From: Macrococcoides canis
GTDB lineage: Bacteria > Bacillota > Bacilli > Staphylococcales > Staphylococcaceae
Length of the DNA stretch: 64,000 bases
Assembly: GCF_002119805.1 (NCBI RefSeq)
Contig: NZ_CP021059.1
Span: forward strand, 1 to 64,000
Direction: 5' to 3'
This document shows, in pieces, positions 1-64,000 of this stretch; the first letter of the stretch is position 1; each line of letters begins with the position of its first letter. Both the position numbers and the translations under genes were made by a program. The notes under the pieces are model-generated. The model was not told the origin of the DNA and ran no database searches. It saw only the letters and a list, made by a program, of their open reading frames with translations.

Positions 1-106
1 GTGTGTAACTTGTGGATAATTAATTTAGGACTTGTTATTAATATTATACACAACCACATTTTATGTGTATAACTAAAAAGAATTTTGATTAGAAAGAGGA
101 TATTTT
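1..106. promoter_or_regulatory. oriC: oriC, DnaA boxes upstream of dnaA
   Basis: Three 9-mers fit the DnaA box TTATNCACA on one strand or the other: TGTGGATAA at 11-19, TTATACACA at 44-52 and TGTGTATAA at 64-72. They sit directly before dnaA, where Firmicutes carry the first half of the bipartite origin and the site of dnaA autoregulation. The window begins inside this region, so further boxes may lie to the left. Confidence 0.85.
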
Positions 107-1444
107 ATGAGCGGAATAGATACCATCTGGGAAAAAGTACTCGCAAATATAAAACAGAGGCTTGCACCTGCAAGTTATGAAACATGGTTTAAAGAAACGA
201 AAATAAAAGTATTAAATAATCATCAAGTAGTCATTCAGGCGCCTACTTCTTTTATTTCAGAATGGCTTCAAACAAATTATATTGATTTTATTCAAGAAGC
301 ATTTATTGAAGAGATTGGAGAGAAACTCAATGTAAAAGTGATTTCCTCTGAAGATGAACTAGCAAATAACGAACAAGAAGTCCCTGCAAGAAGAATTCAG
401 CAAACAAATCAAGAGCCATTGCCTAATCAATTAAATACAGATAATACATTTGATACATTCGTAATCGGCAGTGGAAACCGATTCAGTCATGCTGCAAGTT
501 TAGCTGTCGCTGAAGCACCCGCAAAAGCTTATAACCCACTATTTATATATGGTGGTGTAGGACTTGGTAAAACACACTTAATGCATGCAATTGGGCATTA
601 CGTGATGGAACATAAAGAAAATGCAAAAGTTGTTTATATATCCAGTGAAAAGTTTATGAATGAATTTATTAACTCTATTAAAGATAATAAGACTGAAGAG
701 TTTAGATCAAAATATCGAAATGTCGATGTCCTTCTAATTGATGATATTCAGTTTCTTGCTGGTAAAGAATCAACTCAAGAAGAGTTCTTCCACACTTTCA
801 ATGAGTTACATCAGAACCATAAACAAATTGTAATCTCTAGTGACCGTGCGCCAAAAGAAATCCCAACATTAGAAGAACGTCTTCGTACCCGCTTCGAATG
901 GGGATTAATTACTGATGTAACGCCACCTGACCTGGAAACTAGAATTGCTATCTTAAGAAAGAAGTCAGAAGAAGAAAATATTGATATCCCAAACGAAGCA
1001 ATGCTTTATATCGCTACTCAAATTCAGTCCAATATTCGTGAATTAGAAGGTGCTTTAACACGTGTTTCTGCATATTCAAAGCTTGTAAATCGTGAGCTTA
1101 ATTCTGATCTTGTTGCTGAAGCATTAAAAGATATTATCGCTACTAGTAAACCTAAGAAAGTAACGATTAAGGATATTCAACTTGCAGTCGGGGAATATTA
1201 TAATGTACGTCTTGAAGATTTTAGTGCTAAAAAACGTACGAAATCTATTGCTTTTCCTAGACAAATAGCAATGTACCTTGCACGTGAACTCACAGACTTC
1301 TCTTTACCTAAGATAGGCGAAGAATTTGGTGGACGAGATCATACTACAGTGATACATGCACATGAAAAGATCAAAAATCAGCTAGAAACAGATGAAAGCT
1401 TAAAAAATGAACTGAAGAATATCGAAAAAGATATCACCAGCTAA
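107..1444 (+). CDS. dnaA: Chromosomal replication initiator DnaA
   Basis: DnaA binds the origin boxes, opens the duplex and helps load the replicative helicase. The 445-aa protein has the usual layout: an N-terminal interaction domain (about 1-80), a short linker, an AAA+ core with Walker [10 protein letters not shown] (149-157) and Walker B LLIDDIQ (209-215), and a C-terminal DNA-binding helix-turn-helix region around residues 395-425 ending in the signature [12 protein letters not shown]. The ATG at 107 follows a purine-rich AGAAAGAGG ribosome binding site. DnaA boxes lie on both sides, which points to autoregulation. Length and motifs are typical and nothing looks damaged. Confidence 0.99.
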
Positions 1445-1618
1445 TTGTGTATATTGTGGATAACGATGCTCAGTTTACGCACAAGTTATGCACATGTGGA
1501 TACTTAGAGACTCTTATTATCAATCCACTTATCCACGTATTCACAGCCCCTATTACTATTATTACTATTTTAAAAAAGATATTATATAGTTATAAATATC
1601 AATTAAGGAGATTTATCT
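1445..1618. promoter_or_regulatory. oriC: oriC, dnaA-dnaN DnaA boxes, DnaA-trios and unwinding region
   Basis: This gap carries TGTGGATAA (1455-1463), TTATGCACA (1486-1494), a near match at 1495-1503 and TTATCCACG (1529-1537). It is followed by CCCC and a run of triplets TAT-TAC-TAT-TAT-TAC-TAT at 1551-1568, then a very AT-rich stretch up to the dnaN ribosome binding site (AAGGAG near 1605). The order boxes, GC-rich cap, triplets and AT-rich DNA is the basal unwinding system known from Bacillus subtilis, where DnaA-trios guide DnaA onto single strands. The trio assignment rests on pattern only. Confidence 0.85.
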
Positions 1619-2752
1619 ATGAAATTTACAATACAAAGAGACTATTTTATTGCACAGTTAAATGACACTTTAAAGGCAATCTCACCAAGAACAACATTAC
1701 CTGTATTAACTGGTATTAAATTAGATGTATTTGATAACCGTCTTGTATTAACAGGTTCAGATTCGGAAGTATCTATAGAAATTACGATTCCTTCTGAACT
1801 TAATCATGAAGAAATTTTAACGGTAGAAGATAAAGGATCAATCGTATTGCCAGGTAGATTCTTCGTTGATATCATCAAGAAACTTCCTGCTGACACAGTA
1901 ACCATTGAAACAAATGATCAGTTCCAGGCAAAAATCACATCAGGGCAATCAGAGTTCAATGTTTCAGGAATTGATTCTGATCAATATCCACTTCTGCCAC
2001 AAGTAAGCGAAGAAGAAGCAATTACATTACCGGTAAAAGTACTTAAAAATATTATAAAGCAAACAAATTTTGCAGTGTCCACGTCAGAAACACGGCCAGT
2101 GTTAACAGGTGTTAACTGGCTTATAAGAGATAACGTATTAAACTGTACTGCAACAGATTCACATCGCTTAGCTTTACGCAAACTTAAACTAGAAGACACA
2201 AATATCAATGAAATTAATGTTATTATTCCTGGTAAAGCTTTAAGTGAACTCAATAAAATTATTGGAGATAATGAAAATACGATAGATATCTTCTTCGCTT
2301 CAAACCAAGTGTTATTTAAAGTCGGTCATATCAACTTTATTTCACGTTTACTAGAAGGAAACTATCCAGATACATCAAGATTGTTCCCTGAGAGCTCAGA
2401 AACAGCACTATCAATCAATAATGGTGACTTTTTCCATGCAATAGATCGTGCATCTTTGTTAGCGCGTGAAGGTGGAAATAATGTCATCAAACTATCTGCA
2501 ACTGACAATGCGGTAGAGTTGTCTTCTACGTCGCCTGAAATAGGGACTGTAAAGGAAGATGTAAAAACAACTAAATTTGATGGCACTGGAATTAAGATTT
2601 CTTTTAACTCTAAATATATGATGGATGCATTACGCGCAATTGATGTTGATGATGTGCGTGTAGAATTCTTTGGTACGATGAGACCTTTCATTCTAAAACC
2701 TGACGAAGACGACAATTTAATCCAGCTGATCTTACCGATAAGAACATATTAA
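1619..2752 (+). CDS. dnaN: DNA polymerase III beta sliding clamp
   Basis: DnaN forms the ring-shaped dimer that tethers DNA polymerase III and other clamp-binding enzymes to DNA. The 377-aa length is that of the family, and the sequence has the three-fold clamp architecture. Recognisable stretches are FNSKYMMDALRA and the C-terminal LILPIRTY, which closes the peptide-binding pocket. The ATG at 1619 follows AAGGAG at good spacing. It is the second gene after the origin, as in other Firmicutes, and is followed by a strong hairpin terminator. Confidence 0.99.
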   Translation: MKFTIQRDYFIAQLNDTLKAISPRTTLPVLTGIKLDVFDNRLVLTGSDSEVSIEITIPSELNHEEILTVEDKGSIVLPGRFFVDIIKKLPADTVTIETNDQFQAKITSGQSEFNVSGIDSDQYPLLPQVSEEEAITLPVKVLKNIIKQTNFAVSTSETRPVLTGVNWLIRDNVLNCTATDSHRLALRKLKLEDTNINEINVIIPGKALSELNKIIGDNENTIDIFFASNQVLFKVGHINFISRLLEGNYPDTSRLFPESSETALSINNGDFFHAIDRASLLAREGGNNVIKLSATDNAVELSSTSPEIGTVKEDVKTTKFDGTGIKISFNSKYMMDALRAIDVDDVRVEFFGTMRPFILKPDEDDNLIQLILPIRTY

Positions 2753-2781
2753 AACTGAGCGTTTGCTCAGTTTTTTATTTT
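2753..2781 (+). terminator. Rho-independent terminator after dnaN
   Basis: An AACTGAGC / GCTCAGTT stem with a four-base loop is followed by a run of T. It begins at the dnaN stop codon and separates dnaN from the ABC transporter operon. Confidence 0.9.
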
Positions 2782-2851
2782 GGTTATATTTTGAAAGAAG
2801 TACAATGAAAATTGTATAATATTTCTAGAAAATACAATAAAGGAGATTCCT

Positions 2852-3748
2852 ATGTTAAAACTTGAAAATGTATCAAAACAGTTTGAAGCGTTTAAAGCTG
2901 TGGATAACATCAGCATCGAAGTGCCTCAAGGAGAAATGCTCGGCTTTCTTGGTGGAAATGGTGCAGGTAAGACAACAACTTTCAGAATGATTCTTGGATT
3001 GCTGGAAAAATCATCAGGAACAATTACTTTTAATGGGAAACCGATAAATTACTCTGTGACAGATAATATCGGATATCTTCCTGAAGAACGTGGATTAAAT
3101 CCCAAATTAAAAGTATCAGAACAAATTCAATACTTAGCTCGATTAAAAGGCATGAAAAAGTCAGAAATTGATAAAGCATTAGATTATTGGCTTGATCGTT
3201 TCAAAGTACCGGAGAATAAACATAAAAAAATCGAAGAATTATCAAAAGGAAATCAGCAAAAGATTCAATTAATCGGGGCAATTATACATAATCCTAAATT
3301 ATTAATACTGGATGAACCATTCAGTGGATTAGATCCAGTAAACGTTGAACTTCTTAAATCAGCGGTAAAAGAGATGAATGACAATGGAGCAACGATTGTA
3401 TTTAGCTCACATCGGATGGAACATGTGGAAGAGATGTGTGATTATGTGTGTATTTTAAATAAAGGCAAGACGGTTGTTTCAGGCAATATTAAGCAAGTGA
3501 AACATGACTTTGGAAAAAAAGAAATTATTATCGAAGGTAACCACGATTTTAGTCATCTTGCTGAAATAGATGGTGTTGTAAAGTTTAAACAAAATAAAAA
3601 TGATGTAAGATTAACGATTAAAGATCAATCGATTGCACCTATTATTTTTGAAGCGGTAAAAGAAATAGGATTTGTAACAAGATTCCAAGTTGATGAACCT
3701 TCTCTGAACGACATCTTTATTGAGAAAGTAGGTGGTGCAATTGAATAA
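2852..3748 (+). CDS. ABC transporter ATP-binding protein (NatA-like)
   Basis: This is the ATPase subunit of an ABC exporter. Walker A GGNGAGKTT is at residues 34-42, a signature-like LSKGNQQKIQ near 133-142, Walker B LLILDEP near 152-158 and an H-loop SSHRMEH near 188. The C-terminal about 80 residues form the extra domain seen in NatA/YhaQ-type ATPases. The permease gene follows and overlaps its 3' end, so the two are translated together. NatA-type systems are linked to sodium or drug export, but the substrate cannot be read from the sequence. The ATG is preceded by AAAGGAG. Confidence 0.9.
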   Translation: MLKLENVSKQFEAFKAVDNISIEVPQGEMLGFLGGNGAGKTTTFRMILGLLEKSSGTITFNGKPINYSVTDNIGYLPEERGLNPKLKVSEQIQYLARLKGMKKSEIDKALDYWLDRFKVPENKHKKIEELSKGNQQKIQLIGAIIHNPKLLILDEPFSGLDPVNVELLKSAVKEMNDNGATIVFSSHRMEHVEEMCDYVCILNKGKTVVSGNIKQVKHDFGKKEIIIEGNHDFSHLAEIDGVVKFKQNKNDVRLTIKDQSIAPIIFEAVKEIGFVTRFQVDEPSLNDIFIEKVGGAIE

Positions 3749-4982
3749 ATTCATACCGACATTCTGGCTGACATATTGGAAGAAAATATCAAGTAAATCC
3801 TTTATCTTCTCAACGCTCTTCATGATCATTATATTCGTTGGCTTAAGTAACGCTGATAAAATTTATGATTTCTTTGATAAGAGTGAAGAGGACATTACTG
3901 TAATTTCAAGCTCGGACAAAGCTTTAGCTACAGCCTTTAAAGAAAGTTATCAGAAGCTTGACAAGAAAAAGAAGCTAAAAATTGTCGACTTTAAAAAAGG
4001 TGAAGAAGGAATTAAAGATGAAACCTATAAATTTTTAATCGACATCAAAGAAAATAAAGATAAAACAATTGAAGCAAAAGTATATTCGACTGAATATGCC
4101 AGTGATAGTGTAATGGGCGCTGTGCGTTCAACATTAACCGCATTTCAAAGTAATAATATTGCACAATCATTAAATTTATCACAAGATGATCTAAGCCGTG
4201 TAATGAGTGAAGCAAAAGTTACAGATAAAGTCATTAAACCTAAAGATGCAAACGATAATGTATCAGAACAAAGTAAAGCGCTAAATACAGCGATAGTTTA
4301 TGCAGGCTTATTTTTAATCTTTATTATTACGATAAATTATGGAAGTCAAATTGCTACGGAAATTGCGCAAGAAAAATCTTCTCGTGTTATCGAAATGATT
4401 ATTACGAGTATCTCTCCGATTACCCATTTAATGGCGAAAATATTAGGGGTAATCGCTGTGGCAGCGACACAGATGATTATATACGCCATTGCAATTGTCA
4501 TTTGTATATACGCATTTAATTTGGGAGAAACCGTCAGTGAATTAGGTTTTACCTTTGGCAAAGAAAATATAAGGATATTAATATATGCGATTATCTTTTT
4601 AATATTGGGATTACTTATTTATATAAGTTCTAGTGCAATTGTTGGTTCTTTGACAAATCGTATCGAAGATATAGGACAAGCAATTATGCCGGTAACGATG
4701 CTTAATATGATTGCCTTTTATATTGCGATGTTTAGTTTATCTAATCCAGATACATTGCTTGTGAAAGTTGCAAGTTATATTCCATTCTTCACACCTCAAA
4801 TTATGTTACTCAGAACAATTTCAACAAAAACAAGCGATTTCGAGATCATGATGGGTATAGTTATTTGTATTATAACGATTATCTTACTGTTCTTTATTGC
4901 CGCTAAAATTTATAAAGGAAGTGTATTCAGTACAGACAAAAGTATGTTTAAAAACTTCAAACGTGCGCTTAAGACTAAATAA
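3741..4982 (+). CDS. ABC transporter permease (NatB/ABC-2 family)
   Basis: This is the membrane partner of the preceding ATPase. One N-terminal transmembrane helix is followed by a large extracytoplasmic domain (about residues 45-180) and a cluster of five or six C-terminal helices, the usual shape of ABC-2 permeases of the NatB/YhaP type. The sequence EIAQEKSSRVIEMI after the second helix is typical of the family. The reading frame opens with a GTG at 3732. I prefer the TTG at 3741 because an AGGTGG sequence lies about five bases before it, but this start is uncertain. The gene overlaps the ATPase gene by a few bases. Confidence 0.85.
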   Translation: MNKFIPTFWLTYWKKISSKSFIFSTLFMIIIFVGLSNADKIYDFFDKSEEDITVISSSDKALATAFKESYQKLDKKKKLKIVDFKKGEEGIKDETYKFLIDIKENKDKTIEAKVYSTEYASDSVMGAVRSTLTAFQSNNIAQSLNLSQDDLSRVMSEAKVTDKVIKPKDANDNVSEQSKALNTAIVYAGLFLIFIITINYGSQIATEIAQEKSSRVIEMIITSISPITHLMAKILGVIAVAATQMIIYAIAIVICIYAFNLGETVSELGFTFGKENIRILIYAIIFLILGLLIYISSSAIVGSLTNRIEDIGQAIMPVTMLNMIAFYIAMFSLSNPDTLLVKVASYIPFFTPQIMLLRTISTKTSDFEIMMGIVICIITIILLFFIAAKIYKGSVFSTDKSMFKNFKRALKTK

Positions 4983-5071
4983 TGTCACAAAATCTTAATG
5001 ATTATTCACGTGCAATATTTGGCCAATTAATATAAAATTTATACTATCAATAAATTTTATAGGAGATAATT

Positions 5072-5776
5072 ATGAAAAATAAAGGATCATTAATTTTTAC
5101 GATGATAATGACTTTACTTGTTATTGGAGTCATTGCTGCATTGGTCATTTCAAACCAAAGTAAGAAAGAAAGTTCTGTAGATACGGAATCATTAGGTACC
5201 GCTGATACAAACAATCAGCAAGGTTTAAAACTATTGGATAAAATTGATATTAAAGATCAACCGATGATTGGTAAAGATGATGCAAAGGTGACTATCATAG
5301 AATTTGGAGATTTTAAATGTCCTGCATGTAAGGTGTTTGAATTAGATATCAAACCTGATTTGAAAAAGAAATACATAGATAGCGGAAAAGCTAAGATGTA
5401 TTTCATTAATACACCATTTCATGGTGAAGGATCGATGCTTGGTAGTCTGGCAGCTGAGACATTGATTAAACAAGAACCAGAAAAGTACAGTGCATTTCAA
5501 CAGGCGTTATTTGAAATGCAACCAGATACAGAAGAAGAATGGTTGACGATTGATGCTGTTAAGAAGGCAGCAAAAACGGCCTCTGTCAGCAATGTTGATA
5601 AACTTGTAAAAGATGTTGAAGCGTTAAAAGAAAAAGCGGCAGTTGAAAAGGATATTAGTCTCGTTGAAAAACATAATGTGACAATGACACCGACGATTAT
5701 TGTAAATGGAAAAGAAGTTAAAAATCCAATGGATCCAGCTGAAGTGGATAAAGTAATCGATGAGGCAGTTAAATAA
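5072..5776 (+). CDS. bdbD: DsbA-family thiol-disulfide oxidoreductase (BdbD-like)
   Basis: This is a membrane-anchored thioredoxin-fold protein that introduces disulfides into exported proteins. An N-terminal hydrophobic helix (about residues 8-26) acts as anchor or signal. The redox centre is CPAC at 83-86 in the context FGDFKCPACKVFE, and the cis-proline loop MTPTII is near residue 203. The 234-aa length fits BdbD/DsbA-like proteins. The next gene is a BdbC/DsbB-type quinone reductase whose ATG overlaps this gene's stop codon (TAATG), so the pair makes up a complete oxidative folding couple. Confidence 0.9.
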   Translation: MKNKGSLIFTMIMTLLVIGVIAALVISNQSKKESSVDTESLGTADTNNQQGLKLLDKIDIKDQPMIGKDDAKVTIIEFGDFKCPACKVFELDIKPDLKKKYIDSGKAKMYFINTPFHGEGSMLGSLAAETLIKQEPEKYSAFQQALFEMQPDTEEEWLTIDAVKKAAKTASVSNVDKLVKDVEALKEKAAVEKDISLVEKHNVTMTPTIIVNGKEVKNPMDPAEVDKVIDEAVK

Positions 5777-6192
5777 TGAAAAATACTAAATATTTTTATA
5801 TTTCCTGGGTAATTGCACTTGTCGCAACGTTAGGAAGTTTGTATTTTTCTCAAATACGTCATTTTATTCCTTGTGAAATGTGCTGGTATCAGAGAATACT
5901 CATGTATCCTATTGTAATTATTGCAGGATTTGCAGTATTTAATCACACTTATCATTATAAATATTTAATAATGACTTTCTCTATCATTGGTTTTTGTTTC
6001 TCATGTTATCATTATATGGAGCAGAAGATACCAGGATTTGCAGAAATTAAGCCGTGTGTTGGAGGCGTGCCATGTAGTGCTCAGTATATTAATTATTTTG
6101 GATTTATCACGATTCCATTTTTAGCAGGCACTGCATTTTTATTAATTACTATTGCTATGTTGTGTGTAAAAAAAGAAAATTATACTAATTAA
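5776..6192 (+). CDS. bdbC: Disulfide bond formation protein, BdbC/DsbB family
   Basis: This is a small four-helix membrane protein (138 aa) that reoxidises the DsbA-like partner by passing electrons to quinones. It has the two expected external cysteine pairs: IPCEMCWYQR between helices 1 and 2, and KPCVGGVPC between helices 3 and 4. It starts on the last base of the bdbD stop codon, which implies translational coupling. S. aureus lacks a BdbC homologue as far as I recall, which is one reason to prefer Macrococcus or a relative. Confidence 0.92.
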   Translation: MKNTKYFYISWVIALVATLGSLYFSQIRHFIPCEMCWYQRILMYPIVIIAGFAVFNHTYHYKYLIMTFSIIGFCFSCYHYMEQKIPGFAEIKPCVGGVPCSAQYINYFGFITIPFLAGTAFLLITIAMLCVKKENYTN

Positions 6193-6217
6193 ATTTTAAT
6201 AATTATGATTTATGTGT

Positions 6218-6254
6218 AAAAGCGTTGGAATATCTTATTCCAACGCTTTTTATT
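6218..6254 (+). terminator. Terminator after bdbC
   Basis: A perfect 15-bp stem beginning AAAAGCGTTGG and closing CCAACGCTTTT with a three-base loop. The A and T tracts would let it work in both directions. Confidence 0.9.
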
Positions 6255-6330
6255 CTCTTAAAACACATGCATTTTTTGTGAATTAACGGTATAATTATAT
6301 AATGACTGAATGATAGGAGTGAGCCGTGAA

Positions 6331-6552
6331 ATGATAAATATTATCGAACTTGATAAAGAAATTACATTAGGACAATTTCTGAAATCAGAAGGCATTATTT
6401 CTACAGGTGGACAAGCGAAATGGTATTTGCAGGATCATCCTGTAGTCTTGAATGGGGAACCTGAAAATCGACGTGGTAAGAAACTAATGCAGGATGATTT
6501 ACTTGAAGTCGAAGGTGAAATGTATCAGATCACGTACAAGACGATAGAATGA
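6331..6552 (+). CDS. yaaA: S4-domain RNA-binding protein YaaA
   Basis: This small protein (73 aa) consists of an S4-type RNA-binding domain: [18 protein letters not shown], a middle segment [13 protein letters not shown] and a C-terminal strand. YaaA is the conserved neighbour of recF and has been linked to ribosome assembly in Bacillus. The frame opens at 6310, but AGGAG at 6315-6319 followed by ATG at 6331 gives a better start. Its 3' end overlaps recF (ATGA), so the two are probably co-translated. Confidence 0.9.
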
Positions 6553-7658
6553 AATTAAAGACGTTAACGCTGACTCATTATCGTAACTATGAAGAAGCTG
6601 AATTAAAGTTTAGCGATGAAGTGAACATCTTTATCGGAATTAACGCACAAGGTAAGACAAATTTATTAGAAGCCATCTATTGTCTTGCTATGGCTAAGAG
6701 TCATAGAACATCGAATGATAAAGAATTAATTGGATGGGGACATGATTATAGTCATATTGAGGGTTCTTTAGCATATAGACATGGGGAGATGCCGTTGTCA
6801 TTATCCATCTCTAAAAAGGGTAAGAAAGCGAAAGTTAATTATTTAGAACAAAAAAGATTAACGGAATACATTGGACATATGAATGTTGTTCTATTCGCTC
6901 CTGAAGATCTAAATCTTGTTAAAGGAAGTCCACAAATCAGAAGGCGTTTTATAGATATGGAGATAGGACAAATTTCTGCAGTATATCTTAACGAACTTTC
7001 AAACTATCAAAGATTACTGAAACAGAAGAATCATCTGCTGAAGCAAATGAAACTGTCCGGTAATAAAGATACGACGATGCTCGAGGTGATAAATGAGCAA
7101 TTTGCGCAATATGCTGTAAAGCTTACGCTGCGACGCAAATCATTTGTCGATAATTTAGAAAAGCTAGCAATACCGATACATAAAGGTATTACAAAAGGTA
7201 AAGAGCAACTATCTCTGATTTACAATGCGAGTTTAAATCAACAGCTGTCTGAGCAGGAAATGGTTGAAGAAACTTTGGAGCTATTAAACGCGCAGATGGA
7301 TAAAGAGATTGAAAGAACGCAAAGCTTATATGGACCACATCGAGATGATCTAGAATTTAAGATCAATGATATCGATGTACAAACTTATGGTTCTCAAGGG
7401 CAGCAGCGGACTACTGCACTTTCTGTAAAATTAGCTGAAATCGAACTGATTCATCAGGAAATCGGAGAATATCCTATTTTGTTACTGGATGATGTGTTAA
7501 GTGAACTGGATGATTTTAGACAGACCCACTTACTGACGACAATCCAGCATAAAGTACAAACTTTTGTGACGACAACATCTGTAGAAGGTATAGAGCATGA
7601 AACAATTAATAGAGCGAAATTATTTAATGTATCAGATGGACAAATTTCGACTAACTAA
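6549..7658 (+). CDS. recF: DNA replication and repair protein RecF
   Basis: RecF is an SMC-like ATPase that helps load RecA at single-strand gaps. Walker [10 protein letters not shown] lies at residues 30-38. The C-terminal ABC-type signature [12 protein letters not shown] (around 282-293) and Walker [12 protein letters not shown] (around 315-325) are intact. The 369-aa length is normal. The start overlaps the yaaA stop by four bases and gyrB begins a few bases downstream, so yaaA-recF-gyrB-gyrA read as one operon. Confidence 0.98.
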
Positions 7659-7665
7659 AGGATAG

Positions 7666-9594
<1,929 letters not shown>

Positions 9595-9621
9595 AGATAG
9601 TATTTTAAGGAGGCGCCATCT

Positions 9622-12276
9622 ATGGCTTTAGACCATGATTCAAAATTGAAGGAGCAAAATATCGTCAAAGAAATGAAAGATTCATTTCTAGATTATGCAA
9701 TGAGTGTCATTGTTTCGCGTGCATTACCAGATGTTCGTGACGGAATGAAACCTGTTCACCGTCGAATACTGTACGGTATGAACAATCAAGGAATGACACC
9801 AGACAAACCATACAAGAAATCTGCACGTATTGTCGGAGATGTAATGGGTAAATATCATCCGCACGGAGATTCTTCTATATACGAGGCAATGGTGCGTATG
9901 GCGCAGGATTTCAGCTACCGTTACATGCTTGTCGATGGTCAAGGTAACTTTGGTTCTATGGATGGCGACGGAGCAGCTGCAATGCGATATACGGAAGCAC
10001 GTATGTCAAAGATTGCAATGGAACTTATGCGTGATATTAATAAGGACACAATTGACTTTACAGATAACTACGACGGAAATGAACGCGAACCTGTTGTATT
10101 ACCGTCGAGGTTTCCGAACCTGCTTGTAAATGGAGCTTCTGGTATTGCAGTAGGAATGGCAACAAATATTCCGCCACATAACTTAACAGAAGTCATCAAT
10201 GGTGTATTAGAGCTAAGTAAAAACCCTGATATTTCTATTCCTGAATTAATGGAATTCATTCAAGGGCCAGATTTTCCTACGGCTGGTCTAATATTGGGAC
10301 GAAGTGGTATACGTCGAGCATATGAAACAGGACGTGGTTCTGTAATTATGCGTGCTAAAACATTAATCGAGACGCGTCCAAATGGTAAAGAGACGATTAT
10401 TATTTCAGAAATTCCTTACCAAGTTAATAAAGCGAGATTAGTCGAAAAAATTGCAGAATTGGCACGTGATAAAAAGGTAGACGGTATTACAGACCTTCGT
10501 GACGAAACAAGTTTAAAAGAAGGTGTACGTATTGTTATCGACGTACGCCGTGATGCAAATGCAAGTGTAATCCTTAACAATTTATACAAGCAGACACCAC
10601 TTCAAACATCGTTTGGTGTGAATATGCTGGCACTTGTAGATGGTAAACCGCAAGTTTTAAATATTAAGCAAGCAATTTATCATTATCTTGAACATCAGAA
10701 AACTGTTGTTCGTCGACGAACTGCTTATAATTTAAAGAAAGCAGAAGACCGTGCACATATTCTGGAAGGATTAAGAATTGCGCTTGATCACATTGATGAA
10801 ATCATAGCTTTAATTAGAGCTTCTAGTAACGATGCCGAAGCATTACAAGGATTACAAGAGCAATTTAAACTGTCAGAGCGTCAGGCACAGGCAATCCTTG
10901 ATATGCGCTTACGTCGATTAACAGGTCTGGAAAGAGATAAAATTGAGTCTGAATATCAAGAACTGCTGAAGTATATCGATGAACTCCGTGCGATATTAGC
11001 AGATGAAGAGAAGTTACTGCAGATTATTCGCGATGAATTAATTGAAATTCGTGATAAATATGGGGATGAGCGCCGTACTGAAATCGTTGCTGGCGGGTTA
11101 GAAGATCTTGAAGATGAAGATTTAATAGATGAAGAAAATATCGTAATTACATTGAGCAGTAATAACTATATTAAACGTCTACCAGCTTCAACTTATCGTG
11201 CACAGCATCGTGGTGGAAGAGGAATTCAAGGTATGAATACTTTGGATGAAGACTTCGTCAGTCAAATGGTAACGACTTCTACACATGATAATGTCCTGTT
11301 CTTTACGAATAAAGGTCGTGTGTATAAAGTAAAAGGATACGAAATACCTGAACTGTCAAGACAATCAAAAGGTATCCCGATTGTTAACGTGATTGAATTA
11401 GATAAAGATGAATCAATCAGTACGATGATTGCAGTGAAAAATCTTGAGCGTGAAGATGCTTATATTATATTTGCAACAAAACATGGATTGATTAAACGTT
11501 CTAACTTATCTCATTTCTCTCGTATTAACAAAAACGGTAAAATAGCGATTAACTTTAGAGAAGAAGATGAATTGATTGCAGTTAGATTAACAGATGGTAA
11601 TAAGCAATTGATTATAGGAACAAAACACGCTTCTCTTATTCGTTTTGAAGAGAATAAATTACGTCCTTTAGGCCGTACAGCTGCAGGAGTTAAAGGTATC
11701 AGTCTACGCGAAGGTGACGAAGTGATTGGATTAGATGTAATAGAATCTAATGACGAACATGAAGTGCTGATTGTCACTGAGAATGGATACGGAAAGCGTA
11801 CGAAGGAAAGTGAATATCGAATTTCAAATCGTGGTGGTAAAGGAATTAAAACTGCAACGATTACTGAGAAGAATGGAAATCTTGTCTGTATTACGACTGT
11901 GAATGGCAATGAAGATATTATGATTGTAACAGACCATGGTGTGATTATTCGACTTGATGTTGCTGAATTCTCACAAAACGGTCGTTCTGCACAAGGAGTA
12001 CGCTTGATTCGACTTGATGAAGGACAATTTGTTGCTACTGTTGCTAAAGTTGAAAAAGAAGAAGAAGAAGTGATAGATGCGGACAAGGCACCAGGAGAAG
12101 TTATTGCAGAACAAGGTACAGATTTAACCGAAGCTGCAAATGAAAATATCGATGAAGATATTGATTCAGAAGATGGTCATGTTGTTGGAGTAGTTGAAGA
12201 AGCTACTGTACAGTCAGACGAAGATCCGCTGGAAAACTCTGAATTTGAAGATATGTTTAACGAAAAAGACGAATAA
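9622..12276 (+). CDS. gyrA: DNA gyrase subunit A
   Basis: This is the DNA cleavage and rejoining subunit of gyrase. The active-site tyrosine is Y123 in AMRYTEARM. The quinolone-resistance region reads [10 protein letters not shown] at residues 81-90 with Ser84, Ser85 and Glu88, the wild-type pattern in staphylococci, so no classical resistance substitution is seen there. The C-terminal beta-pinwheel contains the GyrA-box-like QRGGRGI variant ([10 protein letters not shown]), and the last about 70 residues are a strongly acidic tail. An AAGGAGG ribosome binding site precedes the ATG. Confidence 0.98.
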
Positions 12277-12295
12277 TTGTGAAATAAAATTTCTA

Positions 12296-12332
12296 TCCAC
12301 ACAAAGATATATTTCTTTGTGTGGAATTTTTT
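12296..12332 (+). terminator. Terminator after gyrA
   Basis: A 12-bp stem TCCACACAAAGA / TCTTTGTGTGGA followed by a T tract lies about 20 bases after the gyrA stop. Confidence 0.9.
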
Positions 12333-12471
12333 TATAATTTAAAATTACTGTAATGATAATATTTAATCAAAAATAATATTATTAATAAAATAAATTATTT
12401 GCAGTGAAAAGTGTTTAGTAATAAGATAAAAAGGTAATAAAAATATAAAATTATATTTAGGAGCGGTTATA

Positions 12472-14139
12472 ATGAAAAAATCTGGTGGAGATTTGTTTGT
12501 AGATACATTAATTAATCATGGTGTGAGCCATGTATTTGGTATTCCGGGTGCTAAGATTGATAAAGCATTTGATGTATTGGAAGATAGAGGGCCGAAAGTT
12601 ATCGTTACACGTCATGAACAAAATGCAGCATTAATAGCTCAAGGGCTTGGTCGAATTACTGGAAAGCCAGGTGTCGTTCTCGTTACAAGCGGTCCCGGTG
12701 TAACAAATTTGGCCACGGGACTCATCACTGCTAATTCTGAAAGTGATCCTGTCGTTGCAGTAGGAGGAAATGTCAGACGTCAAGATAGTCTGAAACGTAC
12801 ACATCAATCTCTAGATAATGCTGGATTAATGAGTCATGTGACTAAATATTCTGTGGAAGCTCAGGATGCAAAGAGTATATCTGAGGCAGTAACGAATGCA
12901 TTTCGAGCAAGTGTAGAGGGACGTAAAGGTGCAGCATTTGTAAGTATTCCGCAAGATGTTATTTCAGCAGAGGATGTAGAAGCTGAAGCAATTCAAGTGA
13001 AAGAAGCACCTATTCATGGACCAGCTCCAGTGCATGAAATCGATACTTTGGTTGAGCGAATTCAGACAGCAGAGCTGCCAGTTTTATTACTTGGTATGAG
13101 AGCCTCATCTGAAGCGTGTACAACTGCTATTCGACAATTACTTTCAAAGGCACCGATGCCAGTCGTTGAAACGTTCCAAGGTTCAGGGATTCTTTCTCGT
13201 GAACTTGAAGCACACTTTTATGGAAGAATCGGTTTATTCCGTAATCAACCAGGAGATGAATTATTAAAGCATTCAGATTTAGTAATTACGGTGGGATATG
13301 ATCCTATCGAATATGATCCATTTATATGGAATGCAGAAAATGAGAAAACGATTATTCATATTGATGAAGTACAAAGTGATATTGATAACCATTATGCACC
13401 TGTTACTGAATTGATTGGGAATACACCGCTTACGATTCAACGTTTATGTGAAAAACTTCAGTCACAAGACGTTGAACTTAACAACGACTCTAAACAAATA
13501 TTAGCCGATATTCAGCAACTCATAAAGAAAAAATACGAACTTCCAGAGAATTATACTGAAAGCGAAAAAGTGAACCCAAGGCATATTGTTAAAGCAGTAC
13601 GCGATTTAATTGATGATGAAACAACAGTAACAGTGGATGTCGGTTCGTTATATATTTATATGGCACGTTATTTTAGAAGTTATGCACCTAGACATCTATT
13701 ATTCTCAAATGGAATGCAGACCCTTGGTGTAGCTTTACCGTGGGCTATTGCTGCATCGATTGCACGTCCAGGAAAGAAAGTAGTTTCAATGGCAGGAGAC
13801 GGTGGATTTTTATTCTCAGGGCAAGAACTTGTAACAGCTGTAGAAATGAAAGCACCAATCGTACAGTTGATATGGAATGACGGATACTATGATATGGTGA
13901 AGTTTCAGCAGGAAGGTAAGTATGGTAAAGGTGCTGCGGTGAAGCTGCATCCTGTAGATTACGTCAAATACGCAGAATCGATGGGTGCTAAAGGTTATCG
14001 TGTTAATCATGCGAGTGAACTGGAAGCTGTGTTAAAAGCTGCATTACAAGAAGAAGGTCCGGTTGTAGTGGATATTCCAGTAGATTATAGTAACAATTCA
14101 AAACTTATGGCAGAACTTTTACCAGACAGTACAAACTAA
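12472..14139 (+). CDS. alsS: Catabolic alpha-acetolactate synthase
   Basis: This thiamine-diphosphate enzyme condenses two pyruvates to alpha-acetolactate. The 555-aa protein has the N-terminal PYR domain with the conserved Glu in TRHEQNAAL, the glycine-rich [13 protein letters not shown], and the C-terminal PP domain with [12 protein letters not shown] and the Asn-Asp motif [12 protein letters not shown]. The catabolic (AlsS) type is supported by the acetolactate decarboxylase gene 10 bases downstream and by the absence of a small regulatory subunit gene. Together they send overflow pyruvate to acetoin. An AGGAG precedes the ATG. Confidence 0.95.
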
Positions 14140-14149
14140 GGAGGTACTT

Positions 14150-14851
14150 ATGAATCATTTATATCAATATTCAACGATGGGTGCATTGGTTGGCGGAATG
14201 TTTGAAGGTACATTTAAGATTGGTGATATATTACACAGTGGTGATTATGGAATCGGTACTTTAGATGGTCTAAACGGTGAACTTATTATCCTGGAAGGAA
14301 AACCATATTTAATTGATAGTGAAGGTACTGTACGAGAAGTTGCAAATGATGAAACAACACCGTTTGCAAGTGTGATACAATTTAATGCTACGCATACTTT
14401 AAATTACGACAAAAAGATGAATAAAGAACAGTTAGATGAAATCATATTGAACGAAATAAAAGGTATGAATTACTTTCATGCAGTAAAGATAACTGGAAAA
14501 TTTAAATTAATAAAAGCGCGTTCAGTGAAAAAACAGCAAGAACCGTATCCTAAATTAGTAGAAGCGGTAAAAGAACAAGGTTATTTTGATTTTGAAGATA
14601 CAACAGGAACTTTATTCGGATTTTATACACCACATTTTATTCAAGGTATAGGTGTTGGTGGCTATCATGTACATTATTTAAGTGATAATCATGAACAAGG
14701 CGGTCACGTCTTTGATTTTGAAATTGAGGACGTTAAAGTAGAGATGGCTCTTGCTGAGGATTTAATTTTGAAGATGCCGGACACTGAACATTATCGAGAA
14801 AATGATTTAAATGATCCTGACATGTTAAAAGATATAGAAGCAAGTGAATAA
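14150..14851 (+). CDS. alsD: Alpha-acetolactate decarboxylase
   Basis: AlsD converts alpha-acetolactate to acetoin and carbon dioxide. The 233-aa protein shows the family N-terminus YQYSTMGALVGGMFEG and the metal-binding histidine motif GYHVHYLSDNHEQGGHV around residues 175-191 (HxH plus a later His). It forms an operon with alsS with a clear AGGAGG before the ATG. A nested-hairpin element begins at its stop codon. Confidence 0.96.
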   Translation: MNHLYQYSTMGALVGGMFEGTFKIGDILHSGDYGIGTLDGLNGELIILEGKPYLIDSEGTVREVANDETTPFASVIQFNATHTLNYDKKMNKEQLDEIILNEIKGMNYFHAVKITGKFKLIKARSVKKQQEPYPKLVEAVKEQGYFDFEDTTGTLFGFYTPHFIQGIGVGGYHVHYLSDNHEQGGHVFDFEIEDVKVEMALAEDLILKMPDTEHYRENDLNDPDMLKDIEASE

Positions 14852-15009
14852 AAGGATGTGACACGAGCGTTCAGACACGAATAAAATCAAGAAAAGACGA
14901 CAAAAAACGGTTTTTGTTTTGAGTCGTCTTTTTGATTTTAACGAAGTGTCTGCTCGAGGAACGCCGTAAATAAAAGGACGTGACACGAGCGTTAAAAAGC
15001 GGATGAGCA
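14847..15009. repeat. Nested-hairpin intergenic element with flanking direct repeats (alsD/nnrD)
   Basis: A 25-bp sequence containing GTGACACGAGCGTT occurs at 14847-14871 and again, with one change, at 14969-14993. Between the copies is a long nested inverted repeat: AGACAC pairs with GTGTCT outside, and a stem with AAAAGACGAC / GTCGTCTTTT inside, flanked by TAAAATCA and TGATTTTA arms. After the second copy a small hairpin (GGATGAGC / GCTTCATCC) serves as terminator for the opposing nnrD. The element sits between two convergent genes and probably ends transcription from both sides. A second element of the same design lies at 24712-24920. Confidence 0.8.
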
Positions 15010-15828
15010 TTATGCTTCATCCGTTTCTAATTTTTTCATCATATAAGGTAATTGATCTATAATTGCGGACGGAGGAACGACATACATATCTTGCGCAAGT
15101 TTGTCTCCAATTAAACTATGAATATACACTGCTTGTTTAATTGCTTCTTCAGTATCGAACTGTCCGATAAAACTTGCAATAATACCTGCTAATGCATCAC
15201 CCATCCCACCAGATGCCATCGCTGGATCTCCTACAGTAATCTTATAATCGCCACTCTTTAAATATAGCTCTGTTTCATGCTGCTTTAATATGACATGTGC
15301 TCCGAATTCATCTGCTTTTGCTCTGTTTAGCTCAGGAGTCTGCTCATTAATTTCAATGCCACTGATTCTTTGCCACTCCATTTGATGCGGTGTAAGTATT
15401 ACATTACATTTAGGAAATGGATGTTTTAATTTGCTTAAGATAGTTATTGCGTCACCATCAATAATCAAGCTCTGATCTTCTTTAATATGTTGAAATAGCA
15501 AGGTTAACACATTATTTCCCTGGAAATCTAAACCTAGTCCCGGGCCAATGAGTATACAATCAGCATTTTCAATCAATTTTGTTAAACGTTTAATGTCGTT
15601 AATATCTGAAACCATAGCTTCTGGGCAGCGGGAATGCAGAGCAGTATGATTTGAGTGATGTGTCGCAACTGTCGTTAAACCACCGCCACTATATACACAT
15701 GCGCGAGCAGCAATCATAATTGATCCGCCCATATTTTGATTACCACCGATGAGTAATATACGTCCGTAATCTCCTTTATGGCTGTAAGGTTTACGTTTAG
15801 GTATACGTATTTCATTGATTAACTGCAT
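15010..15828 (-). CDS. nnrD: ADP-dependent NAD(P)H-hydrate dehydratase
   Basis: This ribokinase-fold repair enzyme restores damaged NADHX/NADPHX. Diagnostic segments are HKGDYGRILLIGGN near the N-terminus, GPGLG, the DGDAI motif and the C-terminal GDPAMASGGMGDALAGIIA, which holds the catalytic Asp. The open frame extends to 15960, but the family N-terminus and an AAGGAG at proper spacing point to the ATG at 15828, giving 272 aa. It is the only - strand gene in this part of the core chromosome and converges on alsD. Confidence 0.93.
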   Translation of the reverse strand: MQLINEIRIPKRKPYSHKGDYGRILLIGGNQNMGGSIMIAARACVYSGGGLTTVATHHSNHTALHSRCPEAMVSDINDIKRLTKLIENADCILIGPGLGLDFQGNNVLTLLFQHIKEDQSLIIDGDAITILSKLKHPFPKCNVILTPHQMEWQRISGIEINEQTPELNRAKADEFGAHVILKQHETELYLKSGDYKITVGDPAMASGGMGDALAGIIASFIGQFDTEEAIKQAVYIHSLIGDKLAQDMYVVPPSAIIDQLPYMMKKLETDEA

Positions 15829-15964
15829 AACCATTCTCCTTTTATGTTTCAATGTCCATATAACTATAACAGATATAGTTGAAATTCTAAAATGAATTTG
15901 ATAATATGAAGTTAAATTTAAATATATTATTTGTCTGTTTGGGATAAGTAGTGAATGCATTTTT

Positions 15965-17445
<1,481 letters not shown>

Positions 17446-17453
17446 GCGTTCGA

Positions 17454-17488
17454 GGCGATTCAATGTTATCATTTGAATCGCCTTTTAA
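17454..17488 (+). terminator. Terminator after serS
   Basis: A 10-bp stem GGCGATTCAA / TTGAATCGCC with an adjoining TTTT lies just after the serS stop codon. Confidence 0.85.
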
Positions 17489-17673
17489 TATGATGTTACA
17501 ATAAGATAGAGTTGTCAGAATAAATAAACTTTTATTATATATAATTTTTATACTTGCATATATTTTTTATATTTGATATATTAAGTATAACAACAGGAAA
17601 CGTCATAAATATTTAACGATATGAACTGGCATTTCTGAATTAATATAAAAAACTTAAAAGGTGGAATTTAATC

Positions 17674-18189
17674 ATGACAAACTTTAAATTAGACACAGCA
17701 CACAGTAACGTAGAATTCTCTATCAAACATTTAATGGTATCAAAAGTAAAAGGTGAATTTACTGAATTTGATGGACAAGCTACTGGAGACATCAACGATT
17801 TATCATCTTTACAATTAACAGCTACTGTAAAAGTAGATTCAATTGACACAAACAACGCAGATCGCGATGGCCATTTAAAATCTGCTGATTTCTTCGATGT
17901 AGAAAAATATCCTGAAATCAAATTTGTTTCTAAGTCTATTACTGAAAACAAAATTACAGGTGATTTAACAATTAAAGATCAAACACATGAAGAAACATTT
18001 GATTTAGAATTTAACGGTGTTCATAAAAACCCAATGGATGGAAGCAGTGTAACTGGATTTATCGTAAATGGATCAGTTAACCGTGAAAAATATGGCATGA
18101 ACTTTAACCAAGCGTTAGAAACAGGTGGCGTTATGGTTGGTAAAGAAGCTAAATTCGAAGTTAACGCTGAATTTGGAATCGAAGAATAA
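17674..18189 (+). CDS. YceI-family lipocalin-like protein
   Basis: The 171-aa protein has the YceI signature: FKLDTAHSNVEFSIKHLM at the N-terminus, the central KSADFFDVEKYPEIKF and a C-terminal KFEVNAEFGIEE. YceI proteins form a lipocalin-like barrel that binds isoprenoid or other amphiphilic molecules. This one has no signal peptide, so it is probably cytoplasmic, as in other staphylococci. A good AAAGGTGG precedes the ATG and a terminator follows, so it appears to be a single-gene unit. The physiological ligand is unknown. Confidence 0.9.
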   Translation: MTNFKLDTAHSNVEFSIKHLMVSKVKGEFTEFDGQATGDINDLSSLQLTATVKVDSIDTNNADRDGHLKSADFFDVEKYPEIKFVSKSITENKITGDLTIKDQTHEETFDLEFNGVHKNPMDGSSVTGFIVNGSVNREKYGMNFNQALETGGVMVGKEAKFEVNAEFGIEE

Positions 18190-18202
18190 TAATTATTATT
18201 AT

Positions 18203-18232
18203 AGCTGGGGCAAACTTGCCTCAGCTTTTTTA
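18203..18232 (+). terminator. Terminator after the YceI gene
   Basis: AGCTGGGGCAA pairs with TTGCCTCAGCT (one G-U pair allowed), followed by a T tract. Confidence 0.85.
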
Positions 18233-18322
18233 TATTGTTCTGAAAAATTGAGACTTGAGAAAGAAAGTTGTAAAATGGAGTAGTTATAGAAAAATTCTTT
18301 TTTTAGAAAGTGAGATTTTAAT

Positions 18323-19234
18323 TTGAAGATTGATATAAGAAAAACGATTGTAACTTCTATTATTATGCTGGTAGCAACAGCAATCATGCATTTTGTACCA
18401 GGCTTATTCCTATTTATTGTACCGTTTTTGCTGATTCCTGCAGTGACCCTATATTATCACTCTAAAGAAAGTTACTATGCGATGAGTTTTGTGATTCTTA
18501 TTGCTGTTATATTTACTTCGATATTTACAATGCAAATTATGTTAAGCATTATTTTTGGAGGTTATATTGTTGGTCAATTATTAAAAGAGAAAGCATCTAA
18601 AGAACGTGTACTATACATTTTGACCGTATTTTATACCATTTTCTCTTTAATCGCTATCATTATATTGCAAATGGCTGGTATTATGCCGAAAATGGCGGAC
18701 ATATTTGCCCCTGCTACAGATGCTTACTATAACTTATTAATGGCAGAGGTTGAAAAAGGCACTGTTACTAAAGCATATGCAGATTTATTTTTAACGAGTA
18801 TGGATGCATTAGTGTTACAAATACCAGGTTTATTAATTTTATTTTTATTTATATTATCGCTTATTCAAGTTAGCATTACTTTTCCATTTATAAGAAAGTT
18901 TAAAGTATCGACGCCAAATTTCAGACCGCTATATATGTGGCGTATTCCTAAAGTAGTGCTATACCTATACTTTCTAACGCTTTTTACTTCACTCTTCCTT
19001 ACAGATACCGATGTCGTGCTGTTAGGCATAGTCACAAACTTTAAGTATGTGTTAGAATGGATTATATTCATCCAGGGACTCTCGCTGTTTAGCTTCTTTA
19101 TAAAAGTGAGACGTACACATCCAGTATTAAATATTTTAATATACATATTTGCATTTATTTTCTCACCAGTGACACAAATCTTTGGAATGATAGATATGAT
19201 ATTGAATTTAAAATCTAATATTAAGCGCAAGTAA
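18323..19234 (+). CDS. DUF2232/YybS-like membrane protein
   Basis: This 303-aa polytopic membrane protein has about eight predicted helices. It sits directly before gdpP, rplI and dnaB, which is the position of yybS in Bacillus and its DUF2232 relatives in staphylococci. It begins with a TTG at 18323. The preceding ribosome binding site is modest (AAAGTGAG). Its function is unknown; the conserved linkage suggests a role connected with c-di-AMP or membrane homeostasis, but that is inference. Confidence 0.8.
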   Translation: MKIDIRKTIVTSIIMLVATAIMHFVPGLFLFIVPFLLIPAVTLYYHSKESYYAMSFVILIAVIFTSIFTMQIMLSIIFGGYIVGQLLKEKASKERVLYILTVFYTIFSLIAIIILQMAGIMPKMADIFAPATDAYYNLLMAEVEKGTVTKAYADLFLTSMDALVLQIPGLLILFLFILSLIQVSITFPFIRKFKVSTPNFRPLYMWRIPKVVLYLYFLTLFTSLFLTDTDVVLLGIVTNFKYVLEWIIFIQGLSLFSFFIKVRRTHPVLNILIYIFAFIFSPVTQIFGMIDMILNLKSNIKRK

Positions 19235-19263
19235 GATTATAAATTTAACGAAGAGGTGTCAAA

Positions 19264-21231
19264 ATGAACAGAAAATATAACAGGCAGACATTAATCATCC
19301 CCTTTATTGTGATGACTCTTGCTGCTATTATCGTTACAGGGATTTTGTATACTGAAGATGCAATGTTAGCATTGGTTACTAGTGTGATTCTATTTATAAT
19401 TATCTGCATTTCCTTTACTTACTTTAAACGTCGTTTAAGACAGAATGAACGTTATATTGAGAACTTGTCCACTGTAATCGGTAATGGAAAGAAATATGCG
19501 ATAAGCGAATTACCAATAGGGGTCCTACTGTTAGATGAAAATGAGCATATTGAATGGTATAACCATTTTATGAATGAAAAAATTAGCGAACCAATTATTT
19601 CGGAATCTATTCATGATGTTTTTCCGAATTTGCTGAATCAGCTGAAGGTAAGCGCAATTAACGAAGCAAATGCTCAATACAAAGACTATAAATTTAAAGT
19701 GATGTTTTCTGAAGAGAATAATGTCCTTTATTTCTTCGACATTACTGATAAAATTGAAACACATCAATTATTCGAAGATGCGAAACCTGTAATTGGTATT
19801 ATGTTTTTGGATAACTTTGACGAAGTCACTCAAAACATGACCGATTCACAACGTACCGAGATTAATAGTTTAATGTCTATGGAAATTAATAAGTGGGCAG
19901 AAATTAATAATGTTTATATCAAAAGATATCAATCGGATCAGTTTATGATGTTCTTTAATCAAAAGATTTTGCACTCAATCGAAGAAACAAAATTCAATTT
20001 ACTTGATAATATTAGAGATAAAAGTCGTGAAATTAAGACGCATATCACTTTGAGTGTAGGAATAGGTGAAGGTGCTGATAATTTAATTGAATTAGGTGCG
20101 CTTGCGCAATCGAGTTTAGATTTAGCACTTGGTCGTGGTGGAGATCAAGTAGCGATTAAACATACAAACGGTAACGTGAGATTTTATGGTGGTAAGACGG
20201 ACCCTATGGAAAAACGTACACGTGTCAGAGCTCGTGTAGTGTCACATGCGTTGAAAGATATTCTTGTTGAAGGGGATAATGTGATGATTATGGGGCATAA
20301 ACGCCCTGATATGGACGCGATTGGTGCTGCAATTGGTGTAGCACGATTTGCGAAGATGAATAATTTAAAGGCAAATATAATACTCAATGATCATGATATC
20401 GACGACACGTTATCGCGTGTGATGACAGAGATTGCTGAGAAGCCAGAGTTAAACGAAATCTTTATTAGTTCAGAAGAAGCCTGGAATCTGATGACGAAAC
20501 GCACGACATTAGTCATTGTAGATACACATAAACCAGAGATGGTCATCGATGAAAGTATATTAAACAAAGCTTCCAGAAAGGTTGTTATTGACCATCACAG
20601 ACGTGGAGAAGAATTTGTATCAAATCCATTACTTGTTTATATGGAACAATATGCGAGTTCAACAGCTGAGCTTGTGACGGAGTTATTGGAATATCAACCG
20701 ACCGACCATCAATTAACGAGACTGGAAGCGACTGTAATGCTTGCAGGTATTATCGTTGATACGCGCAACTTCACACTTCGTACAGGATCCAGAACATTTG
20801 ATGCTGCAAGTTTCTTAAGAAATCACGGTGCAGATACGATTCTTTGTCAGCATTTCTTGAAAGATGACATGGAAACATATATTAAACGTTCAGAAATCAT
20901 TCAGACGGTATCGCTTGAAGAAGATGGTATTGCGATTGCGCATGGTCCAAATGATGAAATTATTCATCCAGTCATCGTGGCACAGGCTGCCGATCAGTTA
21001 CTAAATATTGAAGGTGTTGAAGCATCATTTGTTGTTGCTAAGCGCAAAGATAATGTCGTTGGAATTTCAGCAAGATCACTCGGCGAAATCAATGTACAGC
21101 TCGTTATGGAAAAAATGGGCGGCGGTGGACATTTATCTAATGCAGCTACACAAATAGAGGATGTAACTGTAGAAGAGGTTATCGGTCAACTTAGAAATAT
21201 CATTCACATAGAACATGAAGGAGAGGAATAA
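19264..21231 (+). CDS. gdpP: Cyclic-di-AMP phosphodiesterase GdpP
   Basis: GdpP degrades c-di-AMP, which controls osmotic balance and beta-lactam tolerance. The 655-aa protein has two N-terminal transmembrane helices (about residues 9-53), a degenerate PAS domain, a degenerate GGDEF domain, and a DHH/DHHA1 phosphodiesterase with [20 protein letters not shown] and C-terminal [10 protein letters not shown]. Its start follows a GAGGTG. The rplI start lies two bases beyond its stop, so gdpP-rplI-dnaB are likely co-transcribed. All catalytic motifs look intact. Confidence 0.96.
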
Positions 21232-21233
21232 GA

Positions 21234-21680
21234 ATGAAAGTAATATTTACACAAGATGTTAAAGGAAAAGGTAAAAAAGGCGAAATTAAAGAAGTACCAG
21301 TAGGTTATGCGAATAACTTCTTACTAAAAAATAAATATGCGGTGGAAGCGACACCTGGAAATTTAAAACAATTAGAAGCACAGAAAAAACGTGTAGAAGA
21401 AGATAAACAGCAAGAACTTGAAGATGCACAAGCATTAAAAGAAAAATTAGAAGCACTAGAAGTTAAAGTGACTGCAAAATCAGGAGAAGGCGGTCGTCTG
21501 TTCGGTTCAGTAAGTTCGAAACAAGTTGCAGATGCTTTAAATAAACAGCATGGTATTAAACTTGATAAACGTAAGATGGACTTACATGACGGTATCAGAA
21601 GTTTAGGCTATACAAATGTACCTGTCAAACTACATAACAAAGTAAGCGGTACATTAAAAGTGCATGTAACAGAAGCATAA
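21234..21680 (+). CDS. rplI: 50S ribosomal protein L9
   Basis: This 148-aa protein has the L9 N-terminal RNA-binding domain ([20 protein letters not shown] and GYANNFLLK), a long charged connecting helix rich in E, K and Q, and the C-terminal domain with [17 protein letters not shown]. It is bound at the base of the L1 stalk region of the large subunit. The ATG is preceded by AGGAG and is tightly spaced with gdpP. Confidence 0.98.
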
Positions 21681-21697
21681 TAGACAAGGAGGATAAT

Positions 21698-23104
21698 ATG
21701 GCAGATTATCTTGAAGGGAAGAAACTCCCGTTTAATTTAGTTGCAGAACAGTCCGTTTTAGGCGCTATCTTTATTGATAATGAAGTATTATCTTCCGTTC
21801 TAGAAGTACTTGTTCCTAGCCACTTTTATAGACAGTCACATCAGTATATCTTCCAGGCGATGATGACGCTCTCTGAACAGAATGAAATCGTAGATATTGT
21901 AACGGTAGCTGATCAGATGACATCAGACGGGACATTAGAAGCGGCTGGCGGAGAGATGTATCTTGTAGATTTAGCTGCAATTGTACCGAGTGCCCGTAAC
22001 GTAGATTTTTATGCGGACATCGTATATAAAGATGCCGTAAAACGCCGATTAATTCATACGGCAGACACTATTATGGCAGATGGATATAATGAAACACTAG
22101 ATCTTGAAACGTTACTTTCTGATGCAGAAAAGCGTATTATGGAAGTTTCTACATCTAGAGGATCAGAAGGCTTTCAGGAAATTAAAGATGTATTAACACA
22201 AGTCTTTAATAATGCCGAAGAACTCGATAAGAACCAAGGACAGACTCCTGGTATTCCAACAGGATATAGAGATCTTGATCAAATGACAGCTGGATTTAAC
22301 AGAAATGACCTTATCATTATTGCAGCACGTCCTTCGGTAGGTAAGACCGCCTTTGCCCTCAATATCGCGACACAAGTAGCGACGCATGATCGTGGTGATG
22401 AGCCACCTTACAGTGTAGGAATATTTAGTCTTGAGATGGGTGCCGATCAGTTAGCAACACGTATGATTTGTAGTACAGGTAACGTAGATTCTAATAGATT
22501 ACGAACAGGAACGATGGACGGAGAAGACTGGAATCGTTTTACAGTAGCAGTCGGTAAGCTATCTAAGACAAATATCTATATTGACGACACACCAGGTATT
22601 CGTATCACAGATATTCGTTCTAAATGCAGAAGACTGAAGCAAGAACATGGACTAGATATGATTCTGATTGATTATCTTCAGCTTATTCAAGGTTCTGGGA
22701 GCCGTTCTAGTGACAACAGACAACAAGAAGTATCAGAAATCTCACGTATGCTGAAAGCTTTGGCGAGAGAACTTGAATGTCCTGTAATTGCGTTATCACA
22801 GCTCTCTCGTGGAGTGGAGCAAAGACAAGATAAACGTCCGATGATGAGTGATATCCGTGAATCAGGTTCGATTGAGCAAGATGCGGATATTGTTGCATTC
22901 TTATACCGAGATGACTATTATAATCGTGGTAATGGTGAAGATGGTGAGGAAGAAGTAGATGCAGGAGCTCAAGAGGAAAACGGAGAAATAGAAATTATTA
23001 TTGCGAAACAACGTAATGGTCCGACAGGGACAGTCAAATTGCATTTCTTAAAACAATACAATAAATTTACAGATATTGATTATGCACATTCTGATGTATA
23101 TTAA
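21698..23104 (+). CDS. dnaB: Replicative DNA helicase
   Basis: This is the hexameric helicase that unwinds DNA at the fork. The N-terminal DnaB domain (about 1-110) is followed by a RecA-like motor with Walker A ARPSVGKTAFALN near 210-222, Walker B MILIDYLQLI near 320, and the C-terminal SIEQDADIVAFLYRDDYY and AKQRNGPTGTVKLHF. The 468-aa length is normal. In staphylococci this helicase has also been called dnaC. A GGAGG lies before the ATG. Confidence 0.98.
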   Translation: MADYLEGKKLPFNLVAEQSVLGAIFIDNEVLSSVLEVLVPSHFYRQSHQYIFQAMMTLSEQNEIVDIVTVADQMTSDGTLEAAGGEMYLVDLAAIVPSARNVDFYADIVYKDAVKRRLIHTADTIMADGYNETLDLETLLSDAEKRIMEVSTSRGSEGFQEIKDVLTQVFNNAEELDKNQGQTPGIPTGYRDLDQMTAGFNRNDLIIIAARPSVGKTAFALNIATQVATHDRGDEPPYSVGIFSLEMGADQLATRMICSTGNVDSNRLRTGTMDGEDWNRFTVAVGKLSKTNIYIDDTPGIRITDIRSKCRRLKQEHGLDMILIDYLQLIQGSGSRSSDNRQQEVSEISRMLKALARELECPVIALSQLSRGVEQRQDKRPMMSDIRESGSIEQDADIVAFLYRDDYYNRGNGEDGEEEVDAGAQEENGEIEIIIAKQRNGPTGTVKLHFLKQYNKFTDIDYAHSDVY

Positions 23105-23127
23105 TGAGTAAAGTGTATAAAACGGAT

Positions 23128-23173
23128 AAAAACCGTACAATAAATTTAAAATTAAATTTATTGTACGGTTTTT
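23128..23173 (+). terminator. Terminator after dnaB
   Basis: A long stem beginning AAAAACCGTACAATAAATTT and closing with its complement, with a short loop. The outer A and T tracts allow two-way function. Confidence 0.9.
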
Positions 23174-23253
23174 ATAATGTATTTAATCATATGACATCAA
23201 GATAGTTTGTGAAAAAATAAAATGATAAATGATTAATTATTAATTCATAAATT

Positions 23254-23357
23254 AATAGAACGTTGTAAAATCAACATTTAATTAAAATTAAAATGTACAT
23301 AAACGCTATTCTTATTTGTAGTAGTGAAATAAGTGAATATTTATGAATGTTCGTTTT
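23254..23357. promoter_or_regulatory. Putative PurR boxes upstream of purA
   Basis: The 320-base gap before purA holds the dnaB terminator, then AT-rich DNA. AATGTTCGTTTT at 23346-23357 is the reverse complement of AAAACGAACATT, which fits the PurBox core CGAACATT used by PurR in Bacillus and Staphylococcus. A weaker, opposite copy AATAGAACGTT lies at 23254-23264. PurR-controlled promoters usually carry two inverted boxes. The wide spacing and the poor first copy keep this tentative. Confidence 0.5.
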
Positions 23358-23426
23358 TAAGTTGATTTTTAATGTTTTCATTGATAAAATACATAAGGTT
23401 AGTGAACAAAATTTGGAGGTGCACTC

Positions 23427-24716
23427 ATGTCATCAATCGTAGTTGTTGGGACGCAATGGGGAGACGAAGGTAAGGGTAAGATCACAGACTTTTTAGCAGA
23501 GGAAGCAAATGTTATTGCACGTTTCTCAGGGGGTAATAACGCAGGTCATACGATTAAGTTCGGTGGAGAAACATATAAATTACATCTAGTACCATCAGGA
23601 ATATTCTATTCTGATAAATTATCTGTAATTGGTAATGGTGTAGTTGTAGATCCTGTAGCTTTATTAAAAGAATTAGATGCACTAAATGCACGTGGTGTGA
23701 AAACTGATAACTTACGTATTTCAAACCGTGCGCAAGTCATCCTTCCATATCATATTAAACAAGATGGTCTTGAAGAAGATAAACGTGGCGATAATAAGAT
23801 TGGTACAACGAAAAAAGGTATCGGACCCGCTTATGTAGATAAAGTACAACGTATTGGTATTCGCATGGCAGACTTACTTGATAAAGAAACTTTCGAAGTA
23901 AAATTAAAAGAAAATTTAGCGATGAAAAACGAAATGTTTGAAAAATTATTCGATGCTGAAGGATTTAAATTTGAAGAAATCTTTGATGAGTATTATGCTG
24001 CAGGCCAACGTCTGAAAGAATATACAGTGGACACAGCGAAAGTGTTAGATGATGCATTTATGGCAGATGAAAAAGTACTATTTGAAGGTGCACAAGGAGT
24101 TATGCTTGATATCGATCACGGAACATACCCATTCGTTACTTCAAGTAATCCAATCGCTGGGAACGTCACAGTTGGTACAGGTGTAGGGCCAACATTTGTT
24201 GATAAAGTCGTTGGAGTATGTAAAGCTTATACATCACGTGTAGGCGATGGACCTTTCCCAACTGAATTATTTGATGAAGATGGTCATCACATCCGTGAAG
24301 TAGGTCGTGAATATGGAACGACTACAGGACGTCCACGTCGTGTAGGTTGGTTTGACTCTGTTGTATTACGTCATTCACGCCGCGCAAGTGGTATTACAGA
24401 TTTATCTATTAACTCAATTGACGTATTAACAGGATTAGAAACAGTGAAGATTTGTACAGCATACGAATTAGATGGTAAAGAAATTACGGAATATCCAGCG
24501 AATTTAAATGAATTGAATCGTTGTAAGCCGATTTTCGAGGAATTACCAGGATGGACTGAAGATGTGACTTCATGTAAATCATTAGATGAGTTACCTGATA
24601 ACGCACGTCGTTACTTAGAACGTATCTCTGAGTTATGTAACGTTAAGATTTCTATCTTCTCAGTTGGACCAGATAGAAACCAGACGAATCTATTAGAAAA
24701 CTTGTGGGAAAAATAA
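23427..24716 (+). CDS. purA: Adenylosuccinate synthetase
   Basis: PurA makes adenylosuccinate from IMP, aspartate and GTP, the first committed step to AMP. The N-terminal [16 protein letters not shown] is the P-loop-like GTP site, followed by [11 protein letters not shown] with the catalytic His. Later segments include [14 protein letters not shown] and [14 protein letters not shown]. The 429-aa length is normal. A TTTGGAGG precedes the ATG. The stop codon lies inside the first copy of the direct repeat of the adjoining hairpin element. Confidence 0.98.
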
Positions 24717-24920
24717 GAGGCTATTATCTGAGCGATTAGCTTCGAGCCAAAATCCCGAAAAGGTGTCAAAGAAACGCTTTTTGTTTCGGGCACCTTTTGG
24801 ATTTTGTTGAAGAAGCTGCTCAGATGATGCCGTTTCAATAAGAGGCTATTATCTGAGCGATTAGCTTCGAGTCAAAATAAAAGCCATCAAAACAGTAAAT
24901 GTTTTGATGGCTTTTAAAAT
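24712..24920. repeat. Nested-hairpin intergenic element with flanking direct repeats (purA/yitT)
   Basis: A 42-bp sequence containing AGGCTATTATCTGAGCG is present at 24712-24753 and again at 24837-24878 with one change. Between them lies a nested inverted repeat: ATCTGAGC pairs with GCTCAGAT, AGCTTC with GAAGCT, and the inner GAAAAGGTG / CACCTTTT stem is flanked by CAAAATCC and GGATTTTG. After the second copy, AAAAGCCATCAAAAC / GTTTTGATGGCTTTT terminates the opposing gene. The plan matches the element at 14847-15009 although the bases differ. Confidence 0.8.
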
Positions 24921-24924
24921 TATT

Positions 24925-25812
24925 TTAATGAATATCTCTCTTTTTAAATCTGCCGCCTTTAACTTCAGAGACATTTCCTATAGCAACAAATGCGCTATCA
25001 TCATAATGGTTTACAATATCTTTCAGTTTAAATTCTTCTAATCGCGTAATCACACAGAAGATGACTTTCTTGTTGTCACCAGTATAAGCTCCTTCTCCTT
25101 TTAAATAAGTAACGCCACGACCGAGACGATCATTAATTGCATCACCGATTTCTTCGTATTGATCGCTGATAATCCATACTGATTTTGATTCGTCGAGGCC
25201 TTGCTGGACAATATCGATGGTTTTAAATGCAATGAAGTAAGCGATGACTGAATACATGGCAGATTCCCAAGTAAATACAAATCCTGCAACGGTGTAAATA
25301 AAGAAGTTAATGACCATAACAATTTCACCTACTGAAAATGGTGTTTTATTGTTAATAAGTATAGCAAGTATCTCGGTCCCATCAAGAGAACCGCCGTAAC
25401 GGATAACGAGTCCGACACCGAGTCCTAGAATGACACCACCGAAGATAGTAACCAAGAATTTTTCATCTGCAAATGCAGGTACTGGATGCAATAGTGCTGT
25501 GCCAATAGATAGTACACCGATGCCGTATAGCGTAGAAAGTGCGAATGTTTTACCGATTTGTTTATAACCGAGGTAGAAAAAAGGGATATTTAATATGAAA
25601 ATAAAGAGTCCGATAGGTAATTTTAAGAAATGGCTCATCATGATGGATATACCAACGATACCACCATCCAAGAGTTTATTAGGTACGAGAAATAATTCAA
25701 GTGTAATGGCCATTAGGATCGCACCAATTGTAATGAACATAAACCGTTTTAATTTTTCTTTTAACGGGAGTTTTTTATGTGTTTTGATAGGTTTTGAGGA
25801 AGATATATCCAT
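24925..25812 (-). CDS. YitT-family membrane protein (DUF161/DUF2179)
   Basis: This protein of about 295 aa has five or six transmembrane helices in its first two thirds and a C-terminal DUF2179 domain (about residues 210-295, including GRGVTYLKGEGAYTG) that resembles small ligand-binding folds. This layout is the YitT/YqfU family, of unknown function. The frame opens with a GTG at 25821, but the ATG at 25812 has GGAG at correct spacing. It converges on purA across the nested-hairpin element. Confidence 0.85.
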   Translation of the reverse strand: MDISSSKPIKTHKKLPLKEKLKRFMFITIGAILMAITLELFLVPNKLLDGGIVGISIMMSHFLKLPIGLFIFILNIPFFYLGYKQIGKTFALSTLYGIGVLSIGTALLHPVPAFADEKFLVTIFGGVILGLGVGLVIRYGGSLDGTEILAILINNKTPFSVGEIVMVINFFIYTVAGFVFTWESAMYSVIAYFIAFKTIDIVQQGLDESKSVWIISDQYEEIGDAINDRLGRGVTYLKGEGAYTGDNKKVIFCVITRLEEFKLKDIVNHYDDSAFVAIGNVSEVKGGRFKKRDIH

Positions 25813-25933
25813 ATTGTGCACTCCAATCTAATATATATTAATAATTATACAGAAAAAATCACAATTTTTTTAAAAATATGCTTGATATTTATAAATTTAT
25901 CATGCTATAATCAATCTTGTGTTAAAAAAATAA

Positions 25934-26008
25934 GGCCCCTTGGTCAAGCGGTTAAGACACCGCCCTTTCACGGCGGTAACACGGGTTCGAATCCCGTAGG
26001 GGTCACCA
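25934..26008 (+). tRNA. tRNA-Glu (TTC)
   Basis: The cloverleaf starts GGCCCCT and closes with AGGGGTC plus discriminator A. The anticodon loop CTTTCAC gives TTC, and the T arm is CGGGTTCGAATCCCG. The CCA end is encoded at 26006-26008. It is followed after 24 bases by tRNA-Asp, the same pair found before walR in staphylococci. Confidence 0.97.
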
Positions 26009-26032
26009 TTTTTCAATTACATATTTATACAT

Positions 26033-26105
26033 GGTCCCGTGGTGTAGCGGTTAACATGCCTGCCTGTCACGCAGGAGATCGCGGGTTCGATTCCCGTCGG
26101 GACCG
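26033..26105 (+). tRNA. tRNA-Asp (GTC)
   Basis: The acceptor stem is GGTCCCG / CGGGACC with discriminator G. The anticodon loop CTGTCAC gives GTC, and the T arm is CGGGTTCGATTCCCG. The CCA end is not encoded, since GCT follows. Confidence 0.97.
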
Positions 26106-26110
26106 CTCAT

Positions 26111-26142
26111 AAGAAGATACGTTTACGTATCTTCTTTTTTTG
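26111..26142 (+). terminator. Terminator after the tRNA pair
   Basis: AAGAAGATACG / CGTATCTTCTT with a TTTA loop and a following T tract. Confidence 0.9.
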
Positions 26143-26231
26143 TACTTGTCAGCAGTATAGAAAAAGATATTAAACAGTGGTAAATTATAAGATAGATACT
26201 TATGAAAATTTTTATGAGATGAGGGAAATGT

Positions 26232-26933
26232 ATGTCGAGAAAAATCGTAGTAGTAGATGATGAAAAACCGATTGCAGATATATTAGAATTTAACTTAAAA
26301 AAAGAAGGTTATGACGTTCATGTCGCTTATGATGGTGATGACGCTGTAGAACTAATCTATGATATTCAGCCAGATATCGTGTTACTAGACATTATGCTAC
26401 CAGGTCGCGATGGTATGGAAGTTTGTCGTGAAGTGCGTAAGAAGTATGATATGCCGATTATTATGCTGACAGCTAAAGATTCTGAGATTGATAAAGTACT
26501 AGGCCTTGAACTTGGTGCAGATGACTACGTGACAAAGCCATTTTCTACACGTGAATTGATTGCACGAGTTAAAGCTAATTTGCGTCGTCATTATTCACAA
26601 ACGCAATCTGAAGAGAAAGAAGAATCAACAGATATCGTTATTAAAGATATTGTAGTTTATCCCGAAGCATATTCTATTAAAAAACGTGGTGTAGATATCG
26701 AACTTACACATCGTGAATTTGAACTGTTTCATTATTTAGCAAAGCATATTGGACAGGTCATGACACGTGAACATTTACTGCAGACAGTATGGGGCTATGA
26801 TTATTTTGGAGATGTAAGAACAGTAGATGTTACAATCAGACGTTTAAGAGAAAAGATTGAAGATGATGCAAGTCATCCTGAATATATTGTGACGCGTCGT
26901 GGTGTAGGATATTTCTTACAAACGCAGGAGTAA
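26232..26933 (+). CDS. walR: Response regulator WalR (YycF)
   Basis: This OmpR-family regulator of the essential WalRK system controls peptidoglycan hydrolases and cell-wall metabolism. The receiver domain has the acidic pocket VVVDDE, phospho-acceptor Asp53 in LLDIML and the conserved Lys in TKPFS. The C-terminal winged helix includes [13 protein letters not shown] and [14 protein letters not shown]. The 233-aa length is typical. walK begins four bases after the stop, and walRKHIJ form one operon. Confidence 0.99.
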
Positions 26934-26937
26934 AGGA

Positions 26938-28776
26938 ATGAAGGCAATCTATAAAAAACTTCAGTCGTTACATATAAAGCTCGTTGTTATTTACGTATTA
27001 TTAATTATTATTGGGATGCAGATTATCGGTCTGTATTTTACAAATAATCTCGAAAAAGAGCTAACAAAGAATTTTAAAACAAATATTAATCAGCAAATAA
27101 AGTCTATCAACTACGATATTAGGACTGTATATAATGAAAATAAATCTTCACCAAATAAAATACAAAAAGAAGTCCAGAAAGTCGTAGATGAATATGCATT
27201 AAGAACAGAAATAGATACGATTCGTTTTATTAACGATTCAGAAGTTATCCTTGCGACTAGCAACGATACAAGTAAAGAAAATATTAATCAGAAGATTAAT
27301 GATAAACAAATACAAAATTCTTTATCGCTTGGTAAAACAAATGATCGTATTAAGTTACGTGATGATCCTAGCGGTAAAGTGAGAGTTTGGGTAAAGAATT
27401 TTCCGATTAAAGATGACAACAAAATTCTTGGTGTAATTCATATAGAAGAGTCTATTGAGCCAGTATATGCACAGTTGATGAAAATCAATAGTATCTTTAT
27501 TATCGGTACTGGGCTGTCATTGTTAATTACAATTATTCTAGGCTTCTTTATCGCAAGAACAATCACTAAGCCGATTGCTGATATGCGTAATCAGGCACTA
27601 GAGATGTCTAAAGGGAACTATACAAATCGTGTTAAAGTATACGGAAATGATGAAATTGGTGAGCTTGCATTAACGTTTAACAACTTATCTAAGCGTGTGC
27701 AAGAAGCACAGGCAAATACAGAAAGTGAAAAGCGTAGACTTGATTCAGTAATCACGCACATGTCAGATGGCGTTATAGCGACAGATAGACGTGGTCGTGT
27801 ACGTATTGTTAATGAAATGGCGCTTAAGATGCTTGATATGAATAAAGATGATGTGGAAGGTCGCCATGTCCTGGATATCCTTGCGATTGATGCACATTAT
27901 TCATTGGATGAACTGCAGGATATTGCGGGTGGTATTATTATCGACATTAATGAAAAAGAGAAACTTATTGTAAGAGCATCATTTAGTACCATTATTCAGG
28001 ATACAGGATTTATTACGGGTTATATCGCAGTGCTGCATGATGTTACTGAACAACATCACGTTGAAAATGAACGACGTGAGTTCGTTGCGAATGTATCACA
28101 TGAATTACGTACGCCACTTACAAGTATGCGCAGTTATATTGAAGCATTAGAAGAAGGCGCATGGAAAGATGAAAATTTAGCACCACAATTTTTAAGTGTG
28201 ACACGAGAAGAAACGGATCGTATGATTCGATTAGTCAATGATTTACTTCAATTATCTAAGATGGATAATACGGATGATAATTTAAATAAAGAGTTGATTG
28301 ATTTTAACATGTTCATTCACAAAATTATCAATCGATTCGAGATGTCAGAAGGAAAGAATGCAACGTTCATACGTGATATACCTAAAAATGGCATATTCGT
28401 TGAAATCGATCCTGATAAGATGACACAAGTATTTGATAATGTAATTACGAATGCACTGAAATATTCTAAAGGAAGAAAGAAAGTTGAATTCCACGTGAAA
28501 CAAAATACGTTATTCAATCGTATGACGATACAAATTAAAGATAATGGTATCGGTATTCCTTTGAATAAAGTAGATAAAATCTTCGACCGATTCTTCCGTG
28601 TAGATAAAGCACGAACACGTAACATGGGTGGTACTGGACTAGGTCTTGCAATTAGTAAAGAAATTATTGAAGCCCATAACGGCAGAATATGGGCGAATAG
28701 TAAGGAAGGGTACGGCACTTCGGTGTATATAACGTTACCTTGCGAAGTGCTGGATGACGGTGAATGGGATGTATAA
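26938..28776 (+). CDS. walK: Sensor histidine kinase WalK (YycG)
   Basis: This is the membrane kinase partner of WalR. The order is transmembrane helix (about 13-32), extracytoplasmic PAS/Cache-like domain, second helix (about 183-204), HAMP, cytoplasmic PAS, HisKA with phospho-acceptor His in [12 protein letters not shown], and HATPase with NALKYS, DNGIGIP and [10 protein letters not shown]. The 612-aa length matches staphylococcal WalK. The walH frame overlaps its 3' end by a few bases. Confidence 0.99.
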
Positions 28777-30082
28777 AAGCATATTTAAAGGTCTCACACT
28801 TTTAATCCTAGTTTTGATGAGCGTCGTATTGACATATAAAATATGGAACTTCAAACCAAATCTTGCAAATGTAGAAAGTTCGATTACTAAAAGTTCTACA
28901 GCATTAAGTCCTAAAAATTTAGACAATATTCATAGCGCTTTTTTGCCGTATCAAGTAGTAAGCTATACAAACAATCATATTCATGGTACGACAAACAAAG
29001 ATATTCTGCTGGAATATATCGATAGTTTATCTAATAAGAAAATAACTGCTATAAGTACAAAGCAACTCAATATCAATTATATGTCTAAAGGGATGAGAGA
29101 AAGATTTCTTATATTAGATTTTGCAAGTGACTTACCATTATCTATGTATTTATCGGATATTTTAGATAGCACTTTTAAAGGTGATGTTGATGAAACCTTT
29201 AATCGACTCATTGTGGACAGTCACTCAAAAGATAACTTAGTCCTGTATGTCATTACCAATCATCAGACAATGGTGGCAATTGAAATGGATGCTTCGAGCA
29301 ATACTTTTAATGAATTTGTTGAAGATAGTGAAAAGTCTATGGAATCCTATACAGGAATAATAACAAATGAACAATCGACAGATGAAAAGACGAGTATTTA
29401 TGTGCCGGAACAACCTTCAGAGACTAAAAGATATAGTTATCTCGCAGATGCGATTAATGTAGATGATATTAATAAAGCAGTACTTGGAGATAAAAATAGT
29501 ATAATCGAACGTAAAGATAAAAAAGACTCAAAAACATACAACTCTAATACGGGTATTGTTAAAGTAAAAAATGATGCAACGTATAAATTCAATAATTTAT
29601 CAGAAGTCAATCATGCGAAACCACGACCGTTTGATCATTTAATCAGCAGTTTCAATTTTATTAGTGAACATGGTGGATTTACTGATGATTATCGTTATTT
29701 TGATATAAAGCAGTCTGATAATGCGATTAGCTATCAAATGTTCTTTAAAGGATATCCTGTATTTCATGAAAATCATCTTAGTGAAATTGATATTGTGTGG
29801 GGAGATAAAGATGTTTATGAATATAAACGTGGTCTATATTCAACAAGCGTAGCCGTCCCTTCAACTAAAGATATTGCTAAACTTCCTTCTGCTGAAGAAG
29901 TCCGTTATAAACTCGCATCAAACCAGGAATATCATTTTGATCAAGTCAGTAATATGATGGTTGGCTTTAAAATGATCTATTCAGATCAGGATACGATTCA
30001 ATCTACATTATCTTTCGAGCCAGAGTGGTATGTGAAATATAATAACGAGTGGAGATTATATCAAGATGGGAGGCTCGTATAA
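28769..30082 (+). CDS. walH: WalRK accessory protein WalH (YycH)
   Basis: This membrane-anchored extracytoplasmic protein modulates WalK. One N-terminal helix ([19 protein letters not shown]) is followed by about 400 mostly extracellular residues. The frame is open from an ATG at 28754, but the ATG at 28769 gives the family start MYKSIFKG. It overlaps walK slightly and ends in TAATG shared with walI, so translation is likely coupled. Identity rests on position and the typical helix sequence. Confidence 0.93.
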
Positions 30083-30873
30083 TGGATTGGAAGCACGCAA
30101 CTTCATTGTTTATATTTGTGTTTCTCATCATTAATATAGCATTAGGCTATATATACTATGAGAAAGTGCAACGTGCGAATATCGTAGAGGATACGAGCAG
30201 TGAAAAGTTAGACTTCAAAAAAGAAGGAATCAAATTAACGAAACTTCCTTCAGTCGAGAATGTACAGATGAATATCGTATCAGGTAAAAGTGCGGGATTC
30301 ACACAAAGTTCTTCTGATTTCGATAAAAAAAGTGAAGAACTGAGCACAGTGACAAAAGTAGAAGTTAAACCGGCAATTAAATTAACATCAATTCAAGAAG
30401 ATGATATCATAGAAGGACTTAAAAATTATTTAATTACTAAGATTGATAAAGGTAAAGAATATACTTTAAGTGGTATTGATCGTGCTAATAAGAAATTGTA
30501 TTTCGATCAGATGTACGGAGAATATCCAATATTAAATAATGATAAAGCACAAATAAAGTTTTCATATAACGAAAAGAATGAAGTAACATCATTTGAACAG
30601 ACATATTTAAAAGATATACAAGAAGGATTAGGAAAGAATAACGAGAAAAAGAAAGTGATACCAGCAAAAGAAGCACTTGAAGTACTCTATTACCAGACAA
30701 AGTTAGAACGTGGTGATGAAGTGATGAGTGTACGATTAGGGTATTACTCAATTGTACGTGAAGTAAGAGGACAAGTGCTCAAGCCAACATGGCAGATTGC
30801 TGTGAGAAAGATGGATGCATCAATTGAAACGTATTACGTCGATGCAGTAAATCCAGAACAACCAATATTGTAA
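30082..30873 (+). CDS. walI: WalRK accessory protein WalI (YycI)
   Basis: This is the second membrane-anchored partner of WalK, forming a complex with WalH. It has one N-terminal helix (FIFVFLIINIALGYIYY) and an extracytoplasmic domain ending in a YycI-type beta structure. The frame runs from 30049, but GGGAGG and the ATG at 30082, which overlaps the walH stop by one base, mark the start. The product is 263 aa. Confidence 0.94.
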   Translation: MDWKHATSLFIFVFLIINIALGYIYYEKVQRANIVEDTSSEKLDFKKEGIKLTKLPSVENVQMNIVSGKSAGFTQSSSDFDKKSEELSTVTKVEVKPAIKLTSIQEDDIIEGLKNYLITKIDKGKEYTLSGIDRANKKLYFDQMYGEYPILNNDKAQIKFSYNEKNEVTSFEQTYLKDIQEGLGKNNEKKKVIPAKEALEVLYYQTKLERGDEVMSVRLGYYSIVREVRGQVLKPTWQIAVRKMDASIETYYVDAVNPEQPIL

Positions 30874-30890
30874 GTTAAGTGAGTGATTTG

Positions 30891-31682
30891 ATGATTAATA
30901 TGTCAGTACTAGCAAGTGGCAGTACAGGAAATGCAATCTATGTGGAAAGTGAGAAAGGATCACTGCTTGTAGATGCAGGATTAACAGGTAAGAAAATAGA
31001 AGGATTGTTTGATCAGATTGATCGCAAAGTAGAAAATTTAAACGGGATACTCGTGACTCACGAACATATCGACCATATTAAAGGACTCGGTGTATTAGCA
31101 CGTAAATATAAGTTGCCAGTATACGCCAATGAGAAGACGTGGGAAAGAATTGAACATGCAGATAAAAATATACCAAGTGATCAGAAATTCATCTTTAACC
31201 CATATGAAACAAAGACCATTGCCGGAATGGATATCGAGTCATTCGGTGTATCACATGATGCAGTAGATCCTCAGTTCTACATCTTCAATAATAACTATAA
31301 GAAGCTTACAGTTATTACGGATACAGGATACGTGTCAGACCGTATGAAAGGTATGATTCATGGTAGTGACTGCTATGTGTTTGAAAGCAATCACGACGTA
31401 GATATGCTTCGTATGGGACGTTATCCATGGAAGACGAAACAACGTATATTAAGCGATATGGGGCATGTATCTAACGAAGATGCAGCTTATGCAATGCGTG
31501 ATGTGATTACTGGCAGCACAAAACGCATCTATCTTTCTCATTTGTCACAAGATAATAATATGAAAGAAATTGCGAGTATGAGTGTGAAGCAAATATTGAA
31601 TGCACATGATATTGATACAGATAATGAAGTGATGATTTGTGACACAGATAAAGCAGTTGCAACTCCGATTTATGAGATTTAA
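30891..31682 (+). CDS. walJ: Metallo-beta-lactamase-fold hydrolase WalJ (YycJ)
   Basis: This MBL-fold protein is encoded at the end of the wal operon and is thought to act in DNA metabolism as a nuclease-like enzyme. Metal ligands are visible in [11 protein letters not shown], and further on in DTGY and the C-terminal SHLSQDN. The start at ATG 30891 gives [18 protein letters not shown] at 30879 is an alternative that would add four residues. Confidence 0.94.
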
Positions 31683-31689
31683 ATATTCA

Positions 31690-31910
31690 CATGTGTATAA
31701 GTGAGAGAAATTCACAAAATATGTGTATAACTATGGATAAATGTGTGGGTAACCGGTGAGTTATCCACAAAATCGAAAGGATGTTCGGTAAAACGAGCAT
31801 CTTTTTTATTTTTATTCATTGTAATTTTACGATTTTTATAGGAATGAATTAAAAAATGTGATTATAATAAGGTTGTGAAATGTGAATATGTGATTAACTT
31901 GTGGATAAGT
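31690..31910. promoter_or_regulatory. DnaA-box cluster between walJ and rlmH
   Basis: This 259-base gap contains TGTGTATAA at 31692-31700 and 31722-31730, TTATCCACA at 31761-31769, TGTGGATAA at 31900-31908 and one-mismatch copies at 31732-31740 and 31744-31752. All fit TTATNCACA or its complement. A weak hairpin terminator (GATGTTCG / CGAGCATC plus T run) at 31780-31807 ends the wal operon within the cluster. The density equals that at oriC. Confidence 0.75.
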
Positions 31911-31941
31911 AGGATAACTTTTATAAAAGGAATGAATAAAC

Positions 31942-32421
31942 ATGAAAATTACAGTGATAACTGTGGGTAAATTGAAAGAAAAGTACTGGAAAATGGCAGT
32001 AGATGAGTATGTGAAGCGACTTGGCGCATATGCGAAAATGGAACTGATTGAAGTGGCTGATGAGAAAGATTCGGATAATATGAGTGAAAAGGATATTGAG
32101 ATTGCGAAGAAGAAAGAAGCGGAGCGCATACTATCTAAAGTGAAAGATGACAGCTTTGTGTATACGTTGGAGATATTAGGCAAACAATTGGACTCTGTGC
32201 AGCTGTCGAAAGAAATGGAGCAGAAGATGAATACAGGTAAAAGCCACCTGACATTTATCATCGGAGGATCGAACGGCCTGCACCAATCCGTTATGGACCG
32301 CTCAAACTATGCCCTCTCATTCAGCAAGATGACCTTCCCGCATCAGATGATGAAAGTAATACTGCTGGAGCAGGTGTATAGAGGGTTTAGGATTATTAGG
32401 AATGAATCGTATCATAAGTGA
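31942..32421 (+). CDS. rlmH: 23S rRNA (pseudouridine1915-N3)-methyltransferase RlmH (OrfX)
   Basis: This SPOUT-class enzyme methylates pseudouridine 1915 in helix 69 of 23S rRNA. The 159-aa protein has [16 protein letters not shown] at the start, the knot motif FIIGGSNGL and the C-terminal [17 protein letters not shown]. Its last codons (TCG TAT CAT AAG TGA) form the left SCC attachment site, so insertion keeps the C-terminus intact. This is the universal SCC target gene. Confidence 0.99.
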
Positions 32422-32428
32422 TGAGGTT
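32410..32428 (+). repeat. SCC attachment site at the 3' end of rlmH
   Basis: TATCATAAGTGATGAGGTT matches the staphylococcal SCC att consensus and covers the rlmH stop codon. An almost identical direct copy, with C for A at one base, lies at 59311-59329. Confidence 0.93.
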
Positions 32429-32567
32429 ATTCATGTTGTACTCTAGTCTATAGGTTGTGATTATGTCTTAAATTTTATATTGTATAAAATATATCTGAAT
32501 TATTTAGTAATACTGTTATAATAAATATAAAATAGAAAATAATTTAGATTTGAAGCGAGGTTAAAGC

Positions 32568-33110
32568 ATGCAAAATTTAGATAGAATTTTATTACACTAT
32601 GAAGATAATTTTAGAAATAAAGTTTTTGATGAAGATAATCAAAAAATAGATATTTTAATGGATGTTTTTGGAATCACTGCTTCAGATAAAAAGGTTAATA
32701 AGCAATATTGGGGCAGACAGCTAGGCTTTATGTTTGAAAAGTTGGTCATTGAAGTATTTCAAAAACATGATAAAAACTTTAAAAAGGCAGAATCAGTGGG
32801 ATCTGATAAACCCTATGACTTGCAGAGTGATAATGATTTTATTGACACTAAATACAGAGTCGGATCTGGTGACTCTGGAACACTAAAAAAATTTAAAAGT
32901 TATGGTAAAGAGATGAAATCAGAAGGTAAAAATCCTGTAATTTTAATATTGAGAGAAGATAATCTTCCTTCAGCGGTAACTGCTCTTAAAAATGGCGAAT
33001 GGGATATATATATTGGTCAGGATTGTTTTGATTATATCTTTAAGAAAACAAATTTTGATTTGCAAGGCTATCTAATTAGTAAAAAAAATAAATATAATAT
33101 ACATATTTAG
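32568..33110 (+). CDS. Type II restriction endonuclease (possibly ApaLI-like)
   Basis: The 180-aa protein lies next to, and converges on, a DNA methyltransferase gene, the common layout of a Type II restriction-modification system. A PD-(D/E)XK-like core is visible: KPYDL, then IDTKYR about 10 residues later (D...D-x-K). The following GSGDSGTLKKF and ILILREDNLPSA recall the ApaLI-like restriction family (GTGCAC cutters), but I make this match from memory, so specificity is uncertain. A GCGAGG lies before the ATG. Low GC and the position at the SCC left end fit acquired cargo. Confidence 0.65.
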   Translation: MQNLDRILLHYEDNFRNKVFDEDNQKIDILMDVFGITASDKKVNKQYWGRQLGFMFEKLVIEVFQKHDKNFKKAESVGSDKPYDLQSDNDFIDTKYRVGSGDSGTLKKFKSYGKEMKSEGKNPVILILREDNLPSAVTALKNGEWDIYIGQDCFDYIFKKTNFDLQGYLISKKNKYNIHI

Positions 33111-33151
33111 AAGAACCTATCGATGAATCTAAGATTCATCGATAGGTTCTT
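33111..33151. terminator. Bidirectional terminator between restriction and methylase genes
   Basis: A near-continuous palindrome with 20-bp arms starting AAGAACCTATCG and ending CGATAGGTTCTT overlaps the end of the methyltransferase gene and serves both convergent genes. Confidence 0.85.
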
Positions 33152-34049
33152 AATTAAGTCTCTTATTTGCTATATCAATATACTCTTCGTTTAATTCTAT
33201 ACCAACATATTTTAACCCTAAATTTTTTGCGGCTAATAATGTAGTACCTGAACCACAAAATGGATCTAAGACTATATTTTCTTCTTTGATGGGGGTGGAG
33301 AGAGAAACTAATTTATTCATTAATTCCAAAGATTTCACTGTTGGATGCGTATTATAAACATCTTTTTTCTCTCTTTTATAATTTTCTATTATGTTTGACT
33401 GAAAAGAATCAGTGTCATGATTTTTAGTTTTAAATAATCCAACGCTATATAGCTGTAAAGTATTGATATAATTATTTATCAAGGGTTTTTGCAAAACGCA
33501 TACAGCTTCCCATTCATTTCTCAGAGCACTATGCCATCCCTTCCATTCTTCAGGGTTAGGATGATTTATTTTCTCAAGTTTTTTTTCTACATTTAATCCT
33601 TTTGGTATTCCGCTTGGTTTTTTGCATACAATAATATCTCTAGCATAAAAACCACTATTTTCTAATGCTACTTGGACATGAGAAATAGTTCTGGTCGAAT
33701 TAAAAACCATAATTATTGCACCCGGTTTTAAAACTCTAAAAAGTTCATTTCCCCATGCTTCAATCCATTTTTGATATTCTAAGATATTGTCTCTATTCTT
33801 TTTATACCATTTTTTATTTCGAGTTCCCCCAGCTAAACCACTACCATATGGTACATGATTAATTAAAGTTTTAGAATTGGGATTCTTGGTTCTTTCCATT
33901 CTTCTATTACTTTCTTCAGAATCCCATTTATGACCGATAAACTCGTAGTTGTATGGTGGATCTGTTACGCAAGAAGCAAAAAAATTTTCTGGAAATTTTT
34001 TCAAAATATCTATGCAATCTCCATGGTATATTTTGTTGATATTATTCAT
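33150..34049 (-). CDS. DNA methyltransferase of a Type II R-M system (beta class)
   Basis: This SAM-dependent amino-methyltransferase (299 aa) has the catalytic motif IV TDPPYNYEF near residue 33 ahead of the SAM-binding motif I DPFCGSGTTLLAAKNLG near residue 266. This order defines the beta group of N6-adenine or N4-cytosine methylases, and the DPPY form favours adenine. The variable target-recognition part lies between. It protects host DNA from the convergent endonuclease. The ATG is preceded by AAAGTAGGAT. Confidence 0.9.
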   Translation of the reverse strand: MNNINKIYHGDCIDILKKFPENFFASCVTDPPYNYEFIGHKWDSEESNRRMERTKNPNSKTLINHVPYGSGLAGGTRNKKWYKKNRDNILEYQKWIEAWGNELFRVLKPGAIIMVFNSTRTISHVQVALENSGFYARDIIVCKKPSGIPKGLNVEKKLEKINHPNPEEWKGWHSALRNEWEAVCVLQKPLINNYINTLQLYSVGLFKTKNHDTDSFQSNIIENYKREKKDVYNTHPTVKSLELMNKLVSLSTPIKEENIVLDPFCGSGTTLLAAKNLGLKYVGIELNEEYIDIANKRLN

Positions 34050-34112
34050 TTAAATCCTACTTTCTTTATTTATCTTGTTATTATATCATATGCTTTTTAA
34101 ATTTTTCTAAAT

Positions 34113-34499
34113 TTAAAAGAAGATTTCTATTGTTATTTCATCCATTGAAACAGATTGAATTAAGAATGAATCTCCATCCTTAATAATTATTGCTAGTTTA
34201 TTCTCCTGGATTAAATTTTGTATAGAATCTATAGTTTGTTGTAACTGTTTAATTACCGCTTCAGGTGACACACGAACAGTCTTCTTCTCATCGAAGCGTT
34301 CGTAGGTAATATTTTCTGGATCGTCAGCGTTATAGCCCACGATAAAACGAAATCTATTGCTATCATTAAGGACTTTTAACGCTTTATGCAACTCGTTGAT
34401 ATCTTGTTTTCCGATGTAACAACTGCCATAGTCTCTTAGGTCCTGGTTGAGTTTATAATCGATGTAGATAAGCTCTTTAATTCTATCAGCAAGTATCAT
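34113..34499 (-). CDS. Hypothetical protein, 128 aa
   Basis: I do not recognise this protein. It is soluble and acidic, with an N-terminal helical part (DRIKELIYIDYKLNQDL), a middle GKQDINELHKALKVL, and a C-terminal half that may form a coiled helix and a short beta hairpin ending in EITIEIFF. The frame extends to 34529, but CAGGAGG before the ATG at 34499 sets the start. A terminator for the upstream membrane operon separates it from that cluster, so it is probably its own unit on the - strand. Confidence 0.6.
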   Translation of the reverse strand: MILADRIKELIYIDYKLNQDLRDYGSCYIGKQDINELHKALKVLNDSNRFRFIVGYNADDPENITYERFDEKKTVRVSPEAVIKQLQQTIDSIQNLIQENKLAIIIKDGDSFLIQSVSMDEITIEIFF

Positions 34500-34619
34500 A
34501 AAGTGCCTCCTGATGATTGATATTGTCATTACTATTTTATAATGACATATACGTATTGTGGAAAATTATCCATGTAAATTTAGAATATTTACATATGATT
34601 AAAAAACTAAAAAAATGTA

Positions 34620-34657
34620 AAATACGCTCATCTCTGCAATTAGAGATGAGCGTATTT
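34620..34657 (-). terminator. Terminator of the WYL-membrane operon
   Basis: A 16-bp perfect stem AAATACGCTCATCTCT / AGAGATGAGCGTATTT with a six-base loop lies directly after the last gene of the operon (read on the - strand). Confidence 0.88.
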
Positions 34658-34658
34658 A

Positions 34659-34850
34659 TTATTTAACAACTTTGTCTTTTTTCTTCCAGCGTGGTGCTAA
34701 AAATCCAACATAGATAATTACAAACAGTAAGTATGACCAGAAGAGGATAGTTATGAATGAAAATCCAACCATCACTAATCCTATTTGTATTACGATAAAT
34801 ACGCAAAGGAATTGTAATAATAGTAATTGTATAATTTTAGATGCTGTCAT
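34659..34850 (-). CDS. Small membrane protein, 63 aa
   Basis: The protein has two hydrophobic helices (about residues 7-30 and 33-51) and a basic tail APRWKKKDKVVK, so the tail probably faces the cytoplasm. Its start lies two bases after the stop of the preceding membrane protein gene and it ends just before the operon terminator. I do not recognise a family. Confidence 0.65.
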   Translation of the reverse strand: MTASKIIQLLLLQFLCVFIVIQIGLVMVGFSFITILFWSYLLFVIIYVGFLAPRWKKKDKVVK

Positions 34851-34852
34851 TG

Positions 34853-35194
34853 TTATTCTCCTATCATATCGTTATAGCGCTCTTGTAATCTGCCGTCTAG
34901 TTCACGCATTTCTTTATTACTCATACCGTCTTGACCTGTAAGTAGAGAAATTGTCATGGATCCGTACATCATCGGTATCCATAGCAATAGCATCATAACG
35001 AATGTTAATGCTAGCACCGGGATAGTTTCCATATTTTTTAGTCCGTTAATGAATCCTTTACCATATTCAGCAGAATTCTTCTTTAAGTCTTTATCCTGTG
35101 ATAATTGTTTTCCTTTTGCATAATATGTTTTTGCTTTTTCATCTAATTTAGCTTCACGAATTTTATCCTTAGCAATCTTTTTATAATCTGCCAC
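34853..35194 (-). CDS. Membrane protein, 113 aa, WYL operon
   Basis: A basic, helical N-terminal half (about 1-50, rich in K, D and A, with YYAKGKQLSQDKDLKK) leads into one or two hydrophobic helices (about 57-85, IPVLALTFVMMLLLWIPMMY), then a polar tail ending ELDGRLQERYNDMIGE. A strong AGGAGG precedes the ATG. It lies in a compact run with genes of similar size, two bases before the 63-aa membrane gene. Function is unknown. Confidence 0.65.
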   Translation of the reverse strand: MADYKKIAKDKIREAKLDEKAKTYYAKGKQLSQDKDLKKNSAEYGKGFINGLKNMETIPVLALTFVMMLLLWIPMMYGSMTISLLTGQDGMSNKEMRELDGRLQERYNDMIGE

Positions 35195-35208
35195 GGTGTT
35201 TCCTCCTG

Positions 35209-35652
35209 TTAATTTAAGTAGTGTGTTTCCATGTTATATTCATATACTCTATTTCCAAATAATTTTCTGTCGATAATTTGGAATTTTAAATCAGTTGGTC
35301 GTTCATTATACTCGTAATCTATTATCCAGAGACTATCTGCATTGCCTGTTACTTGATATTTTTTAGCGATTACCTTCTTATCGTTAAGCGCATGTAACTT
35401 TAATTTCTTCCCATCTGCTACCATCGCAAAGTCCTTATAAGGATTAAATTTACCGGAACCTTTATTAGGTAATATATCTAGTTCGACTTGAACAACATTG
35501 TCATAATTACCTGTGTTCTGAATTTTTACCTGTAAATTCTGAATATTTACTGGTTCAAGTTGATTAATTGCAATAGTCTTAGGCAACACGATTTTAAACG
35601 CTAAAAATAATACGATGATTATACCGATAATGATTAGTATTCGTTTCTTCAT
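35209..35652 (-). CDS. Membrane-anchored extracytoplasmic protein, 147 aa
   Basis: One N-terminal hydrophobic helix (RILIIIGIIIVLFLAFKIVL) anchors a domain of about 120 residues that looks all-beta, with alternating hydrophobic strands (NLQVKIQNTG, VVQVELDIL, KLKLHAL). This resembles small immunoglobulin-like DUF4352/DUF5067-type domains, though I cannot confirm a family. There is no lipobox cysteine. It sits in the middle of the WYL operon, 14 bases before the next gene. Confidence 0.6.
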   Translation of the reverse strand: MKKRILIIIGIIIVLFLAFKIVLPKTIAINQLEPVNIQNLQVKIQNTGNYDNVVQVELDILPNKGSGKFNPYKDFAMVADGKKLKLHALNDKKVIAKKYQVTGNADSLWIIDYEYNERPTDLKFQIIDRKLFGNRVYEYNMETHYLN

Positions 35653-35674
35653 AATGTTTTAATAACCCTTTCTT

Positions 35675-35959
35675 TTAGTGCCAACGTTTTGTATCTTCGT
35701 CGTATTTGTAACCTCTGCTTTTTAATAAGTTTCTAATCGCAACTTTTTTAGCGCCTTGAGCACTTCTATATTCGCTTTGTAATGATGAGTCAGTTTTGTG
35801 TTTAAGTTCTCCTTCAAATTTTTCAATCTCTTTTAGACGTTTATTTACTGCATTCTTACCTTCCTGAAAGATACCAACGCCTAAACCTACAACTGCCTTT
35901 CCTGCACCACGTGCAACTTTTCCAGCTATTGAGCCAGCTTTATTTAACAGTTCACTCAT
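35675..35959 (-). CDS. Small glycine-rich helical protein, 94 aa
   Basis: The N-terminal half is a Gly/Ala-rich amphipathic stretch (AGSIAGKVARGAGKAVVGLG) that could associate with a membrane. A charged helix follows, then a C-terminal motif SSLQSEYRSAQGAKK and LLKSRGYKYDEDTKRW. The last about 40 residues resemble the C-terminus of the protein encoded at 35974-36198. A GGAGG before the ATG supports translation. Function is unknown. Confidence 0.6.
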   Translation of the reverse strand: MSELLNKAGSIAGKVARGAGKAVVGLGVGIFQEGKNAVNKRLKEIEKFEGELKHKTDSSLQSEYRSAQGAKKVAIRNLLKSRGYKYDEDTKRWH

Positions 35960-35973
35960 AATATTTTCCTCCG

Positions 35974-36198
35974 TTAATATTCATTGATTGAGTATCCTCT
36001 ATCTTCTAGTGTCTTTTTTATACGGATATATTCTCGAAAATTTTCATTGTTTTTATGATATTTATACATATCCATAAGTTTTTGGTCTGATAAATTTTTA
36101 TAATCATTTCCGATAATAATCACGTCATCTCTAAGAGGTTTATCGTTTATTTGTTTTAAAAATGGGATTCTTGCTATTGTTTTTATGATATTAATCAT
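35974..36198 (-). CDS. Small protein, 74 aa, sharing a C-terminal motif with its neighbour
   Basis: The first about 30 residues hold a short hydrophobic and basic segment (MINIIKTIARIPFLKQ). The C-terminal part reads LSDQKLMDMYKYHKNN and KKTLEDRGYSINEY. Its pattern (S/T-D-x-x-L, then Y, then L-x-x-RGY) is repeated in the next protein of the operon. A GGAGG is present before the start. No family is recognised. Confidence 0.55.
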   Translation of the reverse strand: MINIIKTIARIPFLKQINDKPLRDDVIIIGNDYKNLSDQKLMDMYKYHKNNENFREYIRIKKTLEDRGYSINEY

Positions 36199-36217
36199 AT
36201 TTATCTAGCATCCTCCA

Positions 36218-36694
36218 TTAGTTATTGTTTTCTTCTAGCAATTGGAGACATATCTCGTAACATTCTTCTACATGATTTTTGCCTAACGAATACATAGCGG
36301 CATAACTGATACCACCAGAAATAGCAGCTCCTGCAAAAGGGATATATTTTGCGACTTGTTTCTGTGTTACTTTTTTAATCCCAATCTTTTTTAGAGTACG
36401 AGTTACAAGTTCCTTTGTAAGTACTTTACCTACAAATTGATTACCGATTGAAGTGACGATCACAAGTACTTTTTGTTTCTCATCGGCATCTAGTTCCTCG
36501 ATTTCTTCGTGTGATAAGCCGAACTTTCTATTTACCTTATTGACTACTTCCATGATTAAACCGACATCTGCAGCTAAATCTACTCCTGGAACAGGAATAG
36601 CCGCAATTGCTCCACTTGCTGTAGAACGTTGTTTAACAATCTTCATAGCGGCTTTCTTTGCTTTATTTAATTCCTCTTTGTTCTTTATCTTCAT
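36218..36694 (-). CDS. DUF697/YcjF-like protein
   Basis: This 158-aa protein starts with a basic helix (KEELNKAKKAAMKIVKQ), followed by the apolar IAAIPVPGVDLAADVGLIMEV and a second apolar segment IPFAGAAISGGISYAAMYSLG. These two hydrophobic hairpins are typical of DUF697-type domains found at the end of some dynamin-like or GTPase proteins, but no GTPase is present here. The frame extends to 36715, but TAAGGAG before the ATG at 36694 fixes the start. It overlaps the regulator gene by 32 bases. Confidence 0.65.
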   Translation of the reverse strand: MKIKNKEELNKAKKAAMKIVKQRSTASGAIAAIPVPGVDLAADVGLIMEVVNKVNRKFGLSHEEIEELDADEKQKVLVIVTSIGNQFVGKVLTKELVTRTLKKIGIKKVTQKQVAKYIPFAGAAISGGISYAAMYSLGKNHVEECYEICLQLLEENNN

Positions 36695-37586
36695 TGTCAA
36701 TCTCCTTACTTTCATTATTGATTTGTATCTGTTGGTTCATATATACAGCGTTTATTGCCAATATGAAATTGACTAAGGGTTGATACATATAAGAAGGTGA
36801 GATTAACATGATATGAGGGCTATACATCATACATACACTTAAGACTTCTGGATAGGTCATGTAGAAGCTAACTGTAAACTGATTGTCTGATATGGACTCT
36901 ATTACGTCTACACTGTACTGATCTTTAAGTACATGCCAAACATCTTTAGTCATCTTCAATATTACTTTTTCCGGATTTGATATTTCAGCATCTGTTGTTT
37001 GTAAACTTTTAATATTTTTTATATGAAATTGTCGATTGCTCTTCTTTAACCACAACTTATATTGATTGTGAGTACTTGTTATCTGTACGGGAGTTCCTAC
37101 AATTTCTTCTCCATGATATTTGAATTTGATTGTGTTCTGTTGGTGTATTGCTCCTTGTAAAATAGATAACACTGTCAGAGTGTTCTTTTCTTCGTCTACT
37201 ACGTGAAACATGTTTATCTGTTCTAAAAGATGCTTTGTATCATGACTATAGAACTTGTAAATAATTGATTTTAATAGTTCGTACATATCACGACTTATTA
37301 CAGAAGAATGGTTTTTGAGATGCATAATGAGTATTGATAAGATATTACTATCCAGTAATGCATTATGCCTTATTAATCGGTACTCATTTGTCTTATGTTG
37401 ATACGTAACTTCCATTCTCTGCTGATATTCATCATTATCAAATAGGTAGTTTCTAATATCGTCAATATCGCGTTGTATTGTCCTTTCATCGACTTCTAAC
37501 TCGTCGGCTAGGTTCATCTTGTTGACTCCTTGATTGTTAAGGAGGCGAGTATATATCGTTAGAAGACGTTGTGCTTTGTTCATCAA
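36663..37586 (-). CDS. WYL-type transcriptional regulator
   Basis: The 307-aa protein begins with a DeoR-like winged helix (AQRLLTIYTRLLNNQGVNKMNLADELEVDERTIQRDIDDI in two pieces) and continues into a middle and C-terminal WYL-like region (AIHQQNTIKFKYHGEEIVGTP, YKLWLKKSNRQFHIKNI). WYL regulators commonly bind nucleic acid or nucleotide signals and often control phage-defence genes. It is the first gene of a seven-gene - strand operon and overlaps the DUF697-like gene, so it likely regulates that operon and itself. Confidence 0.8.
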   Translation of the reverse strand: MMNKAQRLLTIYTRLLNNQGVNKMNLADELEVDERTIQRDIDDIRNYLFDNDEYQQRMEVTYQHKTNEYRLIRHNALLDSNILSILIMHLKNHSSVISRDMYELLKSIIYKFYSHDTKHLLEQINMFHVVDEEKNTLTVLSILQGAIHQQNTIKFKYHGEEIVGTPVQITSTHNQYKLWLKKSNRQFHIKNIKSLQTTDAEISNPEKVILKMTKDVWHVLKDQYSVDVIESISDNQFTVSFYMTYPEVLSVCMMYSPHIMLISPSYMYQPLVNFILAINAVYMNQQIQINNESKEIDNEDKEQRGIK

Positions 37587-37764
37587 TCCACCCCTTATCG
37601 CTGTACCTTTATTTTATAAAACCGATTAGACACCCATTGTCATGGATGGAAAAATTCTGTATTGTTTTTATAGATATGGGATGATGAAAATTCCGGTTGT
37701 TTCTATGCAAAGGTGACAAATCATTAATAAAAAAAATAAAGGTCAGACACATAATGTCTAACCT

Positions 37765-38208
37765 TTAGAGATGACCACTTTCTTTTAGTGAAATGAATGA
37801 ATCATCTGTAAAGATGATATGATCGAGGACATCTATTCCAATCAATTTACCCACTTCATAAAGACGCTTCGTAGCTTCGATATCTTCATATGATGGTTGA
37901 GGATGACCACTTGGATGATTATGTCCCAGTATGATGTTAGCGGCATTTGATAGTATCGCTGATTTGAATACTTCTCTTGGATGTATGATGGAAGCATTTA
38001 GCGAACCTACTGATACCTTTTCGATGTGAGTTGGTTCATTTTTAGTGTTCAGTGAAAGGAGAACAAATACTTCTCTGTCAGAGGGTCCTACAAATTCTCG
38101 CATAATCTTTGCAGCATTTTCTGGTGATGATACCTTTCGTTCTGGGTACCACATAACCTTCTCTTTAACCATTTGTATTGATACGATATTGATTTTCTTT
38201 TTATGCAT
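37765..38208 (-). CDS. RadC-like JAB/MPN domain protein
   Basis: This 147-aa protein is a JAB1/MPN metalloprotease-fold domain of the RadC type. The JAMM metal motif is seen as GHNHPSGHPQPSYED near residues 114-128 (HxHPSG and S-x-x-D). The N-terminal helix-hairpin-helix part of full-length RadC is absent, as in the RadC-like proteins carried by SCC and other mobile elements. It is the last gene of the ccr-linked - strand accessory run. Its role in the element is unknown. Confidence 0.85.
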   Translation of the reverse strand: MHKKKINIVSIQMVKEKVMWYPERKVSSPENAAKIMREFVGPSDREVFVLLSLNTKNEPTHIEKVSVGSLNASIIHPREVFKSAILSNAANIILGHNHPSGHPQPSYEDIEATKRLYEVGKLIGIDVLDHIIFTDDSFISLKESGHL

Positions 38209-38229
38209 TTTAATAGCTCCTTTACATTT

Positions 38230-38733
38230 TTATTTTAGTACCCATTCCTGTCGGGCGATCGGATTTAACGGATGAATGATATTCCCGTTCATCGGATTGA
38301 TGAGTCTCTTTGTCTTTTTTGCATAAGGTTTAATCATCTTTTCAATTTCTTGTACACGAGGGAGTATTGTAGGTCGTTCTGCATAAGCTCCCCAGGCAAT
38401 GATTAACTCATCAGATTCTTTTATACACTTCATAATTTGAATATCTGTATGCTTGTCATAGCCGTTTTCCAGATGGCGCTTATTGTCTGGACTTTTTATA
38501 TTGGAAAAGATATTGACGAAATGGATGGTTCCGTAACCAAGCTTTGTTAGTGAATTGATACAGAGTTGTGTCGTTAGGTCTAATGTAATGACTCCATCGT
38601 AATGTGGAAACATTGTTAGAATTGTGACAGTAGGTTTATCTTTATCTATGATTTTCTTTAGTGCATAGCGATGGTTACCATCCTTACTGAATATTGCTTC
38701 AGTGATTGTCGTATTTGAACGTGTTTCTAGCAT
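38230..38733 (-). CDS. DUF1643 family SCC protein
   Basis: The 167-aa protein matches the DUF1643 pattern: RYALKKIIDKDKPTVTILTM, then NIFSNIKSPDNKRH, IIAWGAYAE and a C-terminal NGNIIHPLN. DUF1643 proteins are standard companions of ccr genes in SCC elements, with unknown biochemistry. It lies between the DUF960 and RadC-like genes, with AGGAGG before the ATG. Confidence 0.85.
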   Translation of the reverse strand: MLETRSNTTITEAIFSKDGNHRYALKKIIDKDKPTVTILTMFPHYDGVITLDLTTQLCINSLTKLGYGTIHFVNIFSNIKSPDNKRHLENGYDKHTDIQIMKCIKESDELIIAWGAYAERPTILPRVQEIEKMIKPYAKKTKRLINPMNGNIIHPLNPIARQEWVLK

Positions 38734-38745
38734 TGTGTAAACCTC

Positions 38746-39078
38746 CTAATATTCTTCTGGTAAAAGCATGACAAAATAAGAAGAGCCTATGTCATTACGA
38801 TCTTCACGAATGACATAGACCTTTCTTTTTTTGAAGGTTTCTTTAGTTTTTATACGATATTTATAACTGTAGGGTGGTTCTTCTTGTAGGAGTTTAATAC
38901 AAGCCTCATCTTTATTTTCAGTATCTCTGATATGAAATACACTCAGATAATCGGGTTTGATTCCCTGTTTCTTTGCTTCTCTTTCTCTCTGCATAACAAT
39001 GTTCCAAAGTACCTGTTGGACAGGCACTGAGAAGTGTTCTTGTATCCCTTTAGTAATGTACATATCTGTGTTAATCAT
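38746..39078 (-). CDS. DUF960 family SCC protein
   Basis: The 110-aa protein begins TDMYITKGIQEHFSVPVQQV, the characteristic start of DUF960 proteins found downstream of ccrB in SCC elements. The rest is a small alpha/beta domain (YLSVFHIRD, KVYVIREDRND). It is 12 bases upstream of the DUF1643 gene. Function is unknown. Confidence 0.82.
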   Translation of the reverse strand: MINTDMYITKGIQEHFSVPVQQVLWNIVMQREREAKKQGIKPDYLSVFHIRDTENKDEACIKLLQEEPPYSYKYRIKTKETFKKRKVYVIREDRNDIGSSYFVMLLPEEY

Positions 39079-39141
39079 TAGTCATCATCTCCAAACTTAA
39101 TAATTATTTCGCTTACTACAATGACCGCAATCTGAGCAATC

Positions 39142-39504
39142 TTAACCCACGTTGACAAATTCCAAATCCTCCTCCGTAAGATTTAATAAATGTAGCTCAC
39201 TGTGCAGTGTCTTGACCGTATCATTGATGTAGAAGAAATGTTCGTATTCACCGTTTGTGTAACCCAGTAAGATTATCTTGCCTTGATAGGTACCGATGAA
39301 TGAGTAGATGTAATCTTTTATAAGTGAGTGGTTGTAAAAGGTGTATGTGTCGATGATTGCACCTTTTAGCTTCTCTGGAATTTTTCTCTCTCCCCATGCT
39401 AATTCCTCGATACCCAGTTGTACGAATTCAGTAAGGTATTCTTGAGAAGAGAGTTTTAGTATTTCTTCTAGGTACCGAGTCAGATGCGCTTTGATTTGTT
39501 TCAT
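39142..39504 (-). CDS. SCC accessory protein, 120 aa (DUF950-like position)
   Basis: This small acidic protein lies where SCC elements usually carry a DUF950-type gene after ccrB. Segments include HLTRYLEEILKLSSQEYL, GIEELAWGERKIPEKL and SFIGTYQGKIILLGYTNG. I am not certain of the family. The frame extends to 39552, but the ATG at 39504 with GGAGGG about ten bases upstream is the better start. Confidence 0.6.
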   Translation of the reverse strand: MKQIKAHLTRYLEEILKLSSQEYLTEFVQLGIEELAWGERKIPEKLKGAIIDTYTFYNHSLIKDYIYSFIGTYQGKIILLGYTNGEYEHFFYINDTVKTLHSELHLLNLTEEDLEFVNVG

Positions 39505-39598
39505 GACGTTGTTCCCTCCAATTGATTTAATTTGATGCATGTTGTACATCATAATTAGAATATATATTTGAAGGTGGATTTGTTACATGTGAAACAAG

Positions 39599-39806
39599 CC
39601 CCCGTTTCACCGTGATTTTTGACGAACAGTATCGATTTCATTAAAGTATAATTTGACTTTTTCTCTTAATAAGTAATATATTTTTATAATTTAACGGGGT
39701 AACGGGGGATAATAGTTTTAACTATTTTTATTGAACAAAGGATTAATTGAGATAGATGTTAACCAAAAATTATTTTTATATGTGAGTTTTTACGGGGAAA
39801 CGGGGA
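39599..39806. repeat. Three iteron-like GC-rich repeats beside ccrB
   Basis: The gene-free stretch 39505-39913 carries three 15-mers: ACGGTGAAACGGGGG (complement strand, 39599-39613), ACGGGGTAACGGGGG (39694-39708) and ACGGGGAAACGGGGA (39792-39806). They are spaced 95 and 98 bases apart in otherwise AT-rich DNA. Each holds two AACGGGG-like half units. The arrangement resembles iterons or protein-binding sites, possibly for replication or control of the element. No ORF or promoter that I recognise uses them. Confidence 0.65.
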
Positions 39807-39913
39807 GTGTTGTTTATTGATGAAAATATAAGCATTATTTTTAACGATGTATTCTGTTAATACGCTCACGCATGTAGCGATGAGCGTTATTTTCATGCAA
39901 TAAACAGAACGGT

Positions 39914-41542
39914 CTATATGCGAAGGTAGTATGTTTCATGCTCTGTAAATAAATCAGAGGAAGCACTAAGCAGTGCTTCCTCTGGTTCGATACCGTTATA
40001 TACTTCTTTAAGAACATCTTCATTGATCTTTAACGTAATGAAGAAGTCATGTTTCTTTCCTGGCTCATTGCACTTCTTGAAGTGAATTGCATCAACGACA
40101 GAGAGATACAACGCTTTTAATTGTTTCTTATCTAATCGGTCCATATCCTTGAATATTGCTTGAAGAAGGGGTTTAATCTCCTCAATCGTTAACTGTTTAA
40201 TGTCATCCTCCTTATGCGCTTCCATTTCAGCTATTGTCGCCTTAAGTGCTTCAATAGTACTCGCATATTCATCGATAGTTCCTTTTAGTGTATGGATAAG
40301 GTCAGGGGATGTTGATAATGCGATATTAAGGTTATTAAGTTTGACTTGTGTTTCTTCAAGCTGCTGTTTCTTATTCAACACTCTTTGTTTCATTTCCGTT
40401 GGTTTAGCTTCTAAGCTACTGTTGACATTCTCCAAAACCTGTTGAAGTACTTTATCGTTGAATATCACTTCCTTTATACGATTGAAGACATAGGCTTCAG
40501 CAACATCTGCACGTATTGAGTTTGCGCTACATACAGATGCACCTTTATTTCTAAACTGGGAACAACTATAATAGCGTATACGCTTCTTCTCACCAGATTT
40601 AAGGGTATTGGTCGTATTACTTGCTGCATGAGCAGCTCCGCACTTAGGACAACGTATAATTCCAGTTAAGAGGTTTTCGCCTTTACCGTTAACCATTGGA
40701 TTCTTACTCGCTTTTTTCATTCTGGTCTGTACTTTATCCCATAAGTCTTGATCAATAATTGGAGTATGCTTGCCGTCTGCGATAATAGGATTAGGGTTAA
40801 AACCACGACGTCTCTTTTCATTCCATCCGGTATATCTTAGATATCTTATCTTACCGATGTAAACGATATTGGTTAAGATGTATTTAACGGAATTGGTGTC
40901 GAAGGGGTTATTTTTCTTAGTACGATAGCCGTCCTTATTTAATGCATTTGCAATGGCTCTGTATCCTTTTCCGGAAGCATATTCATCAAAGATACGTTTT
41001 ACAATTAGCGCTTCTTGTTCGACGATTGCGAGCATTCTTTTGTTTCCAGGCACTTGTTGGTATCCAAGCACCTGTCCACCATTGTAATAGCCGGATTCAG
41101 CTCTAGACACTAATCCAGCGGAAAAATTTTCCAAAATGTGGCTCCTTTCATACTCCGCCATAGACGCTAGTATTTGGAGCATCAATCGACCTGAGGCTGT
41201 GCTTGTATCGAACCTTTCCGTATCGCTATAGACCTCAACGTTGTATTTGTTGTAGAAGTCCACCATATCAATCACATGCTTGGTATTACGAGCAAGACGA
41301 TTAAGTCTGTAGATTAAGATAATATCGAATTTTCTATTCTTAGCATCTTCGTTCATTTTTAATAAAGCTGGTCTGTTCATGTTCTTCCCAGTTAAACCGT
41401 TGTCCGTGTAGACCTCGTATATTTCCCAACCGTTTCTTTGGCATACCTCTTCCAGTAACTTCTTTTGTCCTGCAATTGAGAAGTTATCACGTTGTAATGC
41501 ACTTGATACCCTTGTGTAAATAGCAGCTCTTTTCTTAGTCAT
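39914..41542 (-). CDS. ccrB: Cassette chromosome recombinase B
   Basis: This large serine recombinase acts with CcrA to excise and integrate the SCC at rlmH. The N-terminal resolvase domain starts AAIYTRVSSALQRDNFS with the catalytic Ser near residue 13 and contains YRLNRLARN and LQILASMAEYERS. The recombinase domain and a zinc-ribbon with RCPKCGAAH near residue 286 follow, then a coiled-coil and C-terminal region. The 542-aa length equals that of known CcrB proteins. GGAGG precedes the ATG. The allotype cannot be assigned without alignment. Confidence 0.95.
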   Translation of the reverse strand: MTKKRAAIYTRVSSALQRDNFSIAGQKKLLEEVCQRNGWEIYEVYTDNGLTGKNMNRPALLKMNEDAKNRKFDIILIYRLNRLARNTKHVIDMVDFYNKYNVEVYSDTERFDTSTASGRLMLQILASMAEYERSHILENFSAGLVSRAESGYYNGGQVLGYQQVPGNKRMLAIVEQEALIVKRIFDEYASGKGYRAIANALNKDGYRTKKNNPFDTNSVKYILTNIVYIGKIRYLRYTGWNEKRRRGFNPNPIIADGKHTPIIDQDLWDKVQTRMKKASKNPMVNGKGENLLTGIIRCPKCGAAHAASNTTNTLKSGEKKRIRYYSCSQFRNKGASVCSANSIRADVAEAYVFNRIKEVIFNDKVLQQVLENVNSSLEAKPTEMKQRVLNKKQQLEETQVKLNNLNIALSTSPDLIHTLKGTIDEYASTIEALKATIAEMEAHKEDDIKQLTIEEIKPLLQAIFKDMDRLDKKQLKALYLSVVDAIHFKKCNEPGKKHDFFITLKINEDVLKEVYNGIEPEEALLSASSDLFTEHETYYLRI

Positions 41543-41606
41543 AATAATACCTCCATTATTGTTTTTGTAAGATTTGTATAAAACTTATCATTATCTTTAC
41601 TTTACT

Positions 41607-42977
41607 TTATCCATTTACTTGGCATAGTTGATTCGTTTTTGTTTTCAGTGGAACTATGTTAAGAGGATAATCCGTAATAAATAGACCAGTTAAGTTGTTC
41701 TTTTCATCGATGATGACTTTTTCGATAATATGGTTGATGTCCTTTAGTTTTATGAACGAAACATGTGTTGATACTATATTCTTTATCTTTTGCCTTGAAA
41801 AGTTTTTACTGGCTTGTACAGAACCTTCCTCAGATACGTAGTTTGATTGAAACTCTTGTGCGCTGATTTTACCTTCTGCAAGTTCAGTAATCAGCTTGGC
41901 GTTGGCTTGACTGATTTTTTTCTGGTCCTTCTTATGAATTCTAATAACTTTGTTAACAACTTGTTCGATGCGCTCAGCGCATTCTTTATCCTTTAAGAAT
42001 GTCTTTAATGCATACAGAACTTGGTCTTCGATATGATCAGCATTTATTGACGTAAAAGGGCAGCGTTCATTTAAACCCGAATAATCTACGTTATGATTGC
42101 GACAGACGTACATTGTATAGGTCTTATTATTCTTCTTCACTTTGTGTGAATGAAGCCTTGCGTTACAGTAGGGACAATGTATCTTACGTTTCAGCAAGGT
42201 GTTTATCGGCTTACGTTTTATTCCTTTTGAAAGACGGATACGTTCAGCTTCTTCAAAGATTTCCTGGGTTATGATTGCTTGATGATGTCCTTGATACTCG
42301 CCATACTTTGAAGGTACGATTCCTGTATATATTTTGTTTAGCAATATATTCCTAACACGAACGTTTGTAAGTGATGTATAGCTTGTATCTTCAGAGATAA
42401 GCTTGCTGATGGCTTTGTAACCATAGCCATCACAGTAAAGCTGGAATATCCTTTTAACTGTCTTACTTTCTTCAGGATGTACAAAAAAGTTACCGTCTTC
42501 ATATCTGTATCCGAAAGGCGCGTTTGTTGTAATCAGTAAGCCTTGTCTTGCCTTTTCACGTGCTGCTTTTGAGACATTATCTCGTATGTTTTCGAGCTCA
42601 TTTTCGGCGAATGATAAGAACAGTTGAAGCTTCATTCGATCAAATGCCTTCGACAGGTCGAAGTAACCATCTGAGACACTGACCAGTTTCACTTGGTATT
42701 TCTGTAATAACTCTACGAAATCAAGTGCATTTTTTAAGTTCCTACCAATACGACTGATTCGATAAATCAGTAGGGTGGTCACTTGATTGTTCTTAATTTC
42801 CTGTATCAAACGTTGATAGTTTGTCCTGTTTACATTTCTTCCAGAACCGATATCACTGTAAAAATTTATTTTGCCTACATCGATATCATATTTTGCAGCA
42901 CATTTACGTATCAGCTCTTTCTGAGTGGGTATGGACTGTTGTTTCTTTGTTGATTGTCTTACATATGCGACGATCAT
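41607..42977 (-). CDS. ccrA: Cassette chromosome recombinase A
   Basis: This serine recombinase is the partner of CcrB. It starts MIVAYVRQSTKKQQS with catalytic Ser9 and has YRISRIGRNLKNAL, LSFAENELENI, a zinc site CPYCNARL and a C-terminus containing GLFITDYPLNIV, all typical of CcrA. The frame is open to 43037, but TGGAGGTG places the start at 42977, giving 456 aa. A hairpin and a 20-codon ORF lie directly upstream. ccrB starts 64 bases after its stop. Confidence 0.95.
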   Translation of the reverse strand: MIVAYVRQSTKKQQSIPTQKELIRKCAAKYDIDVGKINFYSDIGSGRNVNRTNYQRLIQEIKNNQVTTLLIYRISRIGRNLKNALDFVELLQKYQVKLVSVSDGYFDLSKAFDRMKLQLFLSFAENELENIRDNVSKAAREKARQGLLITTNAPFGYRYEDGNFFVHPEESKTVKRIFQLYCDGYGYKAISKLISEDTSYTSLTNVRVRNILLNKIYTGIVPSKYGEYQGHHQAIITQEIFEEAERIRLSKGIKRKPINTLLKRKIHCPYCNARLHSHKVKKNNKTYTMYVCRNHNVDYSGLNERCPFTSINADHIEDQVLYALKTFLKDKECAERIEQVVNKVIRIHKKDQKKISQANAKLITELAEGKISAQEFQSNYVSEEGSVQASKNFSRQKIKNIVSTHVSFIKLKDINHIIEKVIIDEKNNLTGLFITDYPLNIVPLKTKTNQLCQVNG

Positions 42978-43027
42978 ATTTTCACCTCCATTAAGATAAT
43001 ATAAGTTTGATAACAAATTGAAATAAC

Positions 43028-43052
43028 AAGCCAGCATCCTTTATGCTGGCTT
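43028..43052 (-). terminator. Hairpin between small ORF and ccrA (attenuator or terminator)
   Basis: AAGCCAGCAT / ATGCTGGCTT forms a 10-bp stem with a five-base loop. It sits between a 20-codon ORF and the ccrA ribosome binding site, so it could limit read-through from cch into ccrA. Confidence 0.65.
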
Positions 43053-43058
43053 AAGTTG

Positions 43059-43121
43059 TTACTTACCTTCATTTAATTCATTGATTACAAGTTCTGAAAT
43101 AATTTCGATAAGTTCGTTCAT
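43059..43121 (-). CDS. Putative 20-aa peptide upstream of ccrA
   Basis: An ATG at 43121 preceded by AAAGGATG opens a 20-codon ORF encoding MNELIEIISELVINELNEGK. It lies between cch and ccrA and is followed by a hairpin. The peptide is an amphipathic helix by pattern. It could be a leader peptide or simply a small SCC protein. Only the ribosome binding site and context support it. Confidence 0.4.
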   Translation of the reverse strand: MNELIEIISELVINELNEGK

Positions 43122-43148
43122 TTGTTATCATCCTTTCTGTATAGTTTA

Positions 43149-44900
43149 TTAATTTGAGTCTGTATGATTTGTATTATCATGGTCAGATACTCCAAAAATT
43201 TTGTCCATATCGTAGGGACCAGATCCATGTACAATATTTGGACCGATACCTAGTGCTTCTGCAAGTGAAATATCTAATTTAATACTGTAAAATGGGATTT
43301 TCTTTTTATTGCCGCTATCATCAGTATATTCACGTCGGAGAGTATTTCTTCCTTTTTCATGTACTAAAAGATAGTTTTCTTTGGATAGTGCTTGAATAAC
43401 TACTCGAGTATCTTGAAAGTTGCTATCTTTAAGCATCGTATTAAATACATCTTTCAGTATATCTACTCTAATATAAGAATCGTTGTAAACAATAAAGCCA
43501 AAATTACTAAAGTTATTGTCAAGAGAGTTACTTTTTGAAAAATTAGCATTGTTAGTTAAGACAAACTGTGTAATGGCATCGATTGCCTTTTCTGCAAGAC
43601 TTCGATTGCTCACAGTATTCCAATGATACTGAATAAGTTCATCGGTTATTCTGTCGAACTGTAACTCTTTTTTTAAAATGTATTTTAGAATTTTAACTGA
43701 TAACAGTATAATTGCGTAATAATCGCTCATTCTTGTACCAGTATTGGATTTATCTTTTGCCAATTTCTCTATCATTATTGACTTATATTCATTGTATGAA
43801 TTTACTAATCGATCGAATGCGATGTTTGTTAATAGATATGCGACTAGTGGCAGGATATGTCCATAGTGTTGTTTAACGATTCTTTTAATCTCATCCGAAT
43901 TGTGGCTACTTGTCGTCCAAGGATTATCGAATTCGATTACCCTGACGTTTAATCCATCATTTTTAGCGGTCTTATTACTGTTTAATATCGAATATTCTCC
44001 GGTACTGATAATGACAGTATTCCACGTGCGAACTTCTTTTGGAGTACCATCTTGATTTAGACGATTTTTTTCTCTGCCATCTGTTAGACTATATATTGTC
44101 GGGGTCAGATCCTTTGTTTTCACCATTGAAACTTCATCAAACAGAATGGGAATCCCATGGTTATCAGCTACTGAAGTAATGATGCTATTAAGCGTAGCAT
44201 TCCAGTTCTTATATAAGCTTGTAGTTTCATTGTTCGGTGATCCAGCTGTAGATAAAGCTAGCATTGCACTGGTGGTTTTACCGCTCGAACTATTACCGAC
44301 AAAGTGAAACATCAAAGATTTTAATGGACTAATGCCTTTATTGTTCATAAAAGCATTAACAAGACCAGATATACCTATTGCAGCTGCTAATTCAAGCTTG
44401 TGATTGCCTAGTACATGGGTATCGAACATCTTCATCCATTCATCGAAAGAACCGCTTGGTTGTATTTTTAATTGACTTGATGATTCGGTCGGATACTGTA
44501 GTTGTGACGCTGAATATGGCTGATTAAGCAAAATCAGCGGTTCATGATGACCTGGAATTAAGCCAATTTCTTTGTACTGTATTATCGGTTGAATTGAATT
44601 ACGCATTAATTGAAGCGCAAGCGACAAATCTGCAACATACTTCTGATCTATAATGAAACCTTTCTTGATAAGGTTGGGTAAGTTGCTCGTCGATAGAATA
44701 TCGCTGGATTCTTTGACTGAAGTGCCATGAGCATCTACTAAAACAATTACTTCGTCACTGTTTGAAAGGTCCTTAAAGCGCTTAGTGACTGCGATGTAAG
44801 GAGCGAAGTGGATGCGTTTTTTATCTTTTTTTGTTATATGATATTTATGCCATCCTTCTTGATCCAGTGTATATTTTCCATACTTTTTTTCATTGTTCAT
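43149..44900 (-). CDS. cch: Cassette chromosome helicase Cch (DUF927, MCM-like)
   Basis: This AAA+ helicase is encoded upstream of ccrAB. Members of the family were shown to be MCM-like replicative helicases, which suggests that SCC elements replicate after excision. The 583-aa protein has an N-terminal domain, Walker A GNSSSGKTT at 202-210, Walker B ILFDEVSM with Asp255-Glu256, a sensor region NTVIISTGE and a VRVIEFD stretch. The C-terminal winged-helix-like part follows. Immediately upstream is a 14-bp perfect inverted repeat. Confidence 0.9.
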   Translation of the reverse strand: MNNEKKYGKYTLDQEGWHKYHITKKDKKRIHFAPYIAVTKRFKDLSNSDEVIVLVDAHGTSVKESSDILSTSNLPNLIKKGFIIDQKYVADLSLALQLMRNSIQPIIQYKEIGLIPGHHEPLILLNQPYSASQLQYPTESSSQLKIQPSGSFDEWMKMFDTHVLGNHKLELAAAIGISGLVNAFMNNKGISPLKSLMFHFVGNSSSGKTTSAMLALSTAGSPNNETTSLYKNWNATLNSIITSVADNHGIPILFDEVSMVKTKDLTPTIYSLTDGREKNRLNQDGTPKEVRTWNTVIISTGEYSILNSNKTAKNDGLNVRVIEFDNPWTTSSHNSDEIKRIVKQHYGHILPLVAYLLTNIAFDRLVNSYNEYKSIMIEKLAKDKSNTGTRMSDYYAIILLSVKILKYILKKELQFDRITDELIQYHWNTVSNRSLAEKAIDAITQFVLTNNANFSKSNSLDNNFSNFGFIVYNDSYIRVDILKDVFNTMLKDSNFQDTRVVIQALSKENYLLVHEKGRNTLRREYTDDSGNKKKIPFYSIKLDISLAEALGIGPNIVHGSGPYDMDKIFGVSDHDNTNHTDSN

Positions 44901-44923
44901 ATTTACACCATTCCTTTAAAATT

Positions 44924-44962
44924 GTGTGGTACTGATTTTAATGTGTACAATCAGTACCACAC
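44924..44962. promoter_or_regulatory. 14-bp inverted repeat upstream of cch
   Basis: GTGTGGTACTGATT (44924-44937) and its exact complement AATCAGTACCACAC (44949-44962) are separated by 11 bases, ending about 24 bases before the cch ATG. The lack of a T run argues against a terminator. It may be an operator or an element needed for Cch action. Confidence 0.6.
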
Positions 44963-45080
44963 CGAGTTTTATTTAACGGTTGCTATGTTGCTTATGATAC
45001 TTAAAAAATGGCTATTATTAAGCAGTGCTTATGTCAATTGAATTCTTATCGTTGGATTCCTATCAGCACTTCCATAATCG

Positions 45081-45722
45081 TCATTTTGCTTTCGAATAAA
45101 TACGGTATAAAGGTAAGTATTCTCCACCTTGCATTCCTGACTCACTATATGGATAGTTAAAGAAGGTACAATAAAGGTTAAAAACATTTAATAATGATTC
45201 AAAATTGGGTTCATATACTTCTTCATTAAAGCGGCTTGGAATATGATCCCATATAGAACTCTCGTCAAAAATTTCTCCCTCTGGTACCTGGTGAACAGCT
45301 TCGAGCATATCTTCTAGCATTACAGCACCCTCTTTATCTAAGTAAAAGTCAAAACGTATACTTACGTTTTGCGCACCAGATGAATAAGTTTCAACTTCAA
45401 GTTGCTTATTTGAACCATAAAAATTATTTAGCTGCTTTGAATCATTGTTGATATCTACAATTTCATAGATGTAGGGGGAGTTGCTGTATAAACCTTCTAA
45501 AAGTCTTAGCGATAGGGTTTTTGCATCTAAAGCAAACTTTTCAAACGATTTTTGTACTGCCCAGACATCATCTGAAGTCCAAATATCATCAAAATTCTTA
45601 TTATTTTCCTCAACCTGATCTACCAATCTGTAATATGTGAATCTGTCACCTGGTTTCATTTTCTTAGCTTCTGATATGATTGCTGTTAATAATTCGACTT
45701 GAGATGTGTTTAAATTTTCCAT
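45081..45722 (-). CDS. SCC core-associated hypothetical protein, 213 aa
   Basis: This acidic soluble protein lies upstream of cch on the same strand. Near the N-terminus AKKMKPGDRFTYYRLV resembles the MKPGDxFT start of DUF1413 proteins, a group that includes a single-stranded-DNA-binding SCC protein (LP1413). The match is short and the rest (for example SIRFDFYLDKEGAVMLEDML) is not recognised. A role with Cch is therefore only a suggestion. An AGGAG is present before the ATG. Confidence 0.55.
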   Translation of the reverse strand: MENLNTSQVELLTAIISEAKKMKPGDRFTYYRLVDQVEENNKNFDDIWTSDDVWAVQKSFEKFALDAKTLSLRLLEGLYSNSPYIYEIVDINNDSKQLNNFYGSNKQLEVETYSSGAQNVSIRFDFYLDKEGAVMLEDMLEAVHQVPEGEIFDESSIWDHIPSRFNEEVYEPNFESLLNVFNLYCTFFNYPYSESGMQGGEYLPLYRIYSKAK

Positions 45723-45781
45723 TTTATTTCTCCTTAATGTAATCGATATAGGTTGTGCTATTATAAATTATTACTAATCTG

Positions 45782-46093
45782 TTACGGATTTAATTTATTG
45801 CGTGAATTTATAGAATAGATCTTATGATTTTGATTATTTTTTTCATGATAAACAAATACATGAGGGTATTGTTTAGTAAAGTCACTAAACAATATTCCTA
45901 AACTTCGCATATGCTTTGGTTGTAAATTATTGAAAAATGAGTCGATTTTTTTAAAATCAGCCAAAGTAAATTTACTTGTACCATTGTTAAGCCAACAATA
46001 CTCACAATAAGGAACTATAATATCGTTAAATGCTTTCTGTACTTCAGGTGATTGACTTGCAACCTTACGTAACCAAATCGACGGATGTGTCAT
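45782..46093 (-). CDS. SCC hypothetical protein, 103 aa
   Basis: The protein starts MTHPSIWLRKVASQS after a perfect AAAGGAGG, which sets the start at 46093 although the frame begins at 46111. It contains CEYCW (a Cys-x-x-Cys pair), a likely helical middle part DFKKIDSFFNNLQPKHM and a basic C-terminus. It is the first gene of the cch-ccrAB run and is preceded by two palindromes. No family is recognised. Confidence 0.55.
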   Translation of the reverse strand: MTHPSIWLRKVASQSPEVQKAFNDIIVPYCEYCWLNNGTSKFTLADFKKIDSFFNNLQPKHMRSLGILFSDFTKQYPHVFVYHEKNNQNHKIYSINSRNKLNP

Positions 46094-46138
46094 GTTAATA
46101 CCTCCTTTCATAATAAAGTACTTACTAAAAATTCAAGG

Positions 46139-46193
46139 TATTGGATCCAATAACTTTTAAACATTCGTTATTGCCAAAAATCTGGGCAATAAC
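46139..46193. promoter_or_regulatory. Two palindromes upstream of the SCC core run
   Basis: TATTGGATCCAATA (46139-46152) is a perfect 14-bp palindrome. It is followed by GTTATTGCC (46167-46175) and GGCAATAAC (46185-46193), a 9-bp inverted repeat. Both precede the first - strand gene of the cch-ccrAB run, so they are candidate operators. Confidence 0.5.
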
Positions 46194-46258
46194 TTAACCG
46201 GTATAAGAATCATAACAACTACTAATTCATTTTTGGATGAGTGTGAAATAATAAAAAA

Positions 46259-46312
46259 AAATTTTAAAACCACTTCATCCCTTGATAGACATGGATGAAG
46301 TGGCTTTAAAAT
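46259..46312 (-). terminator. Terminator after the 486-aa protein gene
   Basis: CCACTTCATCC / GGATGAAGTGG with outer AATTTTAAAA and TTTAAAATT arms lies just beyond the stop of the 486-aa protein gene on the - strand. Confidence 0.8.
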
Positions 46313-46332
46313 TAATTATTTTTTGCCCTTTT

Positions 46333-47793
46333 TTATAATTCTTTATTTGATTGGCTATTACTTGTTCTAAAATTCTCAAGTTCTTTTTTGTAAGAATTTG
46401 TGATTATATTAATGTGAAATATACGATTTCTATTATTAGATGGTATGTTCTTGGATAGCTCTTCAATAATTTTTCTCTGAATTTTTAGATATCTCTTAGT
46501 AAATACGATTGGTCTATTCGTAATTTTCATTTGTATATTTGGATAGTATTTGCTCACTATTTCAGGATCAATATAACCGTCTATTTTTTTTAAAATCAAA
46601 TTTATGTCTTCGATCATATACATAAAATACTCTTTAGGAATTAATATTGATTTACTAAAATTCATCTTATTATAAATTAAAAACGAATGTAGCTTTTCTA
46701 ACTCATATTTGGTTTTCAAAATTTGTTCAGTTAGTGCTACATTTTGATTTGCTCTTCTTCTATAGAATTTCATAATTTTAATTTTTTTCAAAATAGAGCT
46801 TTTTTTCTCAGCGGCATAGATTTTGTTTACGTAAGAAAAAGATTTTAATTTTTCTTTTCTACTTACTAGGTGACTGCTCATTCTTAATAAATATTCTCTT
46901 AAAAATTCATCATAATCATAAGTTTTTCCAGCATGCATCAATTTATTATCAGTCATTTTTGCTAAAGCGTTTATAGAAGTGCGCTTAAGCTCTCTATTCT
47001 TATTTTGAGCTCCATATTTCTTTTCTATTTCTAATGCAGGGTTATCGACAAATTTGGAATTAATCAACATTTTAACAATGAGTAAATCTATGCTTTTGTA
47101 CTCTGTCGTTTCAAAAAGTTGAGAGCTTTCTATGGGGCTGTCTATAGGTATAAGCGATTTTTTGTACAAATCATAATCTATTTCCTGCACCTTTTTATAT
47201 TCTTTTTTATTAATTGGAATTTCGGAATCTACTGTTTTACGTTGTTCTACATATTCTTGAAGATGAAAATTATATATTGTTTCATCTATTGCTTTGAAAA
47301 TTTGTTTTTGCAGTTCGATTTTCTTTTCTACAGAAAAGTAATTCATGTGGCTATAGATCTCTTGTAACTTTTGCTCAAAAGCATCTCCTGTTTGCAACCA
47401 TTGTAAAGTATTTTGAAAAATATCTTTGCTAATAATATCTATTTTTAAAGGTAAGATATCTATTTTATCTATGTCCTTCATTATTCCTCGGATAAATTTT
47501 ATGTATTCAGCTCCATTAATATCATTTGTATTAAATGAGTTTTTATTATTTGATTGATTCAAAGGTAAGTTATCGATATTTTTTAAAAGTACAATCAACA
47601 ATTCTTTAGATATACCATTAAAGGTGTATTGATTATTTTTTTCTTCTCCATTAAAGTTATGAAACTGTTTAAAATCAATGTTGTAAAACTTCTCTAACTT
47701 TTCAAGTTTTAAATTCAAAGCGTAAGATGAAATTTTTAGTTCCTCATAAATATCTTTTTTTGAGTACATCTTATCTAATACTTTTGTCTTCAT
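46333..47793 (-). CDS. Hypothetical protein, 486 aa, divergent from the TIR/SEFIR gene
   Basis: I do not recognise this lysine- and isoleucine-rich soluble protein. Its first about 35 residues (MYSKKDIYEELKISSYALN) look like a helix-turn-helix, so it may bind DNA. The rest is mostly helical. It is very AT-rich even for this element, a sign of recent transfer. It reads away from the TIR/SEFIR gene across a 261-base gap containing the shared 70-bp block. Whether the two genes work together is unknown. Confidence 0.6.
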   Translation of the reverse strand: MKTKVLDKMYSKKDIYEELKISSYALNLKLEKLEKFYNIDFKQFHNFNGEEKNNQYTFNGISKELLIVLLKNIDNLPLNQSNNKNSFNTNDINGAEYIKFIRGIMKDIDKIDILPLKIDIISKDIFQNTLQWLQTGDAFEQKLQEIYSHMNYFSVEKKIELQKQIFKAIDETIYNFHLQEYVEQRKTVDSEIPINKKEYKKVQEIDYDLYKKSLIPIDSPIESSQLFETTEYKSIDLLIVKMLINSKFVDNPALEIEKKYGAQNKNRELKRTSINALAKMTDNKLMHAGKTYDYDEFLREYLLRMSSHLVSRKEKLKSFSYVNKIYAAEKKSSILKKIKIMKFYRRRANQNVALTEQILKTKYELEKLHSFLIYNKMNFSKSILIPKEYFMYMIEDINLILKKIDGYIDPEIVSKYYPNIQMKITNRPIVFTKRYLKIQRKIIEELSKNIPSNNRNRIFHINIITNSYKKELENFRTSNSQSNKEL

Positions 47794-47948
47794 TGACGTT
47801 TTCCTCCTATTTCTCTTATCAACGTAGCTATTGAATAGATAGAACCATATAGGTGTTTGACCTTAATTTTCGCATGAACGATTTTTCGTCCATAAAGCTA
47901 AGAGAATTATTAATCTTCTTTGCAACATAATCCATACATCTTCTTATA

Positions 47949-48018
47949 GTTAAGTATTATAATAATATCAAATAAGCATCAATGTGAGATAATAGAATTA
48001 AAAATAATTGTTATAAAT
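47949..48018 (+). promoter_or_regulatory. 70-bp block shared with the AlbA_2 gene promoter
   Basis: This block aligns without gaps to 60871-60940, with 61 of 70 bases the same. The most conserved part is TGTGAGATAATAGAAT. It ends 36 bases before the TIR/SEFIR start codon. GATAAT inside it could be a -10 element. Confidence 0.7.
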
Positions 48019-48054
48019 ATTAACTTATGGAATTAATAACAAGAGAGGGAAAAG

Positions 48055-48978
48055 ATGAAGAAAAAGATTTTTATTTCATATGCATGGGAAGAAAATGAGG
48101 ATAAAAAAGTAGTTGATTTAGCAGAAATGTTGGAAGAGTATAAAGAGCTCGAGGTAGTATTTGATAAATGGGATGTAAGTAAAGGTAAAGAATTACCGCA
48201 TTTTATGGAGCAGGGCATTCAGCAATCAGACTTTGTACTTGTAATTTGTAGCAAACGTTATAAAGAAAATACAGATAAAAGAGTGGGTGGTAGTGGCTAC
48301 GAAGCAAGATTAATGTCAGATGAAATTTTAAGAAACGTTGGCAAAGATAGATTTTTGCCTATATTATTGAATGAAGCTGACAAAGATTCTATACCTAATT
48401 TTCTTAAAGGAAGAGTTTGGACTGCTCTATACCATGATAAAGAATCTAAGCAATTCAATAATGAAATGAACGATTTATTGGCAACAATAGTAGGACATAA
48501 AAAGAAAGTAAAAGAGAAGACTAAGAGTGTCTTTGATCGTTTAGCAGAAACTAAGACTATTATCGATAACTATAATGAAATCAAGATTTTAGGAATAAAA
48601 CAAGAGGAAGTTACTGTTCCTAAAATGGATGGAACAAGAGGCTCGGCCTTATATAGCATCCCCTTTTTATTAAATCAACCGCCTAGTCGTGAATGGAGCG
48701 AGATTTTTGTTTATAAATGGGATAATCCAAGGGTTTGGTCGACAATGCATAGGTTTGGAAAGGCACGTGTTGTTGGTGATAAAATTATTTTAGATGGAAC
48801 AACAATTGAAGAGGTAAAAAATTATCATCGAGATACCCTCATTATGTGTGTGGAAGATGCCAATGCTGATCATAAGAAAATGATAGAGAAAGAATTGAAA
48901 GAACAAAAGAAGGAAAGAACTAGAGTTAATGAGTTTGAAGAAGCGCTTAAAAGAAATATAGATGATATTAAATTTTAG
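48055..48978 (+). CDS. TIR/SEFIR-domain protein
   Basis: The N-terminal about 150 residues are a TIR-superfamily domain of SEFIR type: KKIFISYAWEENEDKK, then VVFDKWDVSKGKELPHFME, FVLVICSKRY and a Gly-rich GGSGYEARLMSDEI. The C-terminal about 150 residues (for example SREWSEIFVYKWDNPRVW) are unrecognised and may be the sensor or effector partner. Bacterial TIR proteins often act in phage defence by consuming NAD. The gene starts after AGAGAGGG and is followed by a terminator. Confidence 0.75.
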   Translation: MKKKIFISYAWEENEDKKVVDLAEMLEEYKELEVVFDKWDVSKGKELPHFMEQGIQQSDFVLVICSKRYKENTDKRVGGSGYEARLMSDEILRNVGKDRFLPILLNEADKDSIPNFLKGRVWTALYHDKESKQFNNEMNDLLATIVGHKKKVKEKTKSVFDRLAETKTIIDNYNEIKILGIKQEEVTVPKMDGTRGSALYSIPFLLNQPPSREWSEIFVYKWDNPRVWSTMHRFGKARVVGDKIILDGTTIEEVKNYHRDTLIMCVEDANADHKKMIEKELKEQKKERTRVNEFEEALKRNIDDIKF

Positions 48979-49042
48979 AAACCGAAAAAGGTTGTTAATT
49001 ACTATGATCGGAATTTGTTAATTTATATAGATATAACTATTC

Positions 49043-49076
49043 GTCGAACTGCATTTAGTTGCAGTTCGACTTTTTA
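49043..49076 (+). terminator. Terminator after the TIR/SEFIR gene
   Basis: GTCGAACTGCA / TGCAGTTCGAC with a six-base loop and a T tract. The following stretch to 49257 holds only a short ORF fragment (near 49131) that I could not assign. Confidence 0.9.
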
Positions 49077-49257
49077 TATACTTACATGCTACATTAATTG
49101 TAATACTACTCAATATTAGGAGTAGGAAATATGGAAATGAATCGCTTTGATATTCTTAAACAGCTATGGACAAAATCGCGTACTGTATTGCTGCTAAACT
49201 TAAAATAGAATTTAGTTATTTTAAAAAAGTTTTTAAATATAAAATGAGGTGAAAGAT

Positions 49258-49752
49258 ATGAATCAACAATTTTTTGATGAATTTATAGACATTACTCGTG
49301 CGTTAAATAACTATGAAAAGAAACCGTTGCTGATAGGTTCATTAGGTCTAGAATTTGTTACAAAAAAAGATTGGAACCCTTCAGATATAGATATACATCT
49401 ACCAGGAGATCCAAGAGGATGGGAAGCACCTGATGAAGATAGAATATATGATTTTGATATAATTCAATCGGTTATGGAGAATCTTGGGTATGAACTTGTT
49501 GATTTACATGAACATGAATTCAATAAAAGAGATAAGTCGGTAGAAATTGGTTCGATGGACAGTACAGGTGAATTTGCGGGTATAGATCTTAATGAACTAA
49601 TTGAGGTTCAATATGATGGGGCAATATTTCTAGTACCTTCACTTGAACAATTCTTAAAGATATATGAAGCATCGTCTAAAGATAGTTATCGTAATGATAA
49701 TAATAATGACAAGGATTTTGACAAGATTAAATACTTAAAGAGCATTGTCTAA
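49258..49752 (+). CDS. Nucleotidyltransferase-like protein
   Basis: This 164-aa protein has LLIGSLGLEF followed about a dozen residues later by NPSDIDIHLPG. This is the G-S ... D-x-D pattern of the nucleotidyltransferase (Pol beta) superfamily, including MNT-type and phosphotransferase-like proteins. No HEPN partner is adjacent. The ATG at 49258 with GAGGTG upstream is preferred to the GTG at 49249. Substrate and role are unknown. Confidence 0.6.
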   Translation: MNQQFFDEFIDITRALNNYEKKPLLIGSLGLEFVTKKDWNPSDIDIHLPGDPRGWEAPDEDRIYDFDIIQSVMENLGYELVDLHEHEFNKRDKSVEIGSMDSTGEFAGIDLNELIEVQYDGAIFLVPSLEQFLKIYEASSKDSYRNDNNNDKDFDKIKYLKSIV

Positions 49753-49790
49753 TTAAAAATTTGATGAATATTATAAAATATATGATAAAC

Positions 49791-49824
49791 TAATTAAAAG
49801 AGAGTGAACGTTCTCTTTTAATTA
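49791..49824. promoter_or_regulatory. Operator-like palindrome upstream of the TetR gene
   Basis: Two perfect 13-bp arms, TAATTAAAAGAGA and TCTCTTTTAATTA, flank an eight-base centre and end 12 bases before the GTG start of the TetR gene. This is the expected place for an autoregulatory TetR operator. Confidence 0.7.
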
Positions 49825-49835
49825 GGAGGGTTATT

Positions 49836-50354
49836 GTGAATTTAACAGGAAAACAATTGAAGATAATAGAAAGTGCTACTTCGCTGTTTGAATCAAAAGG
49901 ATACAGTGCTACAGGTATTGATGAGATTGTAAAAAATGCAGATGTAGCAACAATGACTTTATATCGTAACTTTAAATCAAAAGATGACCTAGTTCTAGCT
50001 GTTTTAAAATATAGGGAGTATAACTATTTAAAATGTATAAAAGAGGCATCTGATATCCACAGTATGCTGAGTAATCATTTTGAGTGGATAGAACATAACA
50101 CAAAAAGTGGTTGTTTATTTTTGAGAGCAGCAGAAGAATATAGAAATATAAATGATCAGATATTGAAATTTGTTGAAAATCATAAAGAGAAGGTTCTTGG
50201 ACAAATTATGAAGTATGTGGAGACCGAAAAAATAGCCGTAGAAATCATGATGATTTTAGAAGGTTCTACATCAATGGTTGAGTATTTACCTGTTGAAAAG
50301 GTAAAAGTTACATCAATATATTTAATGAATAAGGTAATAGAAGATGTATCTTAA
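49836..50354 (+). CDS. TetR-family transcriptional regulator
   Basis: The 172-aa protein has an N-terminal TetR DNA-binding domain (FESKGYSATGIDEIVKNADV and TLYRNFKSKDDLVLAVL) and a ligand-binding C-terminal part. It starts with GTG after AGGAGGG. The gene overlaps the MFS transporter gene by 11 bases. Together with the upstream palindrome this suggests a repressor of its own operon, induced by a compound that the transporter exports. Confidence 0.88.
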   Translation: MNLTGKQLKIIESATSLFESKGYSATGIDEIVKNADVATMTLYRNFKSKDDLVLAVLKYREYNYLKCIKEASDIHSMLSNHFEWIEHNTKSGCLFLRAAEEYRNINDQILKFVENHKEKVLGQIMKYVETEKIAVEIMMILEGSTSMVEYLPVEKVKVTSIYLMNKVIEDVS

Positions 50355-51486
50355 GATTACTTTATCAGGATTATTGATGATAGCTTTGTCATATGGAGTT
50401 GCTAGATTTAGTTTTGGACTGCTGGCTCCAATTATTAGCCAGGATTTACATTTAACGAGTTATGAATTAGGAACAATTAACTCTTATTCATATTTAGCTT
50501 ATTGCATAGCAATTATTATTGCGACAATCGGTGCGAATAAACTTGATCCTAAACTTTTCGTTATTCTTTCAGGATTATCAGCAGCATTAGGAATGATATT
50601 CATTCAAATGGCAAATAGTAAATTGATTATTAGTATTGGAATATTTATCTCAGGAATGAGTACAGGACTGGCTTCACCAGCACTCGGACAAATTGTAAAT
50701 AATTTTATTAATAATAAAGACAAAGCGAATAGTTGGATTAATGCAGGTACAGGGTTTGGCATTGTAGTATCTGGTCCAATATCTTTATACTTCCATCAAA
50801 ACTGGCGCAATATTTACATGATATTTATTCTTATCTCATTATTGGTTTTGATATTGAATTATGTTTGGCTACCTAAATCAAATAGTGTTAAGGATGAAGA
50901 GACTTCAAAGGAATTTTCTTTTATGAAGACATTGATTAAATCTCGTATCATAATAATTAGTGCAATATTAGTAGGTATTAGTTCTGCGATTTACTGGACA
51001 TTTGCTAAGAGTTTTATTAGTTCTATAAATACATACACAGACACTCAGCTTAATTTGTTCTGGATAGTCGTTGGAATATCAGGTATTCTAGGAGGATTTA
51101 CAAGTAATTTAATCGAGAAAATAGGGATTAAAAAGATTTATATCATTTCAATATGTATTATCAGTCTTTCTATGATAGTTCTTGTCATTAAACCTGAAAT
51201 TCTAATATTTCCTTATCTGAGTGCAATCGTGTTCGGGGGTACATATATCTTAATTACAGGTATATATATTGCCTGGGGAATTAGAGTATTACCTAATAAC
51301 CATTCGCTAGGTATATGTTATCCATTTCTTGCATTAGCATTTGGACAACTGATAGGGTCGATGTTGAGTGGATATTTAATTGATCTATATTCATATCAAA
51401 TATCCTTTTATATTTTTAGCTGTATATGCCTGATTTCATTGGTATTTAAGCCGAATTTATTTGAAGGAACTGTTGATATTGAGTAG
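50344..51486 (+). CDS. MFS transporter (YbfB/YjiJ-like)
   Basis: The 380-aa protein has about twelve hydrophobic helices, with MFS-type GTINSYSYLAYCIA and FGGTYILITGIYIAWG stretches. It resembles the YbfB/YjiJ or CynX group of major facilitator proteins. The start overlaps the regulator gene. Likely an efflux carrier under TetR control; substrate unknown. Confidence 0.8.
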   Translation: MYLKITLSGLLMIALSYGVARFSFGLLAPIISQDLHLTSYELGTINSYSYLAYCIAIIIATIGANKLDPKLFVILSGLSAALGMIFIQMANSKLIISIGIFISGMSTGLASPALGQIVNNFINNKDKANSWINAGTGFGIVVSGPISLYFHQNWRNIYMIFILISLLVLILNYVWLPKSNSVKDEETSKEFSFMKTLIKSRIIIISAILVGISSAIYWTFAKSFISSINTYTDTQLNLFWIVVGISGILGGFTSNLIEKIGIKKIYIISICIISLSMIVLVIKPEILIFPYLSAIVFGGTYILITGIYIAWGIRVLPNNHSLGICYPFLALAFGQLIGSMLSGYLIDLYSYQISFYIFSCICLISLVFKPNLFEGTVDIE

Positions 51487-51558
51487 ACGAAGTAAATCTT
51501 GAATTCATTTTCAGACAAAGTGATGTTATATTTAGAAAAAAATTTGGAGGCTAAATTA

Positions 51559-52326
51559 TTGAATTATAAAACTTATGGAGAGGGGACTCCAATCTATTTT
51601 ATTCATGGGAATTGCTTATCGTTAGAAAGTATGAGTTATATCTATGAACCGTTATTTAAGATGCATCGTTATAAGAGAATTTACGTTGATTTACCTGGCA
51701 TGGGAGATAGTGAAGCTAACTACAATTTGGATAGTTCTTCAAAAATTATTGAATCACTTTCAACATTGATCGATGAACTTACTCCCGACGAAAAATTTTA
51801 TTTAGTAGGACATTCATATGGTGGCTATCTATCTTTAGGAATAAATAATATAAGAAATAATGATGCTATAGGAGTGTTTTTAACATGTCCTGTTGTTTAT
51901 GCTGAGAGTGATAGTCGTAAAGTAGAGAAACATAAAAGTTTTATACAGGAAGATTTCCGTGCTGAAGACAGTTTGTTTGATGACTATTTAGATATGAATG
52001 TGATGATTAATAAAGATACATGGAAAATGTACCAACAAACAATAAAACCTGGAATAGAGCAATGTGATATGAAATATAATGAATTTTTGAATAGAGACGC
52101 TGGTAAATACTACAAATTAGATAATGAGCATGAGTTATATAAAATTTCTAATAAAGGTACAATAATCTTAGGAAAGTATGATCATATTGTGGGTTATCAA
52201 GATCAAATAAAAGAGACTATGAACAGTAATTTTGAAATCCATCTTTTAGATAATGCTGGTCATAATTTGATGATAGATGATACGACATTTCTATATAGTA
52301 TAGCTAGAAGATTTTTTGATTTATAG
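51559..52326 (+). CDS. Alpha/beta hydrolase
   Basis: The product is a 255-aa alpha/beta-hydrolase fold enzyme: oxyanion region YFIHGNCLSLES, nucleophile elbow GHSYGGYLSLG and a C-terminal catalytic His in DNAGHNLMID. The open frame begins with a TTG at 51499, but a GGAGG eight bases before the TTG at 51559 and the typical start LNYKTYGEGTPIYFIHG favour the later site. It is the third gene of the TetR-linked run. Confidence 0.82.
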   Translation: MNYKTYGEGTPIYFIHGNCLSLESMSYIYEPLFKMHRYKRIYVDLPGMGDSEANYNLDSSSKIIESLSTLIDELTPDEKFYLVGHSYGGYLSLGINNIRNNDAIGVFLTCPVVYAESDSRKVEKHKSFIQEDFRAEDSLFDDYLDMNVMINKDTWKMYQQTIKPGIEQCDMKYNEFLNRDAGKYYKLDNEHELYKISNKGTIILGKYDHIVGYQDQIKETMNSNFEIHLLDNAGHNLMIDDTTFLYSIARRFFDL

Positions 52327-52361
52327 CAAGATAAATTATCTAGAATGGAATGAATAAAATA

Positions 52362-53033
52362 ATGAAAACATACATACTGCAACACGTACCTTTCGAGAAT
52401 CCAGGGATACTTGAAGAATTAAATGCAAAAGTTATTAAGTTATATGAAAACAATCATACTTTACCTGATGAAAAGGATATCGACCTGCTTATTGTGCTAG
52501 GTGGTCCGATGAGTGTACACGATGATATCCCGTGGCTTAATCATGAAAAGGCATTAATTAAAGGTTTGATACACAATAATAAGCCTTTACTTGGAATATG
52601 TCTCGGTGCTCAGTTAATCGCAGAAGTTCTTGGTGGAGAAGTATACCCAAACTCTAAAGGAAAAAAAGTAGGATTTGGTGTTATTAACAAACAAACTGAT
52701 GAGTACTCATTCCTGCCACAACAGTTAGATGTATTGCACTGGCATGGAGATACCTTCACTTTACCTGATAAAGCAAAAAGACTATACAGTTCAACGTATT
52801 GTGAGAATCAAGCCTTCATCTATAATGAAAATGTGATTGGATTACAATTCCATATGGAAACGACAAAAGAGACGTTAAGTGATTTGGTGGAAGCGGATCG
52901 TGAATATATAACAGGTAACGTTTTAAATAATACAGAGGAAAATATTATGACATACGATATCCCTACTGAAAATCAGGAAGTATTACTGAGTATGGTGAAT
53001 TACATAAGTGGAGGACGTATAAATGGAAAGTAG
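52362..53033 (+). CDS. Class I glutamine amidotransferase (GMP synthase-like)
   Basis: The 223-aa protein has the class I amidotransferase triad: the nucleophile elbow GICLGAQLIAEVLGG with its Cys and a C-terminal LQFHMETTKETL with His and Glu. The N-terminal LLIVLGGPMSVHDD is typical of GMP synthase-like stand-alone proteins (YfeJ type). I chose ATG 52362, but ATG 52350 is also possible. It overlaps the start of the following esterase gene. Confidence 0.85.
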   Translation: MKTYILQHVPFENPGILEELNAKVIKLYENNHTLPDEKDIDLLIVLGGPMSVHDDIPWLNHEKALIKGLIHNNKPLLGICLGAQLIAEVLGGEVYPNSKGKKVGFGVINKQTDEYSFLPQQLDVLHWHGDTFTLPDKAKRLYSSTYCENQAFIYNENVIGLQFHMETTKETLSDLVEADREYITGNVLNNTEENIMTYDIPTENQEVLLSMVNYISGGRINGK

Positions 53034-53958
53034 AGTGCATAAAGAATTACTAGAAACATTTAAGAATCTGACACCCATGGATTTGTCAGAAGAAAAGCTT
53101 CCTTCAATTCGAACAGCTAATAAACTGTTAATCAAGCCTTATATTGATGAAGCGATTACTCAGAAAGAATACTTTGCCAAGCATGATGAGGAGGATATAC
53201 AAGTTAGGCTTAAAGTCTATGCTCCTGTGAATCAGACAGATACATTACCTGTGGTGTTATTCATTCATGGTGGCGGTTATATGTTTGGTTCGGTAGAGGG
53301 TAATGATGCTAAGTGTGCACGTTATGCAAAAGAAGTGAACTGTGTTGTAGTATCTGTGGATTATCGATTAGCTCCAGAGAATCCATATCCTGCAGCAATT
53401 GAAGATTGTTATCTAGCACTTCAATGGATTGTTGAAAATCAAGTTTAACTTAATATTGATGTTGATAGACTTGCAGTGGTTGGAGGAAGTACAGGTGGTG
53501 GACTAACGGCAGCCTTGTCATTATTAGCAAGAGATCGTAAAGGTCCAAAAATTAAGTTTCAGATGCCGTTATTCCCAATGATAGATGATAGCTGTACAAC
53601 ATATTCAAGTAATAAATTTAATGATAAAAGAGTGTGGAGCAAGGAACTGAATCAGTTTGCTTGGTCTATGTATCTGAAAGGCGTGGAAGGTGAGACACCT
53701 AAGTATGCTGCACCAATGCGTGAAACAGATTTTAGCAATTTACCACCAACATATACGACAGTCGGTTCACTTGATCCGTTTAGAGATGAGACGATGAACT
53801 ATGTAAGAGTATTAACAGAAGCAGGCGTACCTGTTGAGTTTCATTTATATCCAGGTGGATACCATGAGTTTGAAGCGATGGTTCCTGATTCTGAGATAAG
53901 TAAAAGAGCTGTATCAGATTCTATTAGAGCGCTAAATGAGGCTTTAAATACAAATTAA
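53023..53958 (+). pseudogene. Alpha/beta hydrolase fold-3 esterase, interrupted by a nonsense codon
   Basis: The reading frame encodes a hormone-sensitive-lipase type esterase of about 311 aa, with HGGGYMFGS, then GGSTGGGLTAAL (nucleophile Ser) and the acid and His in PGGYHEFEAM. A TAA at 53446-53448 interrupts it in frame between WIVENQV and LNIDVDRLAVVGG, with no frameshift. Both halves otherwise remain open and conserved, so the mutation looks recent. The truncated first half (141 aa) lacks the catalytic Ser. A sequencing error or read-through is an alternative. Confidence 0.85.
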
Positions 53959-53977
53959 TATGTAAGGGGTATTTGAA

Positions 53978-54064
53978 ATGTCGGAATATCTTTGGTTTGT
54001 TGTTTTCATATCATTATTTATTGCTTTGATAGTCGCATTTAATAATAAAGATAATAATCAATAG
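53978..54064 (+). CDS. Putative 28-aa single-helix membrane peptide
   Basis: An ATG at 53978, eight bases after AAGGGG, opens a 28-codon ORF: a short polar start, a hydrophobic helix (LWFVVFISLFIALIVAF) and the tail NNKDNNQ. It lies between the esterase and MepB genes. It could be a small membrane peptide, but only the ribosome binding site and composition support it. Confidence 0.4.
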   Translation: MSEYLWFVVFISLFIALIVAFNNKDNNQ

Positions 54065-54135
54065 ATGATTAGCTTTTCTTAAGAACCATTTTAGGTATAA
54101 GTATTATCCACTTAGTGATCTTTGGAGGTTTTATT

Positions 54136-54588
54136 TTGGAATCCAATAATATATGGAATAAAATTTTTGAGGGTAGAGAAGTTGTTATAAAACAAGACAA
54201 ATGGAACGAAGAGTATGAAGGTTTAAATATTTCAAGTGGAAATTTTAATTTTAAAAGTAGATTAGCAAAGAAAACTCCTAAGAAACCGGGATATTTCGTT
54301 GCTATATGGAAGAAAGATTCCCTTAATAAAAATATACCTTTTAATGAAGATGATATTGACGATTACCTTGTAATTAATATTCTTGATGACTATAATGAAG
54401 GTCAGTTTGTTTTCCCTGTTTCGATCCTAATCGAAAAAGGTATTGTCAAAGCAGATAATTCAAAAGGGAAAATGGCTTTTAGAGTCTATCCGCCATGGAT
54501 CAAAGATTTGAATAAAACTGCAACGGCTAGTCAGAAATGGCAGACTGAACATTTTTATAAGATGGGTGAATATAAGTTTAATATGTAA
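54136..54588 (+). CDS. MepB family protein
   Basis: The 150-aa protein matches MepB, the third gene of the staphylococcal mepRAB locus, with YEGLNISSGNFNFKSR, KKPGYFVAIWKKD, FPVSILIEKGI and KMAFRVYPPW. The function of MepB is unknown. No MepR or MepA gene is next to it. The start is the TTG at 54136, seven bases after GGAGG; the frame itself opens at 54115. Confidence 0.82.
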   Translation: MESNNIWNKIFEGREVVIKQDKWNEEYEGLNISSGNFNFKSRLAKKTPKKPGYFVAIWKKDSLNKNIPFNEDDIDDYLVINILDDYNEGQFVFPVSILIEKGIVKADNSKGKMAFRVYPPWIKDLNKTATASQKWQTEHFYKMGEYKFNM

Positions 54589-54595
54589 TATATAG

Positions 54596-54632
54596 AACAG
54601 TAGCGATTTAAAATTCTAATCGCTACTGTTTA
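54596..54632. terminator. Bidirectional terminator between mepB-like and VOC genes
   Basis: AACAGTAGCGATT / AATCGCTACTGTT with a nine-base loop lies between the two convergent stop codons. Confidence 0.88.
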
Positions 54633-54634
54633 TT

Positions 54635-55051
54635 CTAAAAGTTTTTAGAAGCACTATTCATTAACTTCTCAAAATCCTCATCTTTAATATTTGATTCCGT
54701 TAATGTGATTTGATAACCATCAGGATCTACAATAGTCATTTCCTTCGCATTCCACGGCATCTGTTCTAACGGTTGTAACACATACTTCTCGGATATCGAC
54801 TTTGCTATTGTTTCGATATCATCAACAAGAATATTAATGAAAAAGCCATTACCACTACTAAAGTCATCAGACTGAATCAACATGATATCCTGATACTTCC
54901 TAAGTCTCAAGTGATTCATAATAACTTCATTCTCTTCATTGCGAAACTTGAAAACACTTTGAAATCCTAAGTTGTGACGATACCACTTCTCAGCTTTTTC
55001 AATATCTCTCACCAACATTTTATTAAACAACGGCATTTGATAGAATTCCAT
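54635..55051 (-). CDS. VOC/glyoxalase-like protein
   Basis: This 138-aa protein has the vicinal oxygen chelate fold: LVRDIEKAEKWYRHNLGF at the first module and FINILVDDIETIAK and IVDPDGYQITLTE at the second. Members include glyoxalases, dioxygenases and antibiotic-binding proteins. The substrate cannot be judged. The start has GAGGTGATGAC upstream. Confidence 0.8.
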   Translation of the reverse strand: MEFYQMPLFNKMLVRDIEKAEKWYRHNLGFQSVFKFRNEENEVIMNHLRLRKYQDIMLIQSDDFSSGNGFFINILVDDIETIAKSISEKYVLQPLEQMPWNAKEMTIVDPDGYQITLTESNIKDEDFEKLMNSASKNF

Positions 55052-55248
55052 GTCATCACCTCCTCACTTTAATCGTAAGGTATGACGTGACGTTAGGGTA
55101 AATAGTGAATTATGAAATAATCATAATATTACTTGGTTTAGCTTGAACAATAATAAATAGATAGTACAAATTAATATAAATACTGTGGTATAATTAACTG
55201 AATATTTAGTTTTCTGAAATATGGTTTTTAATACACAGGGGGAATAAA

Positions 55249-55704
55249 ATGAACTGGAAAGAAAATAGAATCTTATCAGCAAAGAATGGCACGAATCCAA
55301 TGGTAATAAAAGAATTAAAAGGAAGCTATGTTGTGTTTGGTGATGTACAATTTCTGGAAGGATATTGTGTTTTGCTCCCTAAAAGAGAAGTAAGGTTATT
55401 AAATGATCTTACAATAGAAGAACGACAAGATTATTTATTGGATATGAGCTTAGTAGGTGATGCCATGATGAAAGCATTGAATCCTACAAGAGTAAATTAT
55501 GAGATATTAGGCAATAAAGATCACTTCTTGCATGCACATTTATTTCCTAGATATGAATGGGAAGATGAGTCGGTGAAATATATACCAGTGTGGGCGTATG
55601 ATGCTTTCAATTGGTCGAATGAAGAAACGGCTTACGATCCTGATAAACATGATGAAATTAGAAATAAGATAAAGAACGAACTTGAACAGTTGTATAAAAT
55701 ATAA
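55249..55704 (+). CDS. HIT-family protein
   Basis: The 151-aa protein shows the histidine triad region as LHAHLFPRYEWED near residues 96-108 (H-x-H), with LPKREVRLLNDLTIEERQ upstream as in HIT hydrolases acting on nucleoside phosphates. The third histidine is replaced (HAHLF), so activity may differ. A GGGGGAA precedes the ATG. A hairpin terminator at 55711-55738 follows. Confidence 0.7.
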   Translation: MNWKENRILSAKNGTNPMVIKELKGSYVVFGDVQFLEGYCVLLPKREVRLLNDLTIEERQDYLLDMSLVGDAMMKALNPTRVNYEILGNKDHFLHAHLFPRYEWEDESVKYIPVWAYDAFNWSNEETAYDPDKHDEIRNKIKNELEQLYKI

Positions 55705-55710
55705 AACCAT

Positions 55711-55738
55711 AGTCGATATCATCATTTTGATATCGACT
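55711..55738 (+). terminator. Terminator after the HIT gene
   Basis: AGTCGATATCA / TGATATCGACT with a six-base loop followed by T-rich DNA. A second hairpin (GACCTCTCTATA / TATAGGGAGGTTTC) at 55800-55831 probably terminates hxlB from the other side. Confidence 0.8.
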
Positions 55739-55851
55739 TTAATTATAATTAACCTCACTCTTAAGAGATACGGTTTTTATTATTACATACACATGATAAG
55801 AGACCTCTCTATAATTATAGGGAGGTTTCTTTGTCTATTTTCTGATCCTTA

Positions 55852-56394
55852 TCACTCTAAATTCGCATGATTATTCTGCATTGTTTCTTCATCAACATTT
55901 AGTGCTTCTTGAATCGTTAACACGACACTGTCTAAATATATTTGACTGCTCTGCTCAAAGAGACTGCCTAAAGGTTGTTTTGAACCTTCTGCATCGTATT
56001 TTGTACCAGCAGGTAATACGATGGTTAAGTCTGCAATATCAGCAATTGGTGATTCGTCTTTTGTTGATAATAATAATACATATGCTTCATTATCTTTCGC
56101 TGTTTGTGCGAGCAATTTTAAATGAGCTGTAGAGCCTGAACCTGATGCTATAACAAAGATATCATTTTTCTGAATTGATGGTGTATTTGTTTCACCCACG
56201 ACATAAGCCTTTTTGCCTAATTGATTTAATCTCATGGCAAAGCTCTTAATGACAAGACCTGAACGGCCTTTACCGGCAACAAATATGGATGATGCATCCA
56301 TAAGATCTGTTGAAAATTTCTCTAATTCTGCTACATCAACATGTAATAATGTCTGCTTTATTTCATTTAAAATTAATTCAAAATGATTAAGCAT
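55852..56394 (-). CDS. hxlB: 6-phospho-3-hexuloisomerase
   Basis: HxlB isomerises hexulose 6-phosphate to fructose 6-phosphate in the ribulose monophosphate pathway. The 180-aa product is one SIS domain: SSIFVAGKGRSGLVIKSFAM, ASGSGSTAHLKLLA and the C-terminal GSLFEQSSQIYLDSVV. The frame extends to 56448, but ATG 56394 gives the family N-terminus and overlaps the hxlA stop by eight bases (ATGCTTAA), so the two are coupled. Confidence 0.93.
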   Translation of the reverse strand: MLNHFELILNEIKQTLLHVDVAELEKFSTDLMDASSIFVAGKGRSGLVIKSFAMRLNQLGKKAYVVGETNTPSIQKNDIFVIASGSGSTAHLKLLAQTAKDNEAYVLLLSTKDESPIADIADLTIVLPAGTKYDAEGSKQPLGSLFEQSSQIYLDSVVLTIQEALNVDEETMQNNHANLE

Positions 56395-57022
56395 GTGCAT
56401 CAACGATTTCACGACATTTTTTAGCAGCAGCTTTTGGATCATCAGCATTTGCGATACCGCCGCCTACGATAATTAAGTCGGGTTTTTCGGCTGCTACTGT
56501 TTCAATTGTATCAGGTTTAATACCTCCAGCTACCGCTACCTTAGAACGTGAAATCACTGATTTCACAGTACGTAAACTTTCTAAAGGTGATACTCCTTCA
56601 GCCTGTAAATCATATCCAGTGTGCACTGCGATATAATCAGCACCCATTTTATCTAATTCAGCTGCGCGCTGTTCTAAATTTTGAACAGCGATCATATCAA
56701 CTAATAGTTCTTTACCGTGTTTGTGTGCTTCTTCAATAGCGCTTTTAATTGAAGCATCTTCAGCCACTCCTAAGATTGTTACGATATCAGCACCAAACTT
56801 TATAGCTTGGCTTACTTCATATCCAGCAGCATCCATAATTTTTAAGTCTGCTAATACTTGTGTGTTATTAACTGATTTACTCATATGTTCAACGGCAGAT
56901 AGCCCTTCGTTTATAACAATAGGTGTTCCAATTTCTACGATATCAATAAATTCTTCTACTTCTTGAGCTAACTTTGCTGCGTCTATTTGATCTAATAAAT
57001 CGATTGCTAATTGTAATTTCAT
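56387..57022 (-). CDS. hxlA: 3-hexulose-6-phosphate synthase
   Basis: HxlA fixes formaldehyde onto ribulose 5-phosphate. The 211-aa TIM-barrel protein shows LQLAIDLLD, EIGTPIVINEGL, LADLKIMDAAGYE with the catalytic residues, and AVAGGIKPDTIE near the phosphate-binding site. With hxlB it forms a formaldehyde detoxification unit that feeds carbon to glycolysis. The divergent regulator is an HxlR-type protein. The ATG follows GAGGGG. Confidence 0.94.
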   Translation of the reverse strand: MKLQLAIDLLDQIDAAKLAQEVEEFIDIVEIGTPIVINEGLSAVEHMSKSVNNTQVLADLKIMDAAGYEVSQAIKFGADIVTILGVAEDASIKSAIEEAHKHGKELLVDMIAVQNLEQRAAELDKMGADYIAVHTGYDLQAEGVSPLESLRTVKSVISRSKVAVAGGIKPDTIETVAAEKPDLIIVGGGIANADDPKAAAKKCREIVDAHA

Positions 57023-57124
57023 AATAATTTCCCCTCACTATCTTTTATGTTCCCATTATGGTATTATTTAAACAAAAAAACAATACTGACATTTTAGTCA
57101 CTATAAATAAGTGGAGGGTTTAAA

Positions 57125-57490
57125 TTGTTAATTGAATATAATAATAAAGAATTTTATACATCGAAAGATTTGGCGCTATCTGTAATTGGTGGTAGGTGGA
57201 AAATCGCAATCATTTATCATCTTTTGCATGAGGACAGATTAAGATTAAGTGAGTTACAAAATAAACTTCCTGATATCAATCAGCGTATGTTAATCAGACA
57301 ACTTCGCGAGCTGGAACAAGACAAAATCATTGAAAGAACAGTGTACCCAGTAGTGCCACCTAAGGTAGATTACAAATTGACAGAAATAGGATTAAAACTT
57401 GATAATGTTGTTTCTTCAATTTGTAATTGGGGGGATGACTTTTTGGCAACAATTAATCTTGATAATGGCGATAATTCAAATGAAAAATAA
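57125..57490 (+). CDS. hxlR: HxlR-family regulator of hxlAB
   Basis: This 121-aa winged-helix regulator lies divergently from hxlAB. It has LALSVIGGRWKIAIIYHLL, LPDINQRMLIRQLRELEQ and VYPVVPPKVDYKLTEIG, very like Bacillus HxlR, the formaldehyde-responsive activator. In that protein, from memory, Cys11 and Lys13 form the sensing pair. Here the aligned residues read Thr-Ser-Lys (FYTSKDL), so the cysteine is lost. The start is a TTG eight bases after GGAGG. The only other cysteine (SICNWG) lies near the C-terminus. Confidence 0.88.
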   Translation: MLIEYNNKEFYTSKDLALSVIGGRWKIAIIYHLLHEDRLRLSELQNKLPDINQRMLIRQLRELEQDKIIERTVYPVVPPKVDYKLTEIGLKLDNVVSSICNWGDDFLATINLDNGDNSNEK

Positions 57491-57606
57491 GAAAGGTTAA
57501 ATCAATAAGAATTACAAATTACTCAACCGCTATATGGATATTTATTTTAAAGGGACTTCAAAGTTAAGAGGTTTTTATAACGCTAAGTAAGGGTATAAAT
57601 TACATG

Positions 57607-57628
57607 CAAGTATCATACAAGTATCATA
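57607..57628 (+). promoter_or_regulatory. 11-bp tandem repeat upstream of the dehydrogenase gene
   Basis: CAAGTATCATA occurs twice without a gap (57607-57617 and 57618-57628), ending 18 bases before the ATG. The period of one helical turn suggests a regulator binding site, possibly for HxlR. Confidence 0.45.
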
Positions 57629-57646
57629 TAAAGGGGAGTATTGTAT

Positions 57647-58798
57647 ATGAAGGCAGTGACATTTCAAGGCAAGAAGAAAATGAAAATGAAAAAAGTTCCA
57701 GATCCAAAGATAATTGAGCCAACTGATGCAATTATCAAGATTACCGCTTCAGGTATATGTGGATCTGATTTACATTTATATCATCAAGGCGATATGTTTA
57801 TGGATAAAGATTTTGTTATCGGGCATGAACCGATGGGAATTGTTGAAGAAGTCGGTAAAGACGTTAAAAAACTAAAAAAAGGTGATCGTGTAGTAATTCC
57901 GTTTAATATAGGTTGTGGTGACTGTTTCTACTGTAATAATCAAATGGAATCGCAATGTGATCATTCTAATGAAGAACCTGCCAACTGGAAGATGGATAAC
58001 GGTGCATTATTTGGTTTTGGGAAGATGCACGGAAATTTCTGGGGTGGACAAGCAGAATATTTAAGAGTTCCTCATGCTGATTTTTCTTCATTTGTTGTGC
58101 CCGATAGTGATTTAAAAGATGAACAAGTATTATTTTTATCTGATGTAGTGCCTACTGCTTACTGGAGTGTCGAACATGCAGGTGTGAAAGCAGGGGATAC
58201 TGTTATCGTTTTAGGATGCGGTCCTATTGGATTAATGGCACAAAAATTTGCAAAGTTAAAAGGTGCCGCTCGTGTTATAGCAATAGATAATGTCGAACAT
58301 CGACTAGAGCATGCAAAAAAATATAATGGTGCTGAAGTCTATAATTTCGATAAAGAAAAAGAAATAGGCAAACTATTAAAAGAACAAACAAGTGGCGGTG
58401 CCGATGTGGTTATCGATTGTGTTGGATTTGATGGATCGCAATCAAGCCCAGAACCAAAGCTTTCAAAAAAATCTCAACAGAGAGGAACAATTAGTCCAAT
58501 TATTACTGCTGCTGAATCAGTTCGTAAATTTGGTACGATTCAACTTACAGGAATTTATGGTACCCCGGCTGATAATTTCCCGATTGACTTAATATTTAAT
58601 CGCAATGTTCGTGTAACTACCGGTCAAGCACCAGTCATTCATTTAATGCCTAAATTATATGAAATGATAAAAGATGAAGTATTTGATCCGACTGAAATCA
58701 TCACGCATACTTTCCCACTAGAAAAAGCGGATGAAGCTTATAAAGTTTTTGATAAAAAGCGTGATAATAATATTAAGGTTGTATTTAAGCCGGAATAA
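57647..58798 (+). CDS. Zinc-dependent alcohol/formaldehyde dehydrogenase
   Basis: This 383-aa medium-chain dehydrogenase has a catalytic zinc site (ASGICGSDLHLYH and IGHEPMG), a structural zinc loop with four cysteines (CGDCFYCNNQMESQC) and an NAD-binding VLGCGPIGLMAQ. Its length and extra loop resemble glutathione-independent formaldehyde dehydrogenase-like proteins. Linkage to hxlAB and hxlR makes formaldehyde a likely substrate. GGGGAG lies eight bases before ATG 57647; the frame opens at a TTG at 57641. Confidence 0.85.
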   Translation: MKAVTFQGKKKMKMKKVPDPKIIEPTDAIIKITASGICGSDLHLYHQGDMFMDKDFVIGHEPMGIVEEVGKDVKKLKKGDRVVIPFNIGCGDCFYCNNQMESQCDHSNEEPANWKMDNGALFGFGKMHGNFWGGQAEYLRVPHADFSSFVVPDSDLKDEQVLFLSDVVPTAYWSVEHAGVKAGDTVIVLGCGPIGLMAQKFAKLKGAARVIAIDNVEHRLEHAKKYNGAEVYNFDKEKEIGKLLKEQTSGGADVVIDCVGFDGSQSSPEPKLSKKSQQRGTISPIITAAESVRKFGTIQLTGIYGTPADNFPIDLIFNRNVRVTTGQAPVIHLMPKLYEMIKDEVFDPTEIITHTFPLEKADEAYKVFDKKRDNNIKVVFKPE

Positions 58799-58805
58799 TT
58801 ATTTA

Positions 58806-59215
58806 GAAGAGTTTGTCAAATTAAGTGTGTAAGTTATTCAAGATATTTTATCACGCTATCCTTAATTTGATTATGTAAAGTAAGCTGATGCAAGACCATA
58901 GACCAGTTTGGAATAGAACCAGTTAACCAATTTTTCAAGTTCTTTTGTTCTTATGAAGCGAAGTTTTAAGAGCGCATTCTCATTTGGGAATGCGCCTTTT
59001 TGTTACCTTTCATTAATTAGAATGGATACTTTCAACAGCGTGTGCTGTATACATGATTTCAGAGAAGTAGTAAAAGCTTTATAGTCTTTACTTGGTACAT
59101 ATTTAACTGGATTTCTAATGAGGTATACAATACATCTTTGAACTATTACTTGTGAGAAATTTGCTTTTCTATTATTATAATGGACAAGTAATAAGAGAGT
59201 GCTACCTTGCTGCAC
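58806..59215 (-). pseudogene. IS256-family (mutator) transposase remnant
   Basis: Two pieces of one transposase survive on the - strand. 59003-59215 encodes IVQRCIVYLIRNPVKYVPSK followed by DYKAFTTSLK, the central IS256 motif. 58834 to about 58950 encodes NWLTGSIPNWSMVLHQLT and a natural C-terminus ending KYLE. About a third of the protein between them is lost, and a hairpin (GCGCATTC / GAATGCGC, 58972-58995) now lies in between. The sequence AAATTAAGTGTGTAAG at 58818-58833 may be a terminal repeat. This fills most of the gene-free stretch 58799-59310. Confidence 0.75.
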
Positions 59216-59239
59216 CTAACCACGCCGGATAGAGGCGGA

Positions 59240-59268
59240 AGACATGTCATTTCGGCATGTCTTTTTGT
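59240..59268 (+). terminator. Hairpin near the SCC right end
   Basis: AGACATG / CATGTCT with a nine-base loop and a T tract, 43 bases inside the right att site. Confidence 0.75.
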
Positions 59269-59310
59269 TTATTATGAATTAACCGCACTCTCTACCGATA
59301 CACTGAAAGT

Positions 59311-59329
59311 TATCATAAGTGATGCGGTT
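59311..59329 (+). repeat. SCC attachment site, right end
   Basis: TATCATAAGTGATGCGGTT repeats the att site at the end of rlmH in the same orientation with one base different. AACCGCA at 59281-59287 is an inverted copy of TGCGGTT at its end, as expected for the terminal inverted repeats of SCC elements. Confidence 0.93.
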
Positions 59330-59479
59330 CTTTCATTGAATTACTGCAAGTTTGACTGATTTATAATCAGTACAGTAGAAAACATATGTTAATAGTATCT
59401 TTAATGTGAGAAAAATTCAAATATTGTATAATTTAAACAACTAATAATTTATTATATATCAACACATCAGGAGATACAT

Positions 59480-59875
59480 ATGACATTAAATTATATATAT
59501 TTAGTTATCTATGCAATAATTATCATATGGTTGAATTTGGGTTATATAAAAGACTTTAAAACGATAAAGACAGGTATAAATACAATTGATAATAACGAAG
59601 TTTGGTTTAGTAGTGAAAGTATCTTTATATTAATAATAAAGTTGATTTTTGAGTTTTTTAGAAGATGGTTATTTTATTTTATATCATTGCAAATATTCAA
59701 TAATACGTTCAATATTTTGATTGTCATTATATTAATTAGTATATCCATATTCGATATCATGTATAATTTTGTAATTAAGAAAAAGATAGCATCATTTGAA
59801 TCGTATTTATTATGCATTATCGATGTTATTTATATTATTATAATTTTAATCATTTACACTATAATAATCTGGTAA
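59480..59875 (+). CDS. Hypothetical membrane protein, 131 aa
   Basis: This very hydrophobic protein (Ile, Leu and Tyr rich) has about four predicted helices, including YIYLVIYAIIIIWLNLGYI and a C-terminal VIYIIIILIIYTIIIW. Its coding DNA is extremely AT-rich. An AGGAGA precedes the ATG, and a long hairpin (59927-59977) follows. I recognise no family. It is the first gene after the right att site. Confidence 0.6.
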   Translation: MTLNYIYLVIYAIIIIWLNLGYIKDFKTIKTGINTIDNNEVWFSSESIFILIIKLIFEFFRRWLFYFISLQIFNNTFNILIVIILISISIFDIMYNFVIKKKIASFESYLLCIIDVIYIIIILIIYTIIIW

Positions 59876-59926
59876 CAAATTTATTGAAGAATAAAAGATT
59901 ATAATACTGTATTAAATAAATAGAAA

Positions 59927-59977
59927 ATGTTCCCTATAATACTCGCACTTTAACTTGCCTAGTTTATAGGGAGCATA
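59927..59977. terminator. Hairpin between the membrane protein and GIY-YIG genes
   Basis: ATGTTCCCTATAA pairs with TTATAGGGAGCAT across a 24-base loop, between convergent genes. Confidence 0.65.
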
Positions 59978-60019
59978 TGAGATTTGGTTGACTCTTTAAA
60001 TTAATTATTTATAGCATTT

Positions 60020-60850
60020 TTAGTTAGAATTATAACCAAACTGTCTGCTTTGCAATACTTCCTTCCAGTATGACTCCCTCTGAAGTACCAACTTATCATC
60101 AACTTTACCATTATAGTTCTCAAGTATCGTATACTGAAAATTTTCCTTAATGTAGTCAAAGCCTTTTTCTTCGACCAATGCTACTAACTCTTTATTACCA
60201 CCATGACCATTAGCTGCATAGTTAGACCATCTGGTAAGCAACATCTTACTCATACTCGTTGCTGATCCAACGTACAACTTACCATTACTTTTATCGGTGA
60301 TAAGATAAACAGCTTTTTGATTTTCAAGTGCAGAAAGCCAGTCACGTTTGCCACGATGAATAATAGTTGCGAGTTGTTGATAGGAAAGCTTAACCTTGTC
60401 ATAACCAGGGAAGTCATCACCGTCATAAATTGTAGGTAATATCTGTTGAACAACTAACTCTTGATGTAAATCTTTATAAAAACGTCCCTGTGCCATAAAA
60501 GATTTTTTGAATTTGATTATAACTCGTCCATAATATTGTTCGTATAGTGTGAGTTCAATACCTTCATAATTGATGCCTTCTAATACATCTAGTTCTTTAG
60601 TCACTTTCTTAATCGTCGTAAGTAACCATGTATCGTATGAAATTTTGAGTAAGCATACGGCTATCTGCCCTACATTAAAGTACCTCGATTTGTTCCTCCA
60701 AAATAGCCATTGTGTATTCACTTCTTCTGAGTTTTGCTTAAATATTTCCATAGGATCAACAAAGCCATTTGATTGGTTGAACTTGATTTTCACGTGAACC
60801 ATTTCTTCTTCTGTAAAGCCAAGTAAATCATTCAGTTTTATTTGTGACAT
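60020..60850 (-). CDS. GIY-YIG nuclease-domain protein
   Basis: The 276-aa protein ends in a GIY-YIG domain: AVYLITDKSNGKLYVGSATS with the tyrosines and YVG turn, then LLTRWSNYAANGHGGNKEL with its Arg, and a late Glu in QRESYWKEVL. The N-terminal about 180 residues are unrecognised and may bind DNA or sense a signal. GGAG lies before the ATG. It is divergent from the AlbA_2 gene, with the 70-bp block between them. A defence role is possible but unproved. Confidence 0.75.
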   Translation of the reverse strand: MSQIKLNDLLGFTEEEMVHVKIKFNQSNGFVDPMEIFKQNSEEVNTQWLFWRNKSRYFNVGQIAVCLLKISYDTWLLTTIKKVTKELDVLEGINYEGIELTLYEQYYGRVIIKFKKSFMAQGRFYKDLHQELVVQQILPTIYDGDDFPGYDKVKLSYQQLATIIHRGKRDWLSALENQKAVYLITDKSNGKLYVGSATSMSKMLLTRWSNYAANGHGGNKELVALVEEKGFDYIKENFQYTILENYNGKVDDKLVLQRESYWKEVLQSRQFGYNSN

Positions 60851-60870
60851 AATTGATGCTCCCTCTTCTC

Positions 60871-60940
60871 GTTAAGTAATATAATCATATCAAACAAGCG
60901 TGATTGTGAGATAATAGAATTGAAAATAATTGATACAAAT
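60871..60940 (+). promoter_or_regulatory. 70-bp block shared with the TIR/SEFIR gene promoter
   Basis: Ungapped match (61 of 70) to 47949-48018. The core TGTGAGATAATAGAAT is identical. It ends 23 bases before the AlbA_2 gene start and lies in the divergent gap with the GIY-YIG gene. Confidence 0.7.
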
Positions 60941-60963
60941 GATCAAAATTTGGTGGTGGTGAA

Positions 60964-62157
60964 ATGGACGATAGATTATTAACTCAAATCATAAGCAATC
61001 TAATTGATTTGAAATATGAGGGTAGCTATTGGGATTACAAACAGGAACATCATTCAAAAGAAAATAATCACAAATTATTACATGATATTATTTGTCTTGC
61101 TAATAACCTTGAAAATAGAGAAGCGTACCTCATTATTGGTGTAGACGATAGTGGCAACATTATTGGTTTTAAAGATGATAGTTTCAGAAGAAATCAGCAG
61201 CAGCTAAATGATTTAGTGCGACATAAAAGTTGGGAAGGTTATGGTGCGCCTAATATTAGACTTCGTACTATAAATATTGAAGGAATAGAGGTTGATGTAA
61301 TAGTTATTCAGCAATCTAGTCATGTACCTTATACGTTAGATGAAGATATTAAACCAAAAGGACAAAATAATATATACCTAAGAAGGCGCACTATATATAC
61401 TAGAAATCAAGATAGCAATACACCTTGCAATAGTGCAGCTACAATTACTGAAGTGGAGCAGTTAATGAAGATTAGGTTAGGCATACTGCCTGATCCAATT
61501 GATAGAGTGAGAAAATATATTGATGATATAGAGAAATGGAAATTAGTTAATTCTGATAATAACGGTATGTCTTGGTATTATCTTTTACATCCTGAATTCA
61601 CAATTGAATTATTAGATGAAGAGGAAGATGAGGATGCCCAACCACCTAATTTCTCTTTCATTCATATGAATGGCAGGAGCTCATTGCTAAAGGTGTGCGT
61701 TAAGTATCATTCAACAATATTGTACTGGAATTATGCAAGATATGTTGATGAAGCAAGAGGTATTGTAATATATCCAAGCGATTCATCTTTAAATGTTTTC
61801 GATTTCGGAGGACATTATACTAATCTATTTAATTACTATATGAATGACTCGATAGAAATTCAGCTTAGTCTATTTTTAATGAAAATCATGAATTTAGATA
61901 ATGAAGGTTGGTTATGGGAAAGACATCTATCATATGTACCCATATTTTTAGACGAAGAAGAGATGCAATTTGTAAAGTCTCTGATTAATGAACATCCTAA
62001 TCAAGCTAAGGAAATGGTTAATTCGTGTAGGAAAAGAGTAAGTATCACTAGAACTAATACAAACTTGGATGATGAGGAATATGAATTTGTAAAACAAGAT
62101 TTAGCAACCAATTTAATGGTAGCTAATAAGATAAAAGAATATAGAGCGACTATTTAA
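60964..62157 (+). CDS. AlbA_2/Schlafen-domain protein
   Basis: The N-terminal about 140 residues form an AlbA_2 domain: YWDYKQEHHSKENNHKLLHD, LANNLENREAYLIIGVDDSG and IYLRRRTIYTRNQDSN. AlbA_2 domains are related to the Schlafen core and occur in nucleic-acid-binding and defence proteins. The C-terminal about 250 residues have an acidic patch (ELLDEEEDEDAQPP) and are not recognised. It is the first gene of a tightly spaced + strand cluster with two nucleases. Confidence 0.75.
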   Translation: MDDRLLTQIISNLIDLKYEGSYWDYKQEHHSKENNHKLLHDIICLANNLENREAYLIIGVDDSGNIIGFKDDSFRRNQQQLNDLVRHKSWEGYGAPNIRLRTINIEGIEVDVIVIQQSSHVPYTLDEDIKPKGQNNIYLRRRTIYTRNQDSNTPCNSAATITEVEQLMKIRLGILPDPIDRVRKYIDDIEKWKLVNSDNNGMSWYYLLHPEFTIELLDEEEDEDAQPPNFSFIHMNGRSSLLKVCVKYHSTILYWNYARYVDEARGIVIYPSDSSLNVFDFGGHYTNLFNYYMNDSIEIQLSLFLMKIMNLDNEGWLWERHLSYVPIFLDEEEMQFVKSLINEHPNQAKEMVNSCRKRVSITRTNTNLDDEEYEFVKQDLATNLMVANKIKEYRATI

Positions 62158-62192
62158 CAAGATTAAAAAGGAATTTAGAGGGTGTGGCACTC

Positions 62193-62693
62193 ATGGTAAC
62201 TATTGAAACGGAACGTTTAATCCTACGTGATCTAAGAGAAGATGACAAAGCAAATCTAGTTAAAGTCCTCTCTAATCCTATATCTATGCAATACTATGAT
62301 CATCCGTTTAATGAGCATGAGGTTGAAGAATGGATTAAGTGGAATATCGAAAATTATGCTACATATAATTGCGGTTTATGGGCGGTTATTTTGAAGGAGG
62401 ATGGGACTTTTTTAGGTGATTGTGGTATAACGATGCAAAATATTGATGGAGAAGTACTACCTGAGATTGGATTTCATATTATTAAAAGATACTGTAATAA
62501 AGGTTATGCAACTGAAGCGGCAAATGCATGTATAAAATATGCTTTTAATGTTTTGGGGTTTGAAAAAATATATTCATATTCAACTATAGATAACTTGCCA
62601 TCTCAAAAAGTAGCATCAAAAATAGGGATGAAAAAATATAAAGTTTTTGATAAGAACGGTATACAACACATTGTCCATATCATAGAGGAGTGA
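62193..62693 (+). CDS. GNAT-family N-acetyltransferase
   Basis: The 166-aa protein is a GNAT enzyme of RimJ/RimL type: TERLILRDLREDDKANL, a central LPEIGFHIIKRYCNKGYATE (acetyl-CoA loop) and VLGFEKIYSYSTIDNLPSQK near the end. ATG 62193 after GAGGG is chosen; a GTG at 62184 is possible. It overlaps the frame of the next gene. Its substrate may be a ribosomal or other protein, or a small molecule. Confidence 0.85.
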   Translation: MVTIETERLILRDLREDDKANLVKVLSNPISMQYYDHPFNEHEVEEWIKWNIENYATYNCGLWAVILKEDGTFLGDCGITMQNIDGEVLPEIGFHIIKRYCNKGYATEAANACIKYAFNVLGFEKIYSYSTIDNLPSQKVASKIGMKKYKVFDKNGIQHIVHIIEE

Positions 62694-62701
62694 AGGATAT
62701 C

Positions 62702-63478
62702 ATGAAGTATTGGATTATACCTTGCAATATAAAATCATACGATGTAATTGGTGCTTTTCAATCATTGAAATCTATTGATTGGAAGCAAAGTAGGAACCTC
62801 AAGTCAGCTGAGGTTGGGGATATGGTATTAATTTATGTATCAGCCCCATATTCATGTATTAAGTATGTATGTAAAATCAAAGTGGTTAATAAACCCAAAG
62901 TAACCATAGACGATAGAACATTTGTTATCAATGGAGAGAATTATGTCGATTATGGAAATCATATGGAGTTGAAGTTAGTTAATGAACTTGAGGAGGGTTC
63001 GTTAAACCTAAAAGCATTACAAGAGAATGGTATGAAAGGTGCAGTCCAAGGACCACGTACAGTAAAAGGAGAGCTATTAGATTTTGTTTTGAGACATTTA
63101 CCTTCAGATACTGAAGAATCTCAATCTGAAGAAATCTTGTTAGAGAACGTTATTTATAAAGAGGGTAAGATAATACAGCAATATGGAACTAGATATGAGC
63201 GTAATCCAAATCTAAGAAAAAAAGCGATTGAAATACATGGTGTGACTTGTAAAGGTTGTGGATTTAATTTTGAAGAAGTGTATGGAGAAATTGGTAAAGA
63301 GTTTATTGAGATTCATCATATAAAACCTATGTATAGTATAAAAGAAGAAATTATAGTTGACCCCAATACGGATTTAGTACCCTTATGTTCGAATTGTCAT
63401 AATATGGTGCATAGAAAAAAGGAACAGCCATTAACAATCGAAGAGTTGAAGCAAACAATAAAACAGAATGCTAAATAA
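62702..63478 (+). CDS. EVE-like plus HNH endonuclease
   Basis: The 258-aa protein starts with an EVE/PUA-like domain (MKYWIIPCNIKSYDV, VGDMVLIYVSAPYSCIKYV), a fold that reads modified bases. It ends in an HNH nuclease with CKGCGFNF, FIEIHHIKPM and DLVPLCSNCHNMVHRKK, which gives the zinc cysteines and the metal-binding histidines. This pairing is known in type IV, modification-dependent restriction enzymes. The ATG at 62702 gives the domain start, with AAGG five bases upstream. Confidence 0.85.
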   Translation: MKYWIIPCNIKSYDVIGAFQSLKSIDWKQSRNLKSAEVGDMVLIYVSAPYSCIKYVCKIKVVNKPKVTIDDRTFVINGENYVDYGNHMELKLVNELEEGSLNLKALQENGMKGAVQGPRTVKGELLDFVLRHLPSDTEESQSEEILLENVIYKEGKIIQQYGTRYERNPNLRKKAIEIHGVTCKGCGFNFEEVYGEIGKEFIEIHHIKPMYSIKEEIIVDPNTDLVPLCSNCHNMVHRKKEQPLTIEELKQTIKQNAK

Positions 63479-63496
63479 TGTTGAGGAGAAATACAC

Positions 63497-64000
63497 ATGA
63501 CATCAATTGAGCGCTATTTAGAAATGATAAATAATATCCCAGCGATAGATGAAAAAGTTCATTCTGAATCAATTGCAAAGATATTTGGTATTGAATCTAA
63601 AGAGAATGTAATCAGTAACTGGTTAGCTTTTTTATTAGATCCTAACCGAATAAAATCTGATGTGCCGTTGAAAGTTTTTTTAAGCACTTTTTTAAATGAT
63701 AAATTCATAGAGGATTTAGACTATACAGATGTCATTGTGACAAGAGAATATGTTCTGGACAATATGCGACGTGTAGATATTGTAATACAAATTAATGAAG
63801 TGATTATTGGTATAGAAAATAAAATATTTGCCGCCTTACACAATGATCAACTTAACGATTATCATTATAACTTGTCTAATATTCAATTTATGTTGGACCA
63901 CAGTAAGTCGCAACAAGTAATTACATTGCTGCTGGCACCGTCATGGAGTAAGGAATTAAGCGGTATGAAAGATTTAAAAGACATAAGTGATTTAATAGAT
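63497..64000 (+). CDS. PD-(D/E)XK nuclease-family protein, cut by the window end
   Basis: The first 168 codons are present and the frame is still open at the end. MTSIERYLEMIN begins after GAGGAG. Catalytic residues appear as RRVDIVIQ and, about ten residues on, IIGIENKIFA (D...E-x-K), typical of the PDDEXK_4 family found in defence islands. It follows the HNH gene by 18 bases, so it belongs to the same operon. Confidence 0.8.
   Translation, partial: MTSIERYLEMINNIPAIDEKVHSESIAKIFGIESKENVISNWLAFLLDPNRIKSDVPLKVFLSTFLNDKFIEDLDYTDVIVTREYVLDNMRRVDIVIQINEVIIGIENKIFAALHNDQLNDYHYNLSNIQFMLDHSKSQQVITLLLAPSWSKELSGMKDLKDISDLID

What the first reader, a model, noticed from the sequence alone, without database searches (positions are those of the whole stretch)
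39599..39806. Three iteron-like 15-mers beside ccrB
Three copies of an ACGG(G/T)G-(A/T)-AACGGGG sequence, two direct and one inverted, occur 95-98 bases apart in an AT-rich, gene-free stretch of 409 bases. Cch-type helicases imply that SCCs replicate, but an origin has not been clearly defined. Regular GC-rich repeats next to the recombinase genes are candidates for an origin or for Ccr or accessory protein binding.
Basis: seen in the sequence. Interest (0 to 1): 0.55.

Follow-up and report, generated by a model that had tools for sequence, protein, structure and literature searches.

The report
Candidate replication origin of SCC cassettes
Behind the recombinase genes of a Macrococcus SCC (the kind of mobile cassette that carries methicillin resistance in MRSA) lies a set of short repeats that looks like the place where the cassette copies itself, and the same layout, spelled differently, turns up in many related cassettes.

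Summary
The repeats are real. Three 14-bp sites (39600-39613 inverted, 39694-39707 and 39792-39805 direct) each consist of two ACGGGG-like words at 8-bp period. With up to 1 mismatch they occur nowhere else in this 2.36-Mb genome. They lie in the 361-bp gap between ccrB and SAUGI of an rlmH-linked SCC with a Cch helicase.

Sites I and II are inverted and flank 80 bp of 81% A+T. A scan that assumes no motif, only inverted tandem doublets around a 60-130 bp gap, ranks this pair first in the 64-kb window. It ranks the ccrB-SAUGI stretch first in 19 of 20 Staphylococcus/Mammaliicoccus SCC loci scanned (words CGGGAT) and second in a cassette of another family. It also finds the inverted iterons behind two SaPI-type rep genes. 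In 4 of 7 distant Bacilli elements with a ccrB homologue its best hit lies between cch and ccr. Beside the repeats is a hairpin whose arms changed together between lineages.

Best explanation: a phage-satellite-like origin bound by Cch, which I did not find described for CcrAB-type SCCs in the open literature searched. Binding and replication are not shown; an operator role remains possible.

The parts
39600..39613 (-). iteron doublet I (ACGGTG-AA-ACGGGG), inverted relative to II and III
   Evidence: kept in L067 with one change
39694..39707 (+). iteron doublet II (ACGGGG-TA-ACGGGG)
   Evidence: kept in L067 with two changes
39792..39805 (+). iteron doublet III (ACGGGG-AA-ACGGGG); not kept in L067, so probably accessory
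39614..39693 (.). 80-bp AT-rich stretch between I and II (81.2% A+T, window mean 66.2%), proposed melting region
39708..39791 (.). 84-bp AT-rich stretch between II and III (81.0% A+T)
39811..39906 (+). long imperfect hairpin next to doublet III; arms differ between lineages but stay complementary; TATAAGC at the inner end of the 5' arm in 18 of 19 aligned rows (not L054; nor L042, which was not in that alignment)
39559..39586 (-). promoter-like site before SAUGI; the scan found no more such sites than chance, but the stretch is conserved in L067
39955..39984 (-). terminator-like stem-loop inside the last codons of ccrB
39142..39552 (-). SAUGI (uracil-DNA glycosylase inhibitor), followed by DUF960, DUF1643 and RadC genes
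39914..41542 (-). ccrB, large serine recombinase
41607..43037 (-). ccrA, large serine recombinase
43149..44900 (-). cch, DUF927 helicase with C-terminal HTH_56; proposed initiator
32406..32421 (+). att-like end of rlmH (gene 31942-32421); a similar 15-mer at 59307 may be the far end of the cassette (a third, poorer one at 17734 lies outside it)

Best explanation
The gap between ccrB and SAUGI is the replication origin of this CcrAB/Cch-type SCC, built like the origins of SaPIs and other phage-inducible islands. Proposed steps: the C-terminal HTH_56 domain of Cch binds the tandem words; doublets I and II, which point away from each other, load helicase rings on either side of the 80-bp AT-rich stretch; the stretch melts and Cch unwinds outward after the cassette has been excised as a circle. 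The long hairpin beside doublet III would, once single-stranded, serve as a start signal for priming by host enzymes, since CcrAB/Cch cassettes are reported to lack the CCPol-MP primase of the other SCC class (PMC7581432; I did not search this cassette for it) and SaPI-type loci have a primase gene beside rep. Shown here: the anatomy, its recurrence, the lineage-specific words, the complementarity of the hairpin arms, the presence of Cch. Inferred: that Cch is the binder, that melting and replication start here, and the role of the hairpin.
For: (1) Motif-free statistic for inverted tandem doublets around a 60-130 bp gap, period 8: window 35, L104 30, L040 28, L042 35, L057 32, each with 0 of 200 shuffles reaching it; positive controls L069 28 and L070 36 at period 9, each 0 of 200. 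(2) Over whole loci, the ccrB-SAUGI stretch gives the top hit in the window and in 19 of 20 Staphylococcus/Mammaliicoccus SCC loci scanned; in L104 it is second. (3) In 15 loci from 14 of the 23 genomes outside the family that have PF18662 (398 Bacilli searched), 7 have a ccrB homologue and 4 of those 7 have their best hit (32, 45, 41, 29) between cch and ccr; Markov random sequence gives 0-2.2 hits of 28 or more per Mb. (4) The words follow the lineage: ACGGGG, CGGGAT, CTCGGA, GGGGGA, TGGGGG, AGGGGG. (5) In 22 distinct Staphylococcus-type sequences arm I is 0.92 and arm II 0.95 conserved, the whole region 0.81; arm II was the anchor used to pick them, so only arm I is a fair test. (6) Cch matches the solved SCC helicase 5dgk and the pathogenicity-island protein 8tch; the control gene in L069 is a close relative of 8tch, E 1.1e-256. 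[quoted passage not shown] (8) No DnaA-box-like site in the gap.
Against: No binding or replication data. The putative origin of the other SCC class lies directly behind its helicase gene (PMC7581432), whereas this one is 3 kb further on. Circular SCCmec of S. aureus N315 was below qPCR detection in culture (PMC4693430, passages). L067 has both arms but scores only 10 (4 of 200 shuffles) and lacks site III. In L043 and the SCCmec circle L185, which share this sequence, arm I is degenerate and the scan finds nothing there. L065, a CcrC cassette with HTH_56 at 90 bits, has AAGTG words instead and no scan hit, so HTH_56 does not always go with G-rich words. Of the 7 distant elements with a ccrB homologue, L193, L198 and L200 have no hit beside cch; of the 8 without one, only L188 and L192 have a weak hit (18) about 0.6 kb behind cch. 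L196 has a second pair (30) before the genes leading to cch, a place that suits an operator. In L191, L195, L196 and L199 the stretch between the arms is 60-70% A+T, only 3-10 points above its locus. The sites lie just upstream of the SAUGI promoter-like site.
Confidence: 0.65

Rival explanations
1. The doublets are operator sites for a transcription regulator of the SAUGI-DUF960-DUF1643-RadC operon (possibly Cch itself), with no role in replication.
For: Doublet I ends 13 bp upstream of the promoter-like site before SAUGI. In L065 AAGTG words lie upstream of both ccrC and SAUGI. In L195, L196 and L199 an AT-rich promoter-like stretch follows the iterons, by eye, and L196 has a second pair before the genes leading to cch.
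Against: In 13 Staphylococcus-type loci the paired words occur only in the ccrB-SAUGI stretch and not before cch or ccrA, and ACGGGG is found nowhere else in 64 kb. An operator does not need two inverted doublets around 80-105 bp, nor site III nearly 200 bp further off. In the distant elements the gene behind the iterons is a small ORF plus ccr, not SAUGI.
Confidence: 0.21
2. Binding sites for CcrA/CcrB or an accessory recombination factor.
For: They adjoin the recombinase genes.
Against: The sites are 7 kb from the rlmH-side att-like site. The same architecture occurs behind the rep genes of two SaPI-type loci, where tblastn with the window's CcrA and CcrB found no relative.
Confidence: 0.05
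3. The hairpin is a small RNA or an RNA control element and the repeats are its regulatory region.
For: The three one-sided variable pairs in alignment A3 are U-G on the + strand, and the + strand folds more stably in 22 of 22 distinct sequences, in the window by only 0.1 kcal/mol. A + strand promoter-like site lies at 39653-39682.
Against: No Rfam match there. Promoter-like sites in this 1.1-kb stretch number 5 against 4.4 expected. G-T wobble would serve single-stranded DNA equally well. It does not explain the inverted doublets.
Confidence: 0.07

Closest known systems
Replication origin of SaPIs and other phage-inducible chromosomal islands
   Same: Two sets of tandem short iterons, inverted, flanking an AT-rich stretch, with a homologous initiator helicase; found by the same scan (period 9, AGTACAC words) behind rep in L069 and L070.
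   Different: Period 8 instead of 9, other words, two words per arm, a third doublet and a long hairpin beside it; located behind ccrB instead of directly behind the helicase gene; no primase gene seen next to cch among the genes scanned.
Putative origin of pattern-2 SCCs (Cch2, AAGTG iterons, between cch2 and ccrC; PMC7581432)
   Same: SCC-borne helicase and short iterons in an intergenic region next to ccr.
   Different: No AAGTG in this gap or in the cch-ccrA gap; other helicase type; other side of the ccr genes.
Iteron plasmid origins with single-strand initiation hairpins such as IncQ oriV (recalled, no call)
   Same: Iterons, an AT-rich stretch and hairpins beside an origin with a hexameric helicase.
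   Different: IncQ, as recalled, has 20-bp iterons read by a separate RepC and its own primase; not tested here.

Membership tests
[quoted passage not shown]
   feature from PMC6092414, Fig. 2 legend (E. coli PICIs) and text equating it with Gram-positive PICIs
PICI/SaPI-type origin | lies immediately 3' of the initiator helicase gene | tested here: not met
   3 kb downstream of cch, behind ccrB; in four distant Bacilli elements the pair lies between cch and ccr
PICI/SaPI-type origin | encoded initiator homologous to SaPI Rep | tested here: met
   Cch matches 8tch 'Pathogenicity island protein' at 1.1e-10; 8tch is a close relative of the L069 rep gene
PICI/SaPI-type origin | bound by the initiator's C-terminal domain | not testable with these tools
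   needs a binding assay; HTH_56 is present at residues 434-543
PICI/SaPI-type origin | drives autonomous replication | not testable with these tools
   needs an experiment
Pattern-2 SCC (Cch2) putative origin | AAGTG iterons between the helicase gene and ccr | tested here: not met
   no AAGTG or CACTT in the cch-ccrA gap or the ccrB-SAUGI gap
DnaA-dependent iteron plasmid origin | DnaA box beside the iterons | tested here: not met
   none with up to 1 mismatch in 39553-39913
CcrAB/Cch-type (pattern 1) SCC | ccrA, ccrB and a DUF927 Cch helicase at rlmH | tested here: met
   NCBIfam scores for CcrB, CcrA and Cch1 are 640, 405 and 525 bits, below the equivalog cut-offs 900, 700 and 700, so a divergent member

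The most novel reading that the evidence does not exclude
Most cassettes with an HTH_56-bearing Cch helicase across Bacilli share a satellite-type origin of inverted, mostly G-rich iteron doublets around an AT-rich stretch (L065, with AAGTG words, being an exception). In the Staphylococcaceae this origin sits behind ccrB and is coupled to a conserved single-strand hairpin that replaces a cassette-encoded primase as the start signal for DNA synthesis.
Probability: 0.33. Interest if true: 0.8.

Novelty: new variant of a known kind. Interest (0 to 1): 0.64.

Why it matters
Whether SCC cassettes replicate after excision bears on how methicillin resistance spreads. For the CcrAB/Cch class no origin was named in the passages I could read; PMC7581432 proposes one only for the Cch2 class. 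This gives a defined target of about 210 bp with a predicted binder, melting region and a possible priming signal, and ties SCCs to phage satellites by origin layout as well as by helicase.

Tried and rejected
The literal motif as a general SCC mark: rejected. 4 of 108 family genomes have ACGGKGNAACGGKG; the three besides the window's (G042, G064, G092) show no relative of 10 SCC proteins in the 12 kb around the match, and the reversed control pattern gives 6 hits in 6 genomes, so these are chance.

Rfam RNA: no match at the repeats or the hairpin in the window or in five relatives.

Consensus folding of the hairpin over all lineages with MAFFT (A2) gave only -3.02 kcal/mol and 13 pairs, 3 of them changed on both sides, because the lineages do not align in the arms. 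Within one lineage the covariation is weak: 1 pair changed on both sides, 50 of 500 shuffles as good. The stronger evidence is the arm-exchange table over six sequences: own arms -15.6 to -23.4 kcal/mol, Macrococcus arms with Staphylococcus arms -1.6 to -6.2, the Staphylococcus stem types with each other -3.4 to -13.6 (RNA energies, arms picked by hand). The covariance model R1 found the hairpin in 30 of 108 family genomes but missed the window's genome and L067's at that setting. In a search of 32 sources it found the window at 27.7 bits, E 0.016, and L067 not at all up to E 1; it also matched the minus strand of many loci more weakly. On 10 loci it hit the four plasmid loci and, below E 1, none of the distant elements, L104 or L065.

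That the hairpin tracks absence of CCPol: not supported as a rule. L065 gave no hairpin and shows no CCPol-like ORF that I recognised (by eye only).

In the scan I gave 23 SCC loci, the window and 2 SaPI-type loci. Of the 37 loci were left out: L038, L041, L047, L048, L052, L056, L060, L064, L066, L068 and the chance loci L071-L073, which are truncated, lack ccr, or repeat or nearly repeat a locus already scanned. Several of the 20 Staphylococcus-type loci are close relatives, so they are not 20 independent tests, and in some (L045, L061, L062, L063) other DNA has entered the ccrB-SAUGI stretch. Of 23 genomes outside the family with PF18662 I took 14, the higher-scoring ones.

Papers: I saw no report of an origin for CcrAB/Cch SCCs in 10 searches of the open PMC library (listings) and in passages of seven papers. 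The 2016 paper on Cch (10.1038/nsmb.3286, PMC5052118) and 10.1093/nar/gkac625 are not held, so I could not check them.

What the check changed: doublet I is 13 bp, not about 30, from the promoter-like site; L065 contradicts a strict link of HTH_56 with G-rich words; the weakly AT-rich stretches of the distant elements and the second pair of L196 were added; SCCmec type numbers, which the records do not give, were dropped; the SaPI-type label of the controls was tested. Odds moved slightly down for the best reading and the novel case, and up for the operator.

Full report
Observation. Window 39553-39913 is the 361-bp gap between the ccrB stop and the SAUGI start, both genes on the minus strand. 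It holds three 14-bp sites, one inverted and two direct, each made of two ACGGGG-like words at 8-bp period. With up to 2 mismatches there are 3 matches in 64 kb against 0.04 expected; with up to 1 mismatch there are 3 in the whole 2.36-Mb genome, all here, and 0 for the reversed control. ACGGGG or its complement occurs 5 times in 64 kb, always in these sites.

Setting. The cassette follows rlmH (31942-32421; identified by its protein and length, recalled) with an att-like end at 32406 and a similar 15-mer at 59307. It carries cch (DUF927 plus HTH_56), ccrA, ccrB and the SAUGI-DUF960-DUF1643-RadC genes. The NCBIfam scores for Cch1, CcrB and CcrA are high but below the equivalog cut-offs, so this is a divergent CcrAB/Cch cassette. 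The nearest relative found is L067, the same contig as L105, Macrococcus sp. TMW 2.2395; its CcrB is 84% identical. It belongs to the window's genus, which places the window in Macrococcus.

Conservation inside the genus. Against L067 the promoter-like stretch, doublets I and II and both hairpin arms are kept while the DNA between them drifts; doublet III is not kept.

The same gap elsewhere. I took loci around PF18662 matches (36 of 108 family genomes) and read the ccrB-SAUGI gap. Staphylococcus and Mammaliicoccus cassettes have ATCCCGTTATCCCG-like words inverted and (C/T)GGGATTT(C/T)GGGATT direct, again at period 8. In 13 loci checked, 12 have exactly one such doublet in each orientation and L043 only the direct one; none has a doublet elsewhere in the 12 kb. 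In 22 distinct sequences arm I is 0.92 conserved and the whole region 0.81; arm II (0.95) was the anchor by which the sequences were picked and does not count. L104, from another family of the order, has CTCGGAAACTCGG and an inverted counterpart before its RadC-DUF960-DUF1643 genes.

Test without a motif. I scored every pair of tandem doublets in inverted orientation around a gap of 60-130 bp. At period 8 the window scores 35, L040 28, L042 35, L057 32 and L104 30, each with 0 of 200 dinucleotide shuffles as high; L067 scores 10 with 4 of 200. Two SaPI-type rep loci score 28 and 36 at period 9, 0 of 200 each, directly behind rep. Their rep proteins are DUF927 helicases beside a PriCT_1 primase gene, the L069 one a close relative of 8tch, 'Pathogenicity island protein', so the scan recovers the described satellite-origin layout. 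Over whole loci the pair is the top hit in the 64-kb window (35; next 18) and in 19 of 20 Staphylococcus-type loci scanned. L104 has it second, behind an unrelated repeat; L043, L065 and L067 give no hit there. The stretch between the arms is 76-89% A+T in the window, L040, L042, L057 and L104, 80 and 89% in the two SaPI controls, and 71% in the mecI-bearing SCCmec on pRM27, L184.

Wider test. A search for PF18662 in 398 Bacilli genomes matched 34. In 15 loci from 14 of the 23 matching genomes outside the family, 7 have a ccrB homologue. In 4 of these (L191, L195, L196, L199) the best hit, with scores 32, 45, 41 and 29, lies between cch and ccr. Random sequence of the same composition gives 0-2.2 hits of 28 or more per Mb. 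L193, L198 and L200 gave none beside cch; by eye L198 has a G-rich pair of mixed period, which is post hoc. Of the 8 loci without a ccrB homologue, L188 and L192 have a weak hit (18) about 0.6 kb behind cch and the others none near it. The words are G-rich (GGGGGA, TGGGGG, AGGGGG). Against the reading: between the arms these four are only 60-70% A+T, 3-10 points above their loci, and L196 has a second pair (30) before the genes leading to cch. L195, L196 and L199 also have a short inverted repeat ending in TTTTCC between their arms and an AT-rich promoter-like stretch next to them, by eye.

The initiator. Window Cch matches the solved SCC helicase 5dgk at 1.7e-117 and 8tch at 1.1e-10. HTH_56 identity is 61% between the two Macrococcus proteins, which share the ACGGGG word, 54-90% among seven Staphylococcus proteins, which share CGGGAT-like words, and 39-45% between the groups; L104 is at 24-32% to all. 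This fits the words following the reader domain but is only a correlation over few lineages. L065 is at 37-48% to the Staphylococcus proteins yet has AAGTG words, and the SaPI-type proteins, with AGTACAC words, match HTH_56 only below its cut-off.

The hairpin. Next to doublet III, at 39811-39906, lies a long imperfect hairpin. Own arms pair at -15.6 to -23.4 kcal/mol; Macrococcus arms paired with Staphylococcus arms give -1.6 to -6.2. Three one-sided changes are G-U on the + strand. The structure was found in 30 of 108 family genomes, though not in the window's at that setting; where I looked it lies in the ccrB-SAUGI stretch or its remnants. I propose it as a single-strand priming signal, the least secure part of the account; a small RNA is a rival.

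Extrachromosomal circles. A distant search of plasmid records with the Staphylococcus gap (L040:4100-4600) found 9 records; the window's own gap found none. NZ_AP024743.1 is a 23,724-bp circular S. aureus record that looks like a whole SCCmec with mecA, two recombinase genes and a DUF927 gene; no plasmid rep gene is in its gene table, which is incomplete, and no replicon type is given. It has one convincing att-like core, judged by eye. It shows that a closed circle was assembled, not that it replicates; its arm I is degenerate and it gives no scan hit at the gap. Against active replication stands the qPCR study of N315, where circular SCCmec stayed below detection (PMC4693430, passages).

Literature. 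PMC7581432 (passages and the first part of the Discussion) proposes an origin with AAGTG iterons for the Cch2 class and says SCC origins had not been identified before. AAGTG is absent from the window's two candidate gaps. [quoted passage not shown] PMC10061031 and PMC6851490 (passages) relate Cch to SaPI Rep. PMC9728531 and PMC7145576 were seen in passages. In ten searches I saw no origin for the CcrAB/Cch class; the 2016 paper on Cch is not held and could not be checked.

Verdict. A real, conserved architecture, most likely the replication origin of CcrAB/Cch cassettes; an operator role for the SAUGI operon is the main rival, and both could hold at once. The kind is known from phage satellites; the place, the words and the hairpin make this a variant.

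Noticed in passing
L185 (NZ_AP024743.1, 1-23724): A circular S. aureus 'plasmid' record that looks like a complete SCCmec, with one convincing att-like core and no plasmid rep gene in its (incomplete) gene table.
   Followed up: partly
L183, L186 (S. warneri plasmids): Each holds two copies of the hairpin, with no ccr or cch among the genes listed for the stretch.
   Followed up: partly
L062 2280-2576 and 4542-4842: The iteron pair plus hairpin is duplicated, one copy on the SAUGI side and one on the ccrB side of an insertion.
   Followed up: no
L065 3790-5865: A CcrC cassette with a Cch1-type helicase has AAGTG words before both ccrC and SAUGI, although AAGTG was described for Cch2.
   Followed up: partly
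L196 6221-6359 and 10307-10443: Two inverted doublet pairs with similar words, one before the genes leading to cch and one between cch and ccr.
   Followed up: partly
window 39530-39560: A palindrome-like GATG..ACATC element near the SAUGI promoter-like site recurs in Staphylococcus cassettes, by eye; a possible operator.
   Followed up: no
window 43038-43148: A 20-codon ORF (MNELIEIISELVINELNEGK) between cch and ccrA; other cassettes and the distant elements also have a small ORF before ccr, by eye.
   Followed up: no
window 14850-14995 and 24725-24880: Two stretches with a repeated G+C-rich segment on both sides of a terminator-like hairpin; no Rfam match.
   Followed up: partly
window 46333-47793: DUF6038 protein of unknown function upstream of cch, with weak relatives in some other cassettes.
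   Followed up: no
L195, L196, L199 between cch and ccr: A phage-integrase-like reading frame (by eye) lies between cch and the iterons, with the iterons directly behind it.
   Followed up: no
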